Translations under genes and position numbers: made by a program
Notes under the pieces: generated by a model
Told to the model about the DNA's origin: nothing
The model's database searches: none
The model's input: only the letters and a program-made list of their open reading frames with translations
Part shown: piece after piece, positions 1 to 64,000 of the stretch
Layout of the letters: each line of letters begins with the position of its first letter
Position numbering within the stretch: position 1 is the stretch's first letter
NCBI RefSeq assembly: GCF_034555375.1
Contig: NZ_CP140706.1
Coordinates: 3,153,001 to 3,217,000 of the forward strand
Length of the DNA: 64,000 bases
From: Pseudomonas sp. B33.4
GTDB taxonomy: Bacteria > Pseudomonadota > Gammaproteobacteria > Pseudomonadales > Pseudomonadaceae
Reading direction: 5' to 3'

Positions 1-2250
1 TTACCGCTCGGATTGATGCCCGGCGTGGCGTTGTTCGCTCCACCGGCCTCGACAGCGGTGTTGCTGTCGTTCTGTGCGACCGGTGTGTCGTTGCGTCCTT
101 GAATGCTGATATTCAACGTGGCGCGATCAGTGGCGCCGGCCGCATCGATCACTTCGTAACTGAAGGCATCGAGCAGGCTGTTGCCAGCGCGCAAGGCTTG
201 AACCGCCGCCATGCTGTTGTCCAGACGATAGCTATAACTGCCGTCGGCGTTTAGGGTCAGCCAGCCATAGGTGCCGCGCAACTCGGTGCCAAGGGCGCCG
301 GCCGTGCCGGTTGCGGCTTCGCTGCCGGTGCGCACCGAGGACACTGCGCGGGTTTCGCCGTAGTTGTAGTTGGGCAGGTCGCCGGGGACTTCGCCGCCGT
401 CGACATCGCTGTCGTTATCCAGCACGTTGCCGGTGGGATCCTGACCGGGCTGGCTGTTGTTCAAGCCGCCGGCCTCGATGGCCACGCCGGCATCATCATT
501 GGCAATCGGGTTGTCGTTCTGCCCGCGAATCAACACGATGATTTCCGCCGTGTCGGTTTGCGGGGTCGCACCGACGCCATCGCTGACGGTGTAGGTGAAA
601 CGTTCCGAGAGCAGATCGGCGCTACGGCGCAGGGCCTGCACGTCAGGGTTGCTGTTGTCGACTTCATAGACGTAGCTGCCGTCGGGGAAAATCGTCAGCG
701 TGCCGTACAGTCCGGCAATCACCGTGCCGCCGAGATTGACCGCGATAGGCGTGCCCGGATCGCCGCTCGCGCCGGACTTGATCAGCGTGACCGTCAGTGG
801 GTCGCCATCGGGATCGGTGTCGTTGACCGTGACGTCGCCCGAAGGGTTGTTGCCCGGCGTCAGGTTGTTGATCCCGCCGGCTTCGGTGGCGACGGCAATG
901 ACGTTTTGCGCAACCGGTGGATCGTTGACGCCATGCACGGTGATGACCAGTTGCGCGGTGTCAGTCAGGCCAGTGGTGTCGGTGACGCGGTAGGTGAAGA
1001 ACTCGGTCAGGGTATGACCCGGCGCCAGCGCCTGTACCAGCGCATTGGTGCTGTCGACGTCATAGAAAAACGAGCCATCGGCGCCGATGCGCAAGGTGCC
1101 GTAAAGACCGGCTACCACGGTGCCGTTGGCGGAAGTGGTGCCGGTGGCCACGCCACTGAGCACGTCGACGGCCGGGTTGTAGGTGGCCTCGCTTTTGTTG
1201 ATCACGCCATTGACCAGCAACTGGCTGCTCGGCTGGTCATTGGCATCGACGTCCTGATCGACGCCATTGCCACCCGGTTGGGTGATCGGCCCGGGACGGC
1301 TGGGAAACTGAATCACGTTGCCGCTCGGATTGCTTTCCGAGGCGGTGCCGTTGGTGGACGCGGCTTGTGCCGAGGCGGCGTCATCGCTGGCCACCGGGTT
1401 GTCGTTGGCACCTTGGATGACGATGCGCAGTTGCGCGACATCATCCAGTCCGCCGGTATCGGTCAGCCGATAGCTGAAGAACTCCACCAGCTGTTGCCCG
1501 GCACTCAGGCGCTGAACCGTGGCGTTAGTGTTGTTGACCACGTAGCTGTAAGTGCCGTCGGGATTGATGGTCAAGGTGCCGTAGAGCCCGGCAATCGCCG
1601 TAGCGCCGCTGACGGCGGTGAAGTTGCCGGCGCCGGCCTCGGCTACCGGGCGAATACCGGTTACGGTGCGGGTTTCCCCATTGGCGACGCTGTCGACGTC
1701 CAGATCATTGCTCAACACGTTGCCCGTGGCGTCACTGCCCGGTGTGCCGTTGTTGACGCCGCCGGCCTCGATGGCCACACCGTCGTCATCGACGCCTTGC
1801 GGCGTGTCGTTGGCGCCCTGAATGGTCACGCTCAATGTGGCCGTCGAGGTTTCACCGGCAAGGTCCGCGAGGACGTAATTGAAGTTGTCCTGCAAGGTCT
1901 GGCCCGACACGCGCAGCGCCTGCACGGCGGCGTTGTTGTTATCGACGACGTATTGATAGGAACCGTTGCTGCCAATCACCAACTGACCGTACAGGCCATT
2001 GATCACGGTGACGCCGAGCACTGGCGTTTGAATGCCGGCGCCGGGGCCGACGGAGACCACGTGCAACTGATCGGCGTTGGTGGCGATGTCGACGTCGGTG
2101 TCGTTGCTCAGCACATTGCCGCGCGGGTCGATACCAGCGGAAGCGTTGTTGCTGCCGCCAGCCTCCAGTGCCGTGGCACTGTCGTTGACGCCGACCGGGT
2201 TGTCATTCACGGCAGCGAGAATGATTTGCAGGGTGTCGGTGTCGGTCAGC
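1..2250 (-). repeat. VCBS repeat array within the giant adhesin
   Basis: Six VCBS-type repeats (the last cut by the window edge) begin near 2215, 1815, 1405, 925, 505 and 90, so the period is about 400-480 bases. In translation each opens with an A-x-NDNP or GANDTP-like motif and an EAGG-x-NN-x-x-PG segment. Each continues through a GNVLSNDxDVD-like calcium-site motif to GLYGTLTIxPDGSY and a final FxYRVTD-like strand. The repeats differ clearly in sequence, so this is an old array and not a recent exact duplication. Confidence 0.8.
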
Positions 2251-5200
2251 GCATCGGCGGCCGTGCCGGGAATGCCATCGCCGTCGGCATCGCCGTAGTT
2301 GCCTCGGTCATTGCTGAGCACGGTCAGGGTGTCGGTGCCATTGAAGTTGGCATTGCCCAGATATTGCAGGCTGGCCAGCGCGGTGTTGATATCGGCGAGG
2401 TTGCCGGTCAGGGTCAGGCTCGCGGTATTGGCCCCGCTGACGGTGACGCCGGGCACGGTTGTGCCGAGGAACAGCGTGCCGTGAGTGACCGTAAGAATGA
2501 CGCTGATCGCCCGGTTGTTGACGTTCGGATCGCGGTCGGCATCGACATCGGCGACGCTGATTCCGCCGATATTCAGCACCACGTCTTCCAGGCCGTTTTG
2601 TGCGCCGGGGAGGGTGTTGACCGGGGCGTCATTCTGTTCGACGTAACCGGCGTTGGCGCTTTGCGTGTCGGCATCGCCCAGGGTAATGGTGATCTGGCCG
2701 AGGGTGCCGGCGTCGCTGTCGACGCGCACGCGCAAATCGCCCACCGGTTGCGGATAGCTGACCAATCCCGCCGGCACATCGATACGGAACACGCCCAGTG
2801 GCAAGACGCCGAAGCGGTACTGGCCGTTGGCATCGGTCGTTGTGCTGAATTGCAGGTTGTCGGCCGTGGTATCGAGGCGTCCGTCGGCACCGGCCCAGGT
2901 CAGGGTCACGGTTTGCCCGGCCAGACCGGCGCCATCCGGCGTAGCGCTGGCAGTCGGGGTGGCGGTGTCGTTCCACAAGGTGCCGGTGATCACGCCGAGC
3001 CCGGCGGTGTCGCGCAAGATGTACTGGTTCGGGCCGACGGCGCTGCCATCGCGCTCGCCGGTTGTGCTGCCATCGACGCCGACGCTGTTGCCGCCCCAAT
3101 TGGTGAAGTCTTCCGGCAGGCTGCTCCAGGTCAGTGTCGCGTTGCTGCTGGCGACAATGCTCGAGTTCGGCAGGTCGACCGAGTAGCGCACCTGAATCTG
3201 CGCGCCGACATCCAGTTGATCGAAATTGACGCTCAAACCGCCGCTGGTGCTGAAGCTGATGCCCGCCGGCAGATTGCCCGGGCCGTAACTCACGCCGTTG
3301 ATGCTGACACTGAGCAACGTGTAATTACTGCCGCCGGCAAAGCCGTCGCTGACGCGCGCATCGAACGCCGGCAAACCGCCGTTCTGGGTGAAGCTCAGTT
3401 GCACCGTGGCGTTGCCGGTGCTGCCGCTCGGGTTCGGGTTGAAGGTGACGATCTGCTTGTCGAGGCCACTGAAGCTCGGCTCGACCACGCGTTCAAACAC
3501 GGTATCGCTGACCGCACGCCCGGCACCGTTGACGATTTCCTGCGCGGTCACCGCCAGTTGTGCGCCGGCAATATTGGCGGCGATGTTGGTCACGCGAACG
3601 TTGAACTCGATCGAGATGCCTTCCAGATCGTCGTCATCGCCATTGCCGTTGACCACGTTACCGAGGTTGAACGTCACCACTTGGCTGCCATCGGGGTTGG
3701 TGATGACGGTCAGCCGGCTCGGGTCGAAGATGCCTTGCGGCGCCAGACCCGAAAGGTCCGAGGTGATCGGCAGGGCTTCAGGGCTGTTTTCGTTGCCGTT
3801 GATATTCAGCGTGCCGCCAACGATCAGGTTGGCATCACTGCTCAGCCCGCCATTGGAAATGAAGGCGATGCGCAGGGCATTGACCAGCGCATCCGGGGAA
3901 ATGAACTGCAAGCCGTTGGCCAGGGTGATCTGCACCTGATAGTTGGGGTTGTTACCCTCGGGCACCAGCACCACCACGCGGTAGCGAATCACTTCGCCGA
4001 CGGTGACTTGTTCGACGGCGGCGGTGGTCGGGTTGGGCGCCGCCGTGTCCGGTAGGCCACCGACACGGGAGATTTCGATGGCCTGAGCCACAGGAATCAG
4101 CAACGTCGACAGGTTGCGGTAATCATTGAGCGTGCCGCCATTGAGCACGCCGTCGATACCGGTGCGTTCGCCGGCATTGCCACCGTCGAGGCTGGTCCAT
4201 TGCACGCTGGCGACGTTGGCGATGTTAGATAACGCTGCAGCGCTGGCGTTGACGATACCGCTGAGCTGCAAAACGATGCTGCCGCCCTTGGCAATGTCGA
4301 TATTGGCGCCACTGGCGGTGCGCAACTGGCCGCCGACGATTTCAAACGCCACGCCACCGTTATTGGTCGCACCGTTCTGATACAGCACACCCACCAGCGT
4401 GACGTTGCTGAGCTGGGTCGGCAGGGTGTCGAGGAAACTGATGTCGAATGCACTGAAATCGGTGCTGCCATTGCCGTTAGTGAGGGTGATATTGAAAGTC
4501 ACGGTGTCGCCCTGGTCATAACCGCCAAGGCCGGAGGTGGAGGTGATCACCTGATTGATTTGCAGGGTCGGCTCGCGCACGCTCACCGTCGGCTGGCCAC
4601 CGCTCAGGGCCACGTTGCGATCCAGCGCCACCGCGCCGTTCGGCGTGTCGCCATCGGGGTCGCTGTAAACCAACTGCGCATTGTTTTGCAGTGAGACGTT
4701 GGCCTGGTTGGCTATCACGTTGTTGGCCACCAGTTGCAGACGAATCACGAAGGTGTTGTTGCCGGTCTGGTTGTCCGCCGACACGCTGGAGACGCTGAAG
4801 GTCCAACGCCCATCGACACCGTCGCCGCCCAACGCGCCGCCGATCCCGGCAAAACCGCTGACCAGCACGCTGCCGGCAAAATCGGCGCCGAGCGCGCCAC
4901 TGCCAACGCGGGTGGTAATGATCTGATAGCCGAGGCCACCGTTGAAACTGGTGTCCAGGCGCATGCCCGGTGGAATCAGGTCTTCGATGCGCAGGTTTTG
5001 CGTGGTGCCTTCGGGCAGTGTGATGACGATGTCGTAGCGCATGCTTTCGCCGACCACCAGATCGCTGCCATTGGTGTGGCTGGCGCTGGAGTCGCCATTG
5101 TCCAGTGTGCCGTCGGCAAAGACTTTGCTGATGACCGGCGCGGCAATCTGCTGGCTGGCCAGATCGGTGAGGTCGGTCGGGGTGAAATCGGTACCGCCAT

Positions 5201-8200
5201 TGACGCTGGCGTAATTGCTCAGGGTCGCGGTGGACTGCAGGCTGCGGCTGGCCTCGATGGTCGCACTGACCACGACGTCATAGCTGATCACCACGACGTT
5301 GGCGCCGCTGTTATCGGCGGCCGTGCCGCTGCGTCCGGCCAACAGACTGGCCTGACCGCCCGCATCAAGGAAGTTGATCTGGTTGCCGCTGACGCTGTAG
5401 TCGGTGCCCAACACCAGCAAGGTGCCGTCGCCGCGATAAATCTGCAGATTGGCCGCCGCCAGACTTCCGCCGACAAAACTCAAGCCGGAGGGCAGGGTGA
5501 TGCTGGTGCTGACGTCAAACGCGCCGCCACCACCGCTGTTTTCAATGGCCGTGACCAGGCGCAAACGGTCGGCGCCGTCGATATTGCTGATGTTGCCGTC
5601 GACCGCCGAAAGATCGGTGACACTGCCATTGAACGGCACACCGGTGCTGCCCGGTGGGTTCCAGCTACCGCTGGTGCCGGTGACCGTGCCGTTCGAGCCG
5701 GAGACCACGCCATGTTTGATGTTGAGTACCGGTTCGGCGACGGAAACGATCGCCACCACGTCAGAAGAAATCAGCGTTCGGTCGGTGAGGGTGGTCTGCT
5801 GGCTCGATTGTGCGAGGACGTCCAGCGAGCGCTGGTCGGCAAACGGCTGATCGCCGACCCGGACCGTGAAGCGAATGACGATACGGCTGCCGGTGGTGGT
5901 GTTGGTGGCAAAACTGCCGAAATCGAACACCACCGAGTTGCCATCGGCGCTGGTGACGCTGACCACGCCGCCGGCATTGGTATTGCCCGCACCCAGCGCC
6001 CACTGGCCGACATCATTACCCGAGCCCCAGGTAATCCCGCTGACGTTGAACAACGGCAACGGCAGGTAGGCAGTGAGTTTGAATTGCTCGTAATCACCGG
6101 TGACCAGGTCGTAGCTCAGCTCGAAGGTCACTTCATCGCCGGGGCGCAGTTCACCGTTGCCCGGCGGTGCGCCGTTATTGACCTCGACCAGATTGATATC
6201 GACATTGCTGGTCGGGATGACGCTGGTGGTGGTCGAACCGTCGGTTTCGCTCTCGCCCGTCAGGTTGAAGCGATCGACCAACAGCGTGCCGTCCACCGTG
6301 GCGGTGTTGCCCAGTTCGTCACCTTCGTTGATGTCCGGGTGCGGGTTGCCTGAAGGCGGTTTGTAGGTCTGGCCGACAATGGCCGAATAGCTCAGTACCG
6401 CAACCACGGCGCCCTGCAAGGTATCGTCGAACGCCAGGTCACCGTTGAGCCAGCCGCGAACGTTGTTAAACGCATCGCGCAACGACTGCGCGATGTCGAA
6501 CACCATCGACGTCGTGCCATCGGCGTTGTTCACCACGCTGGTGACCAGCGTGATGGTCTGCGCGACGCCGTTGATGGTCACCGTCAGGGTCGGCGTGCCG
6601 CTGAGGGTCTGACCGTCGCTGAGCTGATCGCGAATGACCAGTTGGCCTTCGTTGAAAAAATCCTTGCCGAAGGCAAAGTAGTCGGAAATCGCCAGATTGA
6701 GGGTGTACTGCAGGGTGTCACCGGGGCTGATGCCGGTGTGGCCGATGTCGTTCTGCATCGTCGCGGTTTTCAGCAGCGTGATCGACTTGGCGATGAATTG
6801 CGTGCCCTGGCCGGTGCCACTGAAATCGATGGTGGTGTTCGGCGCGGTGAGGTCGCGCGGATCCAGCGGCACCCATTGCCCCGAAGCGGTCGGCGGGCCA
6901 AGGGTCACGGTGACCGCATCGCCGGTCACCGGGTTAATCACCGGTTGGCCGTTGGCATCGACTTCCGGCACATAGAAGGCCACCACGGTATCGGTCTTGC
7001 CGGTGAGGCTGTCGTAGGCGACGGTGAACGAATTGATGTAAACGTCATTGGCCGCAATCAGCACGGCGATTTGCGCAGGATTGGTCACCACGGTGCCGTC
7101 GTGCAGGGTGATCGAGGTCAGCCGCCCGCCGGCGCCGGGGGTGATTGAATTGACTTGAATATTGTCTGGCAGCGGTTGGGTAACGACGACGTTAGTCAGC
7201 GTTTGCCCCGGTGCCGGCGTCGCCGACAGCGTCAGCGTGCGCACGTAGTTGGGGCCGGTGGCGGTTTCGCCTTCCGGAGTATTGATGGTTTCGCTGACGG
7301 TAATCACCGTCGGGTGCACGACGAATGCTGCGGTGCCAGCCTGAATCAGGCTCGGATCATTGGTCGGGTTGTCCAGTGCATCGTTGCCGAATTCGAAACC
7401 GCCACTGGCGCGAATGGTCAGGTCGGGTGTGCCGTTGGAAAACGCCGTGTCGGCGAGATTGCTCAGGCTGGCGGTGATCTGCACGCCAATCACCGGTTGC
7501 TGGTTGGTGACGCTGGCGAAGGGCAACTCGATGACCACCAGTTTGTCGCCGGCGCGCATGCCATAAGTGGCGGCGTTGATGATCAGAAAGTTGCCGTTGG
7601 CGTCTTTGGCCAGCGGGTGAGTGGCGTTGCCGTTGGCGTCGAACGTGACGACATGGCTGATCAGGTTCTGCCCCAGATACGTGGCCGAGATGAAATTGAC
7701 GCCGTCGTCGCCATCCTTGCCGGTCGCCGGCATTGCCAGGTTGATGAACGGCGCATAACCCACTTGGGTCGAGGTATTGCTGAAATTCACGGTAAAGGTG
7801 AAGCGGTCGCCGAGCAACACATCGCTGCCGCCGGTGGCCACCGTCGCGGTCGGTGCGGCATCGGCGAGCAAGCCGTCGAAATGCGCCATGGCGAGGCCGC
7901 TGATGGCGATGCTTTTATCGATGTCGCCGACGCGGGTTTCCAGCGTCCAGTCGCCGCCAGCCTTGCTGCTGCCGGTGTCATTGCTGGAGGCGCCGACATC
8001 GGCACCGGTCCAGCGTGCCAGTTCGCTGACCAGGGTTTGCCCGGCCGCGCCGGCGCCGACATCGCAGCCGTACAGCTGAATATCGGCGCCTTGGGTCAGA
8101 TTGTTGCGCCATTGTTCGAGGGTCTTGCCCAACGAGTCGATGTTGTCTGAGGTGACCGTGCGGTTGCCCAGAGTGAACTGCCCGGCGGCACCATGGGACA

Positions 8201-8585
8201 TGATCTGAATCGAATCGACCTTGCCCAGTTGCGCCAACGCTGCCGAGATTGCCGCAAGGCCATCTTCGCCGACATTCACCACAATCGCGGTGACATTGCC
8301 CGGCAACTGCGCGACGAGCTGATCGCGGTTTTCGATGCGACTGTCGATGACCAGCAGGCTGCGCGCAGCCGACGGTGCTTGCTCGGTGGCGGCGCGGCCT
8401 TCGGTTGGCGTGGCGTGCGGGACTTGGGCATCCACAGCGGCCGGCGGGGCAGCGGGATCGCTGTGATGTTGATCGGCAGCTGCCGAAGCGGCGGCGCCGT
8501 CGAACAGGATTCTTGGCTCCAGCGCCAATGCCTGACGTTGCGGGCGCAAGTGCGCGCCGGAAAATCCACCCCGTGAACCTTGCAT
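1..8585 (-). CDS. Giant repeat adhesin, LEPR-XLL / DUF4347 / DUF11-like / VCBS (3' end outside window)
   Basis: The minus frame is open from an ATG at 8585 to the left edge, at least 2,861 codons, so the C-terminus is missing. A GAGGG about 8 bases upstream fits a ribosome binding site. The N-terminus carries the LEPR-XLL motif ALEPRILFDG (residues 21-30), typical of giant cell-surface proteins. A DUF4347 domain follows (about 75-195, with MSHGAAGQF and QLYGCDVG). Next come many DUF11/isopeptide-type immunoglobulin-like repeats (about 200-1850), an SdrD B-like segment (about 1860-1980, GVITGTLWNDTATPT), then VCBS/cadherin-like repeats up to the edge. Such proteins are normally type I secreted adhesins for surface attachment and biofilm; that role is inferred. 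Long plus-strand ORFs here are antisense shadows of the repetitive high-GC code. No secretion genes adjoin it inside the window. Confidence 0.9.
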   Translation of the reverse strand, partial: MQGSRGGFSGAHLRPQRQALALEPRILFDGAAASAAADQHHSDPAAPPAAVDAQVPHATPTEGRAATEQAPSAARSLLVIDSRIENRDQLVAQLPGNVTAIVVNVGEDGLAAISAALAQLGKVDSIQIMSHGAAGQFTLGNRTVTSDNIDSLGKTLEQWRNNLTQGADIQLYGCDVGAGAAGQTLVSELARWTGADVGASSNDTGSSKAGGDWTLETRVGDIDKSIAISGLAMAHFDGLLADAAPTATVATGGSDVLLGDRFTFTVNFSNTSTQVGYAPFINLAMPATGKDGDDGVNFISATYLGQNLISHVVTFDANGNATHPLAKDANGNFLIINAATYGMRAGDKLVVIELPFASVTNQQPVIGVQITASLSNLADTAFSNGTPDLTIRASGGFEFGNDALDNPTNDPSLIQAGTAAFVVHPTVITVSETINTPEGETATGPNYVRTLTLSATPAPGQTLTNVVVTQPLPDNIQVNSITPGAGGRLTSITLHDGTVVTNPAQIAVLIAANDVYINSFTVAYDSLTGKTDTVVAFYVPEVDANGQPVINPVTGDAVTVTLGPPTASGQWVPLDPRDLTAPNTTIDFSGTGQGTQFIAKSITLLKTATMQNDIGHTGISPGDTLQYTLNLAISDYFAFGKDFFNEGQLVIRDQLSDGQTLSGTPTLTVTINGVAQTITLVTSVVNNADGTTSMVFDIAQSLRDAFNNVRGWLNGDLAFDDTLQGAVVAVLSYSAIVGQTYKPPSGNPHPDINEGDELGNTATVDGTLLVDRFNLTGESETDGSTTTSVIPTSNVDINLVEVNNGAPPGNGELRPGDEVTFELSYDLVTGDYEQFKLTAYLPLPLFNVSGITWGSGNDVGQWALGAGNTNAGGVVSVTSADGNSVVFDFGSFATNTTTGSRIVIRFTVRVGDQPFADQRSLDVLAQSSQQTTLTDRTLISSDVVAIVSVAEPVLNIKHGVVSGSNGTVTGTSGSWNPPGSTGVPFNGSVTDLSAVDGNISNIDGADRLRLVTAIENSGGGGAFDVSTSITLPSGLSFVGGSLAAANLQIYRGDGTLLVLGTDYSVSGNQINFLDAGGQASLLAGRSGTAADNSGANVVVISYDVVVSATIEASRSLQSTATLSNYASVNGGTDFTPTDLTDLASQQIAAPVISKVFADGTLDNGDSSASHTNGSDLVVGESMRYDIVITLPEGTTQNLRIEDLIPPGMRLDTSFNGGLGYQIITTRVGSGALGADFAGSVLVSGFAGIGGALGGDGVDGRWTFSVSSVSADNQTGNNTFVIRLQLVANNVIANQANVSLQNNAQLVYSDPDGDTPNGAVALDRNVALSGGQPTVSVREPTLQINQVITSTSGLGGYDQGDTVTFNITLTNGNGSTDFSAFDISFLDTLPTQLSNVTLVGVLYQNGATNNGGVAFEIVGGQLRTASGANIDIAKGGSIVLQLSGIVNASAAALSNIANVASVQWTSLDGGNAGERTGIDGVLNGGTLNDYRNLSTLLIPVAQAIEISRVGGLPDTAAPNPTTAAVEQVTVGEVIRYRVVVLVPEGNNPNYQVQITLANGLQFISPDALVNALRIAFISNGGLSSDANLIVGGTLNINGNENSPEALPITSDLSGLAPQGIFDPSRLTVITNPDGSQVVTFNLGNVVNGNGDDDDLEGISIEFNVRVTNIAANIAGAQLAVTAQEIVNGAGRAVSDTVFERVVEPSFSGLDKQIVTFNPNPSGSTGNATVQLSFTQNGGLPAFDARVSDGFAGGSNYTLLSVSINGVSYGPGNLPAGISFSTSGGLSVNFDQLDVGAQIQVRYSVDLPNSSIVASSNATLTWSSLPEDFTNWGGNSVGVDGSTTGERDGSAVGPNQYILRDTAGLGVITGTLWNDTATPTASATPDGAGLAGQTVTLTWAGADGRLDTTADNLQFSTTTDANGQYRFGVLPLGVFRIDVPAGLVSYPQPVGDLRVRVDSDAGTLGQITITLGDADTQSANAGYVEQNDAPVNTLPGAQNGLEDVVLNIGGISVADVDADRDPNVNNRAISVILTVTHGTLFLGTTVPGVTVSGANTASLTLTGNLADINTALASLQYLGNANFNGTDTLTVLSNDRGNYGDADGDGIPGTAADALTDTDTLQIILAAVNDNPVGVNDSATALEAGGSNNASAGIDPRGNVLSNDTDVDIATNADQLHVVSVGPGAGIQTPVLGVTVINGLYGQLVIGSNGSYQYVVDNNNAAVQALRVSGQTLQDNFNYVLADLAGETSTATLSVTIQGANDTPQGVDDDGVAIEAGGVNNGTPGSDATGNVLSNDLDVDSVANGETRTVTGIRPVAEAGAGNFTAVSGATAIAGLYGTLTINPDGTYSYVVNNTNATVQRLSAGQQLVEFFSYRLTDTGGLDDVAQLRIVIQGANDNPVASDDAASAQAASTNGTASESNPSGNVIQFPSRPGPITQPGGNGVDQDVDANDQPSSQLLVNGVINKSEATYNPAVDVLSGVATGTTSANGTVVAGLYGTLRIGADGSFFYDVDSTNALVQALAPGHTLTEFFTYRVTDTTGLTDTAQLVITVHGVNDPPVAQNVIAVATEAGGINNLTPGNNPSGDVTVNDTDPDGDPLTVTLIKSGASGDPGTPIAVNLGGTVIAGLYGTLTIFPDGSYVYEVDNSNPDVQALRRSADLLSERFTYTVSDGVGATPQTDTAEIIVLIRGQNDNPIANDDAGVAIEAGGLNNSQPGQDPTGNVLDNDSDVDGGEVPGDLPNYNYGETRAVSSVRTGSEAATGTAGALGTELRGTYGWLTLNADGSYSYRLDNSMAAVQALRAGNSLLDAFSYEVIDAAGATDRATLNISIQGRNDTPVAQNDSNTAVEAGGANNATPGINPSG

Positions 8586-8837
8586 GACCGGCCCTCATAC
8601 TGCCTGCTGAATCCTTCCATTGAGCGCCGACGCCAAGCGACGGACAAATTCAGCGTAGGCCGTTTCTTACACTTTTCCAGCGAACTTCAGGGACTTGCAA
8701 CGAGCCGCGATAACAGCCTATGGCCATCAATGCGCGGTGTGGCTGTGCGCATTGGCGCACAGCAATAGTGGGGTCTAGGCTGGTCAGTCAGTCGCCCTTG
8801 GGGCGTAACGCCCAACGCAGGGACAGGAGCGCAACCG

Positions 8838-9626
8838 ATGAAAGCCCCAGCCAGTATTGTCTGCCTGATGTTCACGTTGGTGCTCGCGCCGGGAGCCCGC
8901 GCTGAAGACCCGCCGGCTGCGCCCGCTGCCGAGGCCACGGACGATGCGCCGTTGATCAACCCGCAAGTGGTCGACAAGCTGATCGACATGGGCAACTACC
9001 TGCGCAGCCTTCCGAAATTTCAGGTCGATGCCCAAGTCTCGCGCGACACGGTTCTGGAGTCCGGGCAGAAGATCAAGACCGAGTCCGCCAACACCCTGAA
9101 AGTGGTAGGCCATGATCGTTTGTATGCGAAAAGCGAAGGCGATGTGCGCACCCGCGAGTTCTTCTATAACGGCAAAAAGCTCACCCAGTATTCGCCGTAC
9201 CTGAAGTACTACACCACCGTCGATGCCCCGGCCACCGTCGCGGAAACCCTGCACAAGGTCGAGAACTTCTACGGTGTGCAGGTACCGATGGAGGATCTGT
9301 TTCTGTTCGGCAGTGACCAAGCGCAGATCGACGCCTTGAAAGCCGCACTGTACGTCGGCCCGTCGGTCATCAAGGGCCAGCTCTGCGACCATTTGGCATT
9401 TCGCCAGGAGGGTATCGACTGGCAATTGTGGCTGACCCGCTCCGACAAACCCTTGCCGTGCAAACTGGTGATCACCACCACCGACGATAAGAGCTTCCCC
9501 GAGTACAGTGCGGTATATCAGTGGAACCTCAAGCCGACCATCCCGGACACGCAATTCACCTTCAAACCGGGCAAGGGCGATGTGGCGATTGCGTTTAAAC
9601 AAGCAAGCGATCAGGGAGGGCAGTGA
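8838..9626 (+). CDS. DUF2092 family exported protein
   Basis: 262 residues with a cleavable signal peptide (MKAPASIVCLMFTLVLAPGARA, cut after AxA). The mature part is soluble and fits the DUF2092 family of predicted periplasmic proteins: KFQVDAQVSRDTVLESGQKI, then TREFFYNGKKLTQYSP, and a late ITTTDDKSFPEYSAVYQW segment. The fold resembles LolA/LolB-like lipid-binding beta sheets, but no biochemical role is established. A GGGACAGGAG sequence sits just upstream of the ATG. The gene ends one base before the ATG of the next gene, so the two are probably one operon. The 252 bases between it and the adhesin start (8586-8837) hold no further gene that I can see. Confidence 0.85.
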   Translation: MKAPASIVCLMFTLVLAPGARAEDPPAAPAAEATDDAPLINPQVVDKLIDMGNYLRSLPKFQVDAQVSRDTVLESGQKIKTESANTLKVVGHDRLYAKSEGDVRTREFFYNGKKLTQYSPYLKYYTTVDAPATVAETLHKVENFYGVQVPMEDLFLFGSDQAQIDALKAALYVGPSVIKGQLCDHLAFRQEGIDWQLWLTRSDKPLPCKLVITTTDDKSFPEYSAVYQWNLKPTIPDTQFTFKPGKGDVAIAFKQASDQGGQ

Positions 9627-9627
9627 C

Positions 9628-10194
9628 ATGAACAAGTCGATGACGTGGACTCTGTTGTTGTCGCTGGCCGCCACCACGCTGCTGACCGCCGGTTATGTCG
9701 CAGAAGCCGATGCCCGGGGACAACGCGCTCAGGGACATGCCCGCGCCAACGTCAACCGCGCGCCAGCACCGAATGCGCAACGGGCGCAGCGGATCAATGC
9801 GCCGCAGCGCACCAATCACGTGAATGCCGGTAATCGGGTCAATTCGGGCAATCGGGTGAATGCCGGCAACAACGTCGGCAATCGCAAGTACGTCAACAAC
9901 GGCAACCGCAACGTCAACATCGACAACAGTCGCGATGTCGACATTGATGTCGACGGCCATGGCCGTTATGGCTACGACGATCACTATCATCCGGTGGCGA
10001 CCGCTGCGGCAGTGACGGCCACGGTCGCCGTGACAGCGGCGGTGGTAGGCGCGATCTTCACCCCGGCGCAAATGCCCAGCAGTTGCGTGCAGGTGATTCG
10101 CTACAACGTCGCCTACATGCAATGCGGCTCGACCTGGTATCAGCCGCAGTATCAGGGCAGTGATGTCACGTATGTGGTGGTCAACGCGCCTTGA
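9628..10194 (+). CDS. Exported Asn/Arg-rich hypothetical protein
   Basis: 188 residues starting at MNKSMTWTLL. An in-frame ORF runs further upstream, but the ATG at 9628 has GGGAGGGCAG before it and immediately follows the DUF2092 stop, so it is the better start. There is a signal peptide, then a low-complexity region with NRVNAG / NRVNSG / NNVGN repeats (about residues 60-100) and a DVDIDVDGHGRYGYDDHYH stretch. A hydrophobic Ala/Val-rich segment follows (VTATVAVTAAVVGAIF, probably membrane-associated). The C-terminus has two cysteines (SSCVQVIRY, YMQCGSTWYQP) that could form a disulfide. The pairing with a DUF2092 gene suggests a shared envelope role. Function unknown. Confidence 0.75.
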   Translation: MNKSMTWTLLLSLAATTLLTAGYVAEADARGQRAQGHARANVNRAPAPNAQRAQRINAPQRTNHVNAGNRVNSGNRVNAGNNVGNRKYVNNGNRNVNIDNSRDVDIDVDGHGRYGYDDHYHPVATAAAVTATVAVTAAVVGAIFTPAQMPSSCVQVIRYNVAYMQCGSTWYQPQYQGSDVTYVVVNAP

Positions 10195-10788
10195 TCAGCT
10201 TTTCGGCACCCAGGGTTGCATCTGCGCGAGCATGCCACGGCCGCCACGGCGCAACCCGGTGGCCAGGGTCAGCCACGACAGATCGGTAACGATGACATGG
10301 GCGGCGGGCACCAGCCGCACTTCACCGGCGGTGCCGCCGGCCGGTCCTCCGTCGGGCATGAAAATCGTCAGCCAGTCATCCACGCTCTCAACGATCAGGC
10401 ACAGCCGATAACCTTCGCCCTCGGCAATGATCCCCACCTTGGAACCGTCCTCGTTTTCCAGTCCGGCGAACCGCGCCGTGGTGTCCTTGAATAACTGATA
10501 ACCCGGCAGGTTGCTCAGCAGCTTGTTCTCGGTGGCTTCCATCGCCCGTGCCGCCGCTGATGTACGCGCGAGCAACCCGGCGAGGAAACACAAAACGATC
10601 AACCCCAACAACGTCGCCACACTCACCAGTGTCACGCCCGCGACGTCATAGCCCTTGAACATCGGCAACAACTTCTCCACCGGCCCGCGCAGCAGGTGGA
10701 TGGCTTTTTCGATCAGCACGACAATCAGCACCAACGGCAGGATGAACAGCAGCCCGCCGATCACGGTGGTCTTGATGAACTTGAACAT
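10195..10788 (-). CDS. DUF502 family inner-membrane protein
   Basis: 197 residues. The N-terminus is a hydrophobic helix (FIKTTVIGGLLFILPLVLIV), followed by a second helix (VTLVSVATLLGLIVLCFLAGLLA, about residues 50-72) and a soluble domain with PGYQLFKDTTARFAG. This matches DUF502, an uncharacterised family of two-helix inner-membrane proteins. An AGGAG lies 7 bases before the ATG. It converges with the upstream gene: the two stop codons abut at 10194/10195 with no space for a terminator. Role unknown. Confidence 0.85.
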   Translation of the reverse strand: MFKFIKTTVIGGLLFILPLVLIVVLIEKAIHLLRGPVEKLLPMFKGYDVAGVTLVSVATLLGLIVLCFLAGLLARTSAAARAMEATENKLLSNLPGYQLFKDTTARFAGLENEDGSKVGIIAEGEGYRLCLIVESVDDWLTIFMPDGGPAGGTAGEVRLVPAAHVIVTDLSWLTLATGLRRGGRGMLAQMQPWVPKS

Positions 10789-10881
10789 GACGGCTCCTTG
10801 AATGACGTGCGATCGGATTCAAGGCTAGCTGATCTCTGTCCACCTGCCGCAACGCCAGAGCGCCGGAACGAGCGAGCGTTA

Positions 10882-11544
10882 TCAGCGGCGCCAACTGCCC
10901 AAGGGTAATTCGACCTCGCGCTCGGCGGCAGCCAAGGCTCTTTCCAGCCCGGACTTGTCCAGCGGCGCGCAATAAGCCGGTTTCGCCCGTTCGAATCGCC
11001 AGCTCTCATCAAGGCCTCCGGCGTCGACCGCATCAAAACCGAGGTCATCCAGCAAACCCGCGACCAACGCCTTGGCCTGCGCGTCATCCGCTGCGATGGG
11101 CAGGGCGCGCCGCTCGGTGGAATCATGCGGGCGGCCATCCGTAAGCAAGTCTGCGGCGAGGATCGCATTGAACACCTTGACCACCGTGGCACCGCGCAAA
11201 TGCTCGGCGAGCAAGCGGCTGGTGGTGCTCTGGAACGTGTCGAGCGCAGCGATGTGGCCGTCGCGATCCGGGTAATAGTTGTTGGCGTCGAGCACGGTTT
11301 TGCCTTCGAACCACGCCGGCGGCAGGCTCGGGATGTGTTCGTAGGGAATGGCCACCAACACCACGTTGGCAAACTGTGTGGCCTGTTCGGCCGTGCCGAT
11401 CTGGCAGCCGGTGATGCCGGCGAGCACGCTGCTCATGGTCTGCGGGCCGCGTGAGTTACTGAGCAGCACTTCGTGCCCGGCGGCGAGGGCGATTTGCGCG
11501 ACAGCGCGCCCGATGAAGCCGGCTCCAACGATTCCAATGCGCAT
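10882..11544 (-). CDS. NADP-binding reductase-like protein (F420-dependent NADP reductase family)
   Basis: 220 residues from MRIGIVGAGFIGRAVA. A longer ORF extends upstream, but the ATG at 11544 is preceded by GAGGAA at good spacing and starts right at the Rossmann fold. The dinucleotide motif GAGFIG (residues 7-12) and the following LLSNSRGP (NADP-type) match the coenzyme F420-dependent NADP oxidoreductase-like family, in bacteria usually annotated as NADPH-dependent F420 reductase-like or NAD(P)-binding proteins. VLDANNYYPDRDG and VVKVFNAI are typical internal motifs. The substrate is unknown. It is transcribed away from a LysR gene 99 bases away, which is the likely regulator. Confidence 0.8.
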   Translation of the reverse strand: MRIGIVGAGFIGRAVAQIALAAGHEVLLSNSRGPQTMSSVLAGITGCQIGTAEQATQFANVVLVAIPYEHIPSLPPAWFEGKTVLDANNYYPDRDGHIAALDTFQSTTSRLLAEHLRGATVVKVFNAILAADLLTDGRPHDSTERRALPIAADDAQAKALVAGLLDDLGFDAVDAGGLDESWRFERAKPAYCAPLDKSGLERALAAAEREVELPLGSWRR

Positions 11545-11643
11545 GGTGTGTTCCTCTGTCAGGTGGGGAGCCACTATGATGATTCCTGACCAGGTGCAGA
11601 TAAATCGCACTCTGTTACTTACTTTCGCTAACAGGAGTATCGA

Positions 11644-12531
11644 ATGGATCGGCTGACTAGCATGGCGGCTTTCGTGATGGCGGCCGAAGCCGGCTCGTAC
11701 GCCAGCGCCGCGCAACGCCTGGACATGTCAGCGCAAATGGTCGCCAAGCACGTTGCTGCCCTTGAGCAGCGGCTCGGTGCTCGGTTGCTCAATCGCACCA
11801 CGCGCCGGCAGAGCCTGACGGAGCTGGGCCAGGCCTACTACGAGCGCTGCAAGCACATCGTCGGTGAGGCTGAAGCCGCTGACTCACTGGCGCAAGTCAT
11901 GAACGACACACCACGCGGCAAGCTCAGGGTCAGCGCGCCGGTGAGCTTTGGCTCTTACAGTCTGATGCCGTTCGTGACCGCGTTCTTGCGCGAGTACCCC
12001 GAGGTGGAAATCGACCTGCACTTGACCGACCGCGCGGTGGATCTGGTGGAGGATGGGTTTGAGGTGGCTTTTCGGATTGGCCCGTTGGCCACGGCCAGTC
12101 TGACTGCGAGGCCATTGGCTGCGTATCGATTGATCGTCTGCGCGGCGCCACGCTATCTGGCCGAACACGGCACGCCGCAAGTGCCCGCCGATCTGCAACA
12201 GCATGAGTGCCTGGGTTATGCCTATTGGTCACGGCCTGCCGACCATGAGTGGTCGTTTTTCAATGGCGCTGAGGTCGAGCGCGTGCCGGTCAGCAGTCGC
12301 CTGCACGTCAACGAGAGCAAGGCGTTGTTGTCAGCGGCGGTTGATGGTTTCGGGGTAGTGCTGGGGCCTGCCGACTTTCTTGAGCCGGCGTTGCGCAGGG
12401 GGGAATTGGTCAGATTGCTGGAGGGATTCGAGGCGCCGAGCAGACAAATGCATCTGTTGTACACGGCGCATCGGCAGAAGACCGCGAAAGTTCGCCAGTT
12501 CATCGATGCCGCGGTCAGGCGCTTTGCCTGA
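11644..12531 (+). CDS. LysR-family transcriptional regulator
   Basis: 295 residues. An N-terminal winged helix-turn-helix (residues 1-60, GSYASAAQRLDMSAQMVAKHVAALE) is followed by a LysR substrate-binding domain from about residue 90 (GKLRVSAPVSFGSYSLMPF). The family normally binds a small-molecule inducer and acts at its own divergent promoter, so the reductase-like gene at 10882-11544 is the obvious target. The ATG at 11644 has AGGAG about 7 bases upstream. It belongs to the CrgA-like subgroup by its ARLLNRTTRRQSLTELG segment. Confidence 0.9.
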   Translation: MDRLTSMAAFVMAAEAGSYASAAQRLDMSAQMVAKHVAALEQRLGARLLNRTTRRQSLTELGQAYYERCKHIVGEAEAADSLAQVMNDTPRGKLRVSAPVSFGSYSLMPFVTAFLREYPEVEIDLHLTDRAVDLVEDGFEVAFRIGPLATASLTARPLAAYRLIVCAAPRYLAEHGTPQVPADLQQHECLGYAYWSRPADHEWSFFNGAEVERVPVSSRLHVNESKALLSAAVDGFGVVLGPADFLEPALRRGELVRLLEGFEAPSRQMHLLYTAHRQKTAKVRQFIDAAVRRFA

Positions 12532-12545
12532 CCGCGGCACCCGGC

Positions 12546-14048
12546 TTAGTTAATTCGCGGATGCTGCTGCACCAGTTCCTTGCGTTTGGCTTCCAGCGCG
12601 GCGATTTCAGCATCGATGTCTTCGATTTTCTGCTCGATGTTGTCGTGGTGTTCTTGCAGCAGTTCCTTGGCCTCTTCAAGGTCGGACGCGGCCGGGGCGG
12701 CACCACGCAACGGCTTGTTGGCGGTTTCCTTCATCGTTACGCCGGTGACCAGACCGACCACGGCGATGACCATCAGGTAATACGCCGGCATGTACAGATC
12801 GTTGGTGCTTTCGACCAGCCAGGCGACCACGGTCGGGGTCAGGCCGGCGATCAATACCGAAACGTTAAAAGCCGCCGCCAGCGCACTGTAGCGAATGTGC
12901 GTGGGAAACATCGCTGGCAGTGTCGAAGCCATGACGCCGATAAAGAAGTTCAGCAGCACGGCCAGCATCAGCAGGCCGGCGAAGATCAATCCGATCTTGC
13001 CGCTGTTGATCAGCATGAACGCCGGAATCGCCAGAATGAACAAACCGATGCTGCCGACGACGATGAAAGGTTTGCGGCCGATCTTGTCGCTGATAAAGCC
13101 GATCGCCGGCTGCACGAACAGCATGCCGACCATGATCGCGATGATGATCAGCACGCCTCGGTTTTCGCTGTAGTGCAGGTTGTGCGACAGGTAACTCGGC
13201 ATGTAGGTGAGCAGCATGTAGTAGGTAACGTTGGTCACCGCCACCACGCCAATGCAGGTCATCAGGCTGCGCCAGTGTTTGGTCGCGACCTCCTTGAACG
13301 AGACTTTTGGGCCGCCGGCCAACCCTTCGCGATCGCCTTGCTCAAGCTTTTCGACGTGCTGCTGGAACGCCGGAGTTTCTTCCAGGGCGTGACGCAAGTA
13401 GAGACCGATCATGCCCAACGGCAAGGCGAGGAAGAACGGCAGACGCCAGCCCCATTCCTCGAACTTGGCTTCGCCCAGCGTCGTCGAGATCAACACCACC
13501 ACACCGGCACCGAGGACGAAACCGGCAATCGAGCCGAAGTCCAGCCAGCTGCCGAGGAAGCCACGCTTGCGGTCCGGCGCGTATTCGGCGACGAAGATCG
13601 ACGCGCCGGTGTATTCACCGCCCACCGAGAAGCCTTGGGCCATTTTCGCCAGCAACAGCAGGATCGGTGCCCAGATGCCAATCGAGGCATAGGACGGAAT
13701 CAGGCCAATGGCGAAGGTGCTCAGCGACATGATCACGATGGTCGCGGCGAGGACTTTCTGTCGCCCGTACTTGTCGCCCAAGGCGCCGAAGAACAAGCCG
13801 CCCAGCGGCCGAATCAGGAAGGGCACCGAGAACGTCGCCAGCGCGGCGATCATCTGCGTGCCGGGGTCGGCGCCGGGGAAGAACACTTTGCCGAGTACAT
13901 AGGCGACGAAGCCGTACACACCAAAATCGAACCATTCCATGGCGTTGCCCAGTGCGGCGGCGGTGATCGCCTTGCGCATCTTGGCGTCGTCGACAATGGT
14001 GATGTCGTTCAGGCCGATCGGCTTGACGGTTTTCTTGCGTGATTTCAT
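12546..14048 (-). CDS. proP: ProP-like MFS osmolyte/metabolite:H+ symporter
   Basis: 500 residues with about 12 membrane helices of the major facilitator superfamily, metabolite:H+ symporter branch. Visible motifs are ALGNAMEWFDFGVYGFVAY near the start and the loop-2 signature GALGDKYGRQKVL. A cytoplasmic tail carries a predicted coiled coil (about 455-500, LLQEHHDNIEQKIEDIDAEI), the hallmark of osmosensory ProP. E. coli ProP, a proline/glycine betaine transporter of the same length, has the same layout. The osmolyte range is inferred. The large plus-strand ORF across this gene is an antisense shadow. Confidence 0.88.
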   Translation of the reverse strand: MKSRKKTVKPIGLNDITIVDDAKMRKAITAAALGNAMEWFDFGVYGFVAYVLGKVFFPGADPGTQMIAALATFSVPFLIRPLGGLFFGALGDKYGRQKVLAATIVIMSLSTFAIGLIPSYASIGIWAPILLLLAKMAQGFSVGGEYTGASIFVAEYAPDRKRGFLGSWLDFGSIAGFVLGAGVVVLISTTLGEAKFEEWGWRLPFFLALPLGMIGLYLRHALEETPAFQQHVEKLEQGDREGLAGGPKVSFKEVATKHWRSLMTCIGVVAVTNVTYYMLLTYMPSYLSHNLHYSENRGVLIIIAIMVGMLFVQPAIGFISDKIGRKPFIVVGSIGLFILAIPAFMLINSGKIGLIFAGLLMLAVLLNFFIGVMASTLPAMFPTHIRYSALAAAFNVSVLIAGLTPTVVAWLVESTNDLYMPAYYLMVIAVVGLVTGVTMKETANKPLRGAAPAASDLEEAKELLQEHHDNIEQKIEDIDAEIAALEAKRKELVQQHPRIN

Positions 14049-14178
14049 CCGGGTCTTCTCTTTGCTGATCCATCGTGCCGCGTAGATGCCATCTATTTGA
14101 TGGCGCGTGCTCTTTGGCTCAGATACATGAGGACACGAAATAATTCACTGCTCGCTGCTTTTTTTCCTGGAGCACCTG

Positions 14179-14263
14179 TGTAGGAGCTGCCGAAGGCTGC
14201 GATCTTTTGATCTTGCTTTTAAAGGGCGACATCAAAAGATCGCAGCCTTTGGCAGTTCCTACA
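14179..14263. repeat. REP doublet (REPIN-like inverted repeat)
   Basis: Two 33-base arms (14179-14211 and 14231-14263) are reverse complements with only two mismatches and are separated by 19 bases. The arm begins TGTAGGAGCTGCCGAAGG, the common Pseudomonas REP signature, and ends in GCGATCTTTTGAT. It lies between the start of the minus-strand proP gene and the end of the minus-strand lipoprotein gene, the usual intergenic position. As RNA it would fold into a long hairpin. Confidence 0.88.
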
Positions 14264-14271
14264 GGGTAATG

Positions 14272-14931
14272 CTACCGGCGCAGGGTTGCGTAGGATTTAC
14301 CGAGGTCGCTGGCCCAGCCATCCAGCACCACTTTGACGTCATCGGCAGTCAACACTTGCTTGTCGTTTTCCAGCGGCACGCCGGTGCCTTTGCGCACCAA
14401 TTCGGCAATCACTTCGCCAGTCGAACCATCCTCGAACGACACTTCGGTGGCGACTTGACTGTCCTGATCGCGGATGCCGGTCGCCGTGCTCACACCCGCA
14501 GCGACAAGGGTCACCGGCAGCCACTCATAAAAGCGCAAACCCTGAGTGCTGGTCGCCACCTGGGTAATGGCGGGGCGTACCACCAGGGTGTTCGGCCCCG
14601 GCTGACTGACCAGATGCATGACCTTGCCCAATTCCACTCGCAGCGCCGCGTCGTAATAGTCGGTAACCCCGGACAGCGTGCTTAAGGGAATCCGCTGCGT
14701 CGGCTCGGCACCCGGATAAAACTGACTCGGCGCCAGATAAACCTGCGTGTATCGACCCCGGGCGAGGGCCGGGCTGACCCACGCCAACACGGGTTGCCCG
14801 GACGGCGACTGGCGCTCGGTCAACACGCTGTAGTCATGCAGAAAGCCGCTGTGTTCCGGCGTTTTGCTGCTGCACGCCGCCAGGCTCAGCGTGGCAACAA
14901 TCGACAGCGACAGCGAATGAATGCGCGACAT
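14272..14931 (-). CDS. DUF3313 family lipoprotein
   Basis: 219 residues. A lipobox LAAC follows a short signal sequence (MSRIHSLSLSIVATLSLAAC), so the mature protein starts at a lipidated cysteine near residue 20. The body (HSGFLHDYSVL, then DALRVELGKVMHLV and VVRPAITQV) matches the DUF3313 family of predicted lipoproteins of unknown function. A longer in-frame ORF exists, but only the start at 14931 puts the signal peptide at the N-terminus. Its ATG overlaps the TGA of the upstream gene (TGATG), so translation is probably coupled. The serine after the lipobox cysteine favours outer-membrane sorting. Confidence 0.82.
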   Translation of the reverse strand: MSRIHSLSLSIVATLSLAACSSKTPEHSGFLHDYSVLTERQSPSGQPVLAWVSPALARGRYTQVYLAPSQFYPGAEPTQRIPLSTLSGVTDYYDAALRVELGKVMHLVSQPGPNTLVVRPAITQVATSTQGLRFYEWLPVTLVAAGVSTATGIRDQDSQVATEVSFEDGSTGEVIAELVRKGTGVPLENDKQVLTADDVKVVLDGWASDLGKSYATLRR

Positions 14932-15242
14932 CAAACCGCTTCCTTGTTTTGCGCCAGGTTGTCCGAGCACTCGATGTGCAATCGACCGTGGGCCATGATC
15001 CAGTTCATCAGATCGGCGGTGCTGACGCTGTGCACGTATTCCACCCAGTGCGCATTGGTCGGGCTGAAATGCTCGAAGTAGCGGCGTAAAACCACCGTAC
15101 TCTGATCACTGGAAACCCCCATGCACGATTCCTGAAACACCACCGGTGTGTCCGGGCCGAGCGCAGCGGTGCGCTGGCTCAGAATCAACGGCCGATTGCC
15201 GTTGTGCTGCGTAACGCCCGGTTTGCTGTTCAATACCTTCAT
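14931..15242 (-). CDS. Small hypothetical protein upstream of the DUF3313 lipoprotein
   Basis: 103 residues, no signal peptide or membrane segment and no domain that I recognise. It holds RPLILSQRTAALGPDTPVVFQ and a histidine/tryptophan-rich centre (HFSPTNAHWVEYVH). A G-rich stretch precedes the ATG. The stop overlaps the ATG of the lipoprotein gene, and this coupling is the main reason for treating it as real. Confidence 0.6.
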   Translation of the reverse strand: MKVLNSKPGVTQHNGNRPLILSQRTAALGPDTPVVFQESCMGVSSDQSTVVLRRYFEHFSPTNAHWVEYVHSVSTADLMNWIMAHGRLHIECSDNLAQNKEAV

Positions 15243-15388
15243 GCCAATCCCCCCGCTGGAAATACCTGCAGAGTGCCCGCGCGGTTTTGCCGGAGGATGT
15301 CCGCTTGATGTCTGGCGCGCAGGAATGTTGCTCGATTGAAATAAATGACCGGCGCGATGAATGGCTTTAGATTGGCTCTTTTTGGTGC

Positions 15389-16111
15389 ATGGATCCTGTC
15401 ACTGTGAGCAGACTGCTGTTCGTCGACGACGACGTGGAAATTCTCGCGCTGCTGAAGAAGTTCTTCGTGCAGCACGCCTATGAGGTCGACGTTGCCCCTA
15501 ATGGCGAGGCGATGTGGGCGGCCATTGCGCAGCAGCGCCCGGACACGATCATTCTTGATCTGATGATGCCCGGCGAAAGCGGTCTGAGCCTGTGCCAGAA
15601 GGTGCGTGCGCAACTGGGCATTCCGATCATCATGCTTACGGCCATGGCCGAACTGAGCGATCGCATTGTCGGTCTGGAACTGGGCGCGGACGATTACCTG
15701 ACCAAACCCTTTGCGCCGCAGGAATTGCTCGCGCGGGTGCGTGCCTTGCAACGTCGCGCCGGCGAACAGCCCCAAGCGGTTGAGCCTTCGCGGCCGGTGA
15801 TCGCCTTCGCCGGTTGGCATCTTGACATCACCTGTCGCGAACTGCGCTCACCGGAAAACGTGATGATTCCGCTGTCCGGTGGCGAGTTCGATCTGCTGGT
15901 GGTGTTCCTCGACCATCCACAGCGGATTCTGACCCGCGAGCAGTTGATCGATTTGACCCACGGCCACGGTCATGACGCGTTCGATCGCAGCATCGATGTG
16001 CAAGTCAGCCGCTTGCGTCGCAAGATCGAACCGGACAGCAAGCGACCTGACCTGATTCGTACGGTGCGCAACGGCGGCTATCTGTTCACCGCCAAGGTCA
16101 GCCGCTCGTGA
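15389..16111 (+). CDS. OmpR-family response regulator
   Basis: 240 residues. An N-terminal receiver domain has the acidic pocket (LLFVDDDVE), the phospho-acceptor aspartate in TIILDLMMPGESG and the conserved lysine in YLTKPFAPQE. A winged-helix DNA-binding domain follows (about 140-235, with LSGGEFDLLVVFLDHPQRILTREQL and DVQVSRLRRKIE). The ATG at 15389 has a weak ribosome binding site; a GTG at 15404 is an alternative. Its stop overlaps the GTG of the kinase gene by four bases, so the pair is one operon. The signal and targets are not evident. Confidence 0.92.
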   Translation: MDPVTVSRLLFVDDDVEILALLKKFFVQHAYEVDVAPNGEAMWAAIAQQRPDTIILDLMMPGESGLSLCQKVRAQLGIPIIMLTAMAELSDRIVGLELGADDYLTKPFAPQELLARVRALQRRAGEQPQAVEPSRPVIAFAGWHLDITCRELRSPENVMIPLSGGEFDLLVVFLDHPQRILTREQLIDLTHGHGHDAFDRSIDVQVSRLRRKIEPDSKRPDLIRTVRNGGYLFTAKVSRS

Positions 16112-17436
16112 TCCGCCGGCTATTTCGCGCCGATACACTGCGCCGGCACATCGCCCTGACTATCGTGGCGGCGATGATTGCTTCATTGGCATTGAATGCG
16201 CTGTTCGTGCAAGTCGCCGGCATCTGGGCGCGGCCACCGATCGAACGCACCGGCCTGCTGGAGCAGATTGCCGCGACCTCGCGGGTGATCGAAGCAGCCC
16301 CGGCCAACCTGCGCCCGCAACTGGCCACAGCGGCGAGCAGCGCCATGCTGCAAGTGTCGTGGAAAGCACAGCGCGCCGACTTCGATCTGCCCAATGACGG
16401 CCTTCGCCTGCCAGCGAGCAGAGTGCCGGTGATGCAGCAACTGCTGGGCAGTGATCGAAAAATCGAGGTGTTCAGCCCAGGCGACTGGCCGAACGGCAGT
16501 CCCCAGGCGCATTACGCCGCCGTCGTGCAATTGGTCGACGGCAGCTGGTTGTCATTTATCCCGCCGGAGCGCAGCTGGGGCCTGGAATTTGGCGTGCGTA
16601 TCGCGATCGTCATCGCGTTGGGACTGATTGCCACGTTGCTTGTCGCCTGGGTCGCCACCCGGCAACTGGCCAACCCCTTGCAGCGTTTCACGCGGGCCGC
16701 CAAACGGTTCGGCACCGATCTGCGCGCACCGCCGATCAAGCTCGAAGGCCCGGACGAAATTCGCCAGGCGATCATCGCCTTCAACACCATGCAGGCGCAG
16801 ATCCAGCACTTCATCGCCGAGCGCACGCACATGCTCGCGTCAATTTCCCACGACCTGCGTGCACCGTTGACCCGCATGCGCCTGCGCAGTGAGTTCATGG
16901 AAGACCTCGATCATCAGGGCAAACTGATTCGTGACGTCGAGGAGATGCAGTCGATGATCAACGCTGCGTTGGCGTTTTTCCGCGAAGACACGCATCGCGA
17001 GGAGACCACGGCGTTCGATCTGTCGGAGCTGCTGCAGACCATCGTCGACGATTACCGTGACCAGCACCTCGACGTCGGCTTCGATGGCCCCGCGCATCTG
17101 GTGTACGAAGGCCGGCCGCTGGGGATCAAACGGGTGATCGTCAATCTGCTGGAGAATGCGCTGAAGTATGCGCAGCGCCCGGTCATTGCGTTGAAGCGTG
17201 ACGATCATTCGATCTGCATCGAAGTCAGCGACGAAGGCCCGGGTATTCCCGAAGCGGCGTTGGAGCAGGTGTTCGATCCGTTCTTCCGTCTGGAGGCTTC
17301 GCGCAACCGCGACACCGGAGGCGTAGGCCTGGGGTTGTCGGCGGCGCGGGCAATTGCGCGCGAACAAGGCGGCGAGTTGACGCTGAGCAACCGCCACGGT
17401 GGAGGATTACTGGCGTGCGTAGAACTGCCACTTTAG
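16108..17436 (+). CDS. EnvZ-like sensor histidine kinase
   Basis: 442 residues with a GTG start inside the response regulator stop (GTGA). Two membrane helices (about 15-35 and 155-180) flank a periplasmic sensor of about 120 residues. A HAMP domain comes next, then the H-box (SISHDLRAPLTRMR), N-box (NLLENALKYA), G1 (DEGPGIPE) and G2 (GGVGLGLSAARAI). The order is that of EnvZ/RstB-type class I kinases. It should autophosphorylate on the H-box histidine and pass phosphate to the partner regulator. The ligand is unknown. Confidence 0.92.
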   Translation: MIRRLFRADTLRRHIALTIVAAMIASLALNALFVQVAGIWARPPIERTGLLEQIAATSRVIEAAPANLRPQLATAASSAMLQVSWKAQRADFDLPNDGLRLPASRVPVMQQLLGSDRKIEVFSPGDWPNGSPQAHYAAVVQLVDGSWLSFIPPERSWGLEFGVRIAIVIALGLIATLLVAWVATRQLANPLQRFTRAAKRFGTDLRAPPIKLEGPDEIRQAIIAFNTMQAQIQHFIAERTHMLASISHDLRAPLTRMRLRSEFMEDLDHQGKLIRDVEEMQSMINAALAFFREDTHREETTAFDLSELLQTIVDDYRDQHLDVGFDGPAHLVYEGRPLGIKRVIVNLLENALKYAQRPVIALKRDDHSICIEVSDEGPGIPEAALEQVFDPFFRLEASRNRDTGGVGLGLSAARAIAREQGGELTLSNRHGGGLLACVELPL

Positions 17437-17528
17437 GGCGGGTAGCTTCTACGAATTTCTCTGAAACACTTTGAAACATTCGTGCGTCGCGAGCGGTCAA
17501 CAGCTCACATCCCGCATAAGAAGTGCCC

Positions 17529-18713
17529 ATGAAAACCCCGCGTCCTTCCGCCCGACTTGAACCGCTGTCACAACTGCGCAATCTGAAAATGGCCCGATCC
17601 GCGCACGCTTATGTGCGCGGCAGCACCGTGCAGTTTTACGAATGGCTGCACAGCCAACCGGGCCGCAGCCTGCCCAAAGGCCCGGCGGTGTGGATCTGCG
17701 GCGATTGCCATGCCGGCAATCTGGGCCCGACCGGGGACCTCAAAGGGCAGATCGATATCTATATTCGTGACCTTGATCAGACCGTGATCGGTAACCCGGC
17801 GCATGATCTGGTGCGCCTGGCGCTTTCACTCGCGACAGCAGCGCGCGGCTCCGATCTGCCCGGCGTGGCCACCGCACGCATGCTCGAAGAAATGATGCGC
17901 GGTTACGAGCAAGCCTTTGACGGCGATCTTGAGGAAGACCCACCGCGGCCGGCGCAAGTCAAAGCGGGTATGCGCAGTGCCGTGCAGCGCACCTGGAAGC
18001 ATTTGGCCGAGGAGCGCATCGAGAGCACCAAGCCAACCATTCCGCTGGGCAAACAATTCTGGGCGCTATCGCGCGATGAGCGCGCCGCGCTGAAAACTCT
18101 CTGCGCCACCCCCGAAATCCACACGCTAGTGACGTCGTTGAAGGGCCGCTCACAGGATGATCGCGTGAAAATGCTCGACTCGGCGTATTGGGTAAAGGGT
18201 TGTAGTTCGCTGGGGTTAAAGCGTTATGCGGTGCTGCTGGGCGTGGGCAAGGGCGATGACGAGGAATATTGCCTGCTCGATATCAAAGAAGCCGTCGGCG
18301 CTGCTGCACCGCGCGCCGCCCGTGCAGCCATGCCACGCGACAATGGCAAACGGGTGGTCGAAGGCGCGCGGTTTCTTTCACCCGGGCTGGGCAACCGGAT
18401 GCTGGCGACACGCATGCTCGATCACGGCTTTTTCGTCCGCGAACTGTTGCCGCAAGACATGAAGCTGGAACTCGATCAGTTGAGTCAGCGCGATGCGATG
18501 CTCGCGGCGGGCTACCTGGCACAGGTCGTCGGTGTGGCGCATGCCCGGCAAATGGACCTGACGACCCGGTCCGAGTGGATGGCGGACTTGCAAACCTGCC
18601 GCTCGAAACGTCTGGATGCGCCGTCGTGGCTGTGGACCAGCGTCGTGCAATTGGTCGGCAATCATGAAAAAGGCTATCTGGAACATTGCCGGCGCTATGC
18701 GCTACAGCATTGA
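17529..18713 (+). CDS. DUF2252 domain protein (kinase-fold)
   Basis: 394 residues from MKTPRPSARLEPL. A GTG six bases upstream is possible, but the ATG is the more usual start. DUF2252 proteins have a protein-kinase/aminoglycoside-phosphotransferase-like fold; the catalytic-loop-like ICGDCHAGNLG and metal-site-like IYIRDLDQTVIGNP motifs are visible near residues 57-90. The C-terminal HARQMDLTTRSEW is also typical. No substrate has been established for the family. It follows the kinase gene after 92 bases, where it may have its own promoter. Confidence 0.85.
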   Translation: MKTPRPSARLEPLSQLRNLKMARSAHAYVRGSTVQFYEWLHSQPGRSLPKGPAVWICGDCHAGNLGPTGDLKGQIDIYIRDLDQTVIGNPAHDLVRLALSLATAARGSDLPGVATARMLEEMMRGYEQAFDGDLEEDPPRPAQVKAGMRSAVQRTWKHLAEERIESTKPTIPLGKQFWALSRDERAALKTLCATPEIHTLVTSLKGRSQDDRVKMLDSAYWVKGCSSLGLKRYAVLLGVGKGDDEEYCLLDIKEAVGAAAPRAARAAMPRDNGKRVVEGARFLSPGLGNRMLATRMLDHGFFVRELLPQDMKLELDQLSQRDAMLAAGYLAQVVGVAHARQMDLTTRSEWMADLQTCRSKRLDAPSWLWTSVVQLVGNHEKGYLEHCRRYALQH

Positions 18714-18783
18714 TCGTGCCCAGCGTTATCAACGCGCGCAGACCTGTCATGCCGGCGTGACTGAATAAGGCGGGTTGCCGGCG

Positions 18784-18831
18784 TGAAATTTATTCTGTAG
18801 ATTTTCATGAAATTATAAGAAATAAATTTCA
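18784..18831. promoter_or_regulatory. Inverted repeat / probable operator upstream of the PuuB-like oxidase
   Basis: An 11-base perfect inverted repeat (TGAAATTTATT at 18784-18794, its complement at 18821-18831) brackets a 10-base palindrome TTTCATGAAA at 18803-18812. TTTCATGA occurs again at 18827. The block is AT-rich in a high-GC region and ends 10 bases before the ATG. That position suits repression, plausibly by the cupin regulator encoded in the same operon; this is inference. Confidence 0.5.
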
Positions 18832-18841
18832 TGAGGCCGCC

Positions 18842-20131
18842 ATGTTTCAGCAATCCAGCCAGCACGTTGACAGCTACTACGCCCACAGTTGCGCCGATAT
18901 TCTGAGCCATCGACCGACTCTGGAAGGCGAACATGACACTGACGTGGTGATCATTGGCGCAGGCTTCAGTGGCTTGCACACGGCGTTGCGTCTGGCATTG
19001 GCTGGCAAGCGCGTGATGTTGCTGGAAGCCAGTCGAGTGGCGTGGGCGGCGTCGGGTCGTAACGGCGGGCAGGCGATTCTCGGCTGGTCGTGTGATATGC
19101 CGCCGTTGGAGGCTGCGCTCGGTTATGAGCGGGCAAAACGGCTGTGGGATGGCATGCGCTGGGCGGCTGGGGAATTATGCGAGTTGCCCGGACGGCATGG
19201 TTTCGATTGCGACTATCGGCCCGGGCATTTGTGGACGTCGGTGATGCCGCGCCGGGTCAGCCTGCTGACGGAATGGCAACACGAAGCCAGTCACAAGTGG
19301 GGTCATGATGCCTTGCAGTTCATTCCTCGAGAACAACTGCCGGAATGGCTGGCCACTGATCGTTATCAGGCCGGGCTTTACGACCCGCACGGCGCGCACC
19401 TCAATCCGCTGAAACTCGCGCTGGGTCTGGCGGCCGCCATCGAGCGCGCCGGCGGACGTATCCATGAACAAAGCAAAGCGTTGAGTTATCAGGAGGAGGG
19501 CGCAGGTTTTCGCGTCAACACTGAGCGCGGCTCGGTGCGCGCCGATGTGCTGGTGCTTGCCTGCAACGCTTATCTCGATGAACTCGACCCGCAACTGTCC
19601 CGTTGCATTCTGCCGGTGGGCACTTATCAGGTCGCCACCGCGCCGCTGACGTCCGAACAAGCCACCGCGCTGTTGCCGCGCAACGTCTGTGTGACCGATA
19701 ACCAATTCGTCCTCGATTACTTCCGCCGCACGCCGGACAACCGTTTGTTGTTCGGCGGCGGCTGCACTTATCTGGGCGGCATGCCCAAGGACATCGCTGC
19801 GGCAACACGGCCGTTTCTCGAACGCGTATTCCCCCAGCTCAAAGGCGTCGGCATCGAGTTTGCCTGGGGCGGGCATATCGATCTGACGATCAACCGCACG
19901 CCTGATGTCGGCGGCGCGGGCAATCGATATTGGCTGCAGGGCTATTCGGGCCACGGCGTGTTGCCGACGTTGGCTGCAGCGCGCGCAGTGTCCGATGCGA
20001 TACTTGGCGATGCCGATGAACTGGCGCTGTATCAGGGCTTGAGCAATGGCAGCTTCCCCGGTGGCAAGTGTTTCGCAGCACCGCTGGAGGCCATCGGCAA
20101 GGCCTGGTATCGGCTGCGCGACAGCATTTGA
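18842..20131 (+). CDS. PuuB-like FAD-dependent oxidase (gamma-glutamylputrescine oxidase family)
   Basis: 429 residues of the DAO/GlpD-type flavin oxidoreductase family. The FAD-binding motif VVIIGAGFSGLHTALRLA is at about residues 36-53, followed by AASGRNGGQ, characteristic of the PuuB/OrdL group. The C-terminal FAWGGHIDLTINRTPDVG and YWLQGYSGHGVLP are also typical. PuuB oxidises gamma-glutamylputrescine to the aldehyde with release of ammonia and peroxide. The neighbouring glutamine-synthetase-like ligase and cupin regulator support a polyamine or monoamine role, but the amine is not certain. GAGG precedes the ATG. Confidence 0.87.
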   Translation: MFQQSSQHVDSYYAHSCADILSHRPTLEGEHDTDVVIIGAGFSGLHTALRLALAGKRVMLLEASRVAWAASGRNGGQAILGWSCDMPPLEAALGYERAKRLWDGMRWAAGELCELPGRHGFDCDYRPGHLWTSVMPRRVSLLTEWQHEASHKWGHDALQFIPREQLPEWLATDRYQAGLYDPHGAHLNPLKLALGLAAAIERAGGRIHEQSKALSYQEEGAGFRVNTERGSVRADVLVLACNAYLDELDPQLSRCILPVGTYQVATAPLTSEQATALLPRNVCVTDNQFVLDYFRRTPDNRLLFGGGCTYLGGMPKDIAAATRPFLERVFPQLKGVGIEFAWGGHIDLTINRTPDVGGAGNRYWLQGYSGHGVLPTLAAARAVSDAILGDADELALYQGLSNGSFPGGKCFAAPLEAIGKAWYRLRDSI

Positions 20132-20144
20132 TGAGACTTTGACC

Positions 20145-20702
20145 ATGAACAAGCAAGAAGAAATCGCCGCGCTGGCGATCCTCATCCACGACCTGCGCAA
20201 GCACAAGAAGTGGACCCTGAAAGAGCTGGCGGACAAGATCGGCCGTTCGGTGGGTTTCCTTTCGCAGGTCGAGCGCGGACTGTCGCGGCCGACCGTGGCG
20301 GATCTGACCGCGATCAGTGAAACCTTTGGCGTGCCGACCACCTATTTCTACAGCCTGCCCAAGCCCAAGGAATTGCCGTGGGTGACGCGCCCGGACGAGC
20401 GCCGCACGCTGTATTACGCCAACGGCATCACCGACATTCTGGTGTCGCCGCAGATTCGCGCGTCGTTCTCCATGCTCGAAAGTCATCTCGAAGCCGGCGC
20501 GAGCAGCGGCGACCGCCATTTGACCGACAGCTCGGAGCAGGGCGGTTACGTCCTTGAAGGCGAGCTGACCTTATGGCTGGGCGACGACGAAGAACCGACC
20601 ACGTTGAAAGCCGGCGACAGCTTTCAGTTCGACAGTCATACCCGCTGCCGTTACGGCAACCTCACTGAGCAGCTGACTCGCGTGCTCTGGGTCTACACCT
20701 GA
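20145..20702 (+). CDS. XRE-cupin transcriptional regulator (PuuR-like)
   Basis: 185 residues from MNKQEEIAALAILIHDLRK. The frame is open further upstream, but that part overlaps the oxidase gene. An N-terminal helix-turn-helix (WTLKELADKIGRSVGFLSQVERG, residues 24-46) is joined to a C-terminal cupin barrel (about 110-185, EGELTLWLGDDEEP). This two-domain layout is that of PuuR-like repressors of polyamine catabolism, where the cupin senses the amine. It lies 13 bases after the oxidase stop and 21 bases before the ligase start, so all three are co-transcribed. Confidence 0.88.
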   Translation: MNKQEEIAALAILIHDLRKHKKWTLKELADKIGRSVGFLSQVERGLSRPTVADLTAISETFGVPTTYFYSLPKPKELPWVTRPDERRTLYYANGITDILVSPQIRASFSMLESHLEAGASSGDRHLTDSSEQGGYVLEGELTLWLGDDEEPTTLKAGDSFQFDSHTRCRYGNLTEQLTRVLWVYT

Positions 20703-20723
20703 TCACAACAAAGGATGAACACG

Positions 20724-22070
20724 ATGGACGCTGTCTGCGCTGACCTGCTTGCCGAAGTGCGTGCCTTTCGCCAACGCTACCCCGAAGTGCGTTATGTCGA
20801 CCTGATTTCCCTGGACATTCCCGGGCACTTTTATGGCAAGCGTTATCCAATCGACATGCTCGAAAAAGTCGCCGCCGGCAGCACCCTGAAGTTGCCGCAG
20901 AACTGTGTGTTGCTGGGCGTGCAGGGCGGTTTGTTCCCGATTGGCGATTACTGCTTCAACGACGGCGACCCGGATGCCGTGCGCCGCTTGGTGCCTGGCA
21001 CACTAAAACCGGTGACGTGGGAGGCGCAGCCGCTGGGGCAAATGCTGATCACCTCGGACGGCACCGAAAAACCAATCGAATTCGAACCCCGTGAAGTCCT
21101 CGCGCAGGTGCTCAAGCGCCTGGCGCGCAAAGGCATTCACCCGGTGGTGGCGTTCGAGCTGGAGTTTTATCTGTTCGACAAAAAGCTGCGCGATGGCCTG
21201 CCGCAATTCCCCCGCGACGACCTGACTGACGATGCCGATGATCAACCGAACCTGCACATCGAACGGCTCTCACGTTTCGCGCCGGTGCTGGATGACATGG
21301 TCGAAGCGACGCGGGTGCAGGGCATCGACGCCACGGTGATTACCGCTGAACTCGGTCCCGGTCAATTCGAAATCAACTTCAGCCACCTCGACGATGGCTT
21401 GCGTGCGGCCGACTGGGCAGCGTTGTTCTGCCGCAGCACGCGCGGTGTTGCGCTTAAACACGGTTATCGTGCAAGTTTCATGGCCAAGCCGTACTTGCAA
21501 CATCCCGGCAGTGGCATGCATGTGCATGTCAGCGTCTACGATTCGGCGGGCAATAATCTGCTGGCCGCGAATCAGCAACAGGCGTTGCGCCACGCGGTCG
21601 CCGGTTGTCTGGAATTGCTGCCGCACAGCATGCCGATCTTCGCGCCGAACCAGAACTCGATGCGCCGCTTGGGCGGCACGGTGAACACCGCAACCAAAGC
21701 CAGTTGGGGATTTGAGGATCGTGATGCGTGCTTGCGCATTCCCGAGTCGGACGCGAAGAATTTGCGGGTTGAATATCGCTTGGCGGGCGCGGATGCCAAT
21801 CCGTATCTGGTGCTGGCGGCGATTCTGGTGGGGCTGGAGCATGGGCTGGAATCGGGCAAGGAGCCCATTGCGCCGCTGAACGAAGATCGCAGCAGCGGGA
21901 TTGATTTCCCCAAGGAGATGTTCGAGGCCGTGCGTGCGATGCAGCATCAACCGCAATTGCGTGAAGGATTGGGCGCTGAGTTTGTCGACGTGTATTGCGA
22001 GAATAAACGCCAGGATCATTTGGCGTTTATGCAGGACATCAGTGCGCGGGAGTATCGGTGGTATTTGTGA
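20724..22070 (+). CDS. Glutamine-synthetase-like gamma-glutamylpolyamine ligase (PuuA/SpuI family)
   Basis: 448 residues. I chose the ATG at 20724 because AAAGGA lies 7 bases upstream; the ATG at 20715 directly abuts that sequence. The glutamine synthetase catalytic fold is visible: VVAFELEFYLFD and ITAELGPGQFEIN (metal-binding glutamates), GSGMHVHVSVYD (substrate/ATP loop), and RVEYRLAGADANPYLVLAAIL. PuuA-type enzymes join glutamate to putrescine or other amines using ATP, the first step of the gamma-glutamylated pathway. Gene order oxidase-regulator-ligase is consistent. Exact amine unknown. Confidence 0.87.
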   Translation: MDAVCADLLAEVRAFRQRYPEVRYVDLISLDIPGHFYGKRYPIDMLEKVAAGSTLKLPQNCVLLGVQGGLFPIGDYCFNDGDPDAVRRLVPGTLKPVTWEAQPLGQMLITSDGTEKPIEFEPREVLAQVLKRLARKGIHPVVAFELEFYLFDKKLRDGLPQFPRDDLTDDADDQPNLHIERLSRFAPVLDDMVEATRVQGIDATVITAELGPGQFEINFSHLDDGLRAADWAALFCRSTRGVALKHGYRASFMAKPYLQHPGSGMHVHVSVYDSAGNNLLAANQQQALRHAVAGCLELLPHSMPIFAPNQNSMRRLGGTVNTATKASWGFEDRDACLRIPESDAKNLRVEYRLAGADANPYLVLAAILVGLEHGLESGKEPIAPLNEDRSSGIDFPKEMFEAVRAMQHQPQLREGLGAEFVDVYCENKRQDHLAFMQDISAREYRWYL

Positions 22071-22173
22071 TACCTGCAAAAGCAGTCAGCCTTGAAAGGG
22101 GCAGGCGCCGCGACTCCACTATACTGCCCCGCGACATCATGGAAGCTTCGTAACAGGGACGGCGATATCGATC

Positions 22174-23142
22174 ATGAACTACAGACGACTGGGACGCTCG
22201 GGACTCAAGGTTTCCGCAATTGCGATGGGAACCGCGCAATGCAACTGGTGGGTGGATGAGCCTGCTTCACGCCGCTTGTTCGATGCCTATGTCGAAGCGG
22301 GCGGTAACCTGATCGACACGGCGGATGTCTACCCGGTCCTGGGCGACGGTGTCGGTGGCAAGGCCTCGGAAGAGTTCGTCGGGCGCTGGTTGAAAACCAC
22401 GGCCAGCCGCAACCAGGTATTGCTTGCAACGAAGGTGTCCGGGCGCATGGGGGCCGGGCCCAATGACGAGGGGCTTTGCTGGCGACATATCGTCAAGGCT
22501 GTGGAGGGTTCGCTTGCGCGTTTGCAAGTCGACTGCATCGATTTGTATCAGGCCCATGATGACTACGATGACGTTCCGGTCGAAGAAACCCTGCGCGCTT
22601 TCGAACATCTGGTGCAGCGGGGGATGGTGCGTTACATCGGTTGCTCCAACTTCAAGGCCTGGCGCCTGATGAAGTCACTGGCGATCAGCGAGCGCAACGC
22701 ACTGGTCGGCTATGTCAGTGTTCAAGAGCGCTACAACCTGCTCGAACGGCGTCGAGTCGAATCCGAACTGCAGCCATTGTGCGTGGAAGAGGGCGTCGGG
22801 CTGTTGCCGTACAACCCGCTCGCCAAGGGCTTTTTGTCTGGCCTGTACCACCCGCAGGCAAGATTGCCGGATTCTCCGCGCGCGCCCGGTGTACAGAGAG
22901 ACTACTTCAATGAGCGCAACTGGCAGATCCTTGAATCACTGCGTCGGATTGCGCGGGACTGCGACAGTACGTGTACGCAAGTGGCACTCGCCTGGCTGCT
23001 GGCGCAACCAGCGGTGGTGGCGCCCGTGGTGGGGGCCAGTACTGTCGAGCAATTGCGCGAGATCATGGCGTCCCCGCAACTGCACCTGCCGGCCGCCGAT
23101 GTCAGTCATCTCAACCAGATCAGCCAGCCGCCGGTTACTTAG
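22174..23142 (+). CDS. Aldo/keto reductase
   Basis: 322 residues forming a TIM-barrel aldo/keto reductase. The catalytic tetrad can be seen: Asp and Tyr in NLIDTADVYP, Lys in LLATKVSG and His in LYQAHDDYDD. The NADP-binding C-terminal part (QPAVVAPVVGASTVEQL) is intact. Such enzymes reduce carbonyls on small metabolites. It converges with the ribosomal protection gene: the two ORF ends, 23142 and 23146, are 3 bases apart. It could therefore be the left-hand border gene of the peptide cluster or an unrelated neighbour; the sequence does not decide this. Confidence 0.85.
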   Translation: MNYRRLGRSGLKVSAIAMGTAQCNWWVDEPASRRLFDAYVEAGGNLIDTADVYPVLGDGVGGKASEEFVGRWLKTTASRNQVLLATKVSGRMGAGPNDEGLCWRHIVKAVEGSLARLQVDCIDLYQAHDDYDDVPVEETLRAFEHLVQRGMVRYIGCSNFKAWRLMKSLAISERNALVGYVSVQERYNLLERRRVESELQPLCVEEGVGLLPYNPLAKGFLSGLYHPQARLPDSPRAPGVQRDYFNERNWQILESLRRIARDCDSTCTQVALAWLLAQPAVVAPVVGASTVEQLREIMASPQLHLPAADVSHLNQISQPPVT

Positions 23143-23145
23143 CCA

Positions 23146-25119
23146 TCAAGCACTGCTCGCCGGCCGTCCGGCGCGCAAGCCCAGTCTGACTTGCCGCAGG
23201 TAATCCTGGCGGTTGTAAGGGTTGGCCAGGGTGCGCTCCCGTCGAAGCGCGGTACCCGCGATCGGCGTATACGTGGCCAGTTGGCTCTCCATAAAACCGA
23301 GGCCACTGGTGACATCGGGTATCTGGTGCTGCAACTTGTAGATTCGCGTGGTGACGATCGAGCCTTCGATCCGCGCGGTCTCTGCGTCCAGCGTGGTGCC
23401 ATGGATTGTGGCTCCTGCCTTGGCCAGCAAACCATGCACCGCGCTGCTCATGGCCGCCGGCACTTCGATGCTGAATTGGCTGCGTGGCTCGCAGACCTTG
23501 GTGCCGGCGCGAGTGATCGCTGCAGCCAGTACCAGCGGTGTGAGGTGTCGAAAATCAGCCGCAGTGCTTGAGGGCGATGCATAGTCGACGGTGGTCAATG
23601 TCACCTCGCAATCGTGAACCATCCAGCCGCACGGGCCTTCCTTGAGACTCTCGAAGACGGATTCTTCGATCGCTTTGTAGAAACTCGTCGGCATCAGCCC
23701 GGCATGGGCCTGCCGAATAAACGTGAGCCCCGAGCCCGCGGCCCCGGGACTGACACGAATACCGACGGTGGCGAGAAACGGGTTGTCGGGTTCATCGATA
23801 GATTCCTGGGCTTGACCAGACGCTTGCAGGGTTTCAACGCAGATCGCCGAGCTTTCCTCGAAGACCGCCTCTATGGCGTACTCCTCTTGCAACGTGGCCT
23901 GGATGATCTCCTTTTGCACCTCGCCGTACAGCGAGACGAACATTTGCCCTGCTGGATTTCGACGCAAATCGATCAGCGGGTCCTGTTCTGCCAGCAGGCT
24001 CAATGCTTCCCAGAGGGCTTTGGTCTGCGCTGGCAAAGCGGCTGAAACATGGGTTTCGATCGCCGGTGGGGTAAAGGTGTGCGCGGCGGTGTTCCGTTCT
24101 TTGCACGCGCCGATCTGATCACCGATGCGCACGCCTTCAAGCCCGGTGATGCAAGCGATCTGGCCTGCGCGGGCGAGGGTTGCCGGTTGCAGACCGCCGC
24201 TCTCGGAGACCTGAATGGCGGTGATTCTGCTGGTGCCTAGCGGCGTCTCGATCGATTGGCGTACGTGCAGCGTGCCGGCCTGGACGCAAACATGAAAACG
24301 CCGGTGCCCACCCCAGCCCCGGTCGATTTTGAATACCGAGGCGAGCACGGGCGCCTCGGTATCGTGACATTTGGCCGGGGCCAACCGCGTGAGCGTCTCG
24401 ATCATCTGTGCGACACCAACTCCAGTAATGGCGGACCCGGCAAACACCGGATTGATCAGTCCTCTGCCCAGTTGCTCGCGCACTGCTTGCTCAAGGCGCG
24501 AACTTTCGATTGTTTGCGCCGCCGTCACGTAGTCGTGCAACAACGTCTCATCGTGTTCGCACAACACGTCCAGCCACTGTGACGCGACCTCGGCTGACGC
24601 CGGATCAGAGCGCTCGACCGTCGCCTGCGCCGTTCCGGCCTCATGCACAGCGCACAAGGCTAACGGGCGACTCTTGAGTTGTACTTCGAGAGCCTCCAGG
24701 GTGCGCAGAAAATCGGCGCCTTTGCGATCAACCTTGTTGATGAAGAACACATGAGGTATCGCCATGCGTTGCAGGGCATTGACCAGTACTCGGGTTTGCG
24801 CCTGAACCCCCTCGACGGCCGACACCACGACGACGGCGAGGTCCAGCAAGGCAAGCGTACGCTCCACTTCGGCAATGAAATCCGGGTGTCCGGGGGTGTC
24901 CAGCAGATTGACCAGCAGGTGGTTGAGCTCGAACGAGGCCACGGCGGATTTGATCGTGATGCCGCGTTCCCGTTCCAGTAGCAGGTTGTCGGTGCAGGTG
25001 TTGCCCGAATCCACACTGCCCAGGCGCAGACGCGCACCGGCATCGAACAGGATCCGTTCGGTAAGGCTGGTCTTGCCGGCATCGACGTGCGCGAGGATTC
25101 CCAGATTAAGGGACTTCAT
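23146..25119 (-). CDS. TetM/OtrA-like ribosomal protection GTPase (EF-G paralogue)
   Basis: 657 residues. G-domain motifs: G1 LAHVDAGKTSL (9-19), G2 ERGIT (51-55), G3 DTPGH (74-78), G4 NKVD (128-131). The N-terminal run (NLGILAHVDAGKTSLTERIL, GSVDSGNT, TDNLLLERERGIT) is the signature of tetracycline ribosomal protection proteins rather than housekeeping EF-G, and the length is close to TetM (639). Domains II-V follow. These GTPases bind the ribosome like EF-G and eject tetracycline; the actinobacterial OtrA is a producer self-resistance version. Here it diverges from the tiny peptide genes, so I infer self-protection for the neighbouring cluster. AGGAG lies 9 bases before the ATG. Actual tetracycline resistance is untested. 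Confidence 0.85.
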   Translation of the reverse strand: MKSLNLGILAHVDAGKTSLTERILFDAGARLRLGSVDSGNTCTDNLLLERERGITIKSAVASFELNHLLVNLLDTPGHPDFIAEVERTLALLDLAVVVVSAVEGVQAQTRVLVNALQRMAIPHVFFINKVDRKGADFLRTLEALEVQLKSRPLALCAVHEAGTAQATVERSDPASAEVASQWLDVLCEHDETLLHDYVTAAQTIESSRLEQAVREQLGRGLINPVFAGSAITGVGVAQMIETLTRLAPAKCHDTEAPVLASVFKIDRGWGGHRRFHVCVQAGTLHVRQSIETPLGTSRITAIQVSESGGLQPATLARAGQIACITGLEGVRIGDQIGACKERNTAAHTFTPPAIETHVSAALPAQTKALWEALSLLAEQDPLIDLRRNPAGQMFVSLYGEVQKEIIQATLQEEYAIEAVFEESSAICVETLQASGQAQESIDEPDNPFLATVGIRVSPGAAGSGLTFIRQAHAGLMPTSFYKAIEESVFESLKEGPCGWMVHDCEVTLTTVDYASPSSTAADFRHLTPLVLAAAITRAGTKVCEPRSQFSIEVPAAMSSAVHGLLAKAGATIHGTTLDAETARIEGSIVTTRIYKLQHQIPDVTSGLGFMESQLATYTPIAGTALRRERTLANPYNRQDYLRQVRLGLRAGRPASSA

Positions 25120-25255
25120 GGTTGATCGCTCCTGATCATACGGCTGACGAGGCGGGTGTCGGCCGGTCGAACTCCATTCGAATGCGCTGTCTCACGGCGG
25201 ATACTTCCAGTTACCACCGCTGACGGTTGTTTAAACTAGTTGAGGTTTGCAGGTG

Positions 25256-25261
25256 CGTCAA
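25256..25261 (-). promoter_or_regulatory. Possible -35 box of a promoter for the ribosomal protection gene
   Basis: On the minus strand TTGACG (25261-25256) is followed after 17 bases by TAGTTT (25238-25233), a weak -10 match. This would start transcription about 110 bases before the GTPase ATG. It is a pattern match only. Confidence 0.25.
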
Positions 25262-25482
25262 TTCACCACGGACTGTTGCAATTTGTTTCTGTTGTACCTT
25301 TCAACGCGGAAGGTGCCGAATTCTCGAGGCGCGACGGCGGGTAACTTTCTGTACACCGTCACAAATCGCAAAAAACATGATCGGGTTATTTTTCATTTAA
25401 ACCATTGATACACGTCAAAAAACGCCATTGGAACTAACTGGAAGGTTCGTTTTGCCCTGGCAAGAGCCTTTCAAAAACCTTC

Positions 25483-25511
25483 TTGACGTATCTTCGGATG
25501 ACAGCTAAATC
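25483..25511 (+). promoter_or_regulatory. Candidate promoter of the tandem peptide genes
   Basis: TTGACG (25483-25488) and TAAATC (25506-25511) are separated by 17 bases. The -35 matches the sigma-70 consensus at five of six positions; the -10 is poor, so an activator may be needed. Transcription would start near 25518, giving a leader of about 44 bases before the first peptide ATG. The whole 25120-25561 gap (442 bases) is AT-rich relative to its flanks and holds no other gene that I can support. Confidence 0.35.
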
Positions 25512-25518
25512 TTACGGC

Positions 25519-25533
25519 GCTGCAATTTGCAGC
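25519..25533. promoter_or_regulatory. 15-base perfect palindrome at the expected transcription start
   Basis: GCTGCAATTTGCAGC is 7 + 1 + 7 bases of perfect dyad symmetry. It lies just downstream of the candidate -10 and 29 bases before the first peptide gene. It could be an operator or a 5' UTR hairpin. No recognised regulator gene lies in the cluster itself, so the cognate protein would act in trans. Confidence 0.4.
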
Positions 25534-25561
25534 AAACTTTAAATCACATGGAGATAGTGAA

Positions 25562-25618
25562 ATGATCAAATATCAAAGCGTACAAAATCGGATGCTGTCG
25601 GCGCTGTTCATCCTCTGA
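25562..25618 (+). CDS. 18-residue peptide gene, copy 1 (candidate precursor peptide)
   Basis: Encodes MIKYQSVQNRMLSALFIL followed by TGA. GGAG lies 8 bases before the ATG. The peptide is a short polar N-terminal half with basic residues (K3, R10) and a hydrophobic C-terminal half, LSALFIL. It resembles no precursor family that I know. Coding is supported by comparison with copy 2 (25723-25779): 10 of 18 codons differ, 7 of the changes are silent and 3 are conservative (Y/F, Q/N, M/I). I infer a precursor of a peptide natural product made by the downstream operon. A stalling leader peptide or a small secreted or membrane-active peptide are alternatives. Confidence 0.72.
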   Translation: MIKYQSVQNRMLSALFIL

Positions 25619-25722
25619 GAAGCGGTAACTTTTATTCCGGTCGTGTTGAAAGACTTGGCTGCGAATGAAGTAACGGAATCGCATGGATACGCCATGCATA
25701 CTTTCAAAAAAGGAGCTTCAAC

Positions 25723-25779
25723 ATGATTAAGTTCAATAGCGTACAGAACCGAATTCTTTCGGCACTGTTCATCCTCTGA
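25723..25779 (+). CDS. 18-residue peptide gene, copy 2 (candidate precursor peptide)
   Basis: Encodes MIKFNSVQNRILSALFIL and ends in TGA. A strong AAAAAAGGAG precedes the ATG by about 8 bases. The last five codons, from CTG to the stop, are identical in DNA to copy 1, while the bases after the stop and between the copies are unrelated, so the duplication is not recent. A small hairpin (GCATGG, 5-base loop, CCATGC at 25681-25697) precedes it. The terminator at 25817-25843 follows 37 bases after the stop. Function is inferred from context only. Confidence 0.74.
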   Translation: MIKFNSVQNRILSALFIL

Positions 25780-25816
25780 TTGTCCGCTGTACACAAGATA
25801 CCGGTGTCTTGTGAGG

Positions 25817-25843
25817 TACGGCCGAAGCGTTGCTTCGGCCGTA
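25817..25843 (+). terminator. Strong hairpin terminator/attenuator between peptide genes and operon
   Basis: A perfect 12-base-pair stem (TACGGCCGAAGC, loop GTT, then its complement) is followed by TTTAAT. A weaker hairpin (ACAAGATA, CCGG, TGTCTTGT) lies just before it. No promoter is obvious between it and the TPR gene at 25890. Partial readthrough would give many peptide transcripts and few enzyme transcripts, common in peptide-product clusters. Regulated readthrough would make it an attenuator. Confidence 0.75.
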
Positions 25844-25889
25844 TTTAATCTCGACAGCGCAGTTTCTACATGTCATTAGGGAAAGTGAT

Positions 25890-27143
25890 ATGCACAGCAA
25901 ATTGGACGATGCGTTTTCGCGCGCCGTGTTTTTCTATGATGACTCAGGCGCCCATCCGACGAACTGGTCGCGCTCCGTGTGTGCGGGCCTGGCAGAACAG
26001 AACTTCGATGAGGTGCCTTATCGGGTGCCTCAACTGCTTGAACCCTCGACGTTGATTGAGGTGGCGCAGCGCCACGCCATAGGTGTCGACGAACTGGAGT
26101 TTTTTTCCTACCCGATGGATGGCCCGGTGACCAAGGTCAAGTGGTTGGCCGACATGCTGGAGTGGGCCCCGCCAGTGCAGAAATTGAGCCTCGCGCAATG
26201 TCTGGCGGCCAGTTGCAGGTACCGCTACGCCAATCAGGTCCTGACGAAAATCCCTTACGAGGCACTGTTTCCCGACCAGCGTGTGACATTTCATCTGACC
26301 CGGTTCGCCATTCAGAACCGTCTTGAAATGACCACATCGCATCAGGAAGACTTCACTGCGCTCAAAGCATTGCTGCAGGCTCAGCGTATGCCACCGTCCC
26401 GGGTTCTGGACGTTTGCTCGCAGGCGATTGTCTGGAAATTGAAGGGCGACTCCATCGATGATGAGTTGAACAAATGGTTCATCGACGCTGGCGAAAAGGC
26501 CGCCCGGCAGATTGCCTCAAGCGACGCGCCGGTGGATCTGGTTTCGCTGTCATCGTTCTATCGCGGACTGGCCATGGTGCCGGCAGCCCGGGGCGATGTG
26601 GCAACCACGCGGCAATACATGCTGCTGGCCGAAGAATATGCCGATGCGGTCATCCGTGGTGAAAAAGGCGCGAGTATCCCGGCAAGGGAAGCGCGCAAGA
26701 CTGTCTATGAATCCAAGCTCAAGGAAATGCTCTATGTCGCCCGCGACATCGAGAGGGCCCGCCAGGTGGCTGACGAGTTGATCGCCTACGATCCCCACTG
26801 GAGCATCTCCTACCACGAGGCTGCCGAGATCGAAGTCAAGGATCAGCAATGGCAGCGTGCGTTGCAACGTTACCAGCAAGCTTACGATATCGGTTTTCCA
26901 CGAGTGACTTACTCGCAGTACATGATCGGTGCCTGTCACCAGCAAATGGGTAACTTCGATCAGGCATTGGCGGCATTCAAGGGCACCTTGTCGCTGGACA
27001 CAACCAATATATCCGCAGGCGTCGCCGGTTATGGAGTGGCCCTGGAACATGTTCCAGAACAGTTGCCTTACTTCAAGTCCTGCATCGACCGCTGGCATGC
27101 TGACGGTATATTGCCCGACGAATATCGAGGGTTAGTCCAATGA
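25890..27143 (+). CDS. TPR-containing protein, first gene of the peptide-cluster operon
   Basis: 417 residues from MHSKLDDAFSRAVFFYDD; AGGGA lies upstream, and the start is placed after the terminator. There is no signal peptide or membrane helix, so it is cytoplasmic. The C-terminal half has tetratricopeptide-like helix pairs: ERARQVADELIAYDPHW, WQRALQRYQQAYDIGFP, FDQALAAFKGTLSLDTTN. The N-terminal 150 residues match no family that I recognise. TPR domains bind peptides or partner proteins, so a scaffold or precursor-binding role is plausible but unproven. Its stop overlaps the ATG of the next gene (ATGA). Confidence 0.72.
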   Translation: MHSKLDDAFSRAVFFYDDSGAHPTNWSRSVCAGLAEQNFDEVPYRVPQLLEPSTLIEVAQRHAIGVDELEFFSYPMDGPVTKVKWLADMLEWAPPVQKLSLAQCLAASCRYRYANQVLTKIPYEALFPDQRVTFHLTRFAIQNRLEMTTSHQEDFTALKALLQAQRMPPSRVLDVCSQAIVWKLKGDSIDDELNKWFIDAGEKAARQIASSDAPVDLVSLSSFYRGLAMVPAARGDVATTRQYMLLAEEYADAVIRGEKGASIPAREARKTVYESKLKEMLYVARDIERARQVADELIAYDPHWSISYHEAAEIEVKDQQWQRALQRYQQAYDIGFPRVTYSQYMIGACHQQMGNFDQALAAFKGTLSLDTTNISAGVAGYGVALEHVPEQLPYFKSCIDRWHADGILPDEYRGLVQ

Positions 27144-27574
27144 GCGTCGTACTTGACAAGATCAGGATAGTCGCTGTGGATCATATTCAGCTGGACGTCG
27201 CTGACATTGAAGAGAGTCGCGATTTTTATGCGCGAGTGTTTGGCTTCGAAGTCAAGGAGGTGGGTATTCGCGCATTTACTCGCTGGATGACGATCGGGGC
27301 CAATGAAACACTTTATTTGTGCATGCATGAGTATGCAGAAGGTCGCGGCGTAAAAAACGACGGACTGGAAATTACTCACTTCGGGATTTTGGTGGAGGAC
27401 TTTGATCGAGTATTGACGCAACTTCGCGATCATGGCGTCAAGTTACTGCCGGACTATGAAGTTCAATATCATTCTTCACGTTCCGTTTATTTTATTGACC
27501 CTAACGGTTACAAGGTCGAAATCTCCGAGAAGTACGGCGGCGGCATCGAAAGTGCCAGGTACACCTCATGCTGA
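27140..27574 (+). CDS. VOC (glyoxalase/bleomycin-resistance fold) protein
   Basis: 144 residues, a complete two-module VOC fold. VDHIQLDVADIEESRDFYARV supplies the first metal-ligand histidine. ITHFGILVEDFDRVLTQL supplies the second, and FIDPNGYKVEISE has the terminal glutamate. With these ligands it could be a metal-dependent lyase, isomerase or dioxygenase acting on the peptide, or a binding protein that sequesters the product. Its start overlaps the TPR gene by four bases and its end overlaps the next gene by seven, so the three are co-translated. Confidence 0.78.
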   Translation: MSVVLDKIRIVAVDHIQLDVADIEESRDFYARVFGFEVKEVGIRAFTRWMTIGANETLYLCMHEYAEGRGVKNDGLEITHFGILVEDFDRVLTQLRDHGVKLLPDYEVQYHSSRSVYFIDPNGYKVEISEKYGGGIESARYTSC

Positions 27575-28710
27575 GCGTTACCGCGGATCGCGCGGCACCC
27601 GGAACGGTGTATGCGCAGCACCTGCAAAGCACCTGGTACAAAAACAACCAGGCGCTGCGCAGTCACAGACCCTGGCATGAAAGCTCGCACAAGGACTGGC
27701 AGGCGCCTCCGACTTTTCAACGCACGGTGTCCTGCGACGAGAGGGTATGGAGCATTCCCGGCAGGATCGCTGATGACCGGATTCTGTTCGGCTGCTGGGA
27801 TAACAGCTTGCAGTGCGTACGCTTGAGTGACGGCGAGCCACAGTGGCGGTTTGCGACTCAGGGACCGGTCTACAGCTCGCCAGCCGTGTCGGCAGACGGC
27901 AGTTTCGTCGTGGGCTGCGAGGACCATCTGCTACGTCGCATCTCCCGTGACGGCGAATGCCTGTGGACGTTTCAGGCGCAGGGGCCGTTTCACGCCAGCC
28001 CGACCATCGACTCGGCCAGGGATATCGTCTACGCCGGCAGCTACGACCATACGCTCTACGCCGTCGATCATGCTTCGGGCACGTTGCTGTGGAAGCAATC
28101 CTTCGACGATCAGGTTGAGGACGACCTCTACAGTTCACCGGCACTGGACGGGAACGGCAATGTCATCGTCGGTACGGACAATGTGCTGATGTGCTTCAGC
28201 CCCGAAGGCGAGGAGCGCTGGAGAATCACCGAAACCAGCCGGTTTGAAGGCACTGCTGCGATCGACCATGCCTCGGGACGCGGGATCATCGGCACCGAAG
28301 TCGACGGCAAGATCATTGTCTTCAATGCTGCCGACGGCACGGTGCTGCAGCAATTTCACACCGACGGTTTCGTGGTGTCCTGCCCGAGCCTGTCGCCCGA
28401 AGGTGTGGCGTATGTCGGCAGCAATGACGGTCACGTGTACGGCATTGATCTGCACAGCCTGAAGATGTTGTGGCGGGTCAATCTCGCCTGCGAATTCCGC
28501 TACACACCCTTCACCGTGCTGCCAAGCGGCGACGCGTTGTTCGTCGGCACCGATGAGCGCTTGCACTGCCTGGCCCAACATAGCGGACAAACCTTGTGGC
28601 AACTGGAGCACGACACGGGATTTCATTCTTCGCCGTTGCTCACTGATGATGGGCACCTGGTAATTGGCTCGCACCGTAACGCTGTGCATTTTTATCAATG
28701 GATCCGCTAG
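27568..28710 (+). CDS. Cytoplasmic PQQ-type beta-propeller repeat protein
   Basis: 380 residues made of repeated blades of the PQQ-enzyme/BamB type: GEPQWRFATQGPVYSSPAVS, ECLWTFQAQGPFHASPTI, GTLLWKQSFDDQV, LKMLWRVNLACEF, QTLWQLEHDTGFHSSPLL. Most blades end in S-S-P or S-C-P. No signal peptide is present, unlike BamB and PQQ dehydrogenases, so a cytoplasmic binding or scaffold role is more likely than quinoprotein catalysis. A propeller inside a peptide-modifying operon could also be an enzyme of the cyclase or lyase sort. This is open. Confidence 0.75.
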   Translation: MLSVTADRAAPGTVYAQHLQSTWYKNNQALRSHRPWHESSHKDWQAPPTFQRTVSCDERVWSIPGRIADDRILFGCWDNSLQCVRLSDGEPQWRFATQGPVYSSPAVSADGSFVVGCEDHLLRRISRDGECLWTFQAQGPFHASPTIDSARDIVYAGSYDHTLYAVDHASGTLLWKQSFDDQVEDDLYSSPALDGNGNVIVGTDNVLMCFSPEGEERWRITETSRFEGTAAIDHASGRGIIGTEVDGKIIVFNAADGTVLQQFHTDGFVVSCPSLSPEGVAYVGSNDGHVYGIDLHSLKMLWRVNLACEFRYTPFTVLPSGDALFVGTDERLHCLAQHSGQTLWQLEHDTGFHSSPLLTDDGHLVIGSHRNAVHFYQWIR

Positions 28711-28746
28711 CGTGGATCGAACCCCGGCAGTAAACAGGAGTGTTGG

Positions 28747-29394
28747 ATGAGTCACGAACTGGAAGTCGAGACGCTCTTCGACGAGTGGGCCATCGAGGAT
28801 GGCGCGGTGGACATGGCCCGCGAGCATTGGGCGCGGGTCGAACCGGTATTGTCCGCGCTTGAACCCTCTGCAGGTCGCTACCTGGAGATCGGTCCGGGCA
28901 ACGGATATGCCCTGGAGTACATGGCCCGCTCGAAGTTTGCCAAAGGCTATTGCCGTGCCGTGGAGCTCAGTCAGGAAATGGCGCGCATGTGCAGAGCCAG
29001 AGTCCAGGACTGCCGCAATGTCGACATTGATGTCGAGAGTTTCATGAACTGGCAGCGGCCGGCGGGCATGCAGTTTGAGCTGATTTTTTCCATGGAGGTG
29101 TTCTATTACTTCGAAGACGTCACCGCCGCTATCGAAAAAGCCGCCGGCCTGCTGGCGCCCGGTGGCGAGCTGATTGTCATGGTGGACTACTACGAAGAAA
29201 GCGAAGAGTCGCAGGGATGGGAGCAAGAGCTGGAGGTCAAGCTGACACGCTGGCCACGAAGCCGATTCCTCGAAGCCTTCAAAGCGGCGGGCCTGCAAGG
29301 TGTCAGCCAAGAGGAAAAAAGTGGTGGCGTGCACGAGCATGGCGTAACGCTCTGCACCCGAGGTACAAAAGCCTCGACAGGCGTAGCCGCGTGA
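28747..29394 (+). CDS. Class I SAM-dependent methyltransferase
   Basis: 215 residues, Rossmann-fold methyltransferase. Motif I is YLEIGPGNGYALEYM, the acidic residue after strand 2 is in RAVELSQEMARMC, motif post-II is FELIFSMEVFYYFED, and motif III is LLAPGGELIVMVDYY. AGGAG lies 7 bases before the ATG. It sits 36 bases downstream of the propeller gene in the same direction. In context it may methylate the peptide or a derived intermediate; N-, O- or C-methylation cannot be told from sequence. Confidence 0.85.
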   Translation: MSHELEVETLFDEWAIEDGAVDMAREHWARVEPVLSALEPSAGRYLEIGPGNGYALEYMARSKFAKGYCRAVELSQEMARMCRARVQDCRNVDIDVESFMNWQRPAGMQFELIFSMEVFYYFEDVTAAIEKAAGLLAPGGELIVMVDYYEESEESQGWEQELEVKLTRWPRSRFLEAFKAAGLQGVSQEEKSGGVHEHGVTLCTRGTKASTGVAA

Positions 29395-29443
29395 CGCAGC
29401 GCAAAAAACCATTGCGGCAGTCGCCAGGTGTAGCGGGTGAGCC

Positions 29444-30286
29444 ATGCGCTTTGCCGGGAAGGCGCCGGTGATTTCCCATCTGGATCACGTCGTCTACCCT
29501 GTGTCGCAAGGCCTGTTCGATGAGGTCATCGGCCAGTTCACCCGTGCAGGCTTTACGGCGCATACGCGACAAGTGCGTCACGATGATGGCCGTGTCAGCG
29601 CATTCTTCCGGCTGAACGGCGGGTACCTGGAGTTCTGCTCGGGCAATCTGGAGGGGAGCGATCGAGGTTGTTCAATCTGGCTGTGTTCAACGGATCTGGT
29701 GGCACATCTGGCGTGCCTTTTGCCCTCGCAACGCGCGGCCCTGACCCTGTCGGCCAAGGCTCCGGCGGGGGAGACGGCGCCGGCCTGGCTGATCGCCAAC
29801 GTACCCGCTGGCGGTACGGACGATGTCAGTCTGTCGCTCATCGAGTATGTGCGCGGCATCGGTGGCGACCTTGCCACTCAAGTCTCGGATAACGGCTTGT
29901 TTGCGCTCGGCGGGGTGTCCTTGCTCTGTGCCCGGCCCGAGCAGGAACAACACCATTACTTCACACACCTGGATGACCGGGTCAGCATCGCAATGGAGCC
30001 GGGACGCTTGATGATCGGCCAGCAGCGTCTGGCCTTTCTTGATCGTCAGACATTACCCGACAACGCGTCGACCGCGTTGATGGCGGCGCCGTGTCTGGTG
30101 CACCTGATCACGGTTGACGTCGGTCGGACGAAGGCGATGCTGCTGGCGGCCGGTTTCAAACTGCAAGAAGTACTCGGCCTCGGCCTGTTGGCGCAATCGA
30201 GCCTGTTGCCTGCGGTTTGCCTGGTGATCGACGACGGTTTGTCTGTGCAAGCCCATCACGATCAACTGCTGGCTCGCCGTGGCTGA
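29444..30286 (+). CDS. Glyoxalase-like (VOC superfamily) domain protein
   Basis: 280 residues. The N-terminus (ISHLDHVVYPVSQGLFDEV) fits the glyoxalase-like domain group that is distant from classical VOC proteins, and a second divergent VOC-like half lies at about 175-275 (LVHLITVDVGRTKAMLLAAGF). No signal peptide. The family is poorly characterised. It is the second VOC-type protein of this operon and is not similar in sequence to the first. The ATG at 29444 has a weak GGGTGAG upstream, so the start is less certain. Confidence 0.65.
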   Translation: MRFAGKAPVISHLDHVVYPVSQGLFDEVIGQFTRAGFTAHTRQVRHDDGRVSAFFRLNGGYLEFCSGNLEGSDRGCSIWLCSTDLVAHLACLLPSQRAALTLSAKAPAGETAPAWLIANVPAGGTDDVSLSLIEYVRGIGGDLATQVSDNGLFALGGVSLLCARPEQEQHHYFTHLDDRVSIAMEPGRLMIGQQRLAFLDRQTLPDNASTALMAAPCLVHLITVDVGRTKAMLLAAGFKLQEVLGLGLLAQSSLLPAVCLVIDDGLSVQAHHDQLLARRG

Positions 30287-30367
30287 GTACGCCAACATAC
30301 AGGGATCGCCACCGCTACATGCTGGCGTGTTGACTGAAGTGAAGGATGCGGGATTTCAAGGAAAGGT

Positions 30368-31354
30368 ATGTCAAAAGCAATCGAGCTGTGTGGTATCAGC
30401 AAGGTTTACGAAGTTTACCGGGCCCGTGACGAGCAGTCGCGCAGCCTGCTGAGTTACTTTCGTCGCGAGAAGACGTACGTACCGGCTGTTACGGATGTTT
30501 CCTTCTCGATAGAGGCGGGTGAGGTGGTCGGCTTTCTCGGCGGTAATGGCGCGGGCAAGACCACCACGCTGAAAATGCTCTCGGGTATCGTGCGACCCAG
30601 CGCAGGGCACCTCTCGGTACTGGGCCATGACCCGTTCAAGCGGCGCGCGGAGTTTCTCAAGTCGATCGCGCTGGTCATGGGGCAAAAGCAGCAGTTGACC
30701 TGGGATCTGCCGGCGCTGGAGTCCTTCCATCTTCATGGTGCGCTGTACGATATTGCGCCTGTCGAATGCAGGCGCCGGATCGATGAGCTGTGCCAGTTGC
30801 TGTCCGCCGGCGACATCATTCGGCGTCCAGTCAGGAAGCTGTCGTTGGGCGAACGGATGAAATGCGAGCTCATTCTTTCGCTGCTGCATCGCCCGAGTAT
30901 CCTGTTTCTCGACGAGCCGACCATCGGCCTTGACCTGGAAATGCAGGTCGCCATTCGCAAATTCCTCCTTGAGTACAACCGCGAGTCTGGCGCCACGATC
31001 ATTCTCACCTCCCATTACATGGCGGACATCGAGGCATTGGCCAACCGCGTCATCGTGCTGGACCAAGGACGCGTGGTGTTCGATGGCGCACGTCAGGCGC
31101 TGGTCAAGGCGCACGTCAACGAACGCCAGGTCAGCCTGCGCTTTTCCTCGCAAGTCGGCAGCGACGAACTGAGCGTTTACGGCAATCTGCTCAGCCTGGA
31201 CAGTGAAAGCGCCGAGCTGCTGGTGCCTGAAGAGCAGTTCGCCGACACCGTGGCGCAACTGCTGGCGAACTTTCCGGTGACGGACATCTCGATCCAGACG
31301 CCCTCTCTGGAGCAGGCGTTTCCGCGCCTGTTGCTGCCAAAGGAGCACGCGTGA
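30368..31354 (+). CDS. ABC transporter ATP-binding subunit (ABC-2 exporter)
   Basis: 328 residues. Walker A GGNGAGKTT (58-66), signature LSLGER (158-163), Walker B ILFLDEP (178-184), and the H-loop in ILTSHYMADIEAL. The insert at the start (ARDEQSRSLLSYFRREK) and the HYMADIEALANRV end match the natA/viologen-exporter-type ATPase group that works with DUF990-like permeases. AAGGAAAGG precedes the ATG. The TGA overlaps the ATG of the first permease. Together the three genes form an exporter, the probable route out for the product. Confidence 0.9.
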   Translation: MSKAIELCGISKVYEVYRARDEQSRSLLSYFRREKTYVPAVTDVSFSIEAGEVVGFLGGNGAGKTTTLKMLSGIVRPSAGHLSVLGHDPFKRRAEFLKSIALVMGQKQQLTWDLPALESFHLHGALYDIAPVECRRRIDELCQLLSAGDIIRRPVRKLSLGERMKCELILSLLHRPSILFLDEPTIGLDLEMQVAIRKFLLEYNRESGATIILTSHYMADIEALANRVIVLDQGRVVFDGARQALVKAHVNERQVSLRFSSQVGSDELSVYGNLLSLDSESAELLVPEEQFADTVAQLLANFPVTDISIQTPSLEQAFPRLLLPKEHA

Positions 31355-32157
31355 TGGTTGCTCTGGCTTCGTGGCCCGGCATCGCCGGGCGCCTGATTCG
31401 TACAAGCGTGCTGGTGACGGTGGTCTACCGGGCGCAGTTGTTTGTCTGGTTGATCAGCGGCGTTGCACCGTTGTTCATGATGATGATCTGGTGGGAGCTG
31501 TCTCGGGACAAGGTCATCGGCGGCTATGCGCCCAGTGATTTCGTGGCGTATTTCCTCGGCATCTATCTGGTCAGACAGCTGACTGCCGTATGGGTCATCT
31601 TCGTTTTGAACGACGAAATCCGCCAAGGCACGCTGTCCGGTCGCCTGCTGAAACCGGTCGCACCCTTCTGGTTTCATGTGGCGGAGCATTTGGGACAGAT
31701 GGTGGTACGCGCACCGATCGTCATCACCGTGTTCTGTGTCGGGGCCTCGTTGTTTGTCATCGACCTGGCAGCGATCGCCTGGCGATTACCGTTATTCCTC
31801 GTCTCGCTGGTGCTGGCCTGGATCATTATTTTCCATATCTATTACTGCGTCGGCCTGCTTGCGTTCTGGATGGCCAATTCGCTGGCGCTGGATGCAATGG
31901 TCTGGTCGATGTACACGGTGCTGGGCGGCATGCTGATTCCGGTCGACCTGTTTCCCGAAGCGACCCGTCATCTGGTGGCGTTGCTGCCGTTTTCCGCCTC
32001 ACTGGATTTTCCGGTCAAGGTGTTGATCGGCAAGGCTGCCGACGGCGATCTGCTGCAGGGTTTCGCGGTGCAGCTGTTCTGGGTGGTGCTGCTGGTGGGG
32101 CTGCGCCGAAGGCTGTGGCGCCAAGGGTTGAAGCGTTTTTCGGGGGCCGGCATATGA
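31354..32157 (+). CDS. ABC-2 type exporter permease, subunit 1
   Basis: 267 residues from MVALASWPGIAGRLIR; the ATG overlaps the preceding stop (TGATG). There are about six membrane helices (e.g. LFVWLISGVAPLFMMMIW, IVITVFCVGASLFVI, LFLVSLVLAWIIIFHIYYCVG). A cytoplasmic GTLSGRLLKPV segment matches the coupling motif of the ABC-2 family (DUF990-like) permeases. Its last bases overlap the ATG of the second permease by four (ATGA). Confidence 0.85.
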   Translation: MVALASWPGIAGRLIRTSVLVTVVYRAQLFVWLISGVAPLFMMMIWWELSRDKVIGGYAPSDFVAYFLGIYLVRQLTAVWVIFVLNDEIRQGTLSGRLLKPVAPFWFHVAEHLGQMVVRAPIVITVFCVGASLFVIDLAAIAWRLPLFLVSLVLAWIIIFHIYYCVGLLAFWMANSLALDAMVWSMYTVLGGMLIPVDLFPEATRHLVALLPFSASLDFPVKVLIGKAADGDLLQGFAVQLFWVVLLVGLRRRLWRQGLKRFSGAGI

Positions 32158-32942
32158 ACCTGCGACCGTTGAAAGTGCTGCTGGCCCTGATCAGGCATTC
32201 GATGCTTGCGGAGCTGGAATTTCGTATCAATGCCGTCACCAATGCCCTGAACACGGTGGTCGGGATGCTCCTGGCGCTGTACTTCCTCGATGCCATGTTC
32301 AGCGAAGTCGGAAGTCTGGGGGGCTGGAACCTGCATCAGGTACTGGCGCTGTTCGGCGTGGCCCTGGTGCTGGAAGGTTTGCTTGAGGTCTGGCTGTTTC
32401 CCAGCCTGCACGCGCTGTCGGAGCAAGTGCGCACCGGGGATCTGGACTACATGCTGGTGCGCCCGGTCGACAGCCAGTTTCTGGTGTCATGCTCGAAAAT
32501 CAGCCTTTGGGAACTGCCTCGTGTATTGATCGGGCTTGCGGTCGTTGTGTATGCGATGCACATCGAAGGTGCGCTAGGGGTGGGCAATCTCTCGGCGTTT
32601 CTGGGGTTGATGGCGGCAGGAGTGGCGATCTTCTACTCGTTGTTTCTGATCACCTGCACCTTGTCGATCTGGTTTGTGAAGATTGGTGATGTCTGGATCA
32701 TCAGCTACACGCTCATGGAGATCGCGCGGTTTCCGGTCACGGCGTTTCCGCAGACGATCCGCATGGTCCTGACGTTTCTGGTCCCGGTGTATTTCGTTTC
32801 GAATGTCCCGGTAGCGGCGGCCATGGGCATGGTCGGCTGGCAGGAGGTCATGGGCGCGCTGCTTTTTGCCGTCGCGTTTGTTTGTCTGTCACGGGTGTTC
32901 TGGCTGTTTGCGCTGCGTTCCTACAGCAGTGCCAGCAGTTAG
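32154..32942 (+). CDS. ABC-2 type exporter permease, subunit 2
   Basis: 262 residues from MNLRPLKVLLALIRHSML. The frame is open well upstream, but that stretch overlaps permease 1, and the ATGA overlap at 32154 marks the start. About six membrane helices with the family motif GDLDYMLVRPVDSQF in the first cytoplasmic loop region, the counterpart of GTLSGRLLKPV in subunit 1. The two permeases would form a heterodimer with the ATPase at 30368. Substrate unknown; proximity to the peptide genes suggests a peptide-derived product. Confidence 0.85.
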   Translation: MNLRPLKVLLALIRHSMLAELEFRINAVTNALNTVVGMLLALYFLDAMFSEVGSLGGWNLHQVLALFGVALVLEGLLEVWLFPSLHALSEQVRTGDLDYMLVRPVDSQFLVSCSKISLWELPRVLIGLAVVVYAMHIEGALGVGNLSAFLGLMAAGVAIFYSLFLITCTLSIWFVKIGDVWIISYTLMEIARFPVTAFPQTIRMVLTFLVPVYFVSNVPVAAAMGMVGWQEVMGALLFAVAFVCLSRVFWLFALRSYSSASS

Positions 32943-33005
32943 CGCTTGAGCGGTCGCGCAACGGGATGCGCGGCAATTGCGATCGTCCACACAAGGAAGT
33001 TTTCG

Positions 33006-33806
33006 ATGAGTCGTTATTCCGGGCCTGTTTTCGACGCGCACGTGCATACCGAATTTGCGCGGGCGGACAGTCTGCAAGCTTTCAAGGCGCTGCAAGCGCG
33101 CTTCGACATCCGCGCATCCGTAACGGATTCGCATAAACCCGGTTGCGATGCCGGGCAGTTGCAGGCGCTGGGCATGACCAGGTGCGCGGTCATCGCTCAG
33201 CCTGAGTGGTCGCCAGAGTCGCTGGCGCAGGACCTGGCGCACGGTGTCTATGGGGCCATCAAAATCAATCTGGGATTCATGCATGTGCATGCTGACGATC
33301 ACAGGCTCATGCCGCTGTACACCCTGGCGCGTCAGTTTGATGTCCCGGTGCTCTTCCACAGTGGCGACACAGGCTGGCATCGCTCCAAGCTCAAGTACGC
33401 ACACCCGCTCAGCCTGGACGAGGTCATCGTCGACCATCCGGACGTGAACTTCGTTCTGGTTCACAGCGGTAACCCGTGGTTTACCGATGCCGCTGTGCTG
33501 GCCGCGAAAAACCACAACGTCTGGCTCGAACTCAGTTCGATCATCGAAGGGTCGCTGAGCGATGTTTCGCAAGCCACGCTTGGTCGGTTGATGGTCGAAC
33601 CGATCCGCTGGATGCTCGATTACACCGGCAAACCGGAGCGGTTCCTCTTCGGTTCGGGCTGGCCCAGCGTCGATTACCCTGGGTACGTGGCCGCGTGCGC
33701 CAGTGCAATCGACGAGCAGCACCACCGGCAGGTGTTCTTTGACAACGCCGCCCGGCTGTTCAAGTGGCCAGGGGAAGGGGAGCCGACATGCGACGCGCGC
33801 TCCTGA
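33006..33806 (+). CDS. Amidohydrolase family 2 (TIM-barrel metal hydrolase)
   Basis: 266 residues. The first-strand metal motif is VFDAHVHTEF, followed by a KINLGFMHVHADD segment, FHSGDTGW (strand 5), FVLVHSGNPWF (strand 6) and the terminal FGSGWPS (usual aspartate position). This is the amidohydrolase-2 family, which includes decarboxylases and hydrolases; the terminal FGSGWP differs from the common GSDxP, the acidic ligand being replaced by glycine-tryptophan. AAGGAAG precedes the ATG. It overlaps the M28 peptidase start by 19 bases. Cleaving or decarboxylating a peptide intermediate is a reasonable guess. Confidence 0.78.
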   Translation: MSRYSGPVFDAHVHTEFARADSLQAFKALQARFDIRASVTDSHKPGCDAGQLQALGMTRCAVIAQPEWSPESLAQDLAHGVYGAIKINLGFMHVHADDHRLMPLYTLARQFDVPVLFHSGDTGWHRSKLKYAHPLSLDEVIVDHPDVNFVLVHSGNPWFTDAAVLAAKNHNVWLELSSIIEGSLSDVSQATLGRLMVEPIRWMLDYTGKPERFLFGSGWPSVDYPGYVAACASAIDEQHHRQVFFDNAARLFKWPGEGEPTCDARS

Positions 33807-35371
33807 AAAAAGCCAGGCAAAAAAACGCTCGCGCTCCGGTCTTTCGCGGTTACCTGAAAAACAAGCTCCATGCGGCAGCGCTCGCCGAAAGTTGTCGGAC
33901 CTTGTCCAGCGCCCGTTTTGCCGGGCGCGGGGCAGGGGAACCCGGTGCGTGGCGAGCATCACTGTGGATTGCGCGAAAAGTACGAGCGCTAGGGTTGACG
34001 CCCTGGCAGGGCCGCCGGAGCCTGTTCCAGTCAGTCCCTCTCGGTTGCGCCACGGTGCGATCCGATGCCGAAAGCTGCCGGACGATCATTCAGGGTGATA
34101 CCCGCTACAACCTCGAACAGGACGATGAACTGCTGATCCGCTCACAGCAAACCAGGGTTTTACTCGACCACGCGCCTTTGGTCTTTGTCGGCTATGGCAT
34201 TGTCGCAGCGCAGTTCGACTGGGACGATTACGCCGGACTGGATGTTGTTGGCAAAGTGGTCGTGGTGTTGCCCAACGATCCCGGACGCAACAGCCCGGGA
34301 GGCGAACTGTTCCTCGGCCAGCGCATGAGTTACTACGGGCGCTGGGAGTACAAATACGAAGAAGCGGCCCGCCAAGGTGCGGCGGGCGTAATCATCGTCC
34401 ACACCGATGAACTGTTCGGCAGCGCGTTTCATCTGGTGCAGGACGAAATGCGCCGGCCGTTTCGCTTTCTTCCGCACGCAGTGCGCAGTCGGCTGGATTT
34501 CGAAGGGTTCTGCAGCGAACGGTTCGCACGGCGATTGTTAGCCGACGGCGGTGTTGACCTTGATGCATTCATCGCCGACCCCAGGCCAATGGCGGGACGC
34601 CCGTGCCGGCTCGATGCACACCTGCAACTGCGGCTCGATTGCGACATTGTCATCCGGCATTGCCGGAATGCGCTGGCGATGCAAAAGGGCCGACTGTTTC
34701 CCCGCCAATGTGTCCTGTTCTGCGCGCACCTGGATCACCTCGGCAAAACCGCCGACGGCAGCGGTTATTACCCGGGCGCTGTCGATAACGCGATCGGTGT
34801 GGCGGTCTTGCTTGAACTGGCCAGACGTCTGGCCGACACCACGCCGCTGCGGCGCACGGTGCTCTTTGCCTGGACGTCTGCTGAAGAGGTCGGCATGCAC
34901 GGTTCCGCACGGGTCGCACAGTTGATCCGCGAGACGGGGCTGGATGTGGTGGCGGCGCTCAACGTCGATGGTTTCGTACCGATTGGCAGAACCCGTGATC
35001 TGTTTCTGGTGGACGGCGATCAGTCCGATTTGCCCAATGCCTTTGTCAGTGCCGCCCACACCCTGGGGCGCACAATCAGTCTCGATGAAGAGCCTTCGGC
35101 GGGATACTTTTTCCGCTCTGATCAGGCGAGTTTTGCCCGGATTGATATCCCCACGGTGCAGGTGAGCACCGGCAGCGACTTGTTCAAAGGAGGCGTTGAG
35201 GAAGGCATGAAGCGGCATGATTTCTATGACTCGAATACGTACCACCACACATCCGATACGTTCAACCGCTACTGGGATTTTGCCAGCCTCATTGCCGATG
35301 TCGACGTCCTTGACGAAACCCTGCATCTGCTCGGCGATTCTTCAATGCGTCCGGCGCTGCGCAGGCGTTAA
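33788..35371 (+). CDS. M28-family metallo(amino)peptidase with PA domain, no signal peptide
   Basis: 527 residues from MRRALLKKARQKNARA; the ATG at 33788 follows GGGGAGCC. The N-terminal ARFAGRGAGEPG is usual for secreted M28B peptidases, and a PA-type insert lies at about 125-270. The two-zinc site is complete: H314 and D316 (AHLD), D333 (AVDN), E366/E367 (TSAEEVG), D394 (LNVDG) and H487 (YHHTSD). Most relatives are exported, but this one has no signal peptide and so should act in the cytoplasm. Together with the amidohydrolase it is a good candidate for trimming the 18-residue peptides from the N-terminus. Confidence 0.85.
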   Translation: MRRALLKKARQKNARAPVFRGYLKNKLHAAALAESCRTLSSARFAGRGAGEPGAWRASLWIARKVRALGLTPWQGRRSLFQSVPLGCATVRSDAESCRTIIQGDTRYNLEQDDELLIRSQQTRVLLDHAPLVFVGYGIVAAQFDWDDYAGLDVVGKVVVVLPNDPGRNSPGGELFLGQRMSYYGRWEYKYEEAARQGAAGVIIVHTDELFGSAFHLVQDEMRRPFRFLPHAVRSRLDFEGFCSERFARRLLADGGVDLDAFIADPRPMAGRPCRLDAHLQLRLDCDIVIRHCRNALAMQKGRLFPRQCVLFCAHLDHLGKTADGSGYYPGAVDNAIGVAVLLELARRLADTTPLRRTVLFAWTSAEEVGMHGSARVAQLIRETGLDVVAALNVDGFVPIGRTRDLFLVDGDQSDLPNAFVSAAHTLGRTISLDEEPSAGYFFRSDQASFARIDIPTVQVSTGSDLFKGGVEEGMKRHDFYDSNTYHHTSDTFNRYWDFASLIADVDVLDETLHLLGDSSMRPALRRR

Positions 35372-35479
35372 AGGCCGGGCTATCGACCTTGCATGCAATG
35401 ATGGCAATATGGCGGCTACTGGAGAGGTAGCATTCGGCGCGAAGCGAAGCCGGATGTCATGCGTATAGGGACGAGGAAT

Positions 35480-38185
35480 ATGGCTTCGATTCAGATGGAT
35501 GGTGAGGACAAGACCGCAAAGATCAGCGACTGGGCGATTCGCTGGAGCGACAGGGACGCATTTCTGCAGCTGACCTGTCATTACCCCTCCAGAAAAAAAG
35601 ACACCCGCCCGCTCAGTGATTGCCTGGTTTCGCCCACCCGCGAGTTGAGCAATGTCTTGCTGCACAAGCGCGGCGGCACCAAGCCCATCGTCAACGCTAC
35701 GATTTACGGCGAGCGCTATGCCGTCGTGCACTACCCGGGCGGCAAAAAACCTTATGTTCACAAAATGGACGGCATCGGCTTTACCGCTCCGACAGCGATG
35801 CGGGACACGCCGGTCTTCCGCTATCTCACTGCCGTGGCGCAAGCCCGACAGAGTCACGGTAAGTCGCAGGATGATCGTGAAATTGCCGACAATGTGGTGC
35901 GTCAGCTCGAAAAACTGCCCGCCATCGCTGGCACTGCCTTGCAAGCCTACTGTACGGGACGCAACGGCACGCTGGCGCCGGGGCAGGGGCTGATCTATCC
36001 GTTCGGGCTGAACGAGAGTCAGCTTAAGGCCGTCGAGCGGGCATTCAGCGCGCAAGTCAGCGTGATCGAAGGGCCGCCAGGAACCGGCAAGACCCAGACG
36101 ATCCTCAACATCCTCGCCAACATTCTGTTACGCGGACAGACAGTCGCAGTGTTGTCCAACAACAATGCTGCCGTGGAGAACGTCTACGAAAAGCTGGAGA
36201 AATACGGCCTGGGCCACCTGGTCGCCAAGCTTGGCAACCAGAGCAAACGCCAGGCCTTCTTCGACGACCTGCCTGCGTGGACGCCAAGTGCGCCCGAGGC
36301 GGCACCATCCCTCGATGAGGTCCAGAACCTGCTGACACGCTTGAAGCAGCACCTGCAAGACCACAACAGGGCGGCGCAACTGCAAATCGAGCTGGACGAG
36401 CTGGTCATCGAGCGGCTCTACCTGCAGCAGTGGCAGGCAGAAAGCGCTGTACAGGCCACCGGTACGCTCGACAAGTACGGCCTGACACCGCGCAAGACTG
36501 CGGACCTCATGGCCTACCTGGCTTACCTCGGCGAACAGCGCATCCATCTCAAAGACCGTATCGAGCTACTGTTCAAATTCAGGATCTTTCGCACCAGGCC
36601 ATTCGCCGACGCCGAGGCGCGCATGGCCGTTTTCCATGCCCTGCAAATGCATTACTACGACAAGTCGCTCCGGGACAAGGAAGCGCAGCTGCAGGCGTGC
36701 CGTGATTCGTTGGCGCGCGCGAATTTCACGGCGCTGCTCAAAGAACTGACAACCGCATCGATGCAGCATCTCAAGCACCACCTGCAACTTCAGGTCCCGC
36801 CGTCGGACAGTTTTGATGTCAAAACCTACTGCGAGCGTTTCGATACCTTTATGCAGCGCTTCCCTATCCTGGGCAGCGGCACGCACTCCATCGTCAATTC
36901 GATCGCGCCGGGAGCGGTCCTCGATTACGTGATCATCGATGAAGCCTCTTTGCAGGACATCGTACCGGGCATCCTGCCGCTGGGCTGCGCAAAGAACCTG
37001 ATCGTCGTGGGCGACAACCGCCAGTTGCCGCATATCCCCGTGACGCTGGGGCTGCAAGCGCCCGCCGAGGCCTACGATTGCGAGCGCTACAGCTTGCTCG
37101 ATTCGTGCATTGCGGTGTTCCAGGACGCGCTGCCCAGAACCCTGCTGAAAGAGCATTACCGCTGCCACCCCAGGATCATCCAGTTCTGCAACCAGCAGTT
37201 TTACGACAACGCACTGGTGCCGATGACCGAGGACAACGGCGAAGCGCCCCTGCGTCTGGTGGTGACGGCCAAGGGCAACCACGCCCGGAAGAACACCAAC
37301 CTTCGGGAACTGGACTCCCTGCTGAAGGTGCTAGAAGAGGAGGGGCAACCCGTCGGAATGGACGGTGAAGGCCGCGGTTACATTGCCCCGTACAGGGCAC
37401 AAGTTAATCTGTCCGGCACGCACTTGCCGGCGGATTTCGTCAAGGACACCGTGCACAAGTTTCAGGGGCGCGAGTGCGACGAGATCGTGTTTTCCACCGT
37501 GCTCGACAAGAAGCGCTACAACCAGGGGCGAACACGCCTGGATTTCGTCGACGACCCGCGCATGATCAACGTGGCCGTTTCGCGGGCCAAACATCGCTTC
37601 ACCCTGGTAACCGGCGATGAGGTGTTCACGGGCAACAATGGCCACATTGCTGCGCTGATCCGCTACATCAGCTATTACGCGCAAGACGAGCAGATCGTGC
37701 GGGCGCCGGTGGTCTCGGCATTCGACTTGCTGTACCGCGAGTACGACCAGTCTCTGGCACGCCTGGACGCTCGCTTGCGGCCTGAGGATTCACGCTACAA
37801 GTCCGAGCAGATCGTGGCCCGGTTGCTGCGCGAGGCACTGTCGGCCCCGGCGTGCCAGGCATTGAAATACCACACACAGATTCAGCTGGATCAGCTTGCA
37901 TCACCGGCTGGCCTCGACTGGACGCAGCCCCAACAGGCGTTCATGCGGCGCGCCAGTTGCGATTTCGTGATCTATTTCAAAGTGGGCAAGCAACCGATAG
38001 GAGTGATCGAAGTCGATGGCGGGTACCACGACCACCCCGTACAGGCCGCTCGGGACGCCATGAAAAATGAGATTCTGGCTAAGAGCGGCATTCCCATTCT
38101 GCGGCTGCGGACCGTTGAGAGTGGCATTGAGCGCAGAATTGGCGACTTTATCGGGCAGTGGGCCCGTCCCGCGAATGGCGCATAA
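35480..38185 (+). CDS. Superfamily 1 DNA/RNA helicase (UPF1/Dna2-like) with C-terminal DUF2726 domain
   Basis: 901 residues from MASIQMDGEDKTAKI; an ATG 21 bases upstream (35459) is the alternative, but AGGGACGAGG fits 35480 better. Helicase motifs: Walker A GPPGTGKT (about residue 198), an AVLSNNNAAVENV segment, Walker B VIIDEAS, VVGDNRQLPHI, EHYRCHP, HKFQGRECDEIV and VAVSRAKHR. The C-terminal 140 residues form a DUF2726 domain with VIEVDGGYHDHP, resembling a PD-(D/E)xK nuclease core. Solitary helicase-nuclease fusions are often suspected of phage defence. It lies 108 bases after the M28 gene on the same strand; I see no reason beyond proximity to join it to the peptide cluster. Confidence 0.82.
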   Translation: MASIQMDGEDKTAKISDWAIRWSDRDAFLQLTCHYPSRKKDTRPLSDCLVSPTRELSNVLLHKRGGTKPIVNATIYGERYAVVHYPGGKKPYVHKMDGIGFTAPTAMRDTPVFRYLTAVAQARQSHGKSQDDREIADNVVRQLEKLPAIAGTALQAYCTGRNGTLAPGQGLIYPFGLNESQLKAVERAFSAQVSVIEGPPGTGKTQTILNILANILLRGQTVAVLSNNNAAVENVYEKLEKYGLGHLVAKLGNQSKRQAFFDDLPAWTPSAPEAAPSLDEVQNLLTRLKQHLQDHNRAAQLQIELDELVIERLYLQQWQAESAVQATGTLDKYGLTPRKTADLMAYLAYLGEQRIHLKDRIELLFKFRIFRTRPFADAEARMAVFHALQMHYYDKSLRDKEAQLQACRDSLARANFTALLKELTTASMQHLKHHLQLQVPPSDSFDVKTYCERFDTFMQRFPILGSGTHSIVNSIAPGAVLDYVIIDEASLQDIVPGILPLGCAKNLIVVGDNRQLPHIPVTLGLQAPAEAYDCERYSLLDSCIAVFQDALPRTLLKEHYRCHPRIIQFCNQQFYDNALVPMTEDNGEAPLRLVVTAKGNHARKNTNLRELDSLLKVLEEEGQPVGMDGEGRGYIAPYRAQVNLSGTHLPADFVKDTVHKFQGRECDEIVFSTVLDKKRYNQGRTRLDFVDDPRMINVAVSRAKHRFTLVTGDEVFTGNNGHIAALIRYISYYAQDEQIVRAPVVSAFDLLYREYDQSLARLDARLRPEDSRYKSEQIVARLLREALSAPACQALKYHTQIQLDQLASPAGLDWTQPQQAFMRRASCDFVIYFKVGKQPIGVIEVDGGYHDHPVQAARDAMKNEILAKSGIPILRLRTVESGIERRIGDFIGQWARPANGA

Positions 38186-38288
38186 ACACTTGGGTCAGCT
38201 CGTTAGACACTGATGGCCTGGCCCGATGTTTTCGCCCCTGAAATCTTCATTGTCGAGTGACGAGTCGGACCACCGACAGGAAACATGC

Positions 38289-38771
38289 ATGGCCAACACA
38301 TCACCCGCTCACACCCTGAGTGCATTGCCCGATCTTGATTACTATCACAGCAGTTCGATGCCTCTACCTGTTGAGATAACCACTCTTGATGCCTGGAACT
38401 TCATGAGGGCCAAGCCGGGGCTGTTCATGCGACTGGCTTTTCGGACGAGGGACGTGATTTCCTCACTGTTCGGGGTGAAGCGCATCGGCGGGTTCTCCGG
38501 CGCCAGGCGAGAAACCGTACAGACTGGAGAAAAGCTGGATTTTTTTCTGGTGGAGCATACTGCCCCCGACCTGCTCGTTCTGAGCGTGCGCGACCGACAT
38601 CTGGATGTCATGATTTGCCTTTCGATAACAGATTGTGTGTTTACGATCACATCCTCTGTCGTAACGCATAACGTCTTTGGGCGCATCTACATGTTGCCGG
38701 TGGGTTTGGTCCATAAGTTGCTGGTCAATAGGGACCTTGGGCGTCTGAAACGAAATCTTGAAAGAGAATAA
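38289..38771 (+). CDS. DUF2867 domain protein
   Basis: 160 residues from MANTSPAHTLSALPD; AGGAAA lies about 8 bases upstream of this ATG, and the longer frame to 38226 has no site. The MRLAFRTRDVISSLFGVKRIGGF and DRHLDVMICL segments fit DUF2867, an uncharacterised family. No signal peptide. It follows the helicase after about 100 bases on the same strand. Function unknown. Confidence 0.7.
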   Translation: MANTSPAHTLSALPDLDYYHSSSMPLPVEITTLDAWNFMRAKPGLFMRLAFRTRDVISSLFGVKRIGGFSGARRETVQTGEKLDFFLVEHTAPDLLVLSVRDRHLDVMICLSITDCVFTITSSVVTHNVFGRIYMLPVGLVHKLLVNRDLGRLKRNLERE

Positions 38772-38901
38772 GGGACAAAACATGGTTCCTGATGCAACGT
38801 GATACTGATGCTTATCGGAACAAGGGATACTGAGACCAGGAAACCACAGATAACTTCAGAGACGCGCTTAATAAACTACCCAAGCATTACCTGGAAATAG
38901 C

Positions 38902-39468
38902 ATGCAAGAAACAAGGCCTGGCTCACCAAAGAAAACAATGAAGAAACGAGTTATTACAGCTGTTGTGGTTTTACTTGCGGGGGCGTGGATTAATTATTTT
39001 TTTTGGGCCGCCAACATTTCATCACGAACAATTTTAATGCCGGAAATTCCGGAGTTGACGACATACCTGCTGACTGGCGCTATTTTTGGGGTTGTTTTTG
39101 CAGTTCCGACAATTCGCGCCGGCACAACGGCAAGAAGCACGATAAAGTCTTTTTTGGGTGGTTTCTGCCTGAGTTTGATGGTTTCTCTAAATTGTTATTC
39201 TGTCGCCGCCTACCTGTTGCCTGGTGAAACTGTCAGTTATGAGTCTGCGTATGAAGTTACTTATCCAGGGCCGCCCATCGGGAAATACAGTCGTTGCGAG
39301 GCTGGTCTGTGGATCAGTGTTCCAGACACGGATCGCAGGATTGAACTCTGCACAAACAAATCAGATTTGAACGAGCAAATTGGTCGCGGTATATGTGCCG
39401 TGTGGGTGACTGCTCGCACTAATAAACTAGGCACTTACATTGTTGGCTATACATTTTTTCGCAAATAA
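38902..39468 (+). CDS. Hypothetical membrane protein, AT-rich gene
   Basis: 188 residues, or 176 if the second ATG at 38938 is used. There are three predicted membrane helices (VITAVVVLLAGAWINYFFW, TYLLTGAIFGVVFAVPTI, FLGGFCLSLMVSLNCYSVAAYLL). A C-terminal, probably periplasmic domain with four cysteines (SRCEAGLW, IELCTNK, RGICAVW) follows. The base composition is clearly more AT-rich than the flanks, suggesting recent transfer. No family recognised. Confidence 0.6.
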   Translation: MQETRPGSPKKTMKKRVITAVVVLLAGAWINYFFWAANISSRTILMPEIPELTTYLLTGAIFGVVFAVPTIRAGTTARSTIKSFLGGFCLSLMVSLNCYSVAAYLLPGETVSYESAYEVTYPGPPIGKYSRCEAGLWISVPDTDRRIELCTNKSDLNEQIGRGICAVWVTARTNKLGTYIVGYTFFRK

Positions 39469-39530
39469 ATCTGTCAACACGAAATGTTTTATAAATGTGG
39501 TCTTTACCTGAAATCCCGAAAATGGATACC

Positions 39531-39812
39531 TCAGAACTGCAGCTCATCACACATTCTTTGCAAAAAATCGTCGCCGGCGGCGCACTCAGACAGCAAGTGA
39601 TACCCTAACCAGATGTCCCAACCTGCAGCGAGCGTCAGGTCCTGGCGCTCGAAGTCGGGACAGATTGTTCCGTCCAGGCCGACAACGACTTCGCCCACGC
39701 GTCGAAAGCCCCAGGCATCAACCAGTTTGCTTTCCAGCGACTTCCAGTCGGCATCCGACAACTCACCGAATTCGATAAGTAAATGGCCATTTGCAGCGTG
39801 GAAGAGATTCAT
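39531..39812 (-). CDS. Small hypothetical protein
   Basis: 93 residues from MNLFHAANGHLLIEFGEL. The frame is open up to 39953, but that part overlaps the divergent gene and looks non-coding. The ribosome binding site is weak. Composition is acidic, with W-rich segments (DADWKSLES, GWDIWLGYHLLSE), like many small immunity-type proteins, but there is no specific match. It is oriented opposite to 39894-40262. Confidence 0.5.
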   Translation of the reverse strand: MNLFHAANGHLLIEFGELSDADWKSLESKLVDAWGFRRVGEVVVGLDGTICPDFERQDLTLAAGWDIWLGYHLLSECAAGDDFLQRMCDELQF

Positions 39813-39893
39813 AGGTTCGCACCGGGGGAGGGGGTATAAGATCGACTGGGAACTGTCATTCAAGTAACCGCACGACGTTGGCAAGGAGCATTC

Positions 39894-40262
39894 ATGTGTG
39901 TCATCAGCATTGATCGGGATAGCGTGCATGCCGGGGATGATCTGGAAAGTCATGGAACATCAATCAAGCTTGATCCAACGCTAACACTGCGCACATTGTG
40001 CGAAGCGATCCAAGGTATGGGGTACTTGCCTGCCATCAGTGGAGGCAAGGCGACGTGGATTATTTGTTTATCGGGCAAAGACGTAGGTGTTTTAGCTCAG
40101 CAATGGCCTGAACCCAAATTGACGATCCCCGCCGAGAGCATTCTGAGTCAGTATTTTGCAGATTCCGAACCAAGCCTACTGTTCAAATATTGGTGCCAGG
40201 CAGATCCAGACCATGTCTTTTCACAGATCAATGCAGGACGTGAACCACCGTCCCGATTGTAG
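39894..40262 (+). CDS. Small hypothetical protein
   Basis: 122 residues with a strong AAGGAG 6 bases before the ATG. Soluble, no signal peptide. It has IKLDPTLTLRTLCEAIQGMGYLP and ATWIICLSGKDVGVL; the form suggests a small alpha/beta protein. No known family. It is one of a group of orphan small genes (38902-40262) that may be remnants of a toxin-immunity or mobile segment. Confidence 0.6.
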   Translation: MCVISIDRDSVHAGDDLESHGTSIKLDPTLTLRTLCEAIQGMGYLPAISGGKATWIICLSGKDVGVLAQQWPEPKLTIPAESILSQYFADSEPSLLFKYWCQADPDHVFSQINAGREPPSRL

Positions 40263-40338
40263 GAGTGGGAGGAAGCTTTCTACTCATCAAGAAGCTGCGT
40301 CGGCGGTATTTCTCGAGCGACTGCTTCCGGCTGTTGAT

Positions 40339-40800
40339 TCAACCCTTCAACGACATCGGTCTGTCCCCACCCGGAGGCAAGCCAAACAGCCTCCGCACCC
40401 CGTTAAGAAACGCCCCATAAGGCCGCCCCAGAACCAGCATCATCACCGCCGCACCCAGCGTGCCGCGCATCAATCCTTCGCCCGATGCACCACTGAAGGC
40501 AATGATCGCCGCATAGATCGGCACCTGAAAACTGACCAGGGCGATACTGTCCCAGCACAACCTCGACACCCGACCCTGCCCGGCGCGCGTCATCACCCAA
40601 TCCCGCCATAGGCCGTAAGGTCGCGCGACCGGAATCATCAGCGCCGCACCCAGCAGGCGCGCCTGCAGAACCTGATCCCACGTCATGCCGGCAATGAAAC
40701 GTTCATTGATGATGCCGGTGGTGGTGAAAAACAGGATCAGCGCCGTGGTGTCTGCCAAGAAGGCAGTCCGACGCGTTGGGCTTTGCAGGCGTGGCGGCAC
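40339..40800 (-). CDS. alaE: AlaE-family L-alanine exporter
   Basis: 153 residues, GTG start with GAGAGGAG 7 bases upstream. E. coli AlaE is 149 residues and has four helices; the same pattern is seen here. Family segments include a NERFIAGMTWDQVLQARLL stretch, IPVARPYGLWRDWVM, WDSIALVSFQVPIYAAII and GRPYGAFLNGVRRLF. The family exports L-alanine with proton motive force. Confidence 0.85.
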   Translation of the reverse strand: MPPRLQSPTRRTAFLADTTALILFFTTTGIINERFIAGMTWDQVLQARLLGAALMIPVARPYGLWRDWVMTRAGQGRVSRLCWDSIALVSFQVPIYAAIIAFSGASGEGLMRGTLGAAVMMLVLGRPYGAFLNGVRRLFGLPPGGDRPMSLKG

Positions 40801-40838
40801 CTCAATTCTCCTCTCATGGCTTCAGGTTTGATTTTTCC

Positions 40839-41762
40839 TCAGCTAAACGCCGGCGCTTCATCGTGCTGTGACAGCGGCTGCACCGCGAGGTGCGGCGATT
40901 CGCCGAAGTACTCGATCAGCAGATCAGTGAGCACGCGGATCTTGCGCGCGGGATGCGGGCCTGGTGCGCGGAGGAGGTAGGCACCGGCCGGGGGCGGTGG
41001 ATGGTTGGTCATGATCGGCACGAGTGCACCCGAGGTGATGTGTTCGTGGGTGAGGCAGTCGGGCAAGTAGGCGACGCCGAGGCCGGCAGCCGCGGCCGAG
41101 GCGAGCGCAGTGCCGTTGTCAGCCTTGAAGCGTCCTTGCGGGCGAACCGTGATGACCTTTTCAGCCTGCATGAATTGCCAGGCTTCGGTGCCTTGCATGA
41201 GCGCCTGATGGGCGTGCAGCTCGTCCGGGGTTTCCGGGGCGCCGTGCGCTTTGATGTAGTCGGGGCTTGCGACGAGCTTGGTGTAGACCGGGCCGATACG
41301 TCTTGCGATCAAGTTGGAGTCCTGCAGATAACCGACGCGAATGGCGCAATCGTAGCCCTCGGTAATCAGGTCAACGAAGCGATCGCTGTAGCAGGTCTGC
41401 ATGTGCAATTGAGGGTGACGGCGAGCCATTTCCGCCAGCACCGGGGCGAAGTGTGTCGGCCCGAACGACAGCGGCACCGCCACTCGCAGGCGGCCACGCA
41501 GGGCGCCGGCGGGCAGGATGGTTTCCTTGGCGATGTCGATTTCGCTGCAGACTCGGGCGGCGTAATCGCGGAACGTCGCGCCGGCCTCGGTGAGCGATGC
41601 GCCGCGCGTCGAGCGTGCCAGCAATTGCACGCCCAGTTCTGCTTCAAGCCGGGCCAGTCGGCGGCTGACGATTGATTTCGAAACACCGAGCCGCAGCGCT
41701 GCCTGGGAAATGCCCCCGGCATCCGCCACTTCGACGAAGGTTTGCAGTTCTTCGATATCCAT
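40839..41762 (-). CDS. LysR-family transcriptional regulator
   Basis: 307 residues. An N-terminal helix-turn-helix (GGISQAALRLGVSKSIVSRRLARLE) and the LysR co-inducer domain from about residue 90 (GRLRVAVPLSFGPTHFAPVL). It is divergent from the YcaC-like hydrolase gene with 180 bases between the starts, so it most likely controls that gene. Stop is 38 bases from the alaE start on the same strand. Confidence 0.9.
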   Translation of the reverse strand: MDIEELQTFVEVADAGGISQAALRLGVSKSIVSRRLARLEAELGVQLLARSTRGASLTEAGATFRDYAARVCSEIDIAKETILPAGALRGRLRVAVPLSFGPTHFAPVLAEMARRHPQLHMQTCYSDRFVDLITEGYDCAIRVGYLQDSNLIARRIGPVYTKLVASPDYIKAHGAPETPDELHAHQALMQGTEAWQFMQAEKVITVRPQGRFKADNGTALASAAAAGLGVAYLPDCLTHEHITSGALVPIMTNHPPPPAGAYLLRAPGPHPARKIRVLTDLLIEYFGESPHLAVQPLSQHDEAPAFS

Positions 41763-41942
41763 TTTCGCGTTCCCCTTTGCGCGACACAGTTCGCCTCGGG
41801 ATGCTACTACTGCCGCGAGTAGGGGAACAGCACAATGGGTTTTCCAGGCGCGGCGTCAACTCGCCGGTGCTCTGGAACCCATCAGCCGCACGGGCCACGG
41901 CCGCTGCACCGACGTGCGTTACCCATACAAAAGGACCTGCAA

Positions 41943-42590
41943 ATGGCAAGCGAAGCAATCCGCAACCCCCACACCGATCAACTGCTGACGCCCGAGAATT
42001 CAGCATTGATCGTCATCGACTATCAACCGGTTCAGGTGTCCTCGATCCGCTCGATGCCACGCGATGAACTGGTCTTCAACATCACCAGCGTTGCGAAAGC
42101 GGCGGTCAACTACAACCTGCCGATCATCCACTCGACCGTCAATGTCGCGACGGGCCGCAACAAACCACCGATTCAAGAGTTGCAAGCGGTGCTTGGTCAT
42201 CTGCCGATCTATGACCGCACTTCGATCAACAGTTGGGAGGACACCGAGTTCAAGCAGGCAGTCAAAGCGCTCGGGCGCAAGAAACTGATCATGACCGCGC
42301 TGTGGACCGAAGCCTGCCTGACCTTCCCGGTGCTCGACGCGATCCAGGAAGGCTATGAGGTTTATGTGCCGGTCGATGCGGTGGGCGGCACATCGCTCGC
42401 CGCCCACGAGGCGGCGTTGCGCCGAATGGAACAGGCGGGGGCGAAGCTCATCAGCCGCGTGCAAATGTACTGCGAACTGCAGCGCGACTGGGCGCGAGAG
42501 GTGACCGTGCCTGGCTTCATGGGTGTGTTCGAAAACTTCGACGGCTTCAACGCTGAAAAGGCGCTCCAGGAGGCTGGTAACAAGGCCTGA
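41943..42590 (+). CDS. YcaC-like isochorismatase-family hydrolase
   Basis: 215 residues from MASEAIRNPHTDQLL. The isochorismatase-fold triad is present: Asp in ALIVIDYQPVQ, Lys in GRKKLIMTALWTEAC and the nucleophile Cys in WTEACLTF. The central VPVDAVGGTSLAAHEAALRRMEQAGA is typical of the YcaC group (E. coli YcaC is about 208 residues). These cysteine hydrolases act on small amides or unknown substrates. Regulation by the divergent LysR gene is likely. Confidence 0.87.
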   Translation: MASEAIRNPHTDQLLTPENSALIVIDYQPVQVSSIRSMPRDELVFNITSVAKAAVNYNLPIIHSTVNVATGRNKPPIQELQAVLGHLPIYDRTSINSWEDTEFKQAVKALGRKKLIMTALWTEACLTFPVLDAIQEGYEVYVPVDAVGGTSLAAHEAALRRMEQAGAKLISRVQMYCELQRDWAREVTVPGFMGVFENFDGFNAEKALQEAGNKA

Positions 42591-42765
42591 TTAACCGGCA
42601 GTCGCTGAAGGTGGCGCTGGCGGCATTCGGCGCTGCCTTCATTTGGCCTGTTTCAACGCCTGAAAATAATCTGAACGGCCTCGGAACCTGCTCGCCTAAT
42701 GATTAGCTTGTGGTCAATCGCACAGGCCCCGTGTCAATAACGGCACACTCCGAGAGGTGGTCAAC

Positions 42766-43017
42766 GTGGCTAAAGACGAAAAGAAAAGCAAAGACAAAGG
42801 TGACGCTTCGAAAGCCAGCAAGGACTTGAAAGACAAAAAGTCATCACCTGAGAAGAAATCAGCGGCGGCCTCGGCGCTTTCCAAGTCCTCCGACAAGGAC
42901 AAGAAAGACAAGAAAAAAGATGCCGAGCCGAAGAAGTCGGCGAAAAAAGCCGACAGCAAGCCTGAGAAGGCCAAGGATTCGAAGAAGGCTGACAAGCCGG
43001 CTAAAAAGAAAAAGTGA
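42766..43017 (+). CDS. Lysine-rich, low-complexity basic protein
   Basis: 83 residues starting at a GTG with AGAGGTGG 5 bases upstream; a GTG nine bases earlier is less well placed. About 40% of residues are lysine (33 of 83), with Asp, Ser and Ala making up nearly all of the rest (KKSAKKADSKPEKAKDSKK). It contains no aromatic residue and should be disordered. The composition is like histone H1-type or AlgP-like nucleoid proteins, but the PAKP repeats of AlgP are lacking, so DNA binding is only a guess. Confidence 0.65.
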   Translation: MAKDEKKSKDKGDASKASKDLKDKKSSPEKKSAAASALSKSSDKDKKDKKKDAEPKKSAKKADSKPEKAKDSKKADKPAKKKK

Positions 43018-43030
43018 CGTCCGCGATCGG

Positions 43031-43049
43031 CCAGGGCTTTACGCCCTGG
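43031..43049 (+). terminator. Terminator of the lysine-rich protein gene
   Basis: CCAGGGC, loop TTTAC, GCCCTGG, then TTTCCT: a 7-base-pair GC-rich stem 13 bases after the stop. The rest of the 43018-43404 gap holds the small ORF at 43256-43408; 43050-43255 shows nothing else that I can support, apart from presumed promoter sequence for the secretion locus. Confidence 0.6.
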
Positions 43050-43255
43050 TTTCCTCCCCGGCGACCATTCAATGACAGGATCCCGTGCGGCTTAAGCGAT
43101 GGAGCGGTCATTCCTCTATGGCTTTGCCTATCCTGTTCTCCCATAGCCCATGCGAGTGTGCAGTCATAAAAAATCCATGAAAGATAAGGTTGAATGCAAC
43201 CTGTGAGGCCTAGGATGGATTTCATGCGGGTTACTTTCTGGATAGGGATATCACG

Positions 43256-43408
43256 ATGAAGCACAGCGATGACTTCACTGTCGCTATAAATCTGCCGGGG
43301 AGGTGCGTCCGCACTCCGTACGGCGCCAGGCTCCGCAACCACGCCAACGCGGATATATCAGCCGACACCATAAACCCCCGGCCTGCCGCAACGGCGAATG
43401 ATCGATGA
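43256..43408 (+). CDS. 50-codon ORF coupled to the type I secretion ABC gene
   Basis: Encodes 50 residues starting MKHSDDFTVAINLPG and ending AATANDR. AGGGA lies 8 bases before the ATG, whereas the ABC transporter ATG at 43405 has no ribosome binding site of its own. The TGA of this ORF overlaps that ATG (ATGA). I infer that translating it delivers ribosomes to the transporter gene. No domain is recognised, so it may be only a coupling leader. Confidence 0.5.
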   Translation: MKHSDDFTVAINLPGRCVRTPYGARLRNHANADISADTINPRPAATANDR

Positions 43409-45609
43409 GGCTGGAAACCGAATCTCCTCGCCCCACTCGATACGCAGACAACCGACCAGAAAAAGAAGGCGCAGAACCTGGACAGGAAGGTGGGGCACAA
43501 GCCGCGCTGATCGACACAGGCTTGCTGTGCCTGGCCATGCTCGCCCGATACCACCTTGTGGCAGTCGACGTTGACCAACTGGCGCATGAGTTTTGCCTGG
43601 ATGGTCGCGCTTTCGGCACGACCGAGGTGTTGTTGGCGGCAAAGAAACTCGACCTGCGTGCCCGTAAGTCGAACACGCGCGTTGATCGTCTGGCGACGAC
43701 TCCGTTACCGGCCATGGCGCGCGACCATCAGGGAAACTTTTTCATCATCGCGCGCCATGATGCTGACAAGGTATTGATTCAGGATCCACGCCAGACCAGC
43801 CCCGTCGAGCTGACAGTGCAAGCGTTGCGTGAGCGCTGGTCTGGCGAGTTGATCCTGATTGCTTCACGCGCCTCGATCAGTGGCGACTTGGCAAAGTTCG
43901 ACTTCAGCTGGTTCATACCGGCAGTGGTCAAGTATCGCAGGTTGTTGCTTGAGGTATTTGTCGTGTCGTTTGTGCTCCAGCTCTTTGCGCTGGTCACTCC
44001 GCTGTTCTTTCAGGTCGTGATGGACAAGGTGCTGGTGCATCGCAGTTTCACCACACTGGACGTGATCGCTGCCGGGTTGCTGGTGGTAGTCATCTTCGAG
44101 GTGCTGCTCAACGGCCTGCGCAGCTATGTGTTTGCCCATACTTCCAGTCGCATTGATGTCGAGCTGGGCGCACGCTTGTTTCGCCACTTGTTAAACCTGC
44201 CGCTGGCTTATTTTCGCGCGCGTCAGGTAGGTGACTCTGTTGCGCGGGTTCGAGAACTGGAAAATATTCGCTCCTTTCTCACCGGCAACTCCATCACGGT
44301 GGTACTGGATCTGTTTTTCTCCATCTTGTTTCTTGCCGTCATGGCTTACTACAGCGTCTGGCTGACGTTGATCGTGGTGGTATCACTGCCTTGTTATTTC
44401 TTGCTATCTCTAGGATTCACTCCGGCTCTACGCGCCCGACTGAATGAAAAATTCAACCGTGGCGCGCAGAATCAGTCATTCCTTGTCGAGACCATCAGCG
44501 GTGTTGAGACGCTTAAGGCAAGCGCCGTCGAACCTCAATGGATACGCAAGTGGGACAACCAGTTGGCCGCTTACGTCAAGGCCGGGTTCCGGACTACCGC
44601 GATTGGCACAGTGGCCAATGGCGGGGTCACCCTGATCAGTAAGCTGGTCACCGTGGCCACCATGTGGCTGGGGGCAAAACTTGTCATCGATGGCCAACTG
44701 ACGGTCGGGCAGCTCATCGCTTTCAACATGCTTTCCGGGAATGTCGCTGGCCCTGTCATGCGATTGGCCCAACTGTGGACTGAGTTTCAGCAGGTGGGCA
44801 TTTCTATGCAACGCCTGGGCGATATCCTCAACACCCGCACGGAGGTGCACACCCCCCGGCCCGCATTACCGCCGGTGAACGGCACCATATTGTTCGACAA
44901 GGTCGAGTTTCGCTATCGGCCCGGCGCGCAACCGGCATTGCGCGGGGTGAGTCTGGCCATATCAGCCGGTGAAACCGTCGGCATCGTCGGGCGCTCGGGT
45001 TCAGGGAAAAGTACCCTGACCAAACTGGTGCAGCGCTTGTACCAGCCAGAGCAGGGTCGGATCCTGGTCGACGGTGTGGATATTTCAACCATCGATGCGA
45101 GTTCACTGCGCCGCCAGATCGGTGTGGTCCTTCAGGAGAACATTCTGTTCAACCGAAGCATTCGCGACAACATTGCGCTGAACGACCCCGGTACCCCTCT
45201 GCAACAGGTCATGGCGGCTGCGCGGCTGGCCGGAGCCCATGAGTTCATTGCTCAGTTGCCCGAAGGCTACGACACGATGGTGGGCGAACAGGGATCCACG
45301 CTGTCGGGAGGACAACGGCAGCGTATCGCCATTGCGCGGGCATTACTGACCAACCCTCGTATCCTGATTTTTGATGAAGCGACCAGTGCGCTGGATTATG
45401 AGTCCGAACGCATCATTCAGAACAACATGCGCCAGATCAGTCACGGCAGAAGCGTACTGGTCATCGCCCATCGCCTTTCGGCGGTGAAAGATGCCGACCG
45501 TATCGTGGTCATGGACAGCGGTGACATCGTCGAGCAGGGCACCCATGCTCAATTGATCCAGCTGGAACATGGGCACTACGCGGCGCTTTATCGTATGCAG
45601 CAGGGATAA
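43405..45609 (+). CDS. Type I secretion ABC transporter (HlyB/LapB-like) with inactive C39-like domain
   Basis: 734 residues. N-terminal peptidase-C39-like domain (about 30-155) in which the helix holding the catalytic cysteine reads DTGLLCLAMLARY, like HlyB and lacking the QxxxxxCG motif, so it should bind rather than cleave substrate. Six membrane helices lie at about 170-450. ATPase: Walker A GRSGSGKST (about 529-537), signature LSGGQRQR, Walker B ILIFDEATSALD, H-loop VIAHRLSAV. It exports the RTX protein encoded downstream together with the HlyD partner. Translation is probably coupled to the small upstream ORF. Confidence 0.92.
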   Translation: MRLETESPRPTRYADNRPEKEGAEPGQEGGAQAALIDTGLLCLAMLARYHLVAVDVDQLAHEFCLDGRAFGTTEVLLAAKKLDLRARKSNTRVDRLATTPLPAMARDHQGNFFIIARHDADKVLIQDPRQTSPVELTVQALRERWSGELILIASRASISGDLAKFDFSWFIPAVVKYRRLLLEVFVVSFVLQLFALVTPLFFQVVMDKVLVHRSFTTLDVIAAGLLVVVIFEVLLNGLRSYVFAHTSSRIDVELGARLFRHLLNLPLAYFRARQVGDSVARVRELENIRSFLTGNSITVVLDLFFSILFLAVMAYYSVWLTLIVVVSLPCYFLLSLGFTPALRARLNEKFNRGAQNQSFLVETISGVETLKASAVEPQWIRKWDNQLAAYVKAGFRTTAIGTVANGGVTLISKLVTVATMWLGAKLVIDGQLTVGQLIAFNMLSGNVAGPVMRLAQLWTEFQQVGISMQRLGDILNTRTEVHTPRPALPPVNGTILFDKVEFRYRPGAQPALRGVSLAISAGETVGIVGRSGSGKSTLTKLVQRLYQPEQGRILVDGVDISTIDASSLRRQIGVVLQENILFNRSIRDNIALNDPGTPLQQVMAAARLAGAHEFIAQLPEGYDTMVGEQGSTLSGGQRQRIAIARALLTNPRILIFDEATSALDYESERIIQNNMRQISHGRSVLVIAHRLSAVKDADRIVVMDSGDIVEQGTHAQLIQLEHGHYAALYRMQQG

Positions 45610-45612
45610 CAC

Positions 45613-47037
45613 ATGGACTTGGGGCATACCTTGCGCGCCTGGGGAGATTTGCTCAGGCGCTATAACGTTGTATGGACAACGTCCTGGCGACAGCGCAAAT
45701 CCTGGGAGCGCAAACGGCATGATGCCGAGGAGGCAGAATTTCTGCCCGCCGCGCTGTCCTTGCAGGAAAAGGCGCTGTCACCCGCTCCGAGGGTCGCGAT
45801 GTGGTTACTCATCAGCTTCGCGCTTTTGGCGGTGCTTTGGTCGACATTAGGGCAAGTCGACATTGTTGCGACGGCAGAGGGCAAGATCATTCCGAGTGAA
45901 GGCACGCAGGTGGTGCAGCCGTTCGGGACGGCGACTGTCCAGGCCATTCACGTGCGCGAAGGACAACTTGTGCATGCGGGGGATTTACTGATCGAACTCG
46001 ACGGCACAGTGGCCGGGGCGGAAGCGCAGCGCATCATCAACGAATTACAGACCTGGGCTTTGCAGGTAGGCCGTGCAGAGGCCATGCTCGCCGCCATCAA
46101 CGGCGAACGCATGCCGCTGCTGGCGCCCGCTGAAGTCGATCCGCTTGCGTTCGCCGACGGGCAGCGACTGGCAGAAGCAGAGTTTTCGTCTTTGCAAGCC
46201 AAACTGAGCGGTATCGGGGCGCAACTCTCTGGCCGTCAGGCCGAACTTCAGTCCACGCGCATGCTGGTCAGCAAGTTAGAGAAAACATCACCCATCGCCC
46301 GACAGCGTGCCGAGTCTCTGAAAGTCTTGGTCGCTGAGCAATATGTGGCGCGCAATACCTACCTGGAACGCGAGCGCGAGCGCATTGAACAAGAGGCAGA
46401 ACTGGCGGTGCAACGCAGCCGCCTGAAGGAAATCGAGGCTTCTATCTCGCAAGTCAGGCAACAGGGCGAGACCCTGCGGGCAGATGCCCGACAGACAAAC
46501 CTGGAACGTTTGAATGAAGGCAATCAGCATATCGCCTTGCTACAGCAAGACCTGATCAAGGCGCGGCAGTCCGCCCACCTGACCCGGTTGACTGCACCGG
46601 TATCCGGCTCTGTCCAGCAACTTGCGGTGCGTACATTGGGCGGTGTTGTCACCCCGGCTCAGCCTCTGATGCTGATCGTGCCGGAAGAAACAGTTATCGA
46701 GATCGAGGCTTTTCTGCCGAACAAGGACGTCGGTTTTGTTCAGCCCGGTCAGGACGCCGAGGTCAAGGTCGAGACGTTCCCGTATACCAAGTACGGCGTT
46801 GTTCCAGGCACCGTGATCTCAGTGTCGAGCGATGCAATCAACGACGAAAAACGCGGGCTGATCTATTCCATGCGCATTGCCATGGCGCGCTCGACCATCG
46901 CCGTGAACGGCACGAACATTCGTCTGGCGCCAGGCATGGCGGTGACTGCCGAGATCAAGACGGGAAGACGTCGAGTGATCGAGTACTTCCTGGATCCTCT
47001 GGTCCAGTACGGCAACGAAAGCATTCGCGAGCGTTGA
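45613..47037 (+). CDS. HlyD-family type I secretion membrane fusion protein
   Basis: 474 residues. One membrane helix near residues 62-81 (WLLISFALLAVLWSTLG), then a lipoyl/barrel half (GTQVVQPFGTATVQAIHVREGQ). A long coiled-coil hairpin (about 145-320) is followed by the family C-terminal motif PEETVIEIEAFLPNKDVGFV. AGGGATAAC precedes the ATG 3 bases after the ABC stop. It bridges the inner-membrane ABC protein to an outer-membrane TolC protein, which is not encoded in the window. Confidence 0.92.
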   Translation: MDLGHTLRAWGDLLRRYNVVWTTSWRQRKSWERKRHDAEEAEFLPAALSLQEKALSPAPRVAMWLLISFALLAVLWSTLGQVDIVATAEGKIIPSEGTQVVQPFGTATVQAIHVREGQLVHAGDLLIELDGTVAGAEAQRIINELQTWALQVGRAEAMLAAINGERMPLLAPAEVDPLAFADGQRLAEAEFSSLQAKLSGIGAQLSGRQAELQSTRMLVSKLEKTSPIARQRAESLKVLVAEQYVARNTYLERERERIEQEAELAVQRSRLKEIEASISQVRQQGETLRADARQTNLERLNEGNQHIALLQQDLIKARQSAHLTRLTAPVSGSVQQLAVRTLGGVVTPAQPLMLIVPEETVIEIEAFLPNKDVGFVQPGQDAEVKVETFPYTKYGVVPGTVISVSSDAINDEKRGLIYSMRIAMARSTIAVNGTNIRLAPGMAVTAEIKTGRRRVIEYFLDPLVQYGNESIRER

Positions 47038-47207
47038 AGAAGAACAGTTGGCGGGACGGGGGCGCAGGGTTTGTGCGAGAGAGGCGGAGTTTTTCTCCGA
47101 TCACGGTTCGGTCGTGAGCGGCCCGATCAGTCTCATCTGTATGGGCGTCTCGATCACGAGTGCTGCCATGCTGATGAGCAGACGATGACCTGCACCAGGG
47201 GCGGGAT

Positions 47208-47612
47208 ATGCATAAGTACAGGATTACGGCAGTCGTCTTTTTAACGACGCATATGTTTTGCACCCATGCGTCATCCCGCGAGGTGGAGTGGAGCGGTAAT
47301 GAGTCCATTGCAAGAACTCTGAAAAGTTCGCAGGAGATCGCTCAGCGGTTAGTTGAATTCAATAAAAGCCTGCACAAAAAAGGTTATCCGGGGCAAATAA
47401 CGGTTTGTTCGGATATTTACGATCTGCCCGCAGGCATCGCCAACGGTAATCATAGTTATGGCGCTGTCTGCAGCTATGAAGCCAGCGGCGCGAATAAACA
47501 AGTATTTGTCTGCAATGATGTAATGGTCGGCCATTTTTTACTGCTGGATGCGTTTGAAGATTCAGATCAATGGAAGTTGAAAACTATTTATGAAAATTGT
47601 TACGGCGGCTGA
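47208..47612 (+). CDS. Small exported hypothetical protein in the type I secretion locus
   Basis: 134 residues with a signal peptide (MHKYRITAVVFLTTHMFCTHA). The mature part has four cysteines (ITVCSDIYD, GAVCSYEA, VFVCNDVM, YENCYGG), probably disulfide-bonded in the periplasm. The gene is more AT-rich than its neighbours. It lies between hlyD and the RTX gene, a place sometimes used for a periplasmic protease or an accessory factor, but no LapG-like catalytic motif is visible. Function unknown. Confidence 0.6.
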   Translation: MHKYRITAVVFLTTHMFCTHASSREVEWSGNESIARTLKSSQEIAQRLVEFNKSLHKKGYPGQITVCSDIYDLPAGIANGNHSYGAVCSYEASGANKQVFVCNDVMVGHFLLLDAFEDSDQWKLKTIYENCYGG

Positions 47613-47664
47613 AACGGCGCGCAGGTAACCATAATTATTTTTTACTGTTCACCAGGAGGTGCCT

Positions 47665-50600
47665 GTGCTCGACAGTCAGCAGTTGCGCGACTTTCTTAAA
47701 AAGTCCGTTTCAAGTTCCGAAATCGGCGGCTCGAACCCTTACGTTTCCTCGGTATCCACCGGCCAGAGCGGGCTGTCATTTGGCTCGCTTCAGAATGATG
47801 TGGGCAATAGCAGCATCGCTAAAACGGCCTTTCGTGGAATCCTCAACGCCGAAGTTGCGCTCGGCGCGCTGACTCAGGCTCAGGCTGACAGCCTTTATTC
47901 AAAGGCCAGCCAGAAAATCATGCTCAACGTCAACGAGACGGCACTGGTTGACCGGGCTTTGTCGGCCCATCGCGATCTTGTCGATGAAGCCGACGCCAAA
48001 CAGCTGGTGCTTATCGAAAAGTATGTAAACGTGGCGCTGGATGCCGCCGCCAACAACCCTAACGGGCCTGGCGGTTTGAACCGAAACGCCCTTGACCTGC
48101 AATTTGTTGCCGAGTTGGCCATGTGGGGGAACCGCACGGGTGGTTTGAACGCCACCGCCGAGTACCTGCTGACGGCTTCGGAGGTCAGTAGAACAAACTA
48201 TGAGTCTTTTTATCTTTCCAATACCGCCCAATTCACCACCACTAATGAAGACTTCGGCCGCTGGCAGGAGCGTGTCGATGAAGCAACGCTTTCCGGGTTC
48301 TTGAAAGTAGCCATGGATGCTGCAAACAAAAACCTGATCAATCCGCTAAACCTGCAAACCACCATCGACTATTTCGGCGTAACGTCATCGGCTGTGTCTG
48401 GCGCCATCGATCAAAACGCCCTCAAGGTTTTACTCAAAGACATTACCAGGATTTCAATCGACGACATCAATGGTGTCGAAATTGATGCTGATGGAAATAT
48501 CAAGTTGTCGATTCCGCTGTCGCAGGCAGGTGGTGGCAGCAGCGCTGTTTTATACAAAGGCAGCGGGATCGAAATACAAATAGCCGGGGTCACACTGATC
48601 GATGTGCCGAAAGAGGCAAGCGTGACGGTCGGCAAACAAAATGTGTCTGTCCAGCACAGCTATGGTGACCTGTCGGCTACTTACCGTTTGACCGCGCAAG
48701 GCATGGCTGTCGCCTGGAAAAATGCGAACGGTCTGTCTGTCGAGCAGACCTACGGTTTTGACGGACGACCGGCCAGCACGACCTGGACTCAAAACGGCAA
48801 AACCTTCACGGGGACTGACGCGGGTCTGGCCACTTATCTTTCCCAGACCTCTCAACAAACTATCGGACTGGCAACGGCAACGGCCATGCAGTCCCAACAA
48901 GCGCAAACCAGCCTTGTTTTCAACACACCTGCCGAGGGTGTCGCGATGGCGGCCGATAACGCGTCGTCGTTGAAATATCTTCAGCAGCGCCTGGCGTTGG
49001 CAGCTGTCTCGGACCGTTGGGCCCCCATCGCCCTGAGTGGCACGATTCCCTCGTCACTGATATTGGCATCCAGTCTGGCGGCGGCCGTTCAGCAAGCGAT
49101 AACCGCTCAGCAACGCTGGAACACCCGGCCACCCTCGTTGTTCAACGTACAAGTCTTGAGTTATGGCAACGAGCCTCTGGTGCACAGTTTACCGCTGGTA
49201 TTGGATCTGACCGGCAATGGCATCCAGTTGATTGCGCCTTCGCAAAGCAACGCGGTGTTTGACCATAACGCCGATGGCAGCAAAAGTGCGGTGGGTTGGG
49301 TAGGGGCCGAGAACGGCATCCTGGTGTTCGATAGCAACGGCAACGGCACTGTCGACAGTTCTGCCGAATGGTTCGGTGAGTCCTTTGCTGCGCCAGGCCA
49401 AACCGCCCAGGCCGGTCAGAACGGCTTCTCTGCTCTGGCGACACTGACTCAGGCGGGAAGCGCTGTATTTTCACGCGAGACCGCGCTGATCGATCCCCGG
49501 ACCGGTGCCAGTTACTTCGATAGTGTCCAGGTCTGGGTAGACGCCGACCAGAACGGCATTGCGTCGCGCGGCGAACTGAAGACTTTGGCGGCTTTGGGAA
49601 TTGCCTCCATTGATCTGCATTCGATCCATGATGGTCGGCAAGTGGCTGGCGGACTGATCGATTCGACAGCCCGGTTCACACTCGCCGACGGAACTCGCCG
49701 CGAAGTGGCGGATGTCGGCTTGAGCGAACAGCTTGCCAACAGCGCCACTAGCTCCGGACCTGTCAGTCCTGGCACCCTGGTATTTGCTGATTACGCGGCA
49801 AAAGGCTATGCCGCAATGGCGGCGGGCCAAGCACGCGGCGTAAATGCCGCGCTGGCAGCCAGGGTTCCGAATTTCTCGGCACAGATTGCAACATTGCAAA
49901 ACTGGATGAACACGGCGCGCTCGCACACGTATCAGGGCTATCCCAACCCCTTGCTGACGGTGAAAGACCCCACGCTGATTACTTCGCATGCCGGGGAGAA
50001 CCCGGCAGTGCAGCGTGGCAGCAGTGCCGGGAAAGATGTGATGGCGCTGATGCAATCGGGTTCGTCTTACTACAATGCGGTCGTTACCACTTTGCAGTCT
50101 GTCGATGCCGGGGCGACGGCACTCGCCAATGCCCAGAGCGCGGCTCTGGTCGCCAATGCGCTTTCCACGCCTGCATATCGTGCAGCGGCGCTGGCAAGTG
50201 CGGCATCGGCTGCGGCGTCCTGGGGTGCCGCCGCGACGTCTTATCTGGGTACCGCTGCGGCCTGGGCTACGTATGCCGCGCAACTGGAATACTTGCGTGC
50301 GGAATTGAATGTGCTGGTGCCGATCAACACGTCTTACACGGGGCATCTGGCGGGCGGCTATACCTTTTTCTCCCCCCAGGATGCCGGTTTCGCTGCGGAC
50401 ACCTTTGCCGCTTATACCGGTGTTCTGCAATTGTTCCGCGACTTGAAAGTCGGAATCGATGCGTCCTTGGGGGCTTTTGCACAGTCGGCGGGTTATGCCA
50501 AAGCCTATGCAGGCGTCAGCGGCAGTACGGTCGCGGTGGGCAACGCGTACAACCTGATCCTGGCAGGCCAAGGCGCTCAGCAGTTTCAACTCAACAGTGG

Positions 50601-51417
50601 CGTCGACAATGTTTTGCTCAGCCTGGCCTCCGGCCAAGTGACTCTGCAAGGCTTTCAAGCGGGCAGTGCCGGTGACCAGATTCAACTTCTCGGTTTGGGC
50701 GACGGCGCAAAAATCACCAGCCTTTCGACGGGGGTACGCGTCAGTACAGCGGACGGCCAGCGCTATGCCGACCTGCTCGGCGTGAACGCTGCCGAATTGA
50801 ATCTGTATGCCAATTTCAGTGGTGTTCGTGCCATGTCGTTTGCCGAATTCAATCAGGCCGGGGTTCGAAGCCTGAGAGCCAACGGCTTGTTCGACGGCCA
50901 GGTCCATGTGAACGAAATTACCGCGTCAAACTACGGTGATACGTTGATTGGTGGTGATTGGGCTTCGGTTCTGCGAGGTGGAAGCGGTAACGACACCTTT
51001 GTGATCACCGGCGCAGGTTACTGGCTGGATGGTAATACGGGCACGGACTCCGTCAGCTATGCCGAAGCGAACGGTGCGATAAGCGTAAACCTGTCGACCG
51101 GCAGCGATAGTCTTGGCAGCACGCTTTACAGCATTGAGAACATTACCGGGTCGGCCTGGCGCGACACATTGACCGGCAGCACGGTCAATAATGTCCTGAT
51201 CGGGGGCCGGGGCAACGATCGCCTGGTCGGTGCAGGCGGGAATGACAGGTACCTCTTTGATCGAGGCGACGGTCAGGACTCACTGCTTAACGGGGTATCA
51301 GCCAATGCGGGGCCCAGCTCCACTTTAGCGTTGCAGGCCGGTATCAAGGCGAGCGATCTGTGGCTAGCGCGGGAAGGAAACAATCTGGTTCTCTCGGTAC
51401 TGGGTACTCATGATTAG
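47665..51417 (+). CDS. Giant RTX-type secreted protein, N-terminal half (ends at in-frame amber)
   Basis: 1,250 residues from GTG 47665; AGGAGG lies 5 bases upstream of it, and the earlier GTG at 47659 overlaps that site. The N-terminal 500 residues are not recognised. Then come the PLVLDLTGNGIQ motif (about 510) and EF-hand-like DSNGNGTVD and DADQNGIAS, usual in hemolysin/adenylate-cyclase-type large RTX proteins. An Ala-rich helical region follows, and RTX repeats (GGSGNDTF about 1105, GGRGNDRL about 1181) end the open frame. The frame stops at TAG 51415-51417, yet reads on without a stop to 55398. Since type I signals are C-terminal, this half alone should not be exported. Confidence 0.82.
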   Translation: MLDSQQLRDFLKKSVSSSEIGGSNPYVSSVSTGQSGLSFGSLQNDVGNSSIAKTAFRGILNAEVALGALTQAQADSLYSKASQKIMLNVNETALVDRALSAHRDLVDEADAKQLVLIEKYVNVALDAAANNPNGPGGLNRNALDLQFVAELAMWGNRTGGLNATAEYLLTASEVSRTNYESFYLSNTAQFTTTNEDFGRWQERVDEATLSGFLKVAMDAANKNLINPLNLQTTIDYFGVTSSAVSGAIDQNALKVLLKDITRISIDDINGVEIDADGNIKLSIPLSQAGGGSSAVLYKGSGIEIQIAGVTLIDVPKEASVTVGKQNVSVQHSYGDLSATYRLTAQGMAVAWKNANGLSVEQTYGFDGRPASTTWTQNGKTFTGTDAGLATYLSQTSQQTIGLATATAMQSQQAQTSLVFNTPAEGVAMAADNASSLKYLQQRLALAAVSDRWAPIALSGTIPSSLILASSLAAAVQQAITAQQRWNTRPPSLFNVQVLSYGNEPLVHSLPLVLDLTGNGIQLIAPSQSNAVFDHNADGSKSAVGWVGAENGILVFDSNGNGTVDSSAEWFGESFAAPGQTAQAGQNGFSALATLTQAGSAVFSRETALIDPRTGASYFDSVQVWVDADQNGIASRGELKTLAALGIASIDLHSIHDGRQVAGGLIDSTARFTLADGTRREVADVGLSEQLANSATSSGPVSPGTLVFADYAAKGYAAMAAGQARGVNAALAARVPNFSAQIATLQNWMNTARSHTYQGYPNPLLTVKDPTLITSHAGENPAVQRGSSAGKDVMALMQSGSSYYNAVVTTLQSVDAGATALANAQSAALVANALSTPAYRAAALASAASAAASWGAAATSYLGTAAAWATYAAQLEYLRAELNVLVPINTSYTGHLAGGYTFFSPQDAGFAADTFAAYTGVLQLFRDLKVGIDASLGAFAQSAGYAKAYAGVSGSTVAVGNAYNLILAGQGAQQFQLNSGVDNVLLSLASGQVTLQGFQAGSAGDQIQLLGLGDGAKITSLSTGVRVSTADGQRYADLLGVNAAELNLYANFSGVRAMSFAEFNQAGVRSLRANGLFDGQVHVNEITASNYGDTLIGGDWASVLRGGSGNDTFVITGAGYWLDGNTGTDSVSYAEANGAISVNLSTGSDSLGSTLYSIENITGSAWRDTLTGSTVNNVLIGGRGNDRLVGAGGNDRYLFDRGDGQDSLLNGVSANAGPSSTLALQAGIKASDLWLAREGNNLVLSVLGTHD
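51415..51417 (+). other. In-frame amber codon splitting the RTX gene
   Basis: The codons around it read VLGTHD-TAG-VSIQDWF. The equivalent site in later repeats of the same protein reads [14 protein letters not shown] and [14 protein letters not shown], and the family motif is commonly GTDDQVTIQDWF. A glutamine codon CAG changed by one C-to-T step would explain the TAG. The same frame continues open for 1,326 codons. Confidence 0.85.
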
Positions 51418-54400
51418 GTTTCCATTCAGGACTGGTTCGTTGCCGACTATCGAAAACTGGCGTCGATCGAACTGAGCAATGGCCTGAAATTGAGCCGGGA
51501 GGCGGCGGAACTTGCTGTCGCAACGACAGCGGCGTGGCAACAGACCAACCCCGGGTTTGATCCAATGGATCCGGCGACCATTGCGCAGGCGCCCTCATTG
51601 GCGGCTTATTTCAGCACCGTAGTCGATGTGCCCTTGGTGCCCTCAGTGACTGGCGTGGCGCTGGAGACACGACGTCTTTACGAGTCAGGCAGCGTTCTTC
51701 AAGGCGCGACCCTGGCCAACGCCGCAGTCAATCAGTCGGCCTCGGCGGTGACCGCTTTGAACAACGCCAACGCGTCTGTCCGCGCATTGTCCGCTCAGGT
51801 GTCCTCGTTTTATCTGAATCCGGGCCTCAACAGTTATCGCTATCGAACGAACAGCGACGCCGAGACTTATGTCATCTCAACGGCCAATAATTTTGACTCA
51901 ACCAATCCGTTGCAGGGACGTCCCGATTATGTGACGAGCTATGAACGGATAACCGCGCTCAATCCCGATGCTTTTTATATCCAGCAAACCATTGAAGTGT
52001 CCTCTCCGCAGTCGGTTACTGTCCCTGCCAGTCGCCTCGAACGAGGTGTTGGTGTGGTCAGTGCCTCTATAGCGGATCTGGGTTTGATCACTAGTTCCCT
52101 TTCAGCGACTACAACCGCCGGGCAGGCTGCGGCCTCGTCCGCCACCGCTCGACAATTCGCCTTGGGCCAGGCCATTGGGGCCAATAACGCACGCGATCAA
52201 AAAAGCATTCAGTCTGCCCGATCCGCGGCCGCAGCCTTTGAACAAGGCTTTGCCAACGCGATTTCGCTTTATCAGAACGCACTCTCGCAATTGTCTGTTG
52301 CAGCAGAAGCGGTGACCCGCAATCGCGATCGGTTGGGCAGTGTTTTGCCCGCCAACCGCTCGGTGACGACTCAACGATTTGTTCCAACCAACGTCTTCAA
52401 ACCAAGCGAGGGCGTATGGGTCGATGTGGTGCAAACCGTACGTTATGACTGGGCTTCCGAGGTTGACAGAAATAAAGCGGCATCGATCCTGATTGCACAG
52501 GCTAACGCGCAAAATGCGTACGCCGCAGCGGCGGCCAGTCTGCAGGCCTTGCCGGCGGCTGTGGGGGCAATGCTTGGGTATGCCACTGCACAATTCGTGT
52601 CCGGGGTGAATGCCGCAGCGGTGGCCAGTGGCTCCGGTGGCCTGCTGGTGTCCGCAGCAGGCGCGGGGCACGTGCTGACGGGCGGAGCAGGGCGTGACAC
52701 CTTTGTGTTCACCGACCTGCCAGGTGCAACGGGCCATCGAGTGAACAATTTCCAGGTCGGACTGTCGGGTGATCGACTCTTGCTGACACCCGGTTCTCAA
52801 ACCCTTTATGTGGATGAAGATACCTCCGCGCAGACACGGTTGTCGTTCAGGCCAGGGGTGACACTGCTGACGCTGAGTGGTGTAGCCGTCAACAGTCTTT
52901 CTCTTTATGACAACCTTCTGGGTGTCAATACGGTGGATTTTTCAGGATTGATGCATGGCGTTGGTGTGAAGCTCGACTCGCTCACGCCGAGAGACTTTGA
53001 TGGATTCACGCATGTGCAAAATATGTTCGGCAGCGCATTTGCCGACCAGTTGACGGGTGACAGCCAGGACAACCAGATCAGTGGCGGCGACGGCAACGAC
53101 CGCATCAGCGGAGGTGCTGGCAACAATATCCTTAGCGGCGGTGCGGGCGTTGATACGCTGGACTATCGAACCGTGTCATCGGCCGTCGCCGTCAATCTGG
53201 CTTCGGGGACCGCACGTAACGGTGAAGGCGCAACGGACACCCTGAGTGGTTTTGAAAATGTCATTGGCTCTTCCTACTCCGACACGCTCACCGGTGACGC
53301 CGGTGCGAACGAACTGACTGGCGCGCAGGGAGATGACCGCCTGGAAGGAGGGGCAGGCAATGACACCCTGGCGGGTAACGAAGGCAATGATGTCCTGGTG
53401 GGAGGAAGCGGCAACGACCTCTACCGGTTCGGGCGTGGCGATGGCCATGACCGCATCGTGGAAAGTGACGCGACGGCTGGCAATCGCGATATCGTCCAGT
53501 TCGCGGCCAATATCATTGCCGAACAACTCTGGTTGCAACGAGTCAGCAATGATCTGCGGATGAGCATCATCGGGACCGATGATTACGTTGTCGTGGAAAA
53601 CTGGTTTTTGGGCACGCAGTATCGAGTTGAAGAGTTCAAGACTGCCGACGGCAAAACGCTGACGGCGGCAGGGGTGCAGAAAATGGTCGAGGTGATGGCA
53701 GCATTGCCGTCGCCGGCTGTCGGGCAACTCAGCCTTCCCGCCACGCTCGCGACCGCATTGGCTGCAGCCTTCCAAGAAAACTGGACGGCGCCGAAAGTGC
53801 CGGGAATTACCAAAGAAGGGACCTCCGCAAACGATACCCTTGAGGGAAGTGCGGGAGACGATGTGTTGTTGGGCAAGGCCGGCGATGATTTATTGAACGG
53901 TTACGCGGGTGACGACACGCTCGACGGTGGCGCCGGCAACGACACGCTGAACGGCGGCTCAGGCGCAAACATCCTGATCGGCGGCGCTGGCAACGACATC
54001 TACATCGTCTCCAGCGCTGAAGATTCGGTGATTGAAACGGTGGATGGCGGCTCCGACGCGATCAAGTCCTCAGTGAGTTTTGTCCTCCCTGAATATGTCG
54101 AGTTACTGACCCTGACAGGTACCGATGCGATCAACGGAACTGGCAACGACAGCAACAACGTTCTCTTCGGTAACGCTGCTGGCAATACACTGCGAGGCGA
54201 AGGTGGCCTCGATATATTGAATGGTTTTGAGGGCGACGATCTGCTGGTTGGCGGCGCAGGCAATGATCGTTACGTCATTGCACGCGGAAACGGCAAGGAT
54301 CGTATTGTGGAAAACGATCCGAACGAGAACCTCGACACGGTCGCGTTCACCAATTCAGTGTTGGCCAATCAGCTCTGGTTCAGACGTACAGGCGATGATC

Positions 54401-55398
54401 TGGAGGTCAGCATCATCGGGACTATCGATGGCGTGGTCGTCACCAACTGGTATCTCGGTGAGCGTTATCGGGTCGAAGCGTTTGTATCTTCCAATGGCGG
54501 CACGCTGTTGGCGGCGCAAGTCGAGACACTGGTTCAGGCGATGGCCGGACTTGCACTGCCGCCGCTCGGCCAGACAAACCTTTCGCCAGAAGTGAAAAGT
54601 GCTTTGCAACCTTTATTGGTCGCGGCCTGGAAAGGCGAGGTATATGAGCCGCTGGTGCTGACAGGAAGTGCGGGTGATGACAGGCTCGAAGGCAGCTACG
54701 GTAATGACACGCTTTCGGGGGGAGCAGGGCGCAATACGCTGATTGGCGGGTATGGCGACGATACTTACGAAGTCAGTACTGCGACGGATGTCATTATCGA
54801 GAAAGCGAACGAAGGAAATGATCACGTTCGTGCGGGCGTTTCTTTCGTATTATCCGAGAATGTTGAAAGGTTGACGTTGACCGGCAGCGCGGCAATCAAT
54901 GGAACCGGTAACACCCTTGCGAACATTATGCTGGGCAATGGCGCCGCCAACATCCTGATGGGCCAGGCGGGTGACGATACCCTCAATGGCATGGCTGGAA
55001 ATGATGTCCTGGCGGGGGGCACAGGCAGCGACAAATATTTATTGACCGCCGGCAGTGGGCGCGACCGGATCATAGAGACAGAGTCTTTCACCGGCGATGT
55101 CGATGTCGCATTGATTTCGGCCGCTGCCGATAATCTCTGGTTTCGCCGGGTCGACAATGACCTGGAAGTCAGCGTCATCGGCAAGTCCGATCAGTTGCTC
55201 ATACAGGACTGGTATCTGGGCAACGAACACCATGTTGAACAATTTACGGCATCGGGAGGAAAGGTGCTGCTGGACACTCAAGTCAATAATCTGGTCACTG
55301 CCATGGCAGCCTTTGCACCTCCGGCAAGCGGACAAACAACACTGCCCGCAGCCTACCAGACAGCATTGGTTCCCGTGATCGCTGCCAATTGGCATTGA
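51418..55398 (+). pseudogene. Giant RTX-type protein, C-terminal half (same frame, no start of its own)
   Basis: 1,326 sense codons in the same frame as 47665-51414, beginning VSIQDWF. The first possible start is a TTG at 51490 with no convincing binding site. It has a long helical Ala/Asn-rich stretch (about 51700-52620), then three modules, each with RTX nonapeptides ([20 protein letters not shown]) followed by an [28 protein letters not shown] domain. The C-terminal type I secretion signal ([26 protein letters not shown], repeated at the ends of earlier modules) belongs here. Restoring the amber gives one protein of 2,577 residues, probably a surface or secreted calcium-binding adhesin or toxin-like effector. 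Coding quality is intact throughout, arguing for a recent lesion, a sequencing error or readthrough. Confidence 0.8.
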
Positions 55399-55429
55399 CT
55401 TGCCTCAGCCACGGTCGCATCCATCAGCC

Positions 55430-55465
55430 AGCACCCGGCAGTTGAGACCAATGCTGCCGGGTGCT
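55430..55465. terminator. Hairpin between convergent RTX and oprB genes
   Basis: AGCACCCGGCAG (55430-55441) and its exact complement (55454-55465) form a 12-base-pair stem with a 12-base loop. It sits between two convergent stops. There is no clear T-run on either side, so it may be a factor-assisted or RNA-stabilising hairpin. Confidence 0.5.
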
Positions 55466-55478
55466 CAAACCGTCGATA

Positions 55479-56777
55479 TCAGAGTGCTGCTTTTACCTGC
55501 AATCCGATCACCAGCGCATTGTCGATATCCTGCGCGGAAAACGCGCCCGGCTCGATGATGTACTGCACATTCGGGCGCAGGGTCAGCCAAGGCGTGGCCT
55601 GATAACCGTAACCGAGTTCGATCAATTGCTCGGCGCTGTCCAGGTTCGGGAACGCTGTGCCGTTATTCAATGCGGCGTCCTGCAAAACGTCACGGCTGCG
55701 CGGGTTCGGCACGGCGCGGCCGTAACCGAGAGCAACGGTGTCACGCGGACGACCTTCGAACGGTTTGTACAGCACCACGCCGGTGCCGTACCACTTGCTG
55801 AACGGCGAGGCTGCTTCGCTGGCCGCCGAGTACTGACCGAAAGCGTGCAGGCTACGGCCCTCGGAGGTCGGCGAGCTCCAGATCGCCTGATCGATCAGCA
55901 GGTAATGACCGCCGCGACCGGACACTTCTTTGTCACTGCCGATGCGTTTTACATCAGAGCTGTCGTAGTAGTAACCGAGCTTGTATTCGCCAGGCAGCTC
56001 ACCCGCATGTTTGTACACCAGCTCGATGGGCACCACGGTGCCGGTGGTGTGTTTCGGGCCAAGGTGCCAGGCGCGACTGGAGTTGCCGTTGCTTTCCGGG
56101 TCGACGTTGAACGCCGCCACGCGCAGTTGCCAGGACGACGACAGGTCGTATTTCACTCGCACGCCGAGGCGCGCGTTGGGGTAGTTGGTCCAGCCGCTGC
56201 CGCCGGACATGTTCAGCGGATGGCCGCAGAAACCGGCGTTCATGAAGTTGCAGAGGATGCCGCTGTCGAGACCACCAAGGTCGTTGCCCATGGCCATGTA
56301 ACCGAGTTTCACATTGAGCGCCGGGGTAAACAGGCTGCGCTCGTAACTCAGTTCGGTCAGGCGCGTGTACAGGCCGCCGTAGTTTTCCTGAATCGGCAGA
56401 CGGTTGCCGACCAGATCTTCGGACGCGCTGTTGCCACGTCGGTCGTTGATGGTCAGCTGGACTTTGCCGGCGTTGTCGACGCCGTACATCTTGCTCAGAT
56501 CGAACTGCACGCCGAGCTTGATGTTCTGCGAGTAGCGCGCCGAGCGATGCAAGCCGCCATCGGCGTTGTAAGCCATTTCGCCGCTGTAGTCGCCGGTGAA
56601 TTTGATGCCTTGTTCATCCATCTGATGACGCAAGCCACCCCAGTCACCGGTCAGGGTGCTGCGGGTCAACAGATCAGAATCATTGTCGGCCAGCGCGGGG
56701 AGGGTGGTGGTGCATGTGAGGCCCAGCACCAGGCCTTTGAACAGGTTGGAACGGGAAAAACCAACAGCCGATAGCAT
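55479..56777 (-). CDS. oprB: OprB-family carbohydrate-selective porin
   Basis: 432 residues from MLSAVGFSRSNLFKG; the longer frame to 56828 is rejected because AGGAAG lies before 56777 and the signal peptide (ending LPALA) then begins correctly. The OprB family motifs LTGDWGGLRHQMDEQGI and DLVGNRLPIQENYGG are seen. Repeated amphipathic strands (LRVAAFNVDP, ELGYGYQATPWLTLRPN) and a terminal hydrophobic strand fit a 16-strand barrel. The porin lets glucose into the periplasm, where the adjacent glucose dehydrogenase works. It has its own start region downstream of the gcd terminator. Confidence 0.92.
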   Translation of the reverse strand: MLSAVGFSRSNLFKGLVLGLTCTTTLPALADNDSDLLTRSTLTGDWGGLRHQMDEQGIKFTGDYSGEMAYNADGGLHRSARYSQNIKLGVQFDLSKMYGVDNAGKVQLTINDRRGNSASEDLVGNRLPIQENYGGLYTRLTELSYERSLFTPALNVKLGYMAMGNDLGGLDSGILCNFMNAGFCGHPLNMSGGSGWTNYPNARLGVRVKYDLSSSWQLRVAAFNVDPESNGNSSRAWHLGPKHTTGTVVPIELVYKHAGELPGEYKLGYYYDSSDVKRIGSDKEVSGRGGHYLLIDQAIWSSPTSEGRSLHAFGQYSAASEAASPFSKWYGTGVVLYKPFEGRPRDTVALGYGRAVPNPRSRDVLQDAALNNGTAFPNLDSAEQLIELGYGYQATPWLTLRPNVQYIIEPGAFSAQDIDNALVIGLQVKAAL

Positions 56778-56819
56778 GTAAATCTTCCTGCAGAAAACTT
56801 GAGCAATAGGGGAAAAGCA

Positions 56820-56843
56820 GCGCGGCACCCGAAGGTGCCGCGC
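56820..56843 (-). terminator. Intrinsic terminator of gcd
   Basis: GCGCGGCACC, loop of four, and its exact complement form a 10-base-pair GC stem. Read on the minus strand it is followed by TGCTTTTCC. It lies 19 bases beyond the gcd stop and before the oprB start, so oprB likely has its own promoter. Confidence 0.75.
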
Positions 56844-56862
56844 TTTACGTGAACACCTCGGT

Positions 56863-59268
56863 TTACGGCAGGGCGTAAGCCATCACGTAGTCGCCGCGAT
56901 CAGTCGACTGACGCGCACCGCCGGCGGTGATGACGATGTATTGCTTGCCGGTTTTCGGCGAAACATAGGTCATCGGGCCGCCTTGGCTGCCGACTGGCAG
57001 ACGTGCTTTCCAGACTTCTTCACCGTTGCCGCTGTTGAAGGCGCGCAGGTAGAAGTCCTGGGTGCCGGCGATGAAGATCAAACCACCTTGGGTCGACAGC
57101 GTGCCGCCGAGGGTTGGCAGACCGATCTTGATCGGCAGGTGCATGCGGATGCCCAGTGGACCGGTGTCTTCAACGGTGCCGACCGGAACCTGCCAGGCGA
57201 TTTTCTGGGTCTTCATGTCGATCGCCGTCAGCGTGCCGAACGGTGGTGCCTGGCAAGGAATGCCGGCCACCGACAGGAAGCGGTTCTTGTTCACAGCGTA
57301 CGGCGTGCCTTTCAGCGGTACGGCGCCCATGCCGGTGTTCAGCGCTTCGCCACCGCCAGCGGCTTGACCCTTGTTCTGCGACGGGATCATCTGAATCCAC
57401 AGACCCAGACGCATGTCGTTGACGAAGATGAAGCCGTGTACCGGGTCAGTGGAGATGCTGCCCCAGTTCATGCCACCCAGCGAACCCGGGAAGCTCAGCG
57501 ATTTGTCCATGCCCGGCGCGGTGTACAGGCCGTCGTAGCGCATGCCTTTGAAGTCGATGCGGCAGAGCAACTGGTCGTACGGGGTTGCGCCCCACATGTC
57601 CGATTCAGTCAGGTGCTGAGCACCGATTTCTGGCATGCCCACCGATTTCGGCTGAGTCGGGGAGTACGGTTCGTTCGGGATGTTCGCTGCTTTGACCGGG
57701 ACTTCTTTAACCTCGGTCAGCGGTTTGCCGGTGGCACGGTCGAGCACGTAGATCTGCCCGGCCTTGGTGCCGATGACCAGCGCCGGAATGCTTTTGCCGT
57801 CCTTGGTGAAGTCGATCAGGCTCGGCTGCATTGGCAGGTCGAAGTCCCAGAGATCGTTGTGCACGGTCTGGAATACCCAGCGCTCGTCACCGCTGGTGGC
57901 GTCCAGCGCCAGAATCGAAGCGCCGTAGGTGTGATCGAGTTTGCTGCGCTCGACACCATAGATGTCGGTGGACGAACTGCCCATCGGCAGGAACACGGTG
58001 TTGGTCGCCGGGTCGTAGGACATCGGCGCCCAGCTGTTCGGCGTGCTGCGCACATAAGTGCTGCCGTCGGCCGGTGCGTTTTTATCCTGCGGGTTACCCG
58101 GGTCGAAGGCCCAACGCATGGCGCCGGTCATCACGTCGAAACCACGGATCACGCCACCCGGCATGTCGGTTTGCACGTTGTCAGCCACGCGACCGCCAAC
58201 CACCACGGTGGTGCCGGCCATCAGCGGAGCGGAGGACAGCTGATAGTAGCTGTCCGGGACGTTGCCCAGACCGGCCTTCAGATCAACCTGGCCATTGTTG
58301 CCGAAGCCCTGGCAGAACTCGCCGGTGTCCGCATCGACCGCGATCAGGCGGGCATCAATGGTGTTAGTCAGCAGACGACGCTGGCAATTGGCGGCCGGAG
58401 CAGGCTTGGCTTCGATGATTTTCGAATTGGCCGGCTGAGCGATAGCGACGGTGGCGTCGAAATAGGCCATGCCACGGCAGCGCTGCCAGACTTTCGACTG
58501 AGCGTTGATCGCGTTCTTCCACAGCTCTTTACCGGTGTCGGCATCGAGGGCGATCAGGTTGTTGTGCGGGGTGCAGATGAACACCTTGTTGCCAACCTGC
58601 AGCGGGGTGAGCTGATCTTCAGCACCGTTGCCATCACTCTCGGCGACGTCACCGGTGTGGTAGGTCCACGCGACTTTCAATTTGTCGACGTTGCTGCGGT
58701 TGATCTGGTCCAGCGCAGCGAAGCGGCTGCCACCCTCGGTATTACCGTAGTGCGCCCAGTCCTTTTGCGCCTTGTCCGGCTCGACCGGGGTCAGGCCTGG
58801 GCCAGTGCCGGTTGCCGCCACGGTTGGATGGGCGACAAACATATTGCCGGCCGCTACAACCACGCCGACCGCCAGCACCGCAGCCACGGCGTAAGCGCCG
58901 CGACCCGCAACACTGCCGTTGGCACGCTTGAGCAGCGGATAGACCAGCGCCACGACCAGACCGATCACACTGAACATGAACAGGCGCGAGAACACCGGCC
59001 AGAACACCAGGCCGGCATCGCTCACTGCCCAGATCGCGGTGCCCACCAGAAACGCGGCGAACAGCCACGCACCAGCCAGCTTGAAACGCGCGATCAGCAG
59101 ACCGGAAACGGCCATGACCACACCGCCCACCAGGAAGTACCACGAGCCTCCCAGGGTGACCAACTTCACGCCGCCAGCAGCGAGCGCCAAGCCGAGCAGG
59201 GCGATCACGACGCCCAGCCCGACGAGAATGAATTTTGAGATGCCTGAGAGGCGTTGACTCTGCTTCAC
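56863..59268 (-). CDS. gcd: Membrane-bound PQQ-dependent glucose dehydrogenase
   Basis: 801 residues, GTG start (MKQSQRLSGISKF) with GGGA 8 bases upstream. Five membrane helices occupy about the first 145 residues. A PQQ beta-propeller follows with tryptophan-docking motifs such as ALDADTGKELW, GDERWVFQTVHNDLWDFD and YVLDRATGKPL. Length and layout match E. coli Gcd (796). It oxidises glucose to gluconolactone in the periplasm and passes electrons to ubiquinone, the start of the direct oxidative pathway of pseudomonads. OprB next door supplies substrate. The 765-codon plus-strand ORF inside is an antisense shadow. Confidence 0.95.
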   Translation of the reverse strand: MKQSQRLSGISKFILVGLGVVIALLGLALAAGGVKLVTLGGSWYFLVGGVVMAVSGLLIARFKLAGAWLFAAFLVGTAIWAVSDAGLVFWPVFSRLFMFSVIGLVVALVYPLLKRANGSVAGRGAYAVAAVLAVGVVVAAGNMFVAHPTVAATGTGPGLTPVEPDKAQKDWAHYGNTEGGSRFAALDQINRSNVDKLKVAWTYHTGDVAESDGNGAEDQLTPLQVGNKVFICTPHNNLIALDADTGKELWKNAINAQSKVWQRCRGMAYFDATVAIAQPANSKIIEAKPAPAANCQRRLLTNTIDARLIAVDADTGEFCQGFGNNGQVDLKAGLGNVPDSYYQLSSAPLMAGTTVVVGGRVADNVQTDMPGGVIRGFDVMTGAMRWAFDPGNPQDKNAPADGSTYVRSTPNSWAPMSYDPATNTVFLPMGSSSTDIYGVERSKLDHTYGASILALDATSGDERWVFQTVHNDLWDFDLPMQPSLIDFTKDGKSIPALVIGTKAGQIYVLDRATGKPLTEVKEVPVKAANIPNEPYSPTQPKSVGMPEIGAQHLTESDMWGATPYDQLLCRIDFKGMRYDGLYTAPGMDKSLSFPGSLGGMNWGSISTDPVHGFIFVNDMRLGLWIQMIPSQNKGQAAGGGEALNTGMGAVPLKGTPYAVNKNRFLSVAGIPCQAPPFGTLTAIDMKTQKIAWQVPVGTVEDTGPLGIRMHLPIKIGLPTLGGTLSTQGGLIFIAGTQDFYLRAFNSGNGEEVWKARLPVGSQGGPMTYVSPKTGKQYIVITAGGARQSTDRGDYVMAYALP

Positions 59269-59297
59269 GTTGAGTGTCCCGTTGAAATGAGGAACGC

Positions 59298-59326
59298 ATT
59301 ATATAATTAGGTAACTATCTAGTTAA
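59298..59326 (-). promoter_or_regulatory. Candidate promoter of gcd
   Basis: On the minus strand TTAACT (59326-59321) and a perfect TATAAT (59303-59298) are 17 bases apart, giving a start near 59291 and a leader of about 23 bases. The gap 59269-59594 (326 bases) is AT-rich close to gcd and also has an imperfect inverted repeat near 59345-59373; no gene is seen there. Confidence 0.55.
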
Positions 59327-59594
59327 ATCACAAATTCGGTAATAAAGCGTTGTTGGTCATTCAATAACGCCTTTGAGCCGAGGCTGGCGCACTCAGAGGG
59401 TTGAAAAGTTTTTCTAAATTTCAGCAATGTGTGATTGTTTTGCCAGGAAAGCTGTTATTTGTGACAGATGCGGACCTGGCCTCACCGCGTAGATGGAGTA
59501 GGCTCGCGACTGACGGACGGAGTTACAGACGTGGAGTCGGCTATAGGCACGTCCTGAATACATACGGTTAAGCAAACGTTGGGGAGAACAACTG

Positions 59595-60329
59595 TTGAAG
59601 CTTTATGAAAACGTAGCCATCGGAAATTTTTTATACGGTTTGGGCTTCGCCATACGCTCCGGTCTGGAGGGCAAAACAACGCCATTTCCAAGTGTAGTGA
59701 ACCTTTTGCAACAGACACCCGCAGACACGGCGTTAGGCGATGTTCTGTTGACCTTCCCCGGGGTTGTCAGATTGATCGAGTTCAAGGCTCAAGGTGCGCG
59801 AATGCAAAAAGAGCAGCTTCGCCACCGTGCACTAATGGCGGCACTGGAAAAAAACGATGAGATGAGGGCCACGTCTAAACAAATACATTGGTACGTAGAT
59901 GTAGCCGCATCTTCGGAAGTGGATAACCCTTTACTGGTGCGCGCGGTTCCCTACGTTGAAGCCTTGGGCACCGATGCACGTGTGGCCCAGGGTATGGAAA
60001 ACTTTATCCGACAGACTGCAAAACAGGCTCTGGTCCCGACTCCAGAGACTTCAACTGAACGGGCTCAGCGATATCTGGCCCTGGTGCGAATGACTCAAGG
60101 AAAAGAAGACACCGGTACCAGCGGTTTACTGCTGGTGTTGGGTGGCGGTGGAGCCCTTCATTTTGCGCAACTCAGGGACATAACGGACCTGGATTTACCG
60201 CATCGCGAGTGGCTTGTTGATTACGAGAAACGGAGTATGGGTTTGGCCGCGCGCCTGGAGCGGGCAATGCCAGATGTGGCCGAGAAAGAAATGGAGTATC
60301 AGGCACCTGAGATGGATTGGGAGCCATAG
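59595..60329 (+). CDS. Hypothetical protein with PD-(D/E)xK-like motif
   Basis: 244 residues, TTG start with GGGGAG about 9 bases upstream. No family recognised with confidence. The segment LGDVLLTFPGVVRLIEFKAQG has Asp49, Glu62 and Lys64 in the spacing of a PD-(D/E)xK nuclease core (D-x12-E-x-K). The N-terminus ENVAIGNFLYGLGFAI precedes it. The C-terminal part is charged and helical with a glycine-rich LLLVLGGGGALHF loop. It is followed 67 bases later by another gene with a rare TTG start, and both lie apart from the surrounding metabolic genes. Confidence 0.62.
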   Translation: MKLYENVAIGNFLYGLGFAIRSGLEGKTTPFPSVVNLLQQTPADTALGDVLLTFPGVVRLIEFKAQGARMQKEQLRHRALMAALEKNDEMRATSKQIHWYVDVAASSEVDNPLLVRAVPYVEALGTDARVAQGMENFIRQTAKQALVPTPETSTERAQRYLALVRMTQGKEDTGTSGLLLVLGGGGALHFAQLRDITDLDLPHREWLVDYEKRSMGLAARLERAMPDVAEKEMEYQAPEMDWEP

Positions 60330-60396
60330 ACCGTCCTGCTCGTGTCCCAATATCGCCGTCACATGTTTGAAAAAAACGCGTACCAGGAGTCCATCG

Positions 60397-60990
60397 TTGA
60401 GCGAGATTTCATTGAAACACCTTCAAGAACTGGTCAACGCCGCTCAGGCGATCATGGCATCTGCTGAACACGACCGGGAATCAGCAGCAAAGTTGACTGC
60501 GCAGTTGCAACCGCTGGCTGAAACCGTGCAACAGAGCATTCGAAAGATTCCGGAAACGGTCAAGCAGTCACTAAACGAGATCGCTGAAGCCACTGCAAAG
60601 AAAACCGCACAGTCATTGCGGGAGAAATTCGTGGAGGCTGACAAGGTGGCACGTTCGGTCACGGCGCGGTATCAAGAGCAAAGCCGTCACCTGACCAAAA
60701 GACTCTGGTCAGGGATCATCGCGACTGTCGTCATCGTCCTGGCAGCCCAGGTGTTTGCCGTGTGGCTGCTGGTTCCGACGCTGGATCAGATCGCAGAACG
60801 TCGGCTTGAGGTGGCCGAGCTCGAACAAAAACTGGCGGCACTGAATAAGCGGGCCGCGGGTGCAGACCTCGTTGCATGCTCACACAACGATAAGCCGCAC
60901 CTGTGCTTTCGTACCGACGAAAGCGGTCCTGCCGGTGCATTAAAGCGCGAAGGGGGAGAAGAAACCTACCGGGTGATCTGGGGCTATTGA
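60397..60990 (+). CDS. Coiled-coil single-span membrane protein (mobilization-protein-like)
   Basis: 197 residues from TTG 60397 (AGGAG 8 bases upstream); the frame is open to 60214 but that part overlaps the preceding gene. A long coiled coil (about 1-95), one membrane helix (104-126, LWSGIIATVVIVLAAQVFAVWLL), a second short coil (EVAELEQKLAALNKRA) and a C-terminal cysteine pair (LVACSHNDKPHLCF). The layout resembles relaxosome accessory proteins of the MobB/MbeB sort found beside relaxases, but no relaxase is present, so the match is weak. Confidence 0.55.
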   Translation: MSEISLKHLQELVNAAQAIMASAEHDRESAAKLTAQLQPLAETVQQSIRKIPETVKQSLNEIAEATAKKTAQSLREKFVEADKVARSVTARYQEQSRHLTKRLWSGIIATVVIVLAAQVFAVWLLVPTLDQIAERRLEVAELEQKLAALNKRAAGADLVACSHNDKPHLCFRTDESGPAGALKREGGEETYRVIWGY

Positions 60991-61014
60991 TCGCCGGCTT
61001 CAGTTCAGGATCAA

Positions 61015-61875
61015 TCAGAGGCCCTGACGGCTTCTGATCAACTCATAAGCCCGGCGCACCAGCGGGTTCACGGTGTTGGGGCGGATCCACAGGTAATAGG
61101 TCACGTCCGGCAACCGTGGCAACCCGTCGGTTTCACCCAGTACGCGCATGTCCGGCCCGAGCATTTCCATACTCCGCGCCGTGACGCCGAGACCCGCGCG
61201 TGTCGCCGCTTTGATTCCGATCAGATTGGAAGCCAGATACGCCTGACGCCATGGGATGTTCGCGCGTTCCAGCGCTTCCAGTGCGTAGCGTCGATAGATG
61301 CTCGGCTCGTCCACCAGAATCAACGGCAAGGGTTCGCCGGGGTTATGGATGTACTGCGCCGAGCAAATCCACCACACCGGCGAAGTGCGCAGGGCGAAGC
61401 CTTCGAGGCTGGCGTCCTGGCGGGTGGAAATGACCATGTCGATCTTGCCGCGGTGCAAGTCTTCCATCAGAAACGGACTGCGACCGACGTCGATCTCAAG
61501 CCGCAGGCGCGGGGCCGAGCGGGCGATGTGGCTGAGCATCGGCGGCAGGATGGTATCGGCGATGTCGTGGGGCGAGCCGATGCGCAACACGCCGCTCAGA
61601 GTGCTTTCGCGCAGACCATTAAGTGCTTCGTCGTTGAGCAAAAGCATTTGCCGTGCATTGCGCAACAACTGCATTCCAGCCTCGGTGAGTTGTTTTTGCC
61701 GCCCGCGCTTCTCGAACAGACTCACGCCGACCAGTTGTTCCAGGCGCTGCATGTGTTGGGTGACCGACGACTGCGTGCGCGCCAGTTGTGCGCCGGCCTC
61801 GGCAAAACTGTGGTGATCCACAACAGCAATAAAGGTGCGCAGCAATTCGAGGTCGAGGGTCGATGATGTCGACAT
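61015..61875 (-). CDS. LysR-family transcriptional regulator
   Basis: 286 residues from MSTSSTLDLELLRTF; ATG 61875 is better spaced from AGGA than the ATG six bases upstream. HTH: HHSFAEAGAQLARTQSSVTQHMQRLE, then the co-inducer domain (GVLRIGSPHDIADTILPPML). It is divergent from the tandem binding-protein genes with about 250 bases between, so probably their regulator. Confidence 0.9.
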   Translation of the reverse strand: MSTSSTLDLELLRTFIAVVDHHSFAEAGAQLARTQSSVTQHMQRLEQLVGVSLFEKRGRQKQLTEAGMQLLRNARQMLLLNDEALNGLRESTLSGVLRIGSPHDIADTILPPMLSHIARSAPRLRLEIDVGRSPFLMEDLHRGKIDMVISTRQDASLEGFALRTSPVWWICSAQYIHNPGEPLPLILVDEPSIYRRYALEALERANIPWRQAYLASNLIGIKAATRAGLGVTARSMEMLGPDMRVLGETDGLPRLPDVTYYLWIRPNTVNPLVRRAYELIRSRQGL

Positions 61876-62127
61876 GGCCATTCCTGTTGGCTGTTTTATA
61901 TCAATACGGCAACGCTAAACATTACAGATGTTGATGTGTTTCTGTCGATGGGTTGAATTGATCAATCCAGACTCCCAGTAAACCCAGGGCTCAAAGGCTT
62001 ATACCAAAAGTCGCAATACGCCGAGTTATAACGATATTAGATATTTGAATTTCCGTTACACCTGCGCGGTACATAGGATGCCCTCATACAGATCGGGGTA
62101 CGCCGATCAACCATCTGGGGGAAGTTC

Positions 62128-62970
62128 ATGTTGCTCAAGCGCACGCCTGTTAAACAATGGTTGCCCGTGGTAATGGGCGCTCTGATCGCGCTGGCCGGCA
62201 GTGCGAGTGCCCATGCGGATGCGACGCTGGAGAAGATCGAGCAGCGTCATCAGTTGGTGGTCGGCGTGTTGCTGTCCGGTGGCCCGTTCGGCGGGATTGA
62301 TCCTGCCACGCAGAAGCCGCGAGGCCTGAACGTTGAGCTCGCGCAGGAGTTGGGCCGTCGCCTCGGCGCTGAAGTGCAACTGGTGCCGGTCCTGCCCGCG
62401 AACCGCGTGCAGTTTCTCCAGCAAGGCAAAGTCGATTTGCTGATTGCCAACATGGAGTGGACCGCCGAGCGCGGCGAGATCCTCGGCTTCGTACCGACGC
62501 CGTTCTATCGCGTCGGTGGCACCGCCGCTGTACTCAAGGACAGCAAGATCACCCGCTGGGGAGATCTGAAAAACCAGGCAGTCTGCACCTCGCAGGGCAG
62601 CAGTTACGTCAAGCCGCTGACCGATTTGGGCGTGGAGATCAAAGCCTTCAAGAGCTCGTCGGAATCGTTGCTCGCCCTGCGTGGCAACAACTGCGTCGCG
62701 GCGGTGCATGACGCCACGCTGATCAATCCGCTGCTCGCCGACTCCGCCGAATGGCAGGGCTATCGAGCAATCAGTCCCGAACTCAACCCCGCACCGTCGG
62801 TGATCTGGACCCGTCGCGGCGAAAGCGACACCCAGGCCAGGCTCGATCCGATCATCCAAGACCTGCATCGCAGCGGCTGGCTGATTGAAGCCCAGACCCG
62901 CAACCACATCACCCCCGCATCACCTGCGCTGGTGGAACTGCAAAAGCAGTTTCAAGCCAACGGCGCCTGA
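62128..62970 (+). CDS. Periplasmic amino-acid-type solute-binding protein, copy 1
   Basis: 280 residues, signal peptide ending SAHA. Family 3 solute-binding (SBP_bac_3) fold: LVVGVLLSGGPFGGIDPAT, GLNVELAQELGRRLGAEVQLVPV, and ANRVQFLQQGKVDLLIANM with the usual DLLIA element. A GGGGGAAG ribosome site lies before the ATG. Ligands of the family are polar amino acids or related small acids; the identity is not visible. No permease or ATPase gene follows in the window; the next genes are a paralogue and an FAD-linked oxidase. Confidence 0.87.
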   Translation: MLLKRTPVKQWLPVVMGALIALAGSASAHADATLEKIEQRHQLVVGVLLSGGPFGGIDPATQKPRGLNVELAQELGRRLGAEVQLVPVLPANRVQFLQQGKVDLLIANMEWTAERGEILGFVPTPFYRVGGTAAVLKDSKITRWGDLKNQAVCTSQGSSYVKPLTDLGVEIKAFKSSSESLLALRGNNCVAAVHDATLINPLLADSAEWQGYRAISPELNPAPSVIWTRRGESDTQARLDPIIQDLHRSGWLIEAQTRNHITPASPALVELQKQFQANGA

Positions 62971-63028
62971 TCGCCCACGTTTTCCACGGTCCATCGTGCT
63001 GCGCGATGGCCTTGCAAGGTAGTCGTGC

Positions 63029-63880
63029 ATGAACCGTCATTTTTCCGCAAGAAATCTGCTAACCCTGTGCCTGGCGGGGTGTGCCGGTATGGTCGCCAGT
63101 CTCGCCCAGGCCGATGCGACGCTGGACAAGATCGAGCAACGCCACGCCATCAGCGTCGGGGTGATTCTCAGCGGCCCGCCGTTCGGTACGATCGAGCCGA
63201 AGACCGGCGAGCACCTGGGCTACAACGTCGAACTGGCCAAGGGCATTGCCAAGGCACTGGGCGTCGAAGCCAAAACCGTCTCGGTGCTGGCACCCAATCG
63301 CGTGCAGTTCTTGCAGCAGGGCAAGGTCGACATCCTGATTGCCAACATGCAGTTCACCGATGAGCGCGCCGAAATTCTCGATTACGTGCCCACGCCTTAC
63401 GAGGAGGTCGGTGGCGCGGCGTTGATTCGAAAGGGTGCGGGCATTACCCAATGGGCCGATCTCAAGGGCAAACCGGTGTGCGTGTCGCAGGGCAGCAATT
63501 TCATCAAGCCTTTGCAGGAAACCTACGGTGCCGAGATCAAGGCGTTCCGCAGTCAGTCGGAATCGCTGCTGTCGCTGCGCGGCAATGGTTGTGTGGCAGC
63601 GGTGCATGTCAGCCCGACCATGCATGCATTATCAAGCGATGCCGAGTGGTCCGGTTATGAAACGCCGCTGCCGAACGATCTGATTCCGTCCAACTCAGTG
63701 ATCTGGCTACGCAAGGGCGAGCACGATACCCAGGCAAAACTCGATGCCATCGTCCGTGACTGGCACCGCAGTGGCTGGCTGATCGAACTCGGCGAGCGCA
63801 CCGGCATGGCACCGTCGCAGGCCTTGCGTGACTTGCACGAGCAGTACCGCAATGCGGCGCCGTTGGCGGCGCAATCATGA
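63029..63880 (+). CDS. Periplasmic amino-acid-type solute-binding protein, copy 2
   Basis: 283 residues, signal peptide ending LAQA. Paralogue of the preceding gene: both begin the mature part with DATLxKIEQRH and share NRVQFLQQGKVD and IKAF-x-SxSESLLxLRGN-xCVAAVH; overall identity looks to be about half. It was therefore made by tandem duplication with later divergence, maybe giving different ligand preferences. Its stop overlaps the ATG of the next gene (ATGA), so the oxidase is in the same operon. Confidence 0.87.
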   Translation: MNRHFSARNLLTLCLAGCAGMVASLAQADATLDKIEQRHAISVGVILSGPPFGTIEPKTGEHLGYNVELAKGIAKALGVEAKTVSVLAPNRVQFLQQGKVDILIANMQFTDERAEILDYVPTPYEEVGGAALIRKGAGITQWADLKGKPVCVSQGSNFIKPLQETYGAEIKAFRSQSESLLSLRGNGCVAAVHVSPTMHALSSDAEWSGYETPLPNDLIPSNSVIWLRKGEHDTQAKLDAIVRDWHRSGWLIELGERTGMAPSQALRDLHEQYRNAAPLAAQS

Positions 63881-64000
63881 GCCGGGCATTGTTCGAAGCG
63901 TTGCAGCAACTGCTCGGCGCCAACCATGTACAGAGCAGCGAAGACGCGGCGGCGTACCTGACTGACAAACAGGGCCGGTATGTCGGGCAAGTCATTGCCG
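63877..64000 (+). CDS. Probable FAD-linked oxidase, N-terminus only
   Basis: The first 41 codons (MSRALFEALQQLLGANHVQSS) are in the window. LLGANHVQSSEDAAAYLTDKQGRY has the form of the N-terminus of FAD-binding oxidases of the D-lactate/D-2-hydroxyglutarate/glycolate dehydrogenase group. It is translationally coupled to the binding-protein gene. This suggests uptake and oxidation of a 2-hydroxy acid, tentatively. Confidence 0.6.
   Translation, partial: MSRALFEALQQLLGANHVQSSEDAAAYLTDKQGRYVGQVIA

Follow-up and report, generated by a model that had tools for sequence, protein, structure and literature searches.

The stretch of DNA analysed here, called the window below, comprises 64,000 nucleotides of the single-contig, 6.6-Mb genome of Pseudomonas sp. 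B33.4, and it contains on its forward strand two short open reading frames of 18 codons, each closed by TGA: peptide gene 1 (25562..25618), which encodes the 18-residue peptide MIKYQSVQNRMLSALFIL, and peptide gene 2 (25723..25779), which encodes the 18-residue peptide MIKFNSVQNRILSALFIL. Frames of this size are shorter than gene finders usually call. Shine-Dalgarno-like motifs precede both of them (GGAG at 25550-25553 and AAGGAG at 25710-25715, respectively). The two genes differ in 10 of their 18 codons by 12 bases, 10 of which are at third positions; seven of these codon differences are silent and three are conservative (Y/F, Q/N, M/I), indicating that the residues have been preserved, not the codons. 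In a simulation that threw an equal number of changes randomly on copy 1, with the same transition/transversion mix and stops disallowed, 7.4 residue changes were expected, and three (the observed number) or fewer occurred in 0.12% of 20,000 runs. The flanks, 40 bases each compared ungapped, are unrelated, with 15% identity before the copies and 25% after them. Recomputation thus reproduced the frames, ribosome binding sites, codon differences, and unrelated flanks described in the first-pass annotation, and its proposal that selection acts on the peptide is borne out, since residue changes are far below random expectation. The 15 terminal bases, CTGTTCATCCTCTGA, are identical between both genes and across the six loci compared below, so that the end of the peptide gene may also be constrained at the nucleotide level.

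The peptide genes head an operon that continues on the forward strand with genes for a tetratricopeptide repeat (TPR) superhelix protein of 417 residues (25890..27143), probably the peptide-binding subunit of a maturation enzyme; a VOC metalloenzyme (VOC1; 27140..27574) with invariant H15/H80/E127, which has the highest identity to its Rhizobium homologue among the cluster proteins (59%); a PQQ-type beta-propeller (Beta-prop_ACSF4; 27568..28710) with homologues in the distant loci L013, L014, and L015; a SAM methyltransferase (28747..29394; 48% to Rhizobium); a second, divergent VOC-like protein (VOC2; 29444..30286); a DrrA-like ABC transporter ATPase (30368..31354); two ABC-2 permeases (PF06182; 31351..32157 and 32154..32942); an amidohydrolase (PF04909; 32946..33806; 44% to Rhizobium); and an M28 peptidase (33764..35371; 30% to Rhizobium), which is probably the trimming or release enzyme. 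Family scans and homology confirm the modifying enzymes, the exporter, and the two hydrolases, namely the amidohydrolase and the M28 peptidase, that had been assigned to this operon earlier. The methyltransferase matches a daptide RiPP methyltransferase marginally (8.4e-4; 18.9 bits, where the cut-off is 175). A role in anti-phage defence was considered and rejected, as the TPR protein, VOC1, the propeller, VOC2, the amidohydrolase, and the M28 peptidase had no PADLOC match at 0.001, and the methyltransferase had a partial match only (mad2, 4.5e-13). Directly after the operon lies a helicase-like gene (35459-38185) with PADLOC matches to MkoA/MkoC, which also adjoins the operon in L008, L009, and L011 and has no match in the examined stretches of L010 and L012.

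A possible promoter of the operon is located at 25483..25511 on the forward strand (TTGACG, 17 nt, TAAATC); the match is weak, its blocks are conserved in six loci, and a consensus scan of 25100-26000 found no forward-strand promoter, so that it is conservation, not consensus, that marks these blocks. A short inverted repeat, GCTGC-AATTT-GCAGC (25519-25533), lies in the leader ahead of peptide gene 1, and its arms are kept in six loci. After peptide gene 2 comes a conserved RNA element (25785..25859, forward strand) that consists of two stable hairpins, 25792-25813 and 25814-25846, enclosed by an outer stem. The fold of 25780-25889 has a z score of -5.25, and on inspection by eye the outer stem looks partly disrupted in L010. 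A known structured RNA was rejected as the identity of the element, as Rfam gave no match at E 1. The hairpins in the window lack a T run, and the consensus scan finds no terminator there. The element is possibly an attenuator or a stabiliser between the precursor and enzyme genes.

Six assemblies carry a close operon: that of the window, G311 (L004/L011), G230 (L005/L009), G362 (L006/L012), L008, and L010. Both peptides are intact in all six, with no frame break in either gene, and the surrounding DNA has diverged. Variable columns make up 18% of peptide gene 1 and 14% of peptide gene 2, compared with 56% (25120-25300) and 69% (25301-25545) upstream, 59% of the DNA between the peptide genes, 41% of the 22 bases preceding peptide gene 2, 16% of the hairpin region after it, and 25% of the start of the TPR gene. 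Residue changes among the six loci comprise position 5 (Q/H, N/T) and a single Y/F at position 4. The first-pass annotation had expected conserved copies beside homologous operons and unbroken frames in other strains, and both were found, together with a homologue in a Rhizobium cluster. Whole-genome searches covered the groups around the genome of the window. The 18-mers occur in 4 of 398 Pseudomonas genomes (G000, G230, G311, and G362), with two copies per genome, and these are exactly the genomes with the close operon and an adjoining TetM/OtrA-like ribosomal protection gene. The TPR gene is found in 5 of the 398, namely the same four plus G395, whose copy is 30% identical. A chance repeat is ruled out by the excess of silent changes, the column conservation across six loci, and this genus-wide distribution. 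Named loci in the TPR protein search (n=3) are all from Pseudomonas, the nearest being P. neuropathica P155 (98%); among 369 class-level and 398 phylum-level genomes, with its own counted in both, the query matched its own genome only. The TPR query matched no phage record and the A1 query no viral contig.

The ribosomal protection gene, which goes unmentioned in the first-pass annotation, lies directly upstream on the reverse strand (23146..25119), divergent from the peptide genes. Its TetM/TetO/OtrA-type product resembles TetM and TetO over its full length more than EF-G (TetO 1.4e-103, TetM 1.3e-101, best EF-G 4.2e-55); the NCBIfam model tet_protect scores 614.8 bits, under its curated cut-off of 775. 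An SPxSTxADF stretch is kept in the window, L010, and L012, and the exact string is missing from the Rhizobium relative. At E 1e-120 the gene is present in 4 of 398 genus genomes, the carriers of the 18-mers; these belong to one genus, are partly near-identical, and are not independent, with L010 and Rhizobium as two further cases. Identity to the protein of the window is 98% in G311, 96% in G230, 80% in G362, 70% in L010, and 51% in Rhizobium. In contrast to Tet(M), Tet(O), and Otr(A), this protein is linked to a peptide gene cluster, with no polyketide gene among the scanned cluster genes, and it is probably a means of self-protection of the producer. It also offers the strongest hint of the target: TetM-type proteins remove A-site-bound tetracycline from the 30S subunit, so that the likeliest product of the Pseudomonas and Rhizobium clusters would be a 30S A-site inhibitor. 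No match to the protection gene was found in the examined stretches of L013 and L015, which may make another kind of product.

Relatives of the pathway were found at three more distant types of locus. Plasmid pC5.7d of Rhizobium rhizogenes (L014) has homologues of all cluster genes but the three ABC genes, with an MFS transporter nearby; that of VOC2 is only 25% identical over 171 aligned residues. After VOC1 it carries an 18-codon frame, MVEFTSTKMEILSSLFII, with AAGGAG ahead of it and a hairpin plus a short T run behind it, and the gene table of the record, by its own description incomplete, holds no gene there. The pattern M-[IV]-[KE]-[YF]-x-S-x(5)-L-S-[AS]-L-F-I-[IL] is common to this peptide and the Pseudomonas 18-mers. 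L014 also has 2-aminoethylphosphonate and cytidylyltransferase/LicD genes, and at 1585-6836 genes for PEP mutase, phosphonopyruvate decarboxylase, and AEP transaminase are interspersed among the propeller and amidohydrolase homologues, so the Rhizobium product may carry aminoethylphosphonate. A second plasmid record, MK318988, contains a TPR gene identical to that of L014. The main text of PMC6546132, the subject of which is Ti and opine-catabolic plasmids, does not contain the words phosphonate, tetracycline, or antibiotic.

The distant Pseudomonas operon in G395 (L013) is headed by a 55-residue frame (MIKYESTEFAKVSAYF...) behind AAGGAG, then a hairpin, and further comprises genes for an M3 peptidase, TPR and VOC proteins, a MATE exporter, a propeller, and arginase-family, O-methyltransferase, and JmjC proteins. 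The N terminus of the 55-mer resembles the 18-mers, and its C-terminal tail is acidic. Three relatives in the protein database (P0021-P0023) have 98, 82, and 75% identity, aligned over 80-100%, and none was found in viral contigs; the TPR protein of L013 had a match, among 34 relatives of G395, only in G395 itself. A Macrococcus armenti plasmid (L015) encodes a TPR protein (annotated as two ORFs), a VOC protein (54%), a MATE transporter, and a propeller (26%), together with a candidate peptide of 19 residues, MKSFSTGKVRAALFPSPTT, with its own Shine-Dalgarno motif and a strong hairpin. By eye, its likeness to the 18-mers is loose (an aromatic residue at position 4, T at 6, ALF), and it aligns only with a gap. 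In a similarity control over 16,298 start codons followed by 16 or more open codons, from ten sources, the Rhizobium peptide ranked first after the twelve Pseudomonas orthologues (9 of 18 identities). The L013 peptide came next (8 of 16), a place that it shared with one unrelated ORF, so that its similarity is weak alone, and the Macrococcus candidate lay outside the best 28. TPR relatives form 20 clusters, including proteins of Bacillota (Marininema, Cytobacillus), and the DNA was read for three (P0001, P0002, P0005). Two Streptomyces plasmid matches were set aside: they cover 44% of the TPR query, and the incomplete gene table of one of the two, L016, names neither a VOC protein nor a propeller.

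A TPR protein, a VOC metalloenzyme, a beta-propeller, and a tiny peptide are thus common to four locus types, the peptide being only a candidate in Macrococcus, and modifying enzymes are co-located and conserved with a predicted precursor in the window, L013, and L014. Exporter type varies by locus (ABC, MFS, or MATE), as do the tailoring and protection genes. These features lead us to consider it likely, as far as sequence can tell, that the twin 18-mers are genetically encoded precursors from which a natural product of peptide origin is made. A tiny peptide that recurs with TPR, VOC1, and propeller genes, while the rest varies, is what one would expect of a precursor with the core of its maturation machinery, more than of a leader peptide, a pheromone with its receptor, or a toxin that stays unmodified. 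Attenuation is known for the leaders of erm and amino-acid operons, and translation of the tandem frames might in the same manner govern how often the hairpins are read through and the enzyme genes reached, the peptide itself being discarded. The short frames do lie upstream of an operon, a conserved structured RNA follows the second directly (z -5.25; 16% variable columns), and a ribosomal protection gene adjoins, but it is residues and not codons that are kept in 7 of the 10 differing codons, there are two copies with unrelated flanks, the Rhizobium peptide sits inside its cluster after VOC1, and the L013 relative is 55 residues long and itself conserved among its three relatives, all of which makes leader peptides improbable.

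It is at least as improbable that the 18-mers are secreted pheromones with the TPR protein as their receptor, as in the Rap/PlcR/NprR systems. Matches of the TPR protein do include Rap and NprR, but these rank below LGN and several more TPR superhelices from eukaryotes, and the match may therefore reflect the general fold; moreover, in four locus types the TPR gene adjoins VOC1, with the propeller gene close by, and by eye the peptides have no evident export signal or pro-region. Family scans report no DNA-binding domain, which argues in the same direction, although Rap proteins have none either. We give equally little credence to unmodified short hydrophobic toxins or bacteriocins that leave through the ABC transporter while the enzymes serve something else. 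The hydrophobic C terminus, LSALFIL, and the exporter within the operon would fit such a role, whereas the constancy of TPR, VOC1, and propeller across loci that differ in exporter type links the peptide with the enzymes and not with the exporter.

Our best reading of the 18-mers as precursors is that they belong to an undescribed TPR/VOC RiPP-like family, with the product exported and the protection protein shielding the ribosomes of the producer. The hairpins after the last peptide gene would damp transcription of the enzymes, and for this reason the precursors may be made in excess. The TPR superhelix would grip the conserved stretch of the peptide, VOC1 as a metal enzyme and the propeller would make the defining modification, and the methyltransferase, VOC2, amidohydrolase, and M28 peptidase would tailor and cut the modified peptide before the ABC-2 transporter exports it. 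About 16 residues from the start are shared among the peptides and the remainder differs (IL, II, perhaps PSPTT in L015, and a 39-residue acidic tail in L013), which points to either a recognition stretch or the site of a modified residue ([YF]4, [ST]6, or the shared F). The adjacent TetM/OtrA-like GTPase may keep the producer's own ribosomes working, in which case the compound probably acts as an inhibitor by binding in the region of the 30S A site; for the ribosome as target, we regard the chances as about even. A bolder and tentative proposal, in which we place somewhat less than even trust, is that the TPR protein, VOC metalloenzyme, and beta-propeller form the core maturase of a new RiPP class with precursors as short as 18 residues, that the members in Pseudomonas and Rhizobium produce translation inhibitors acting at the A site, and that the TetM/OtrA-like protection proteins of these members evolved for such compounds and not for tetracycline.

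The locus shares with known RiPP classes a short conserved precursor gene, a hairpin, tailoring enzymes, a peptidase, an exporter, and a probable self-protection gene, and a genetically encoded precursor peptide under selection, one mark of the superclass, is present in sequence, its translation being a prediction. Hallmark enzymes of known RiPP classes are YcaO, LanM/LanB, radical SAM, ThiF/MccB, PEARL, and DUF692/MNIO proteins, and Pfam and NCBIfam scans at E 0.001 found none of these, and no PqqD-like recognition domain, in any of the ten proteins of the operon (in the case of VOC1 and the ABC ATPase, among the NCBIfam matches listed); here, in contrast, the recurring proteins are TPR, VOC metalloenzyme, and propeller. 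Many RiPP classes have no detectable recognition element. PQQ and mycofactocin, likened here by description, also arise from tiny precursors (PqqA, MftA) that are cut up into a small product, but they need radical SAM enzymes and a PqqD-like recognition domain, neither of which is reported for this operon. Bottromycin-type precursors have the core first and an acidic follower, much as in the 55-mer of L013 an N-terminal stretch is conserved and the C-terminal tail is acidic, and an amidohydrolase and the ribosome as probable target are further likenesses, whereas no YcaO or radical SAM methyltransferase is reported for the window operon and its 18-mers are tailless.

If this reading is true, 18-residue precursors mark a biosynthetic family that Pseudomonas and Rhizobium share and that probably extends to Bacillota. 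Its combination of enzymes did not appear in the literature searched, in which no title or abstract start dealt with a TPR/VOC peptide pathway. Linkage to a TetM/OtrA-like gene would then predict a target ahead of the compound, and would suggest that genes for ribosomal protection serve against products other than tetracyclines as well. On the Macrococcus plasmid, a 25-codon frame, MKIEIVQLNEVELTKRGGRNEVGES (L015:3066-3143), with a full Shine-Dalgarno motif and then a hairpin with a T run, lies between a ThiF-family adenylyltransferase gene and an arginase-family gene; judged by these features, it looks like another precursor absent from the gene table, perhaps of an MccB-like pathway.
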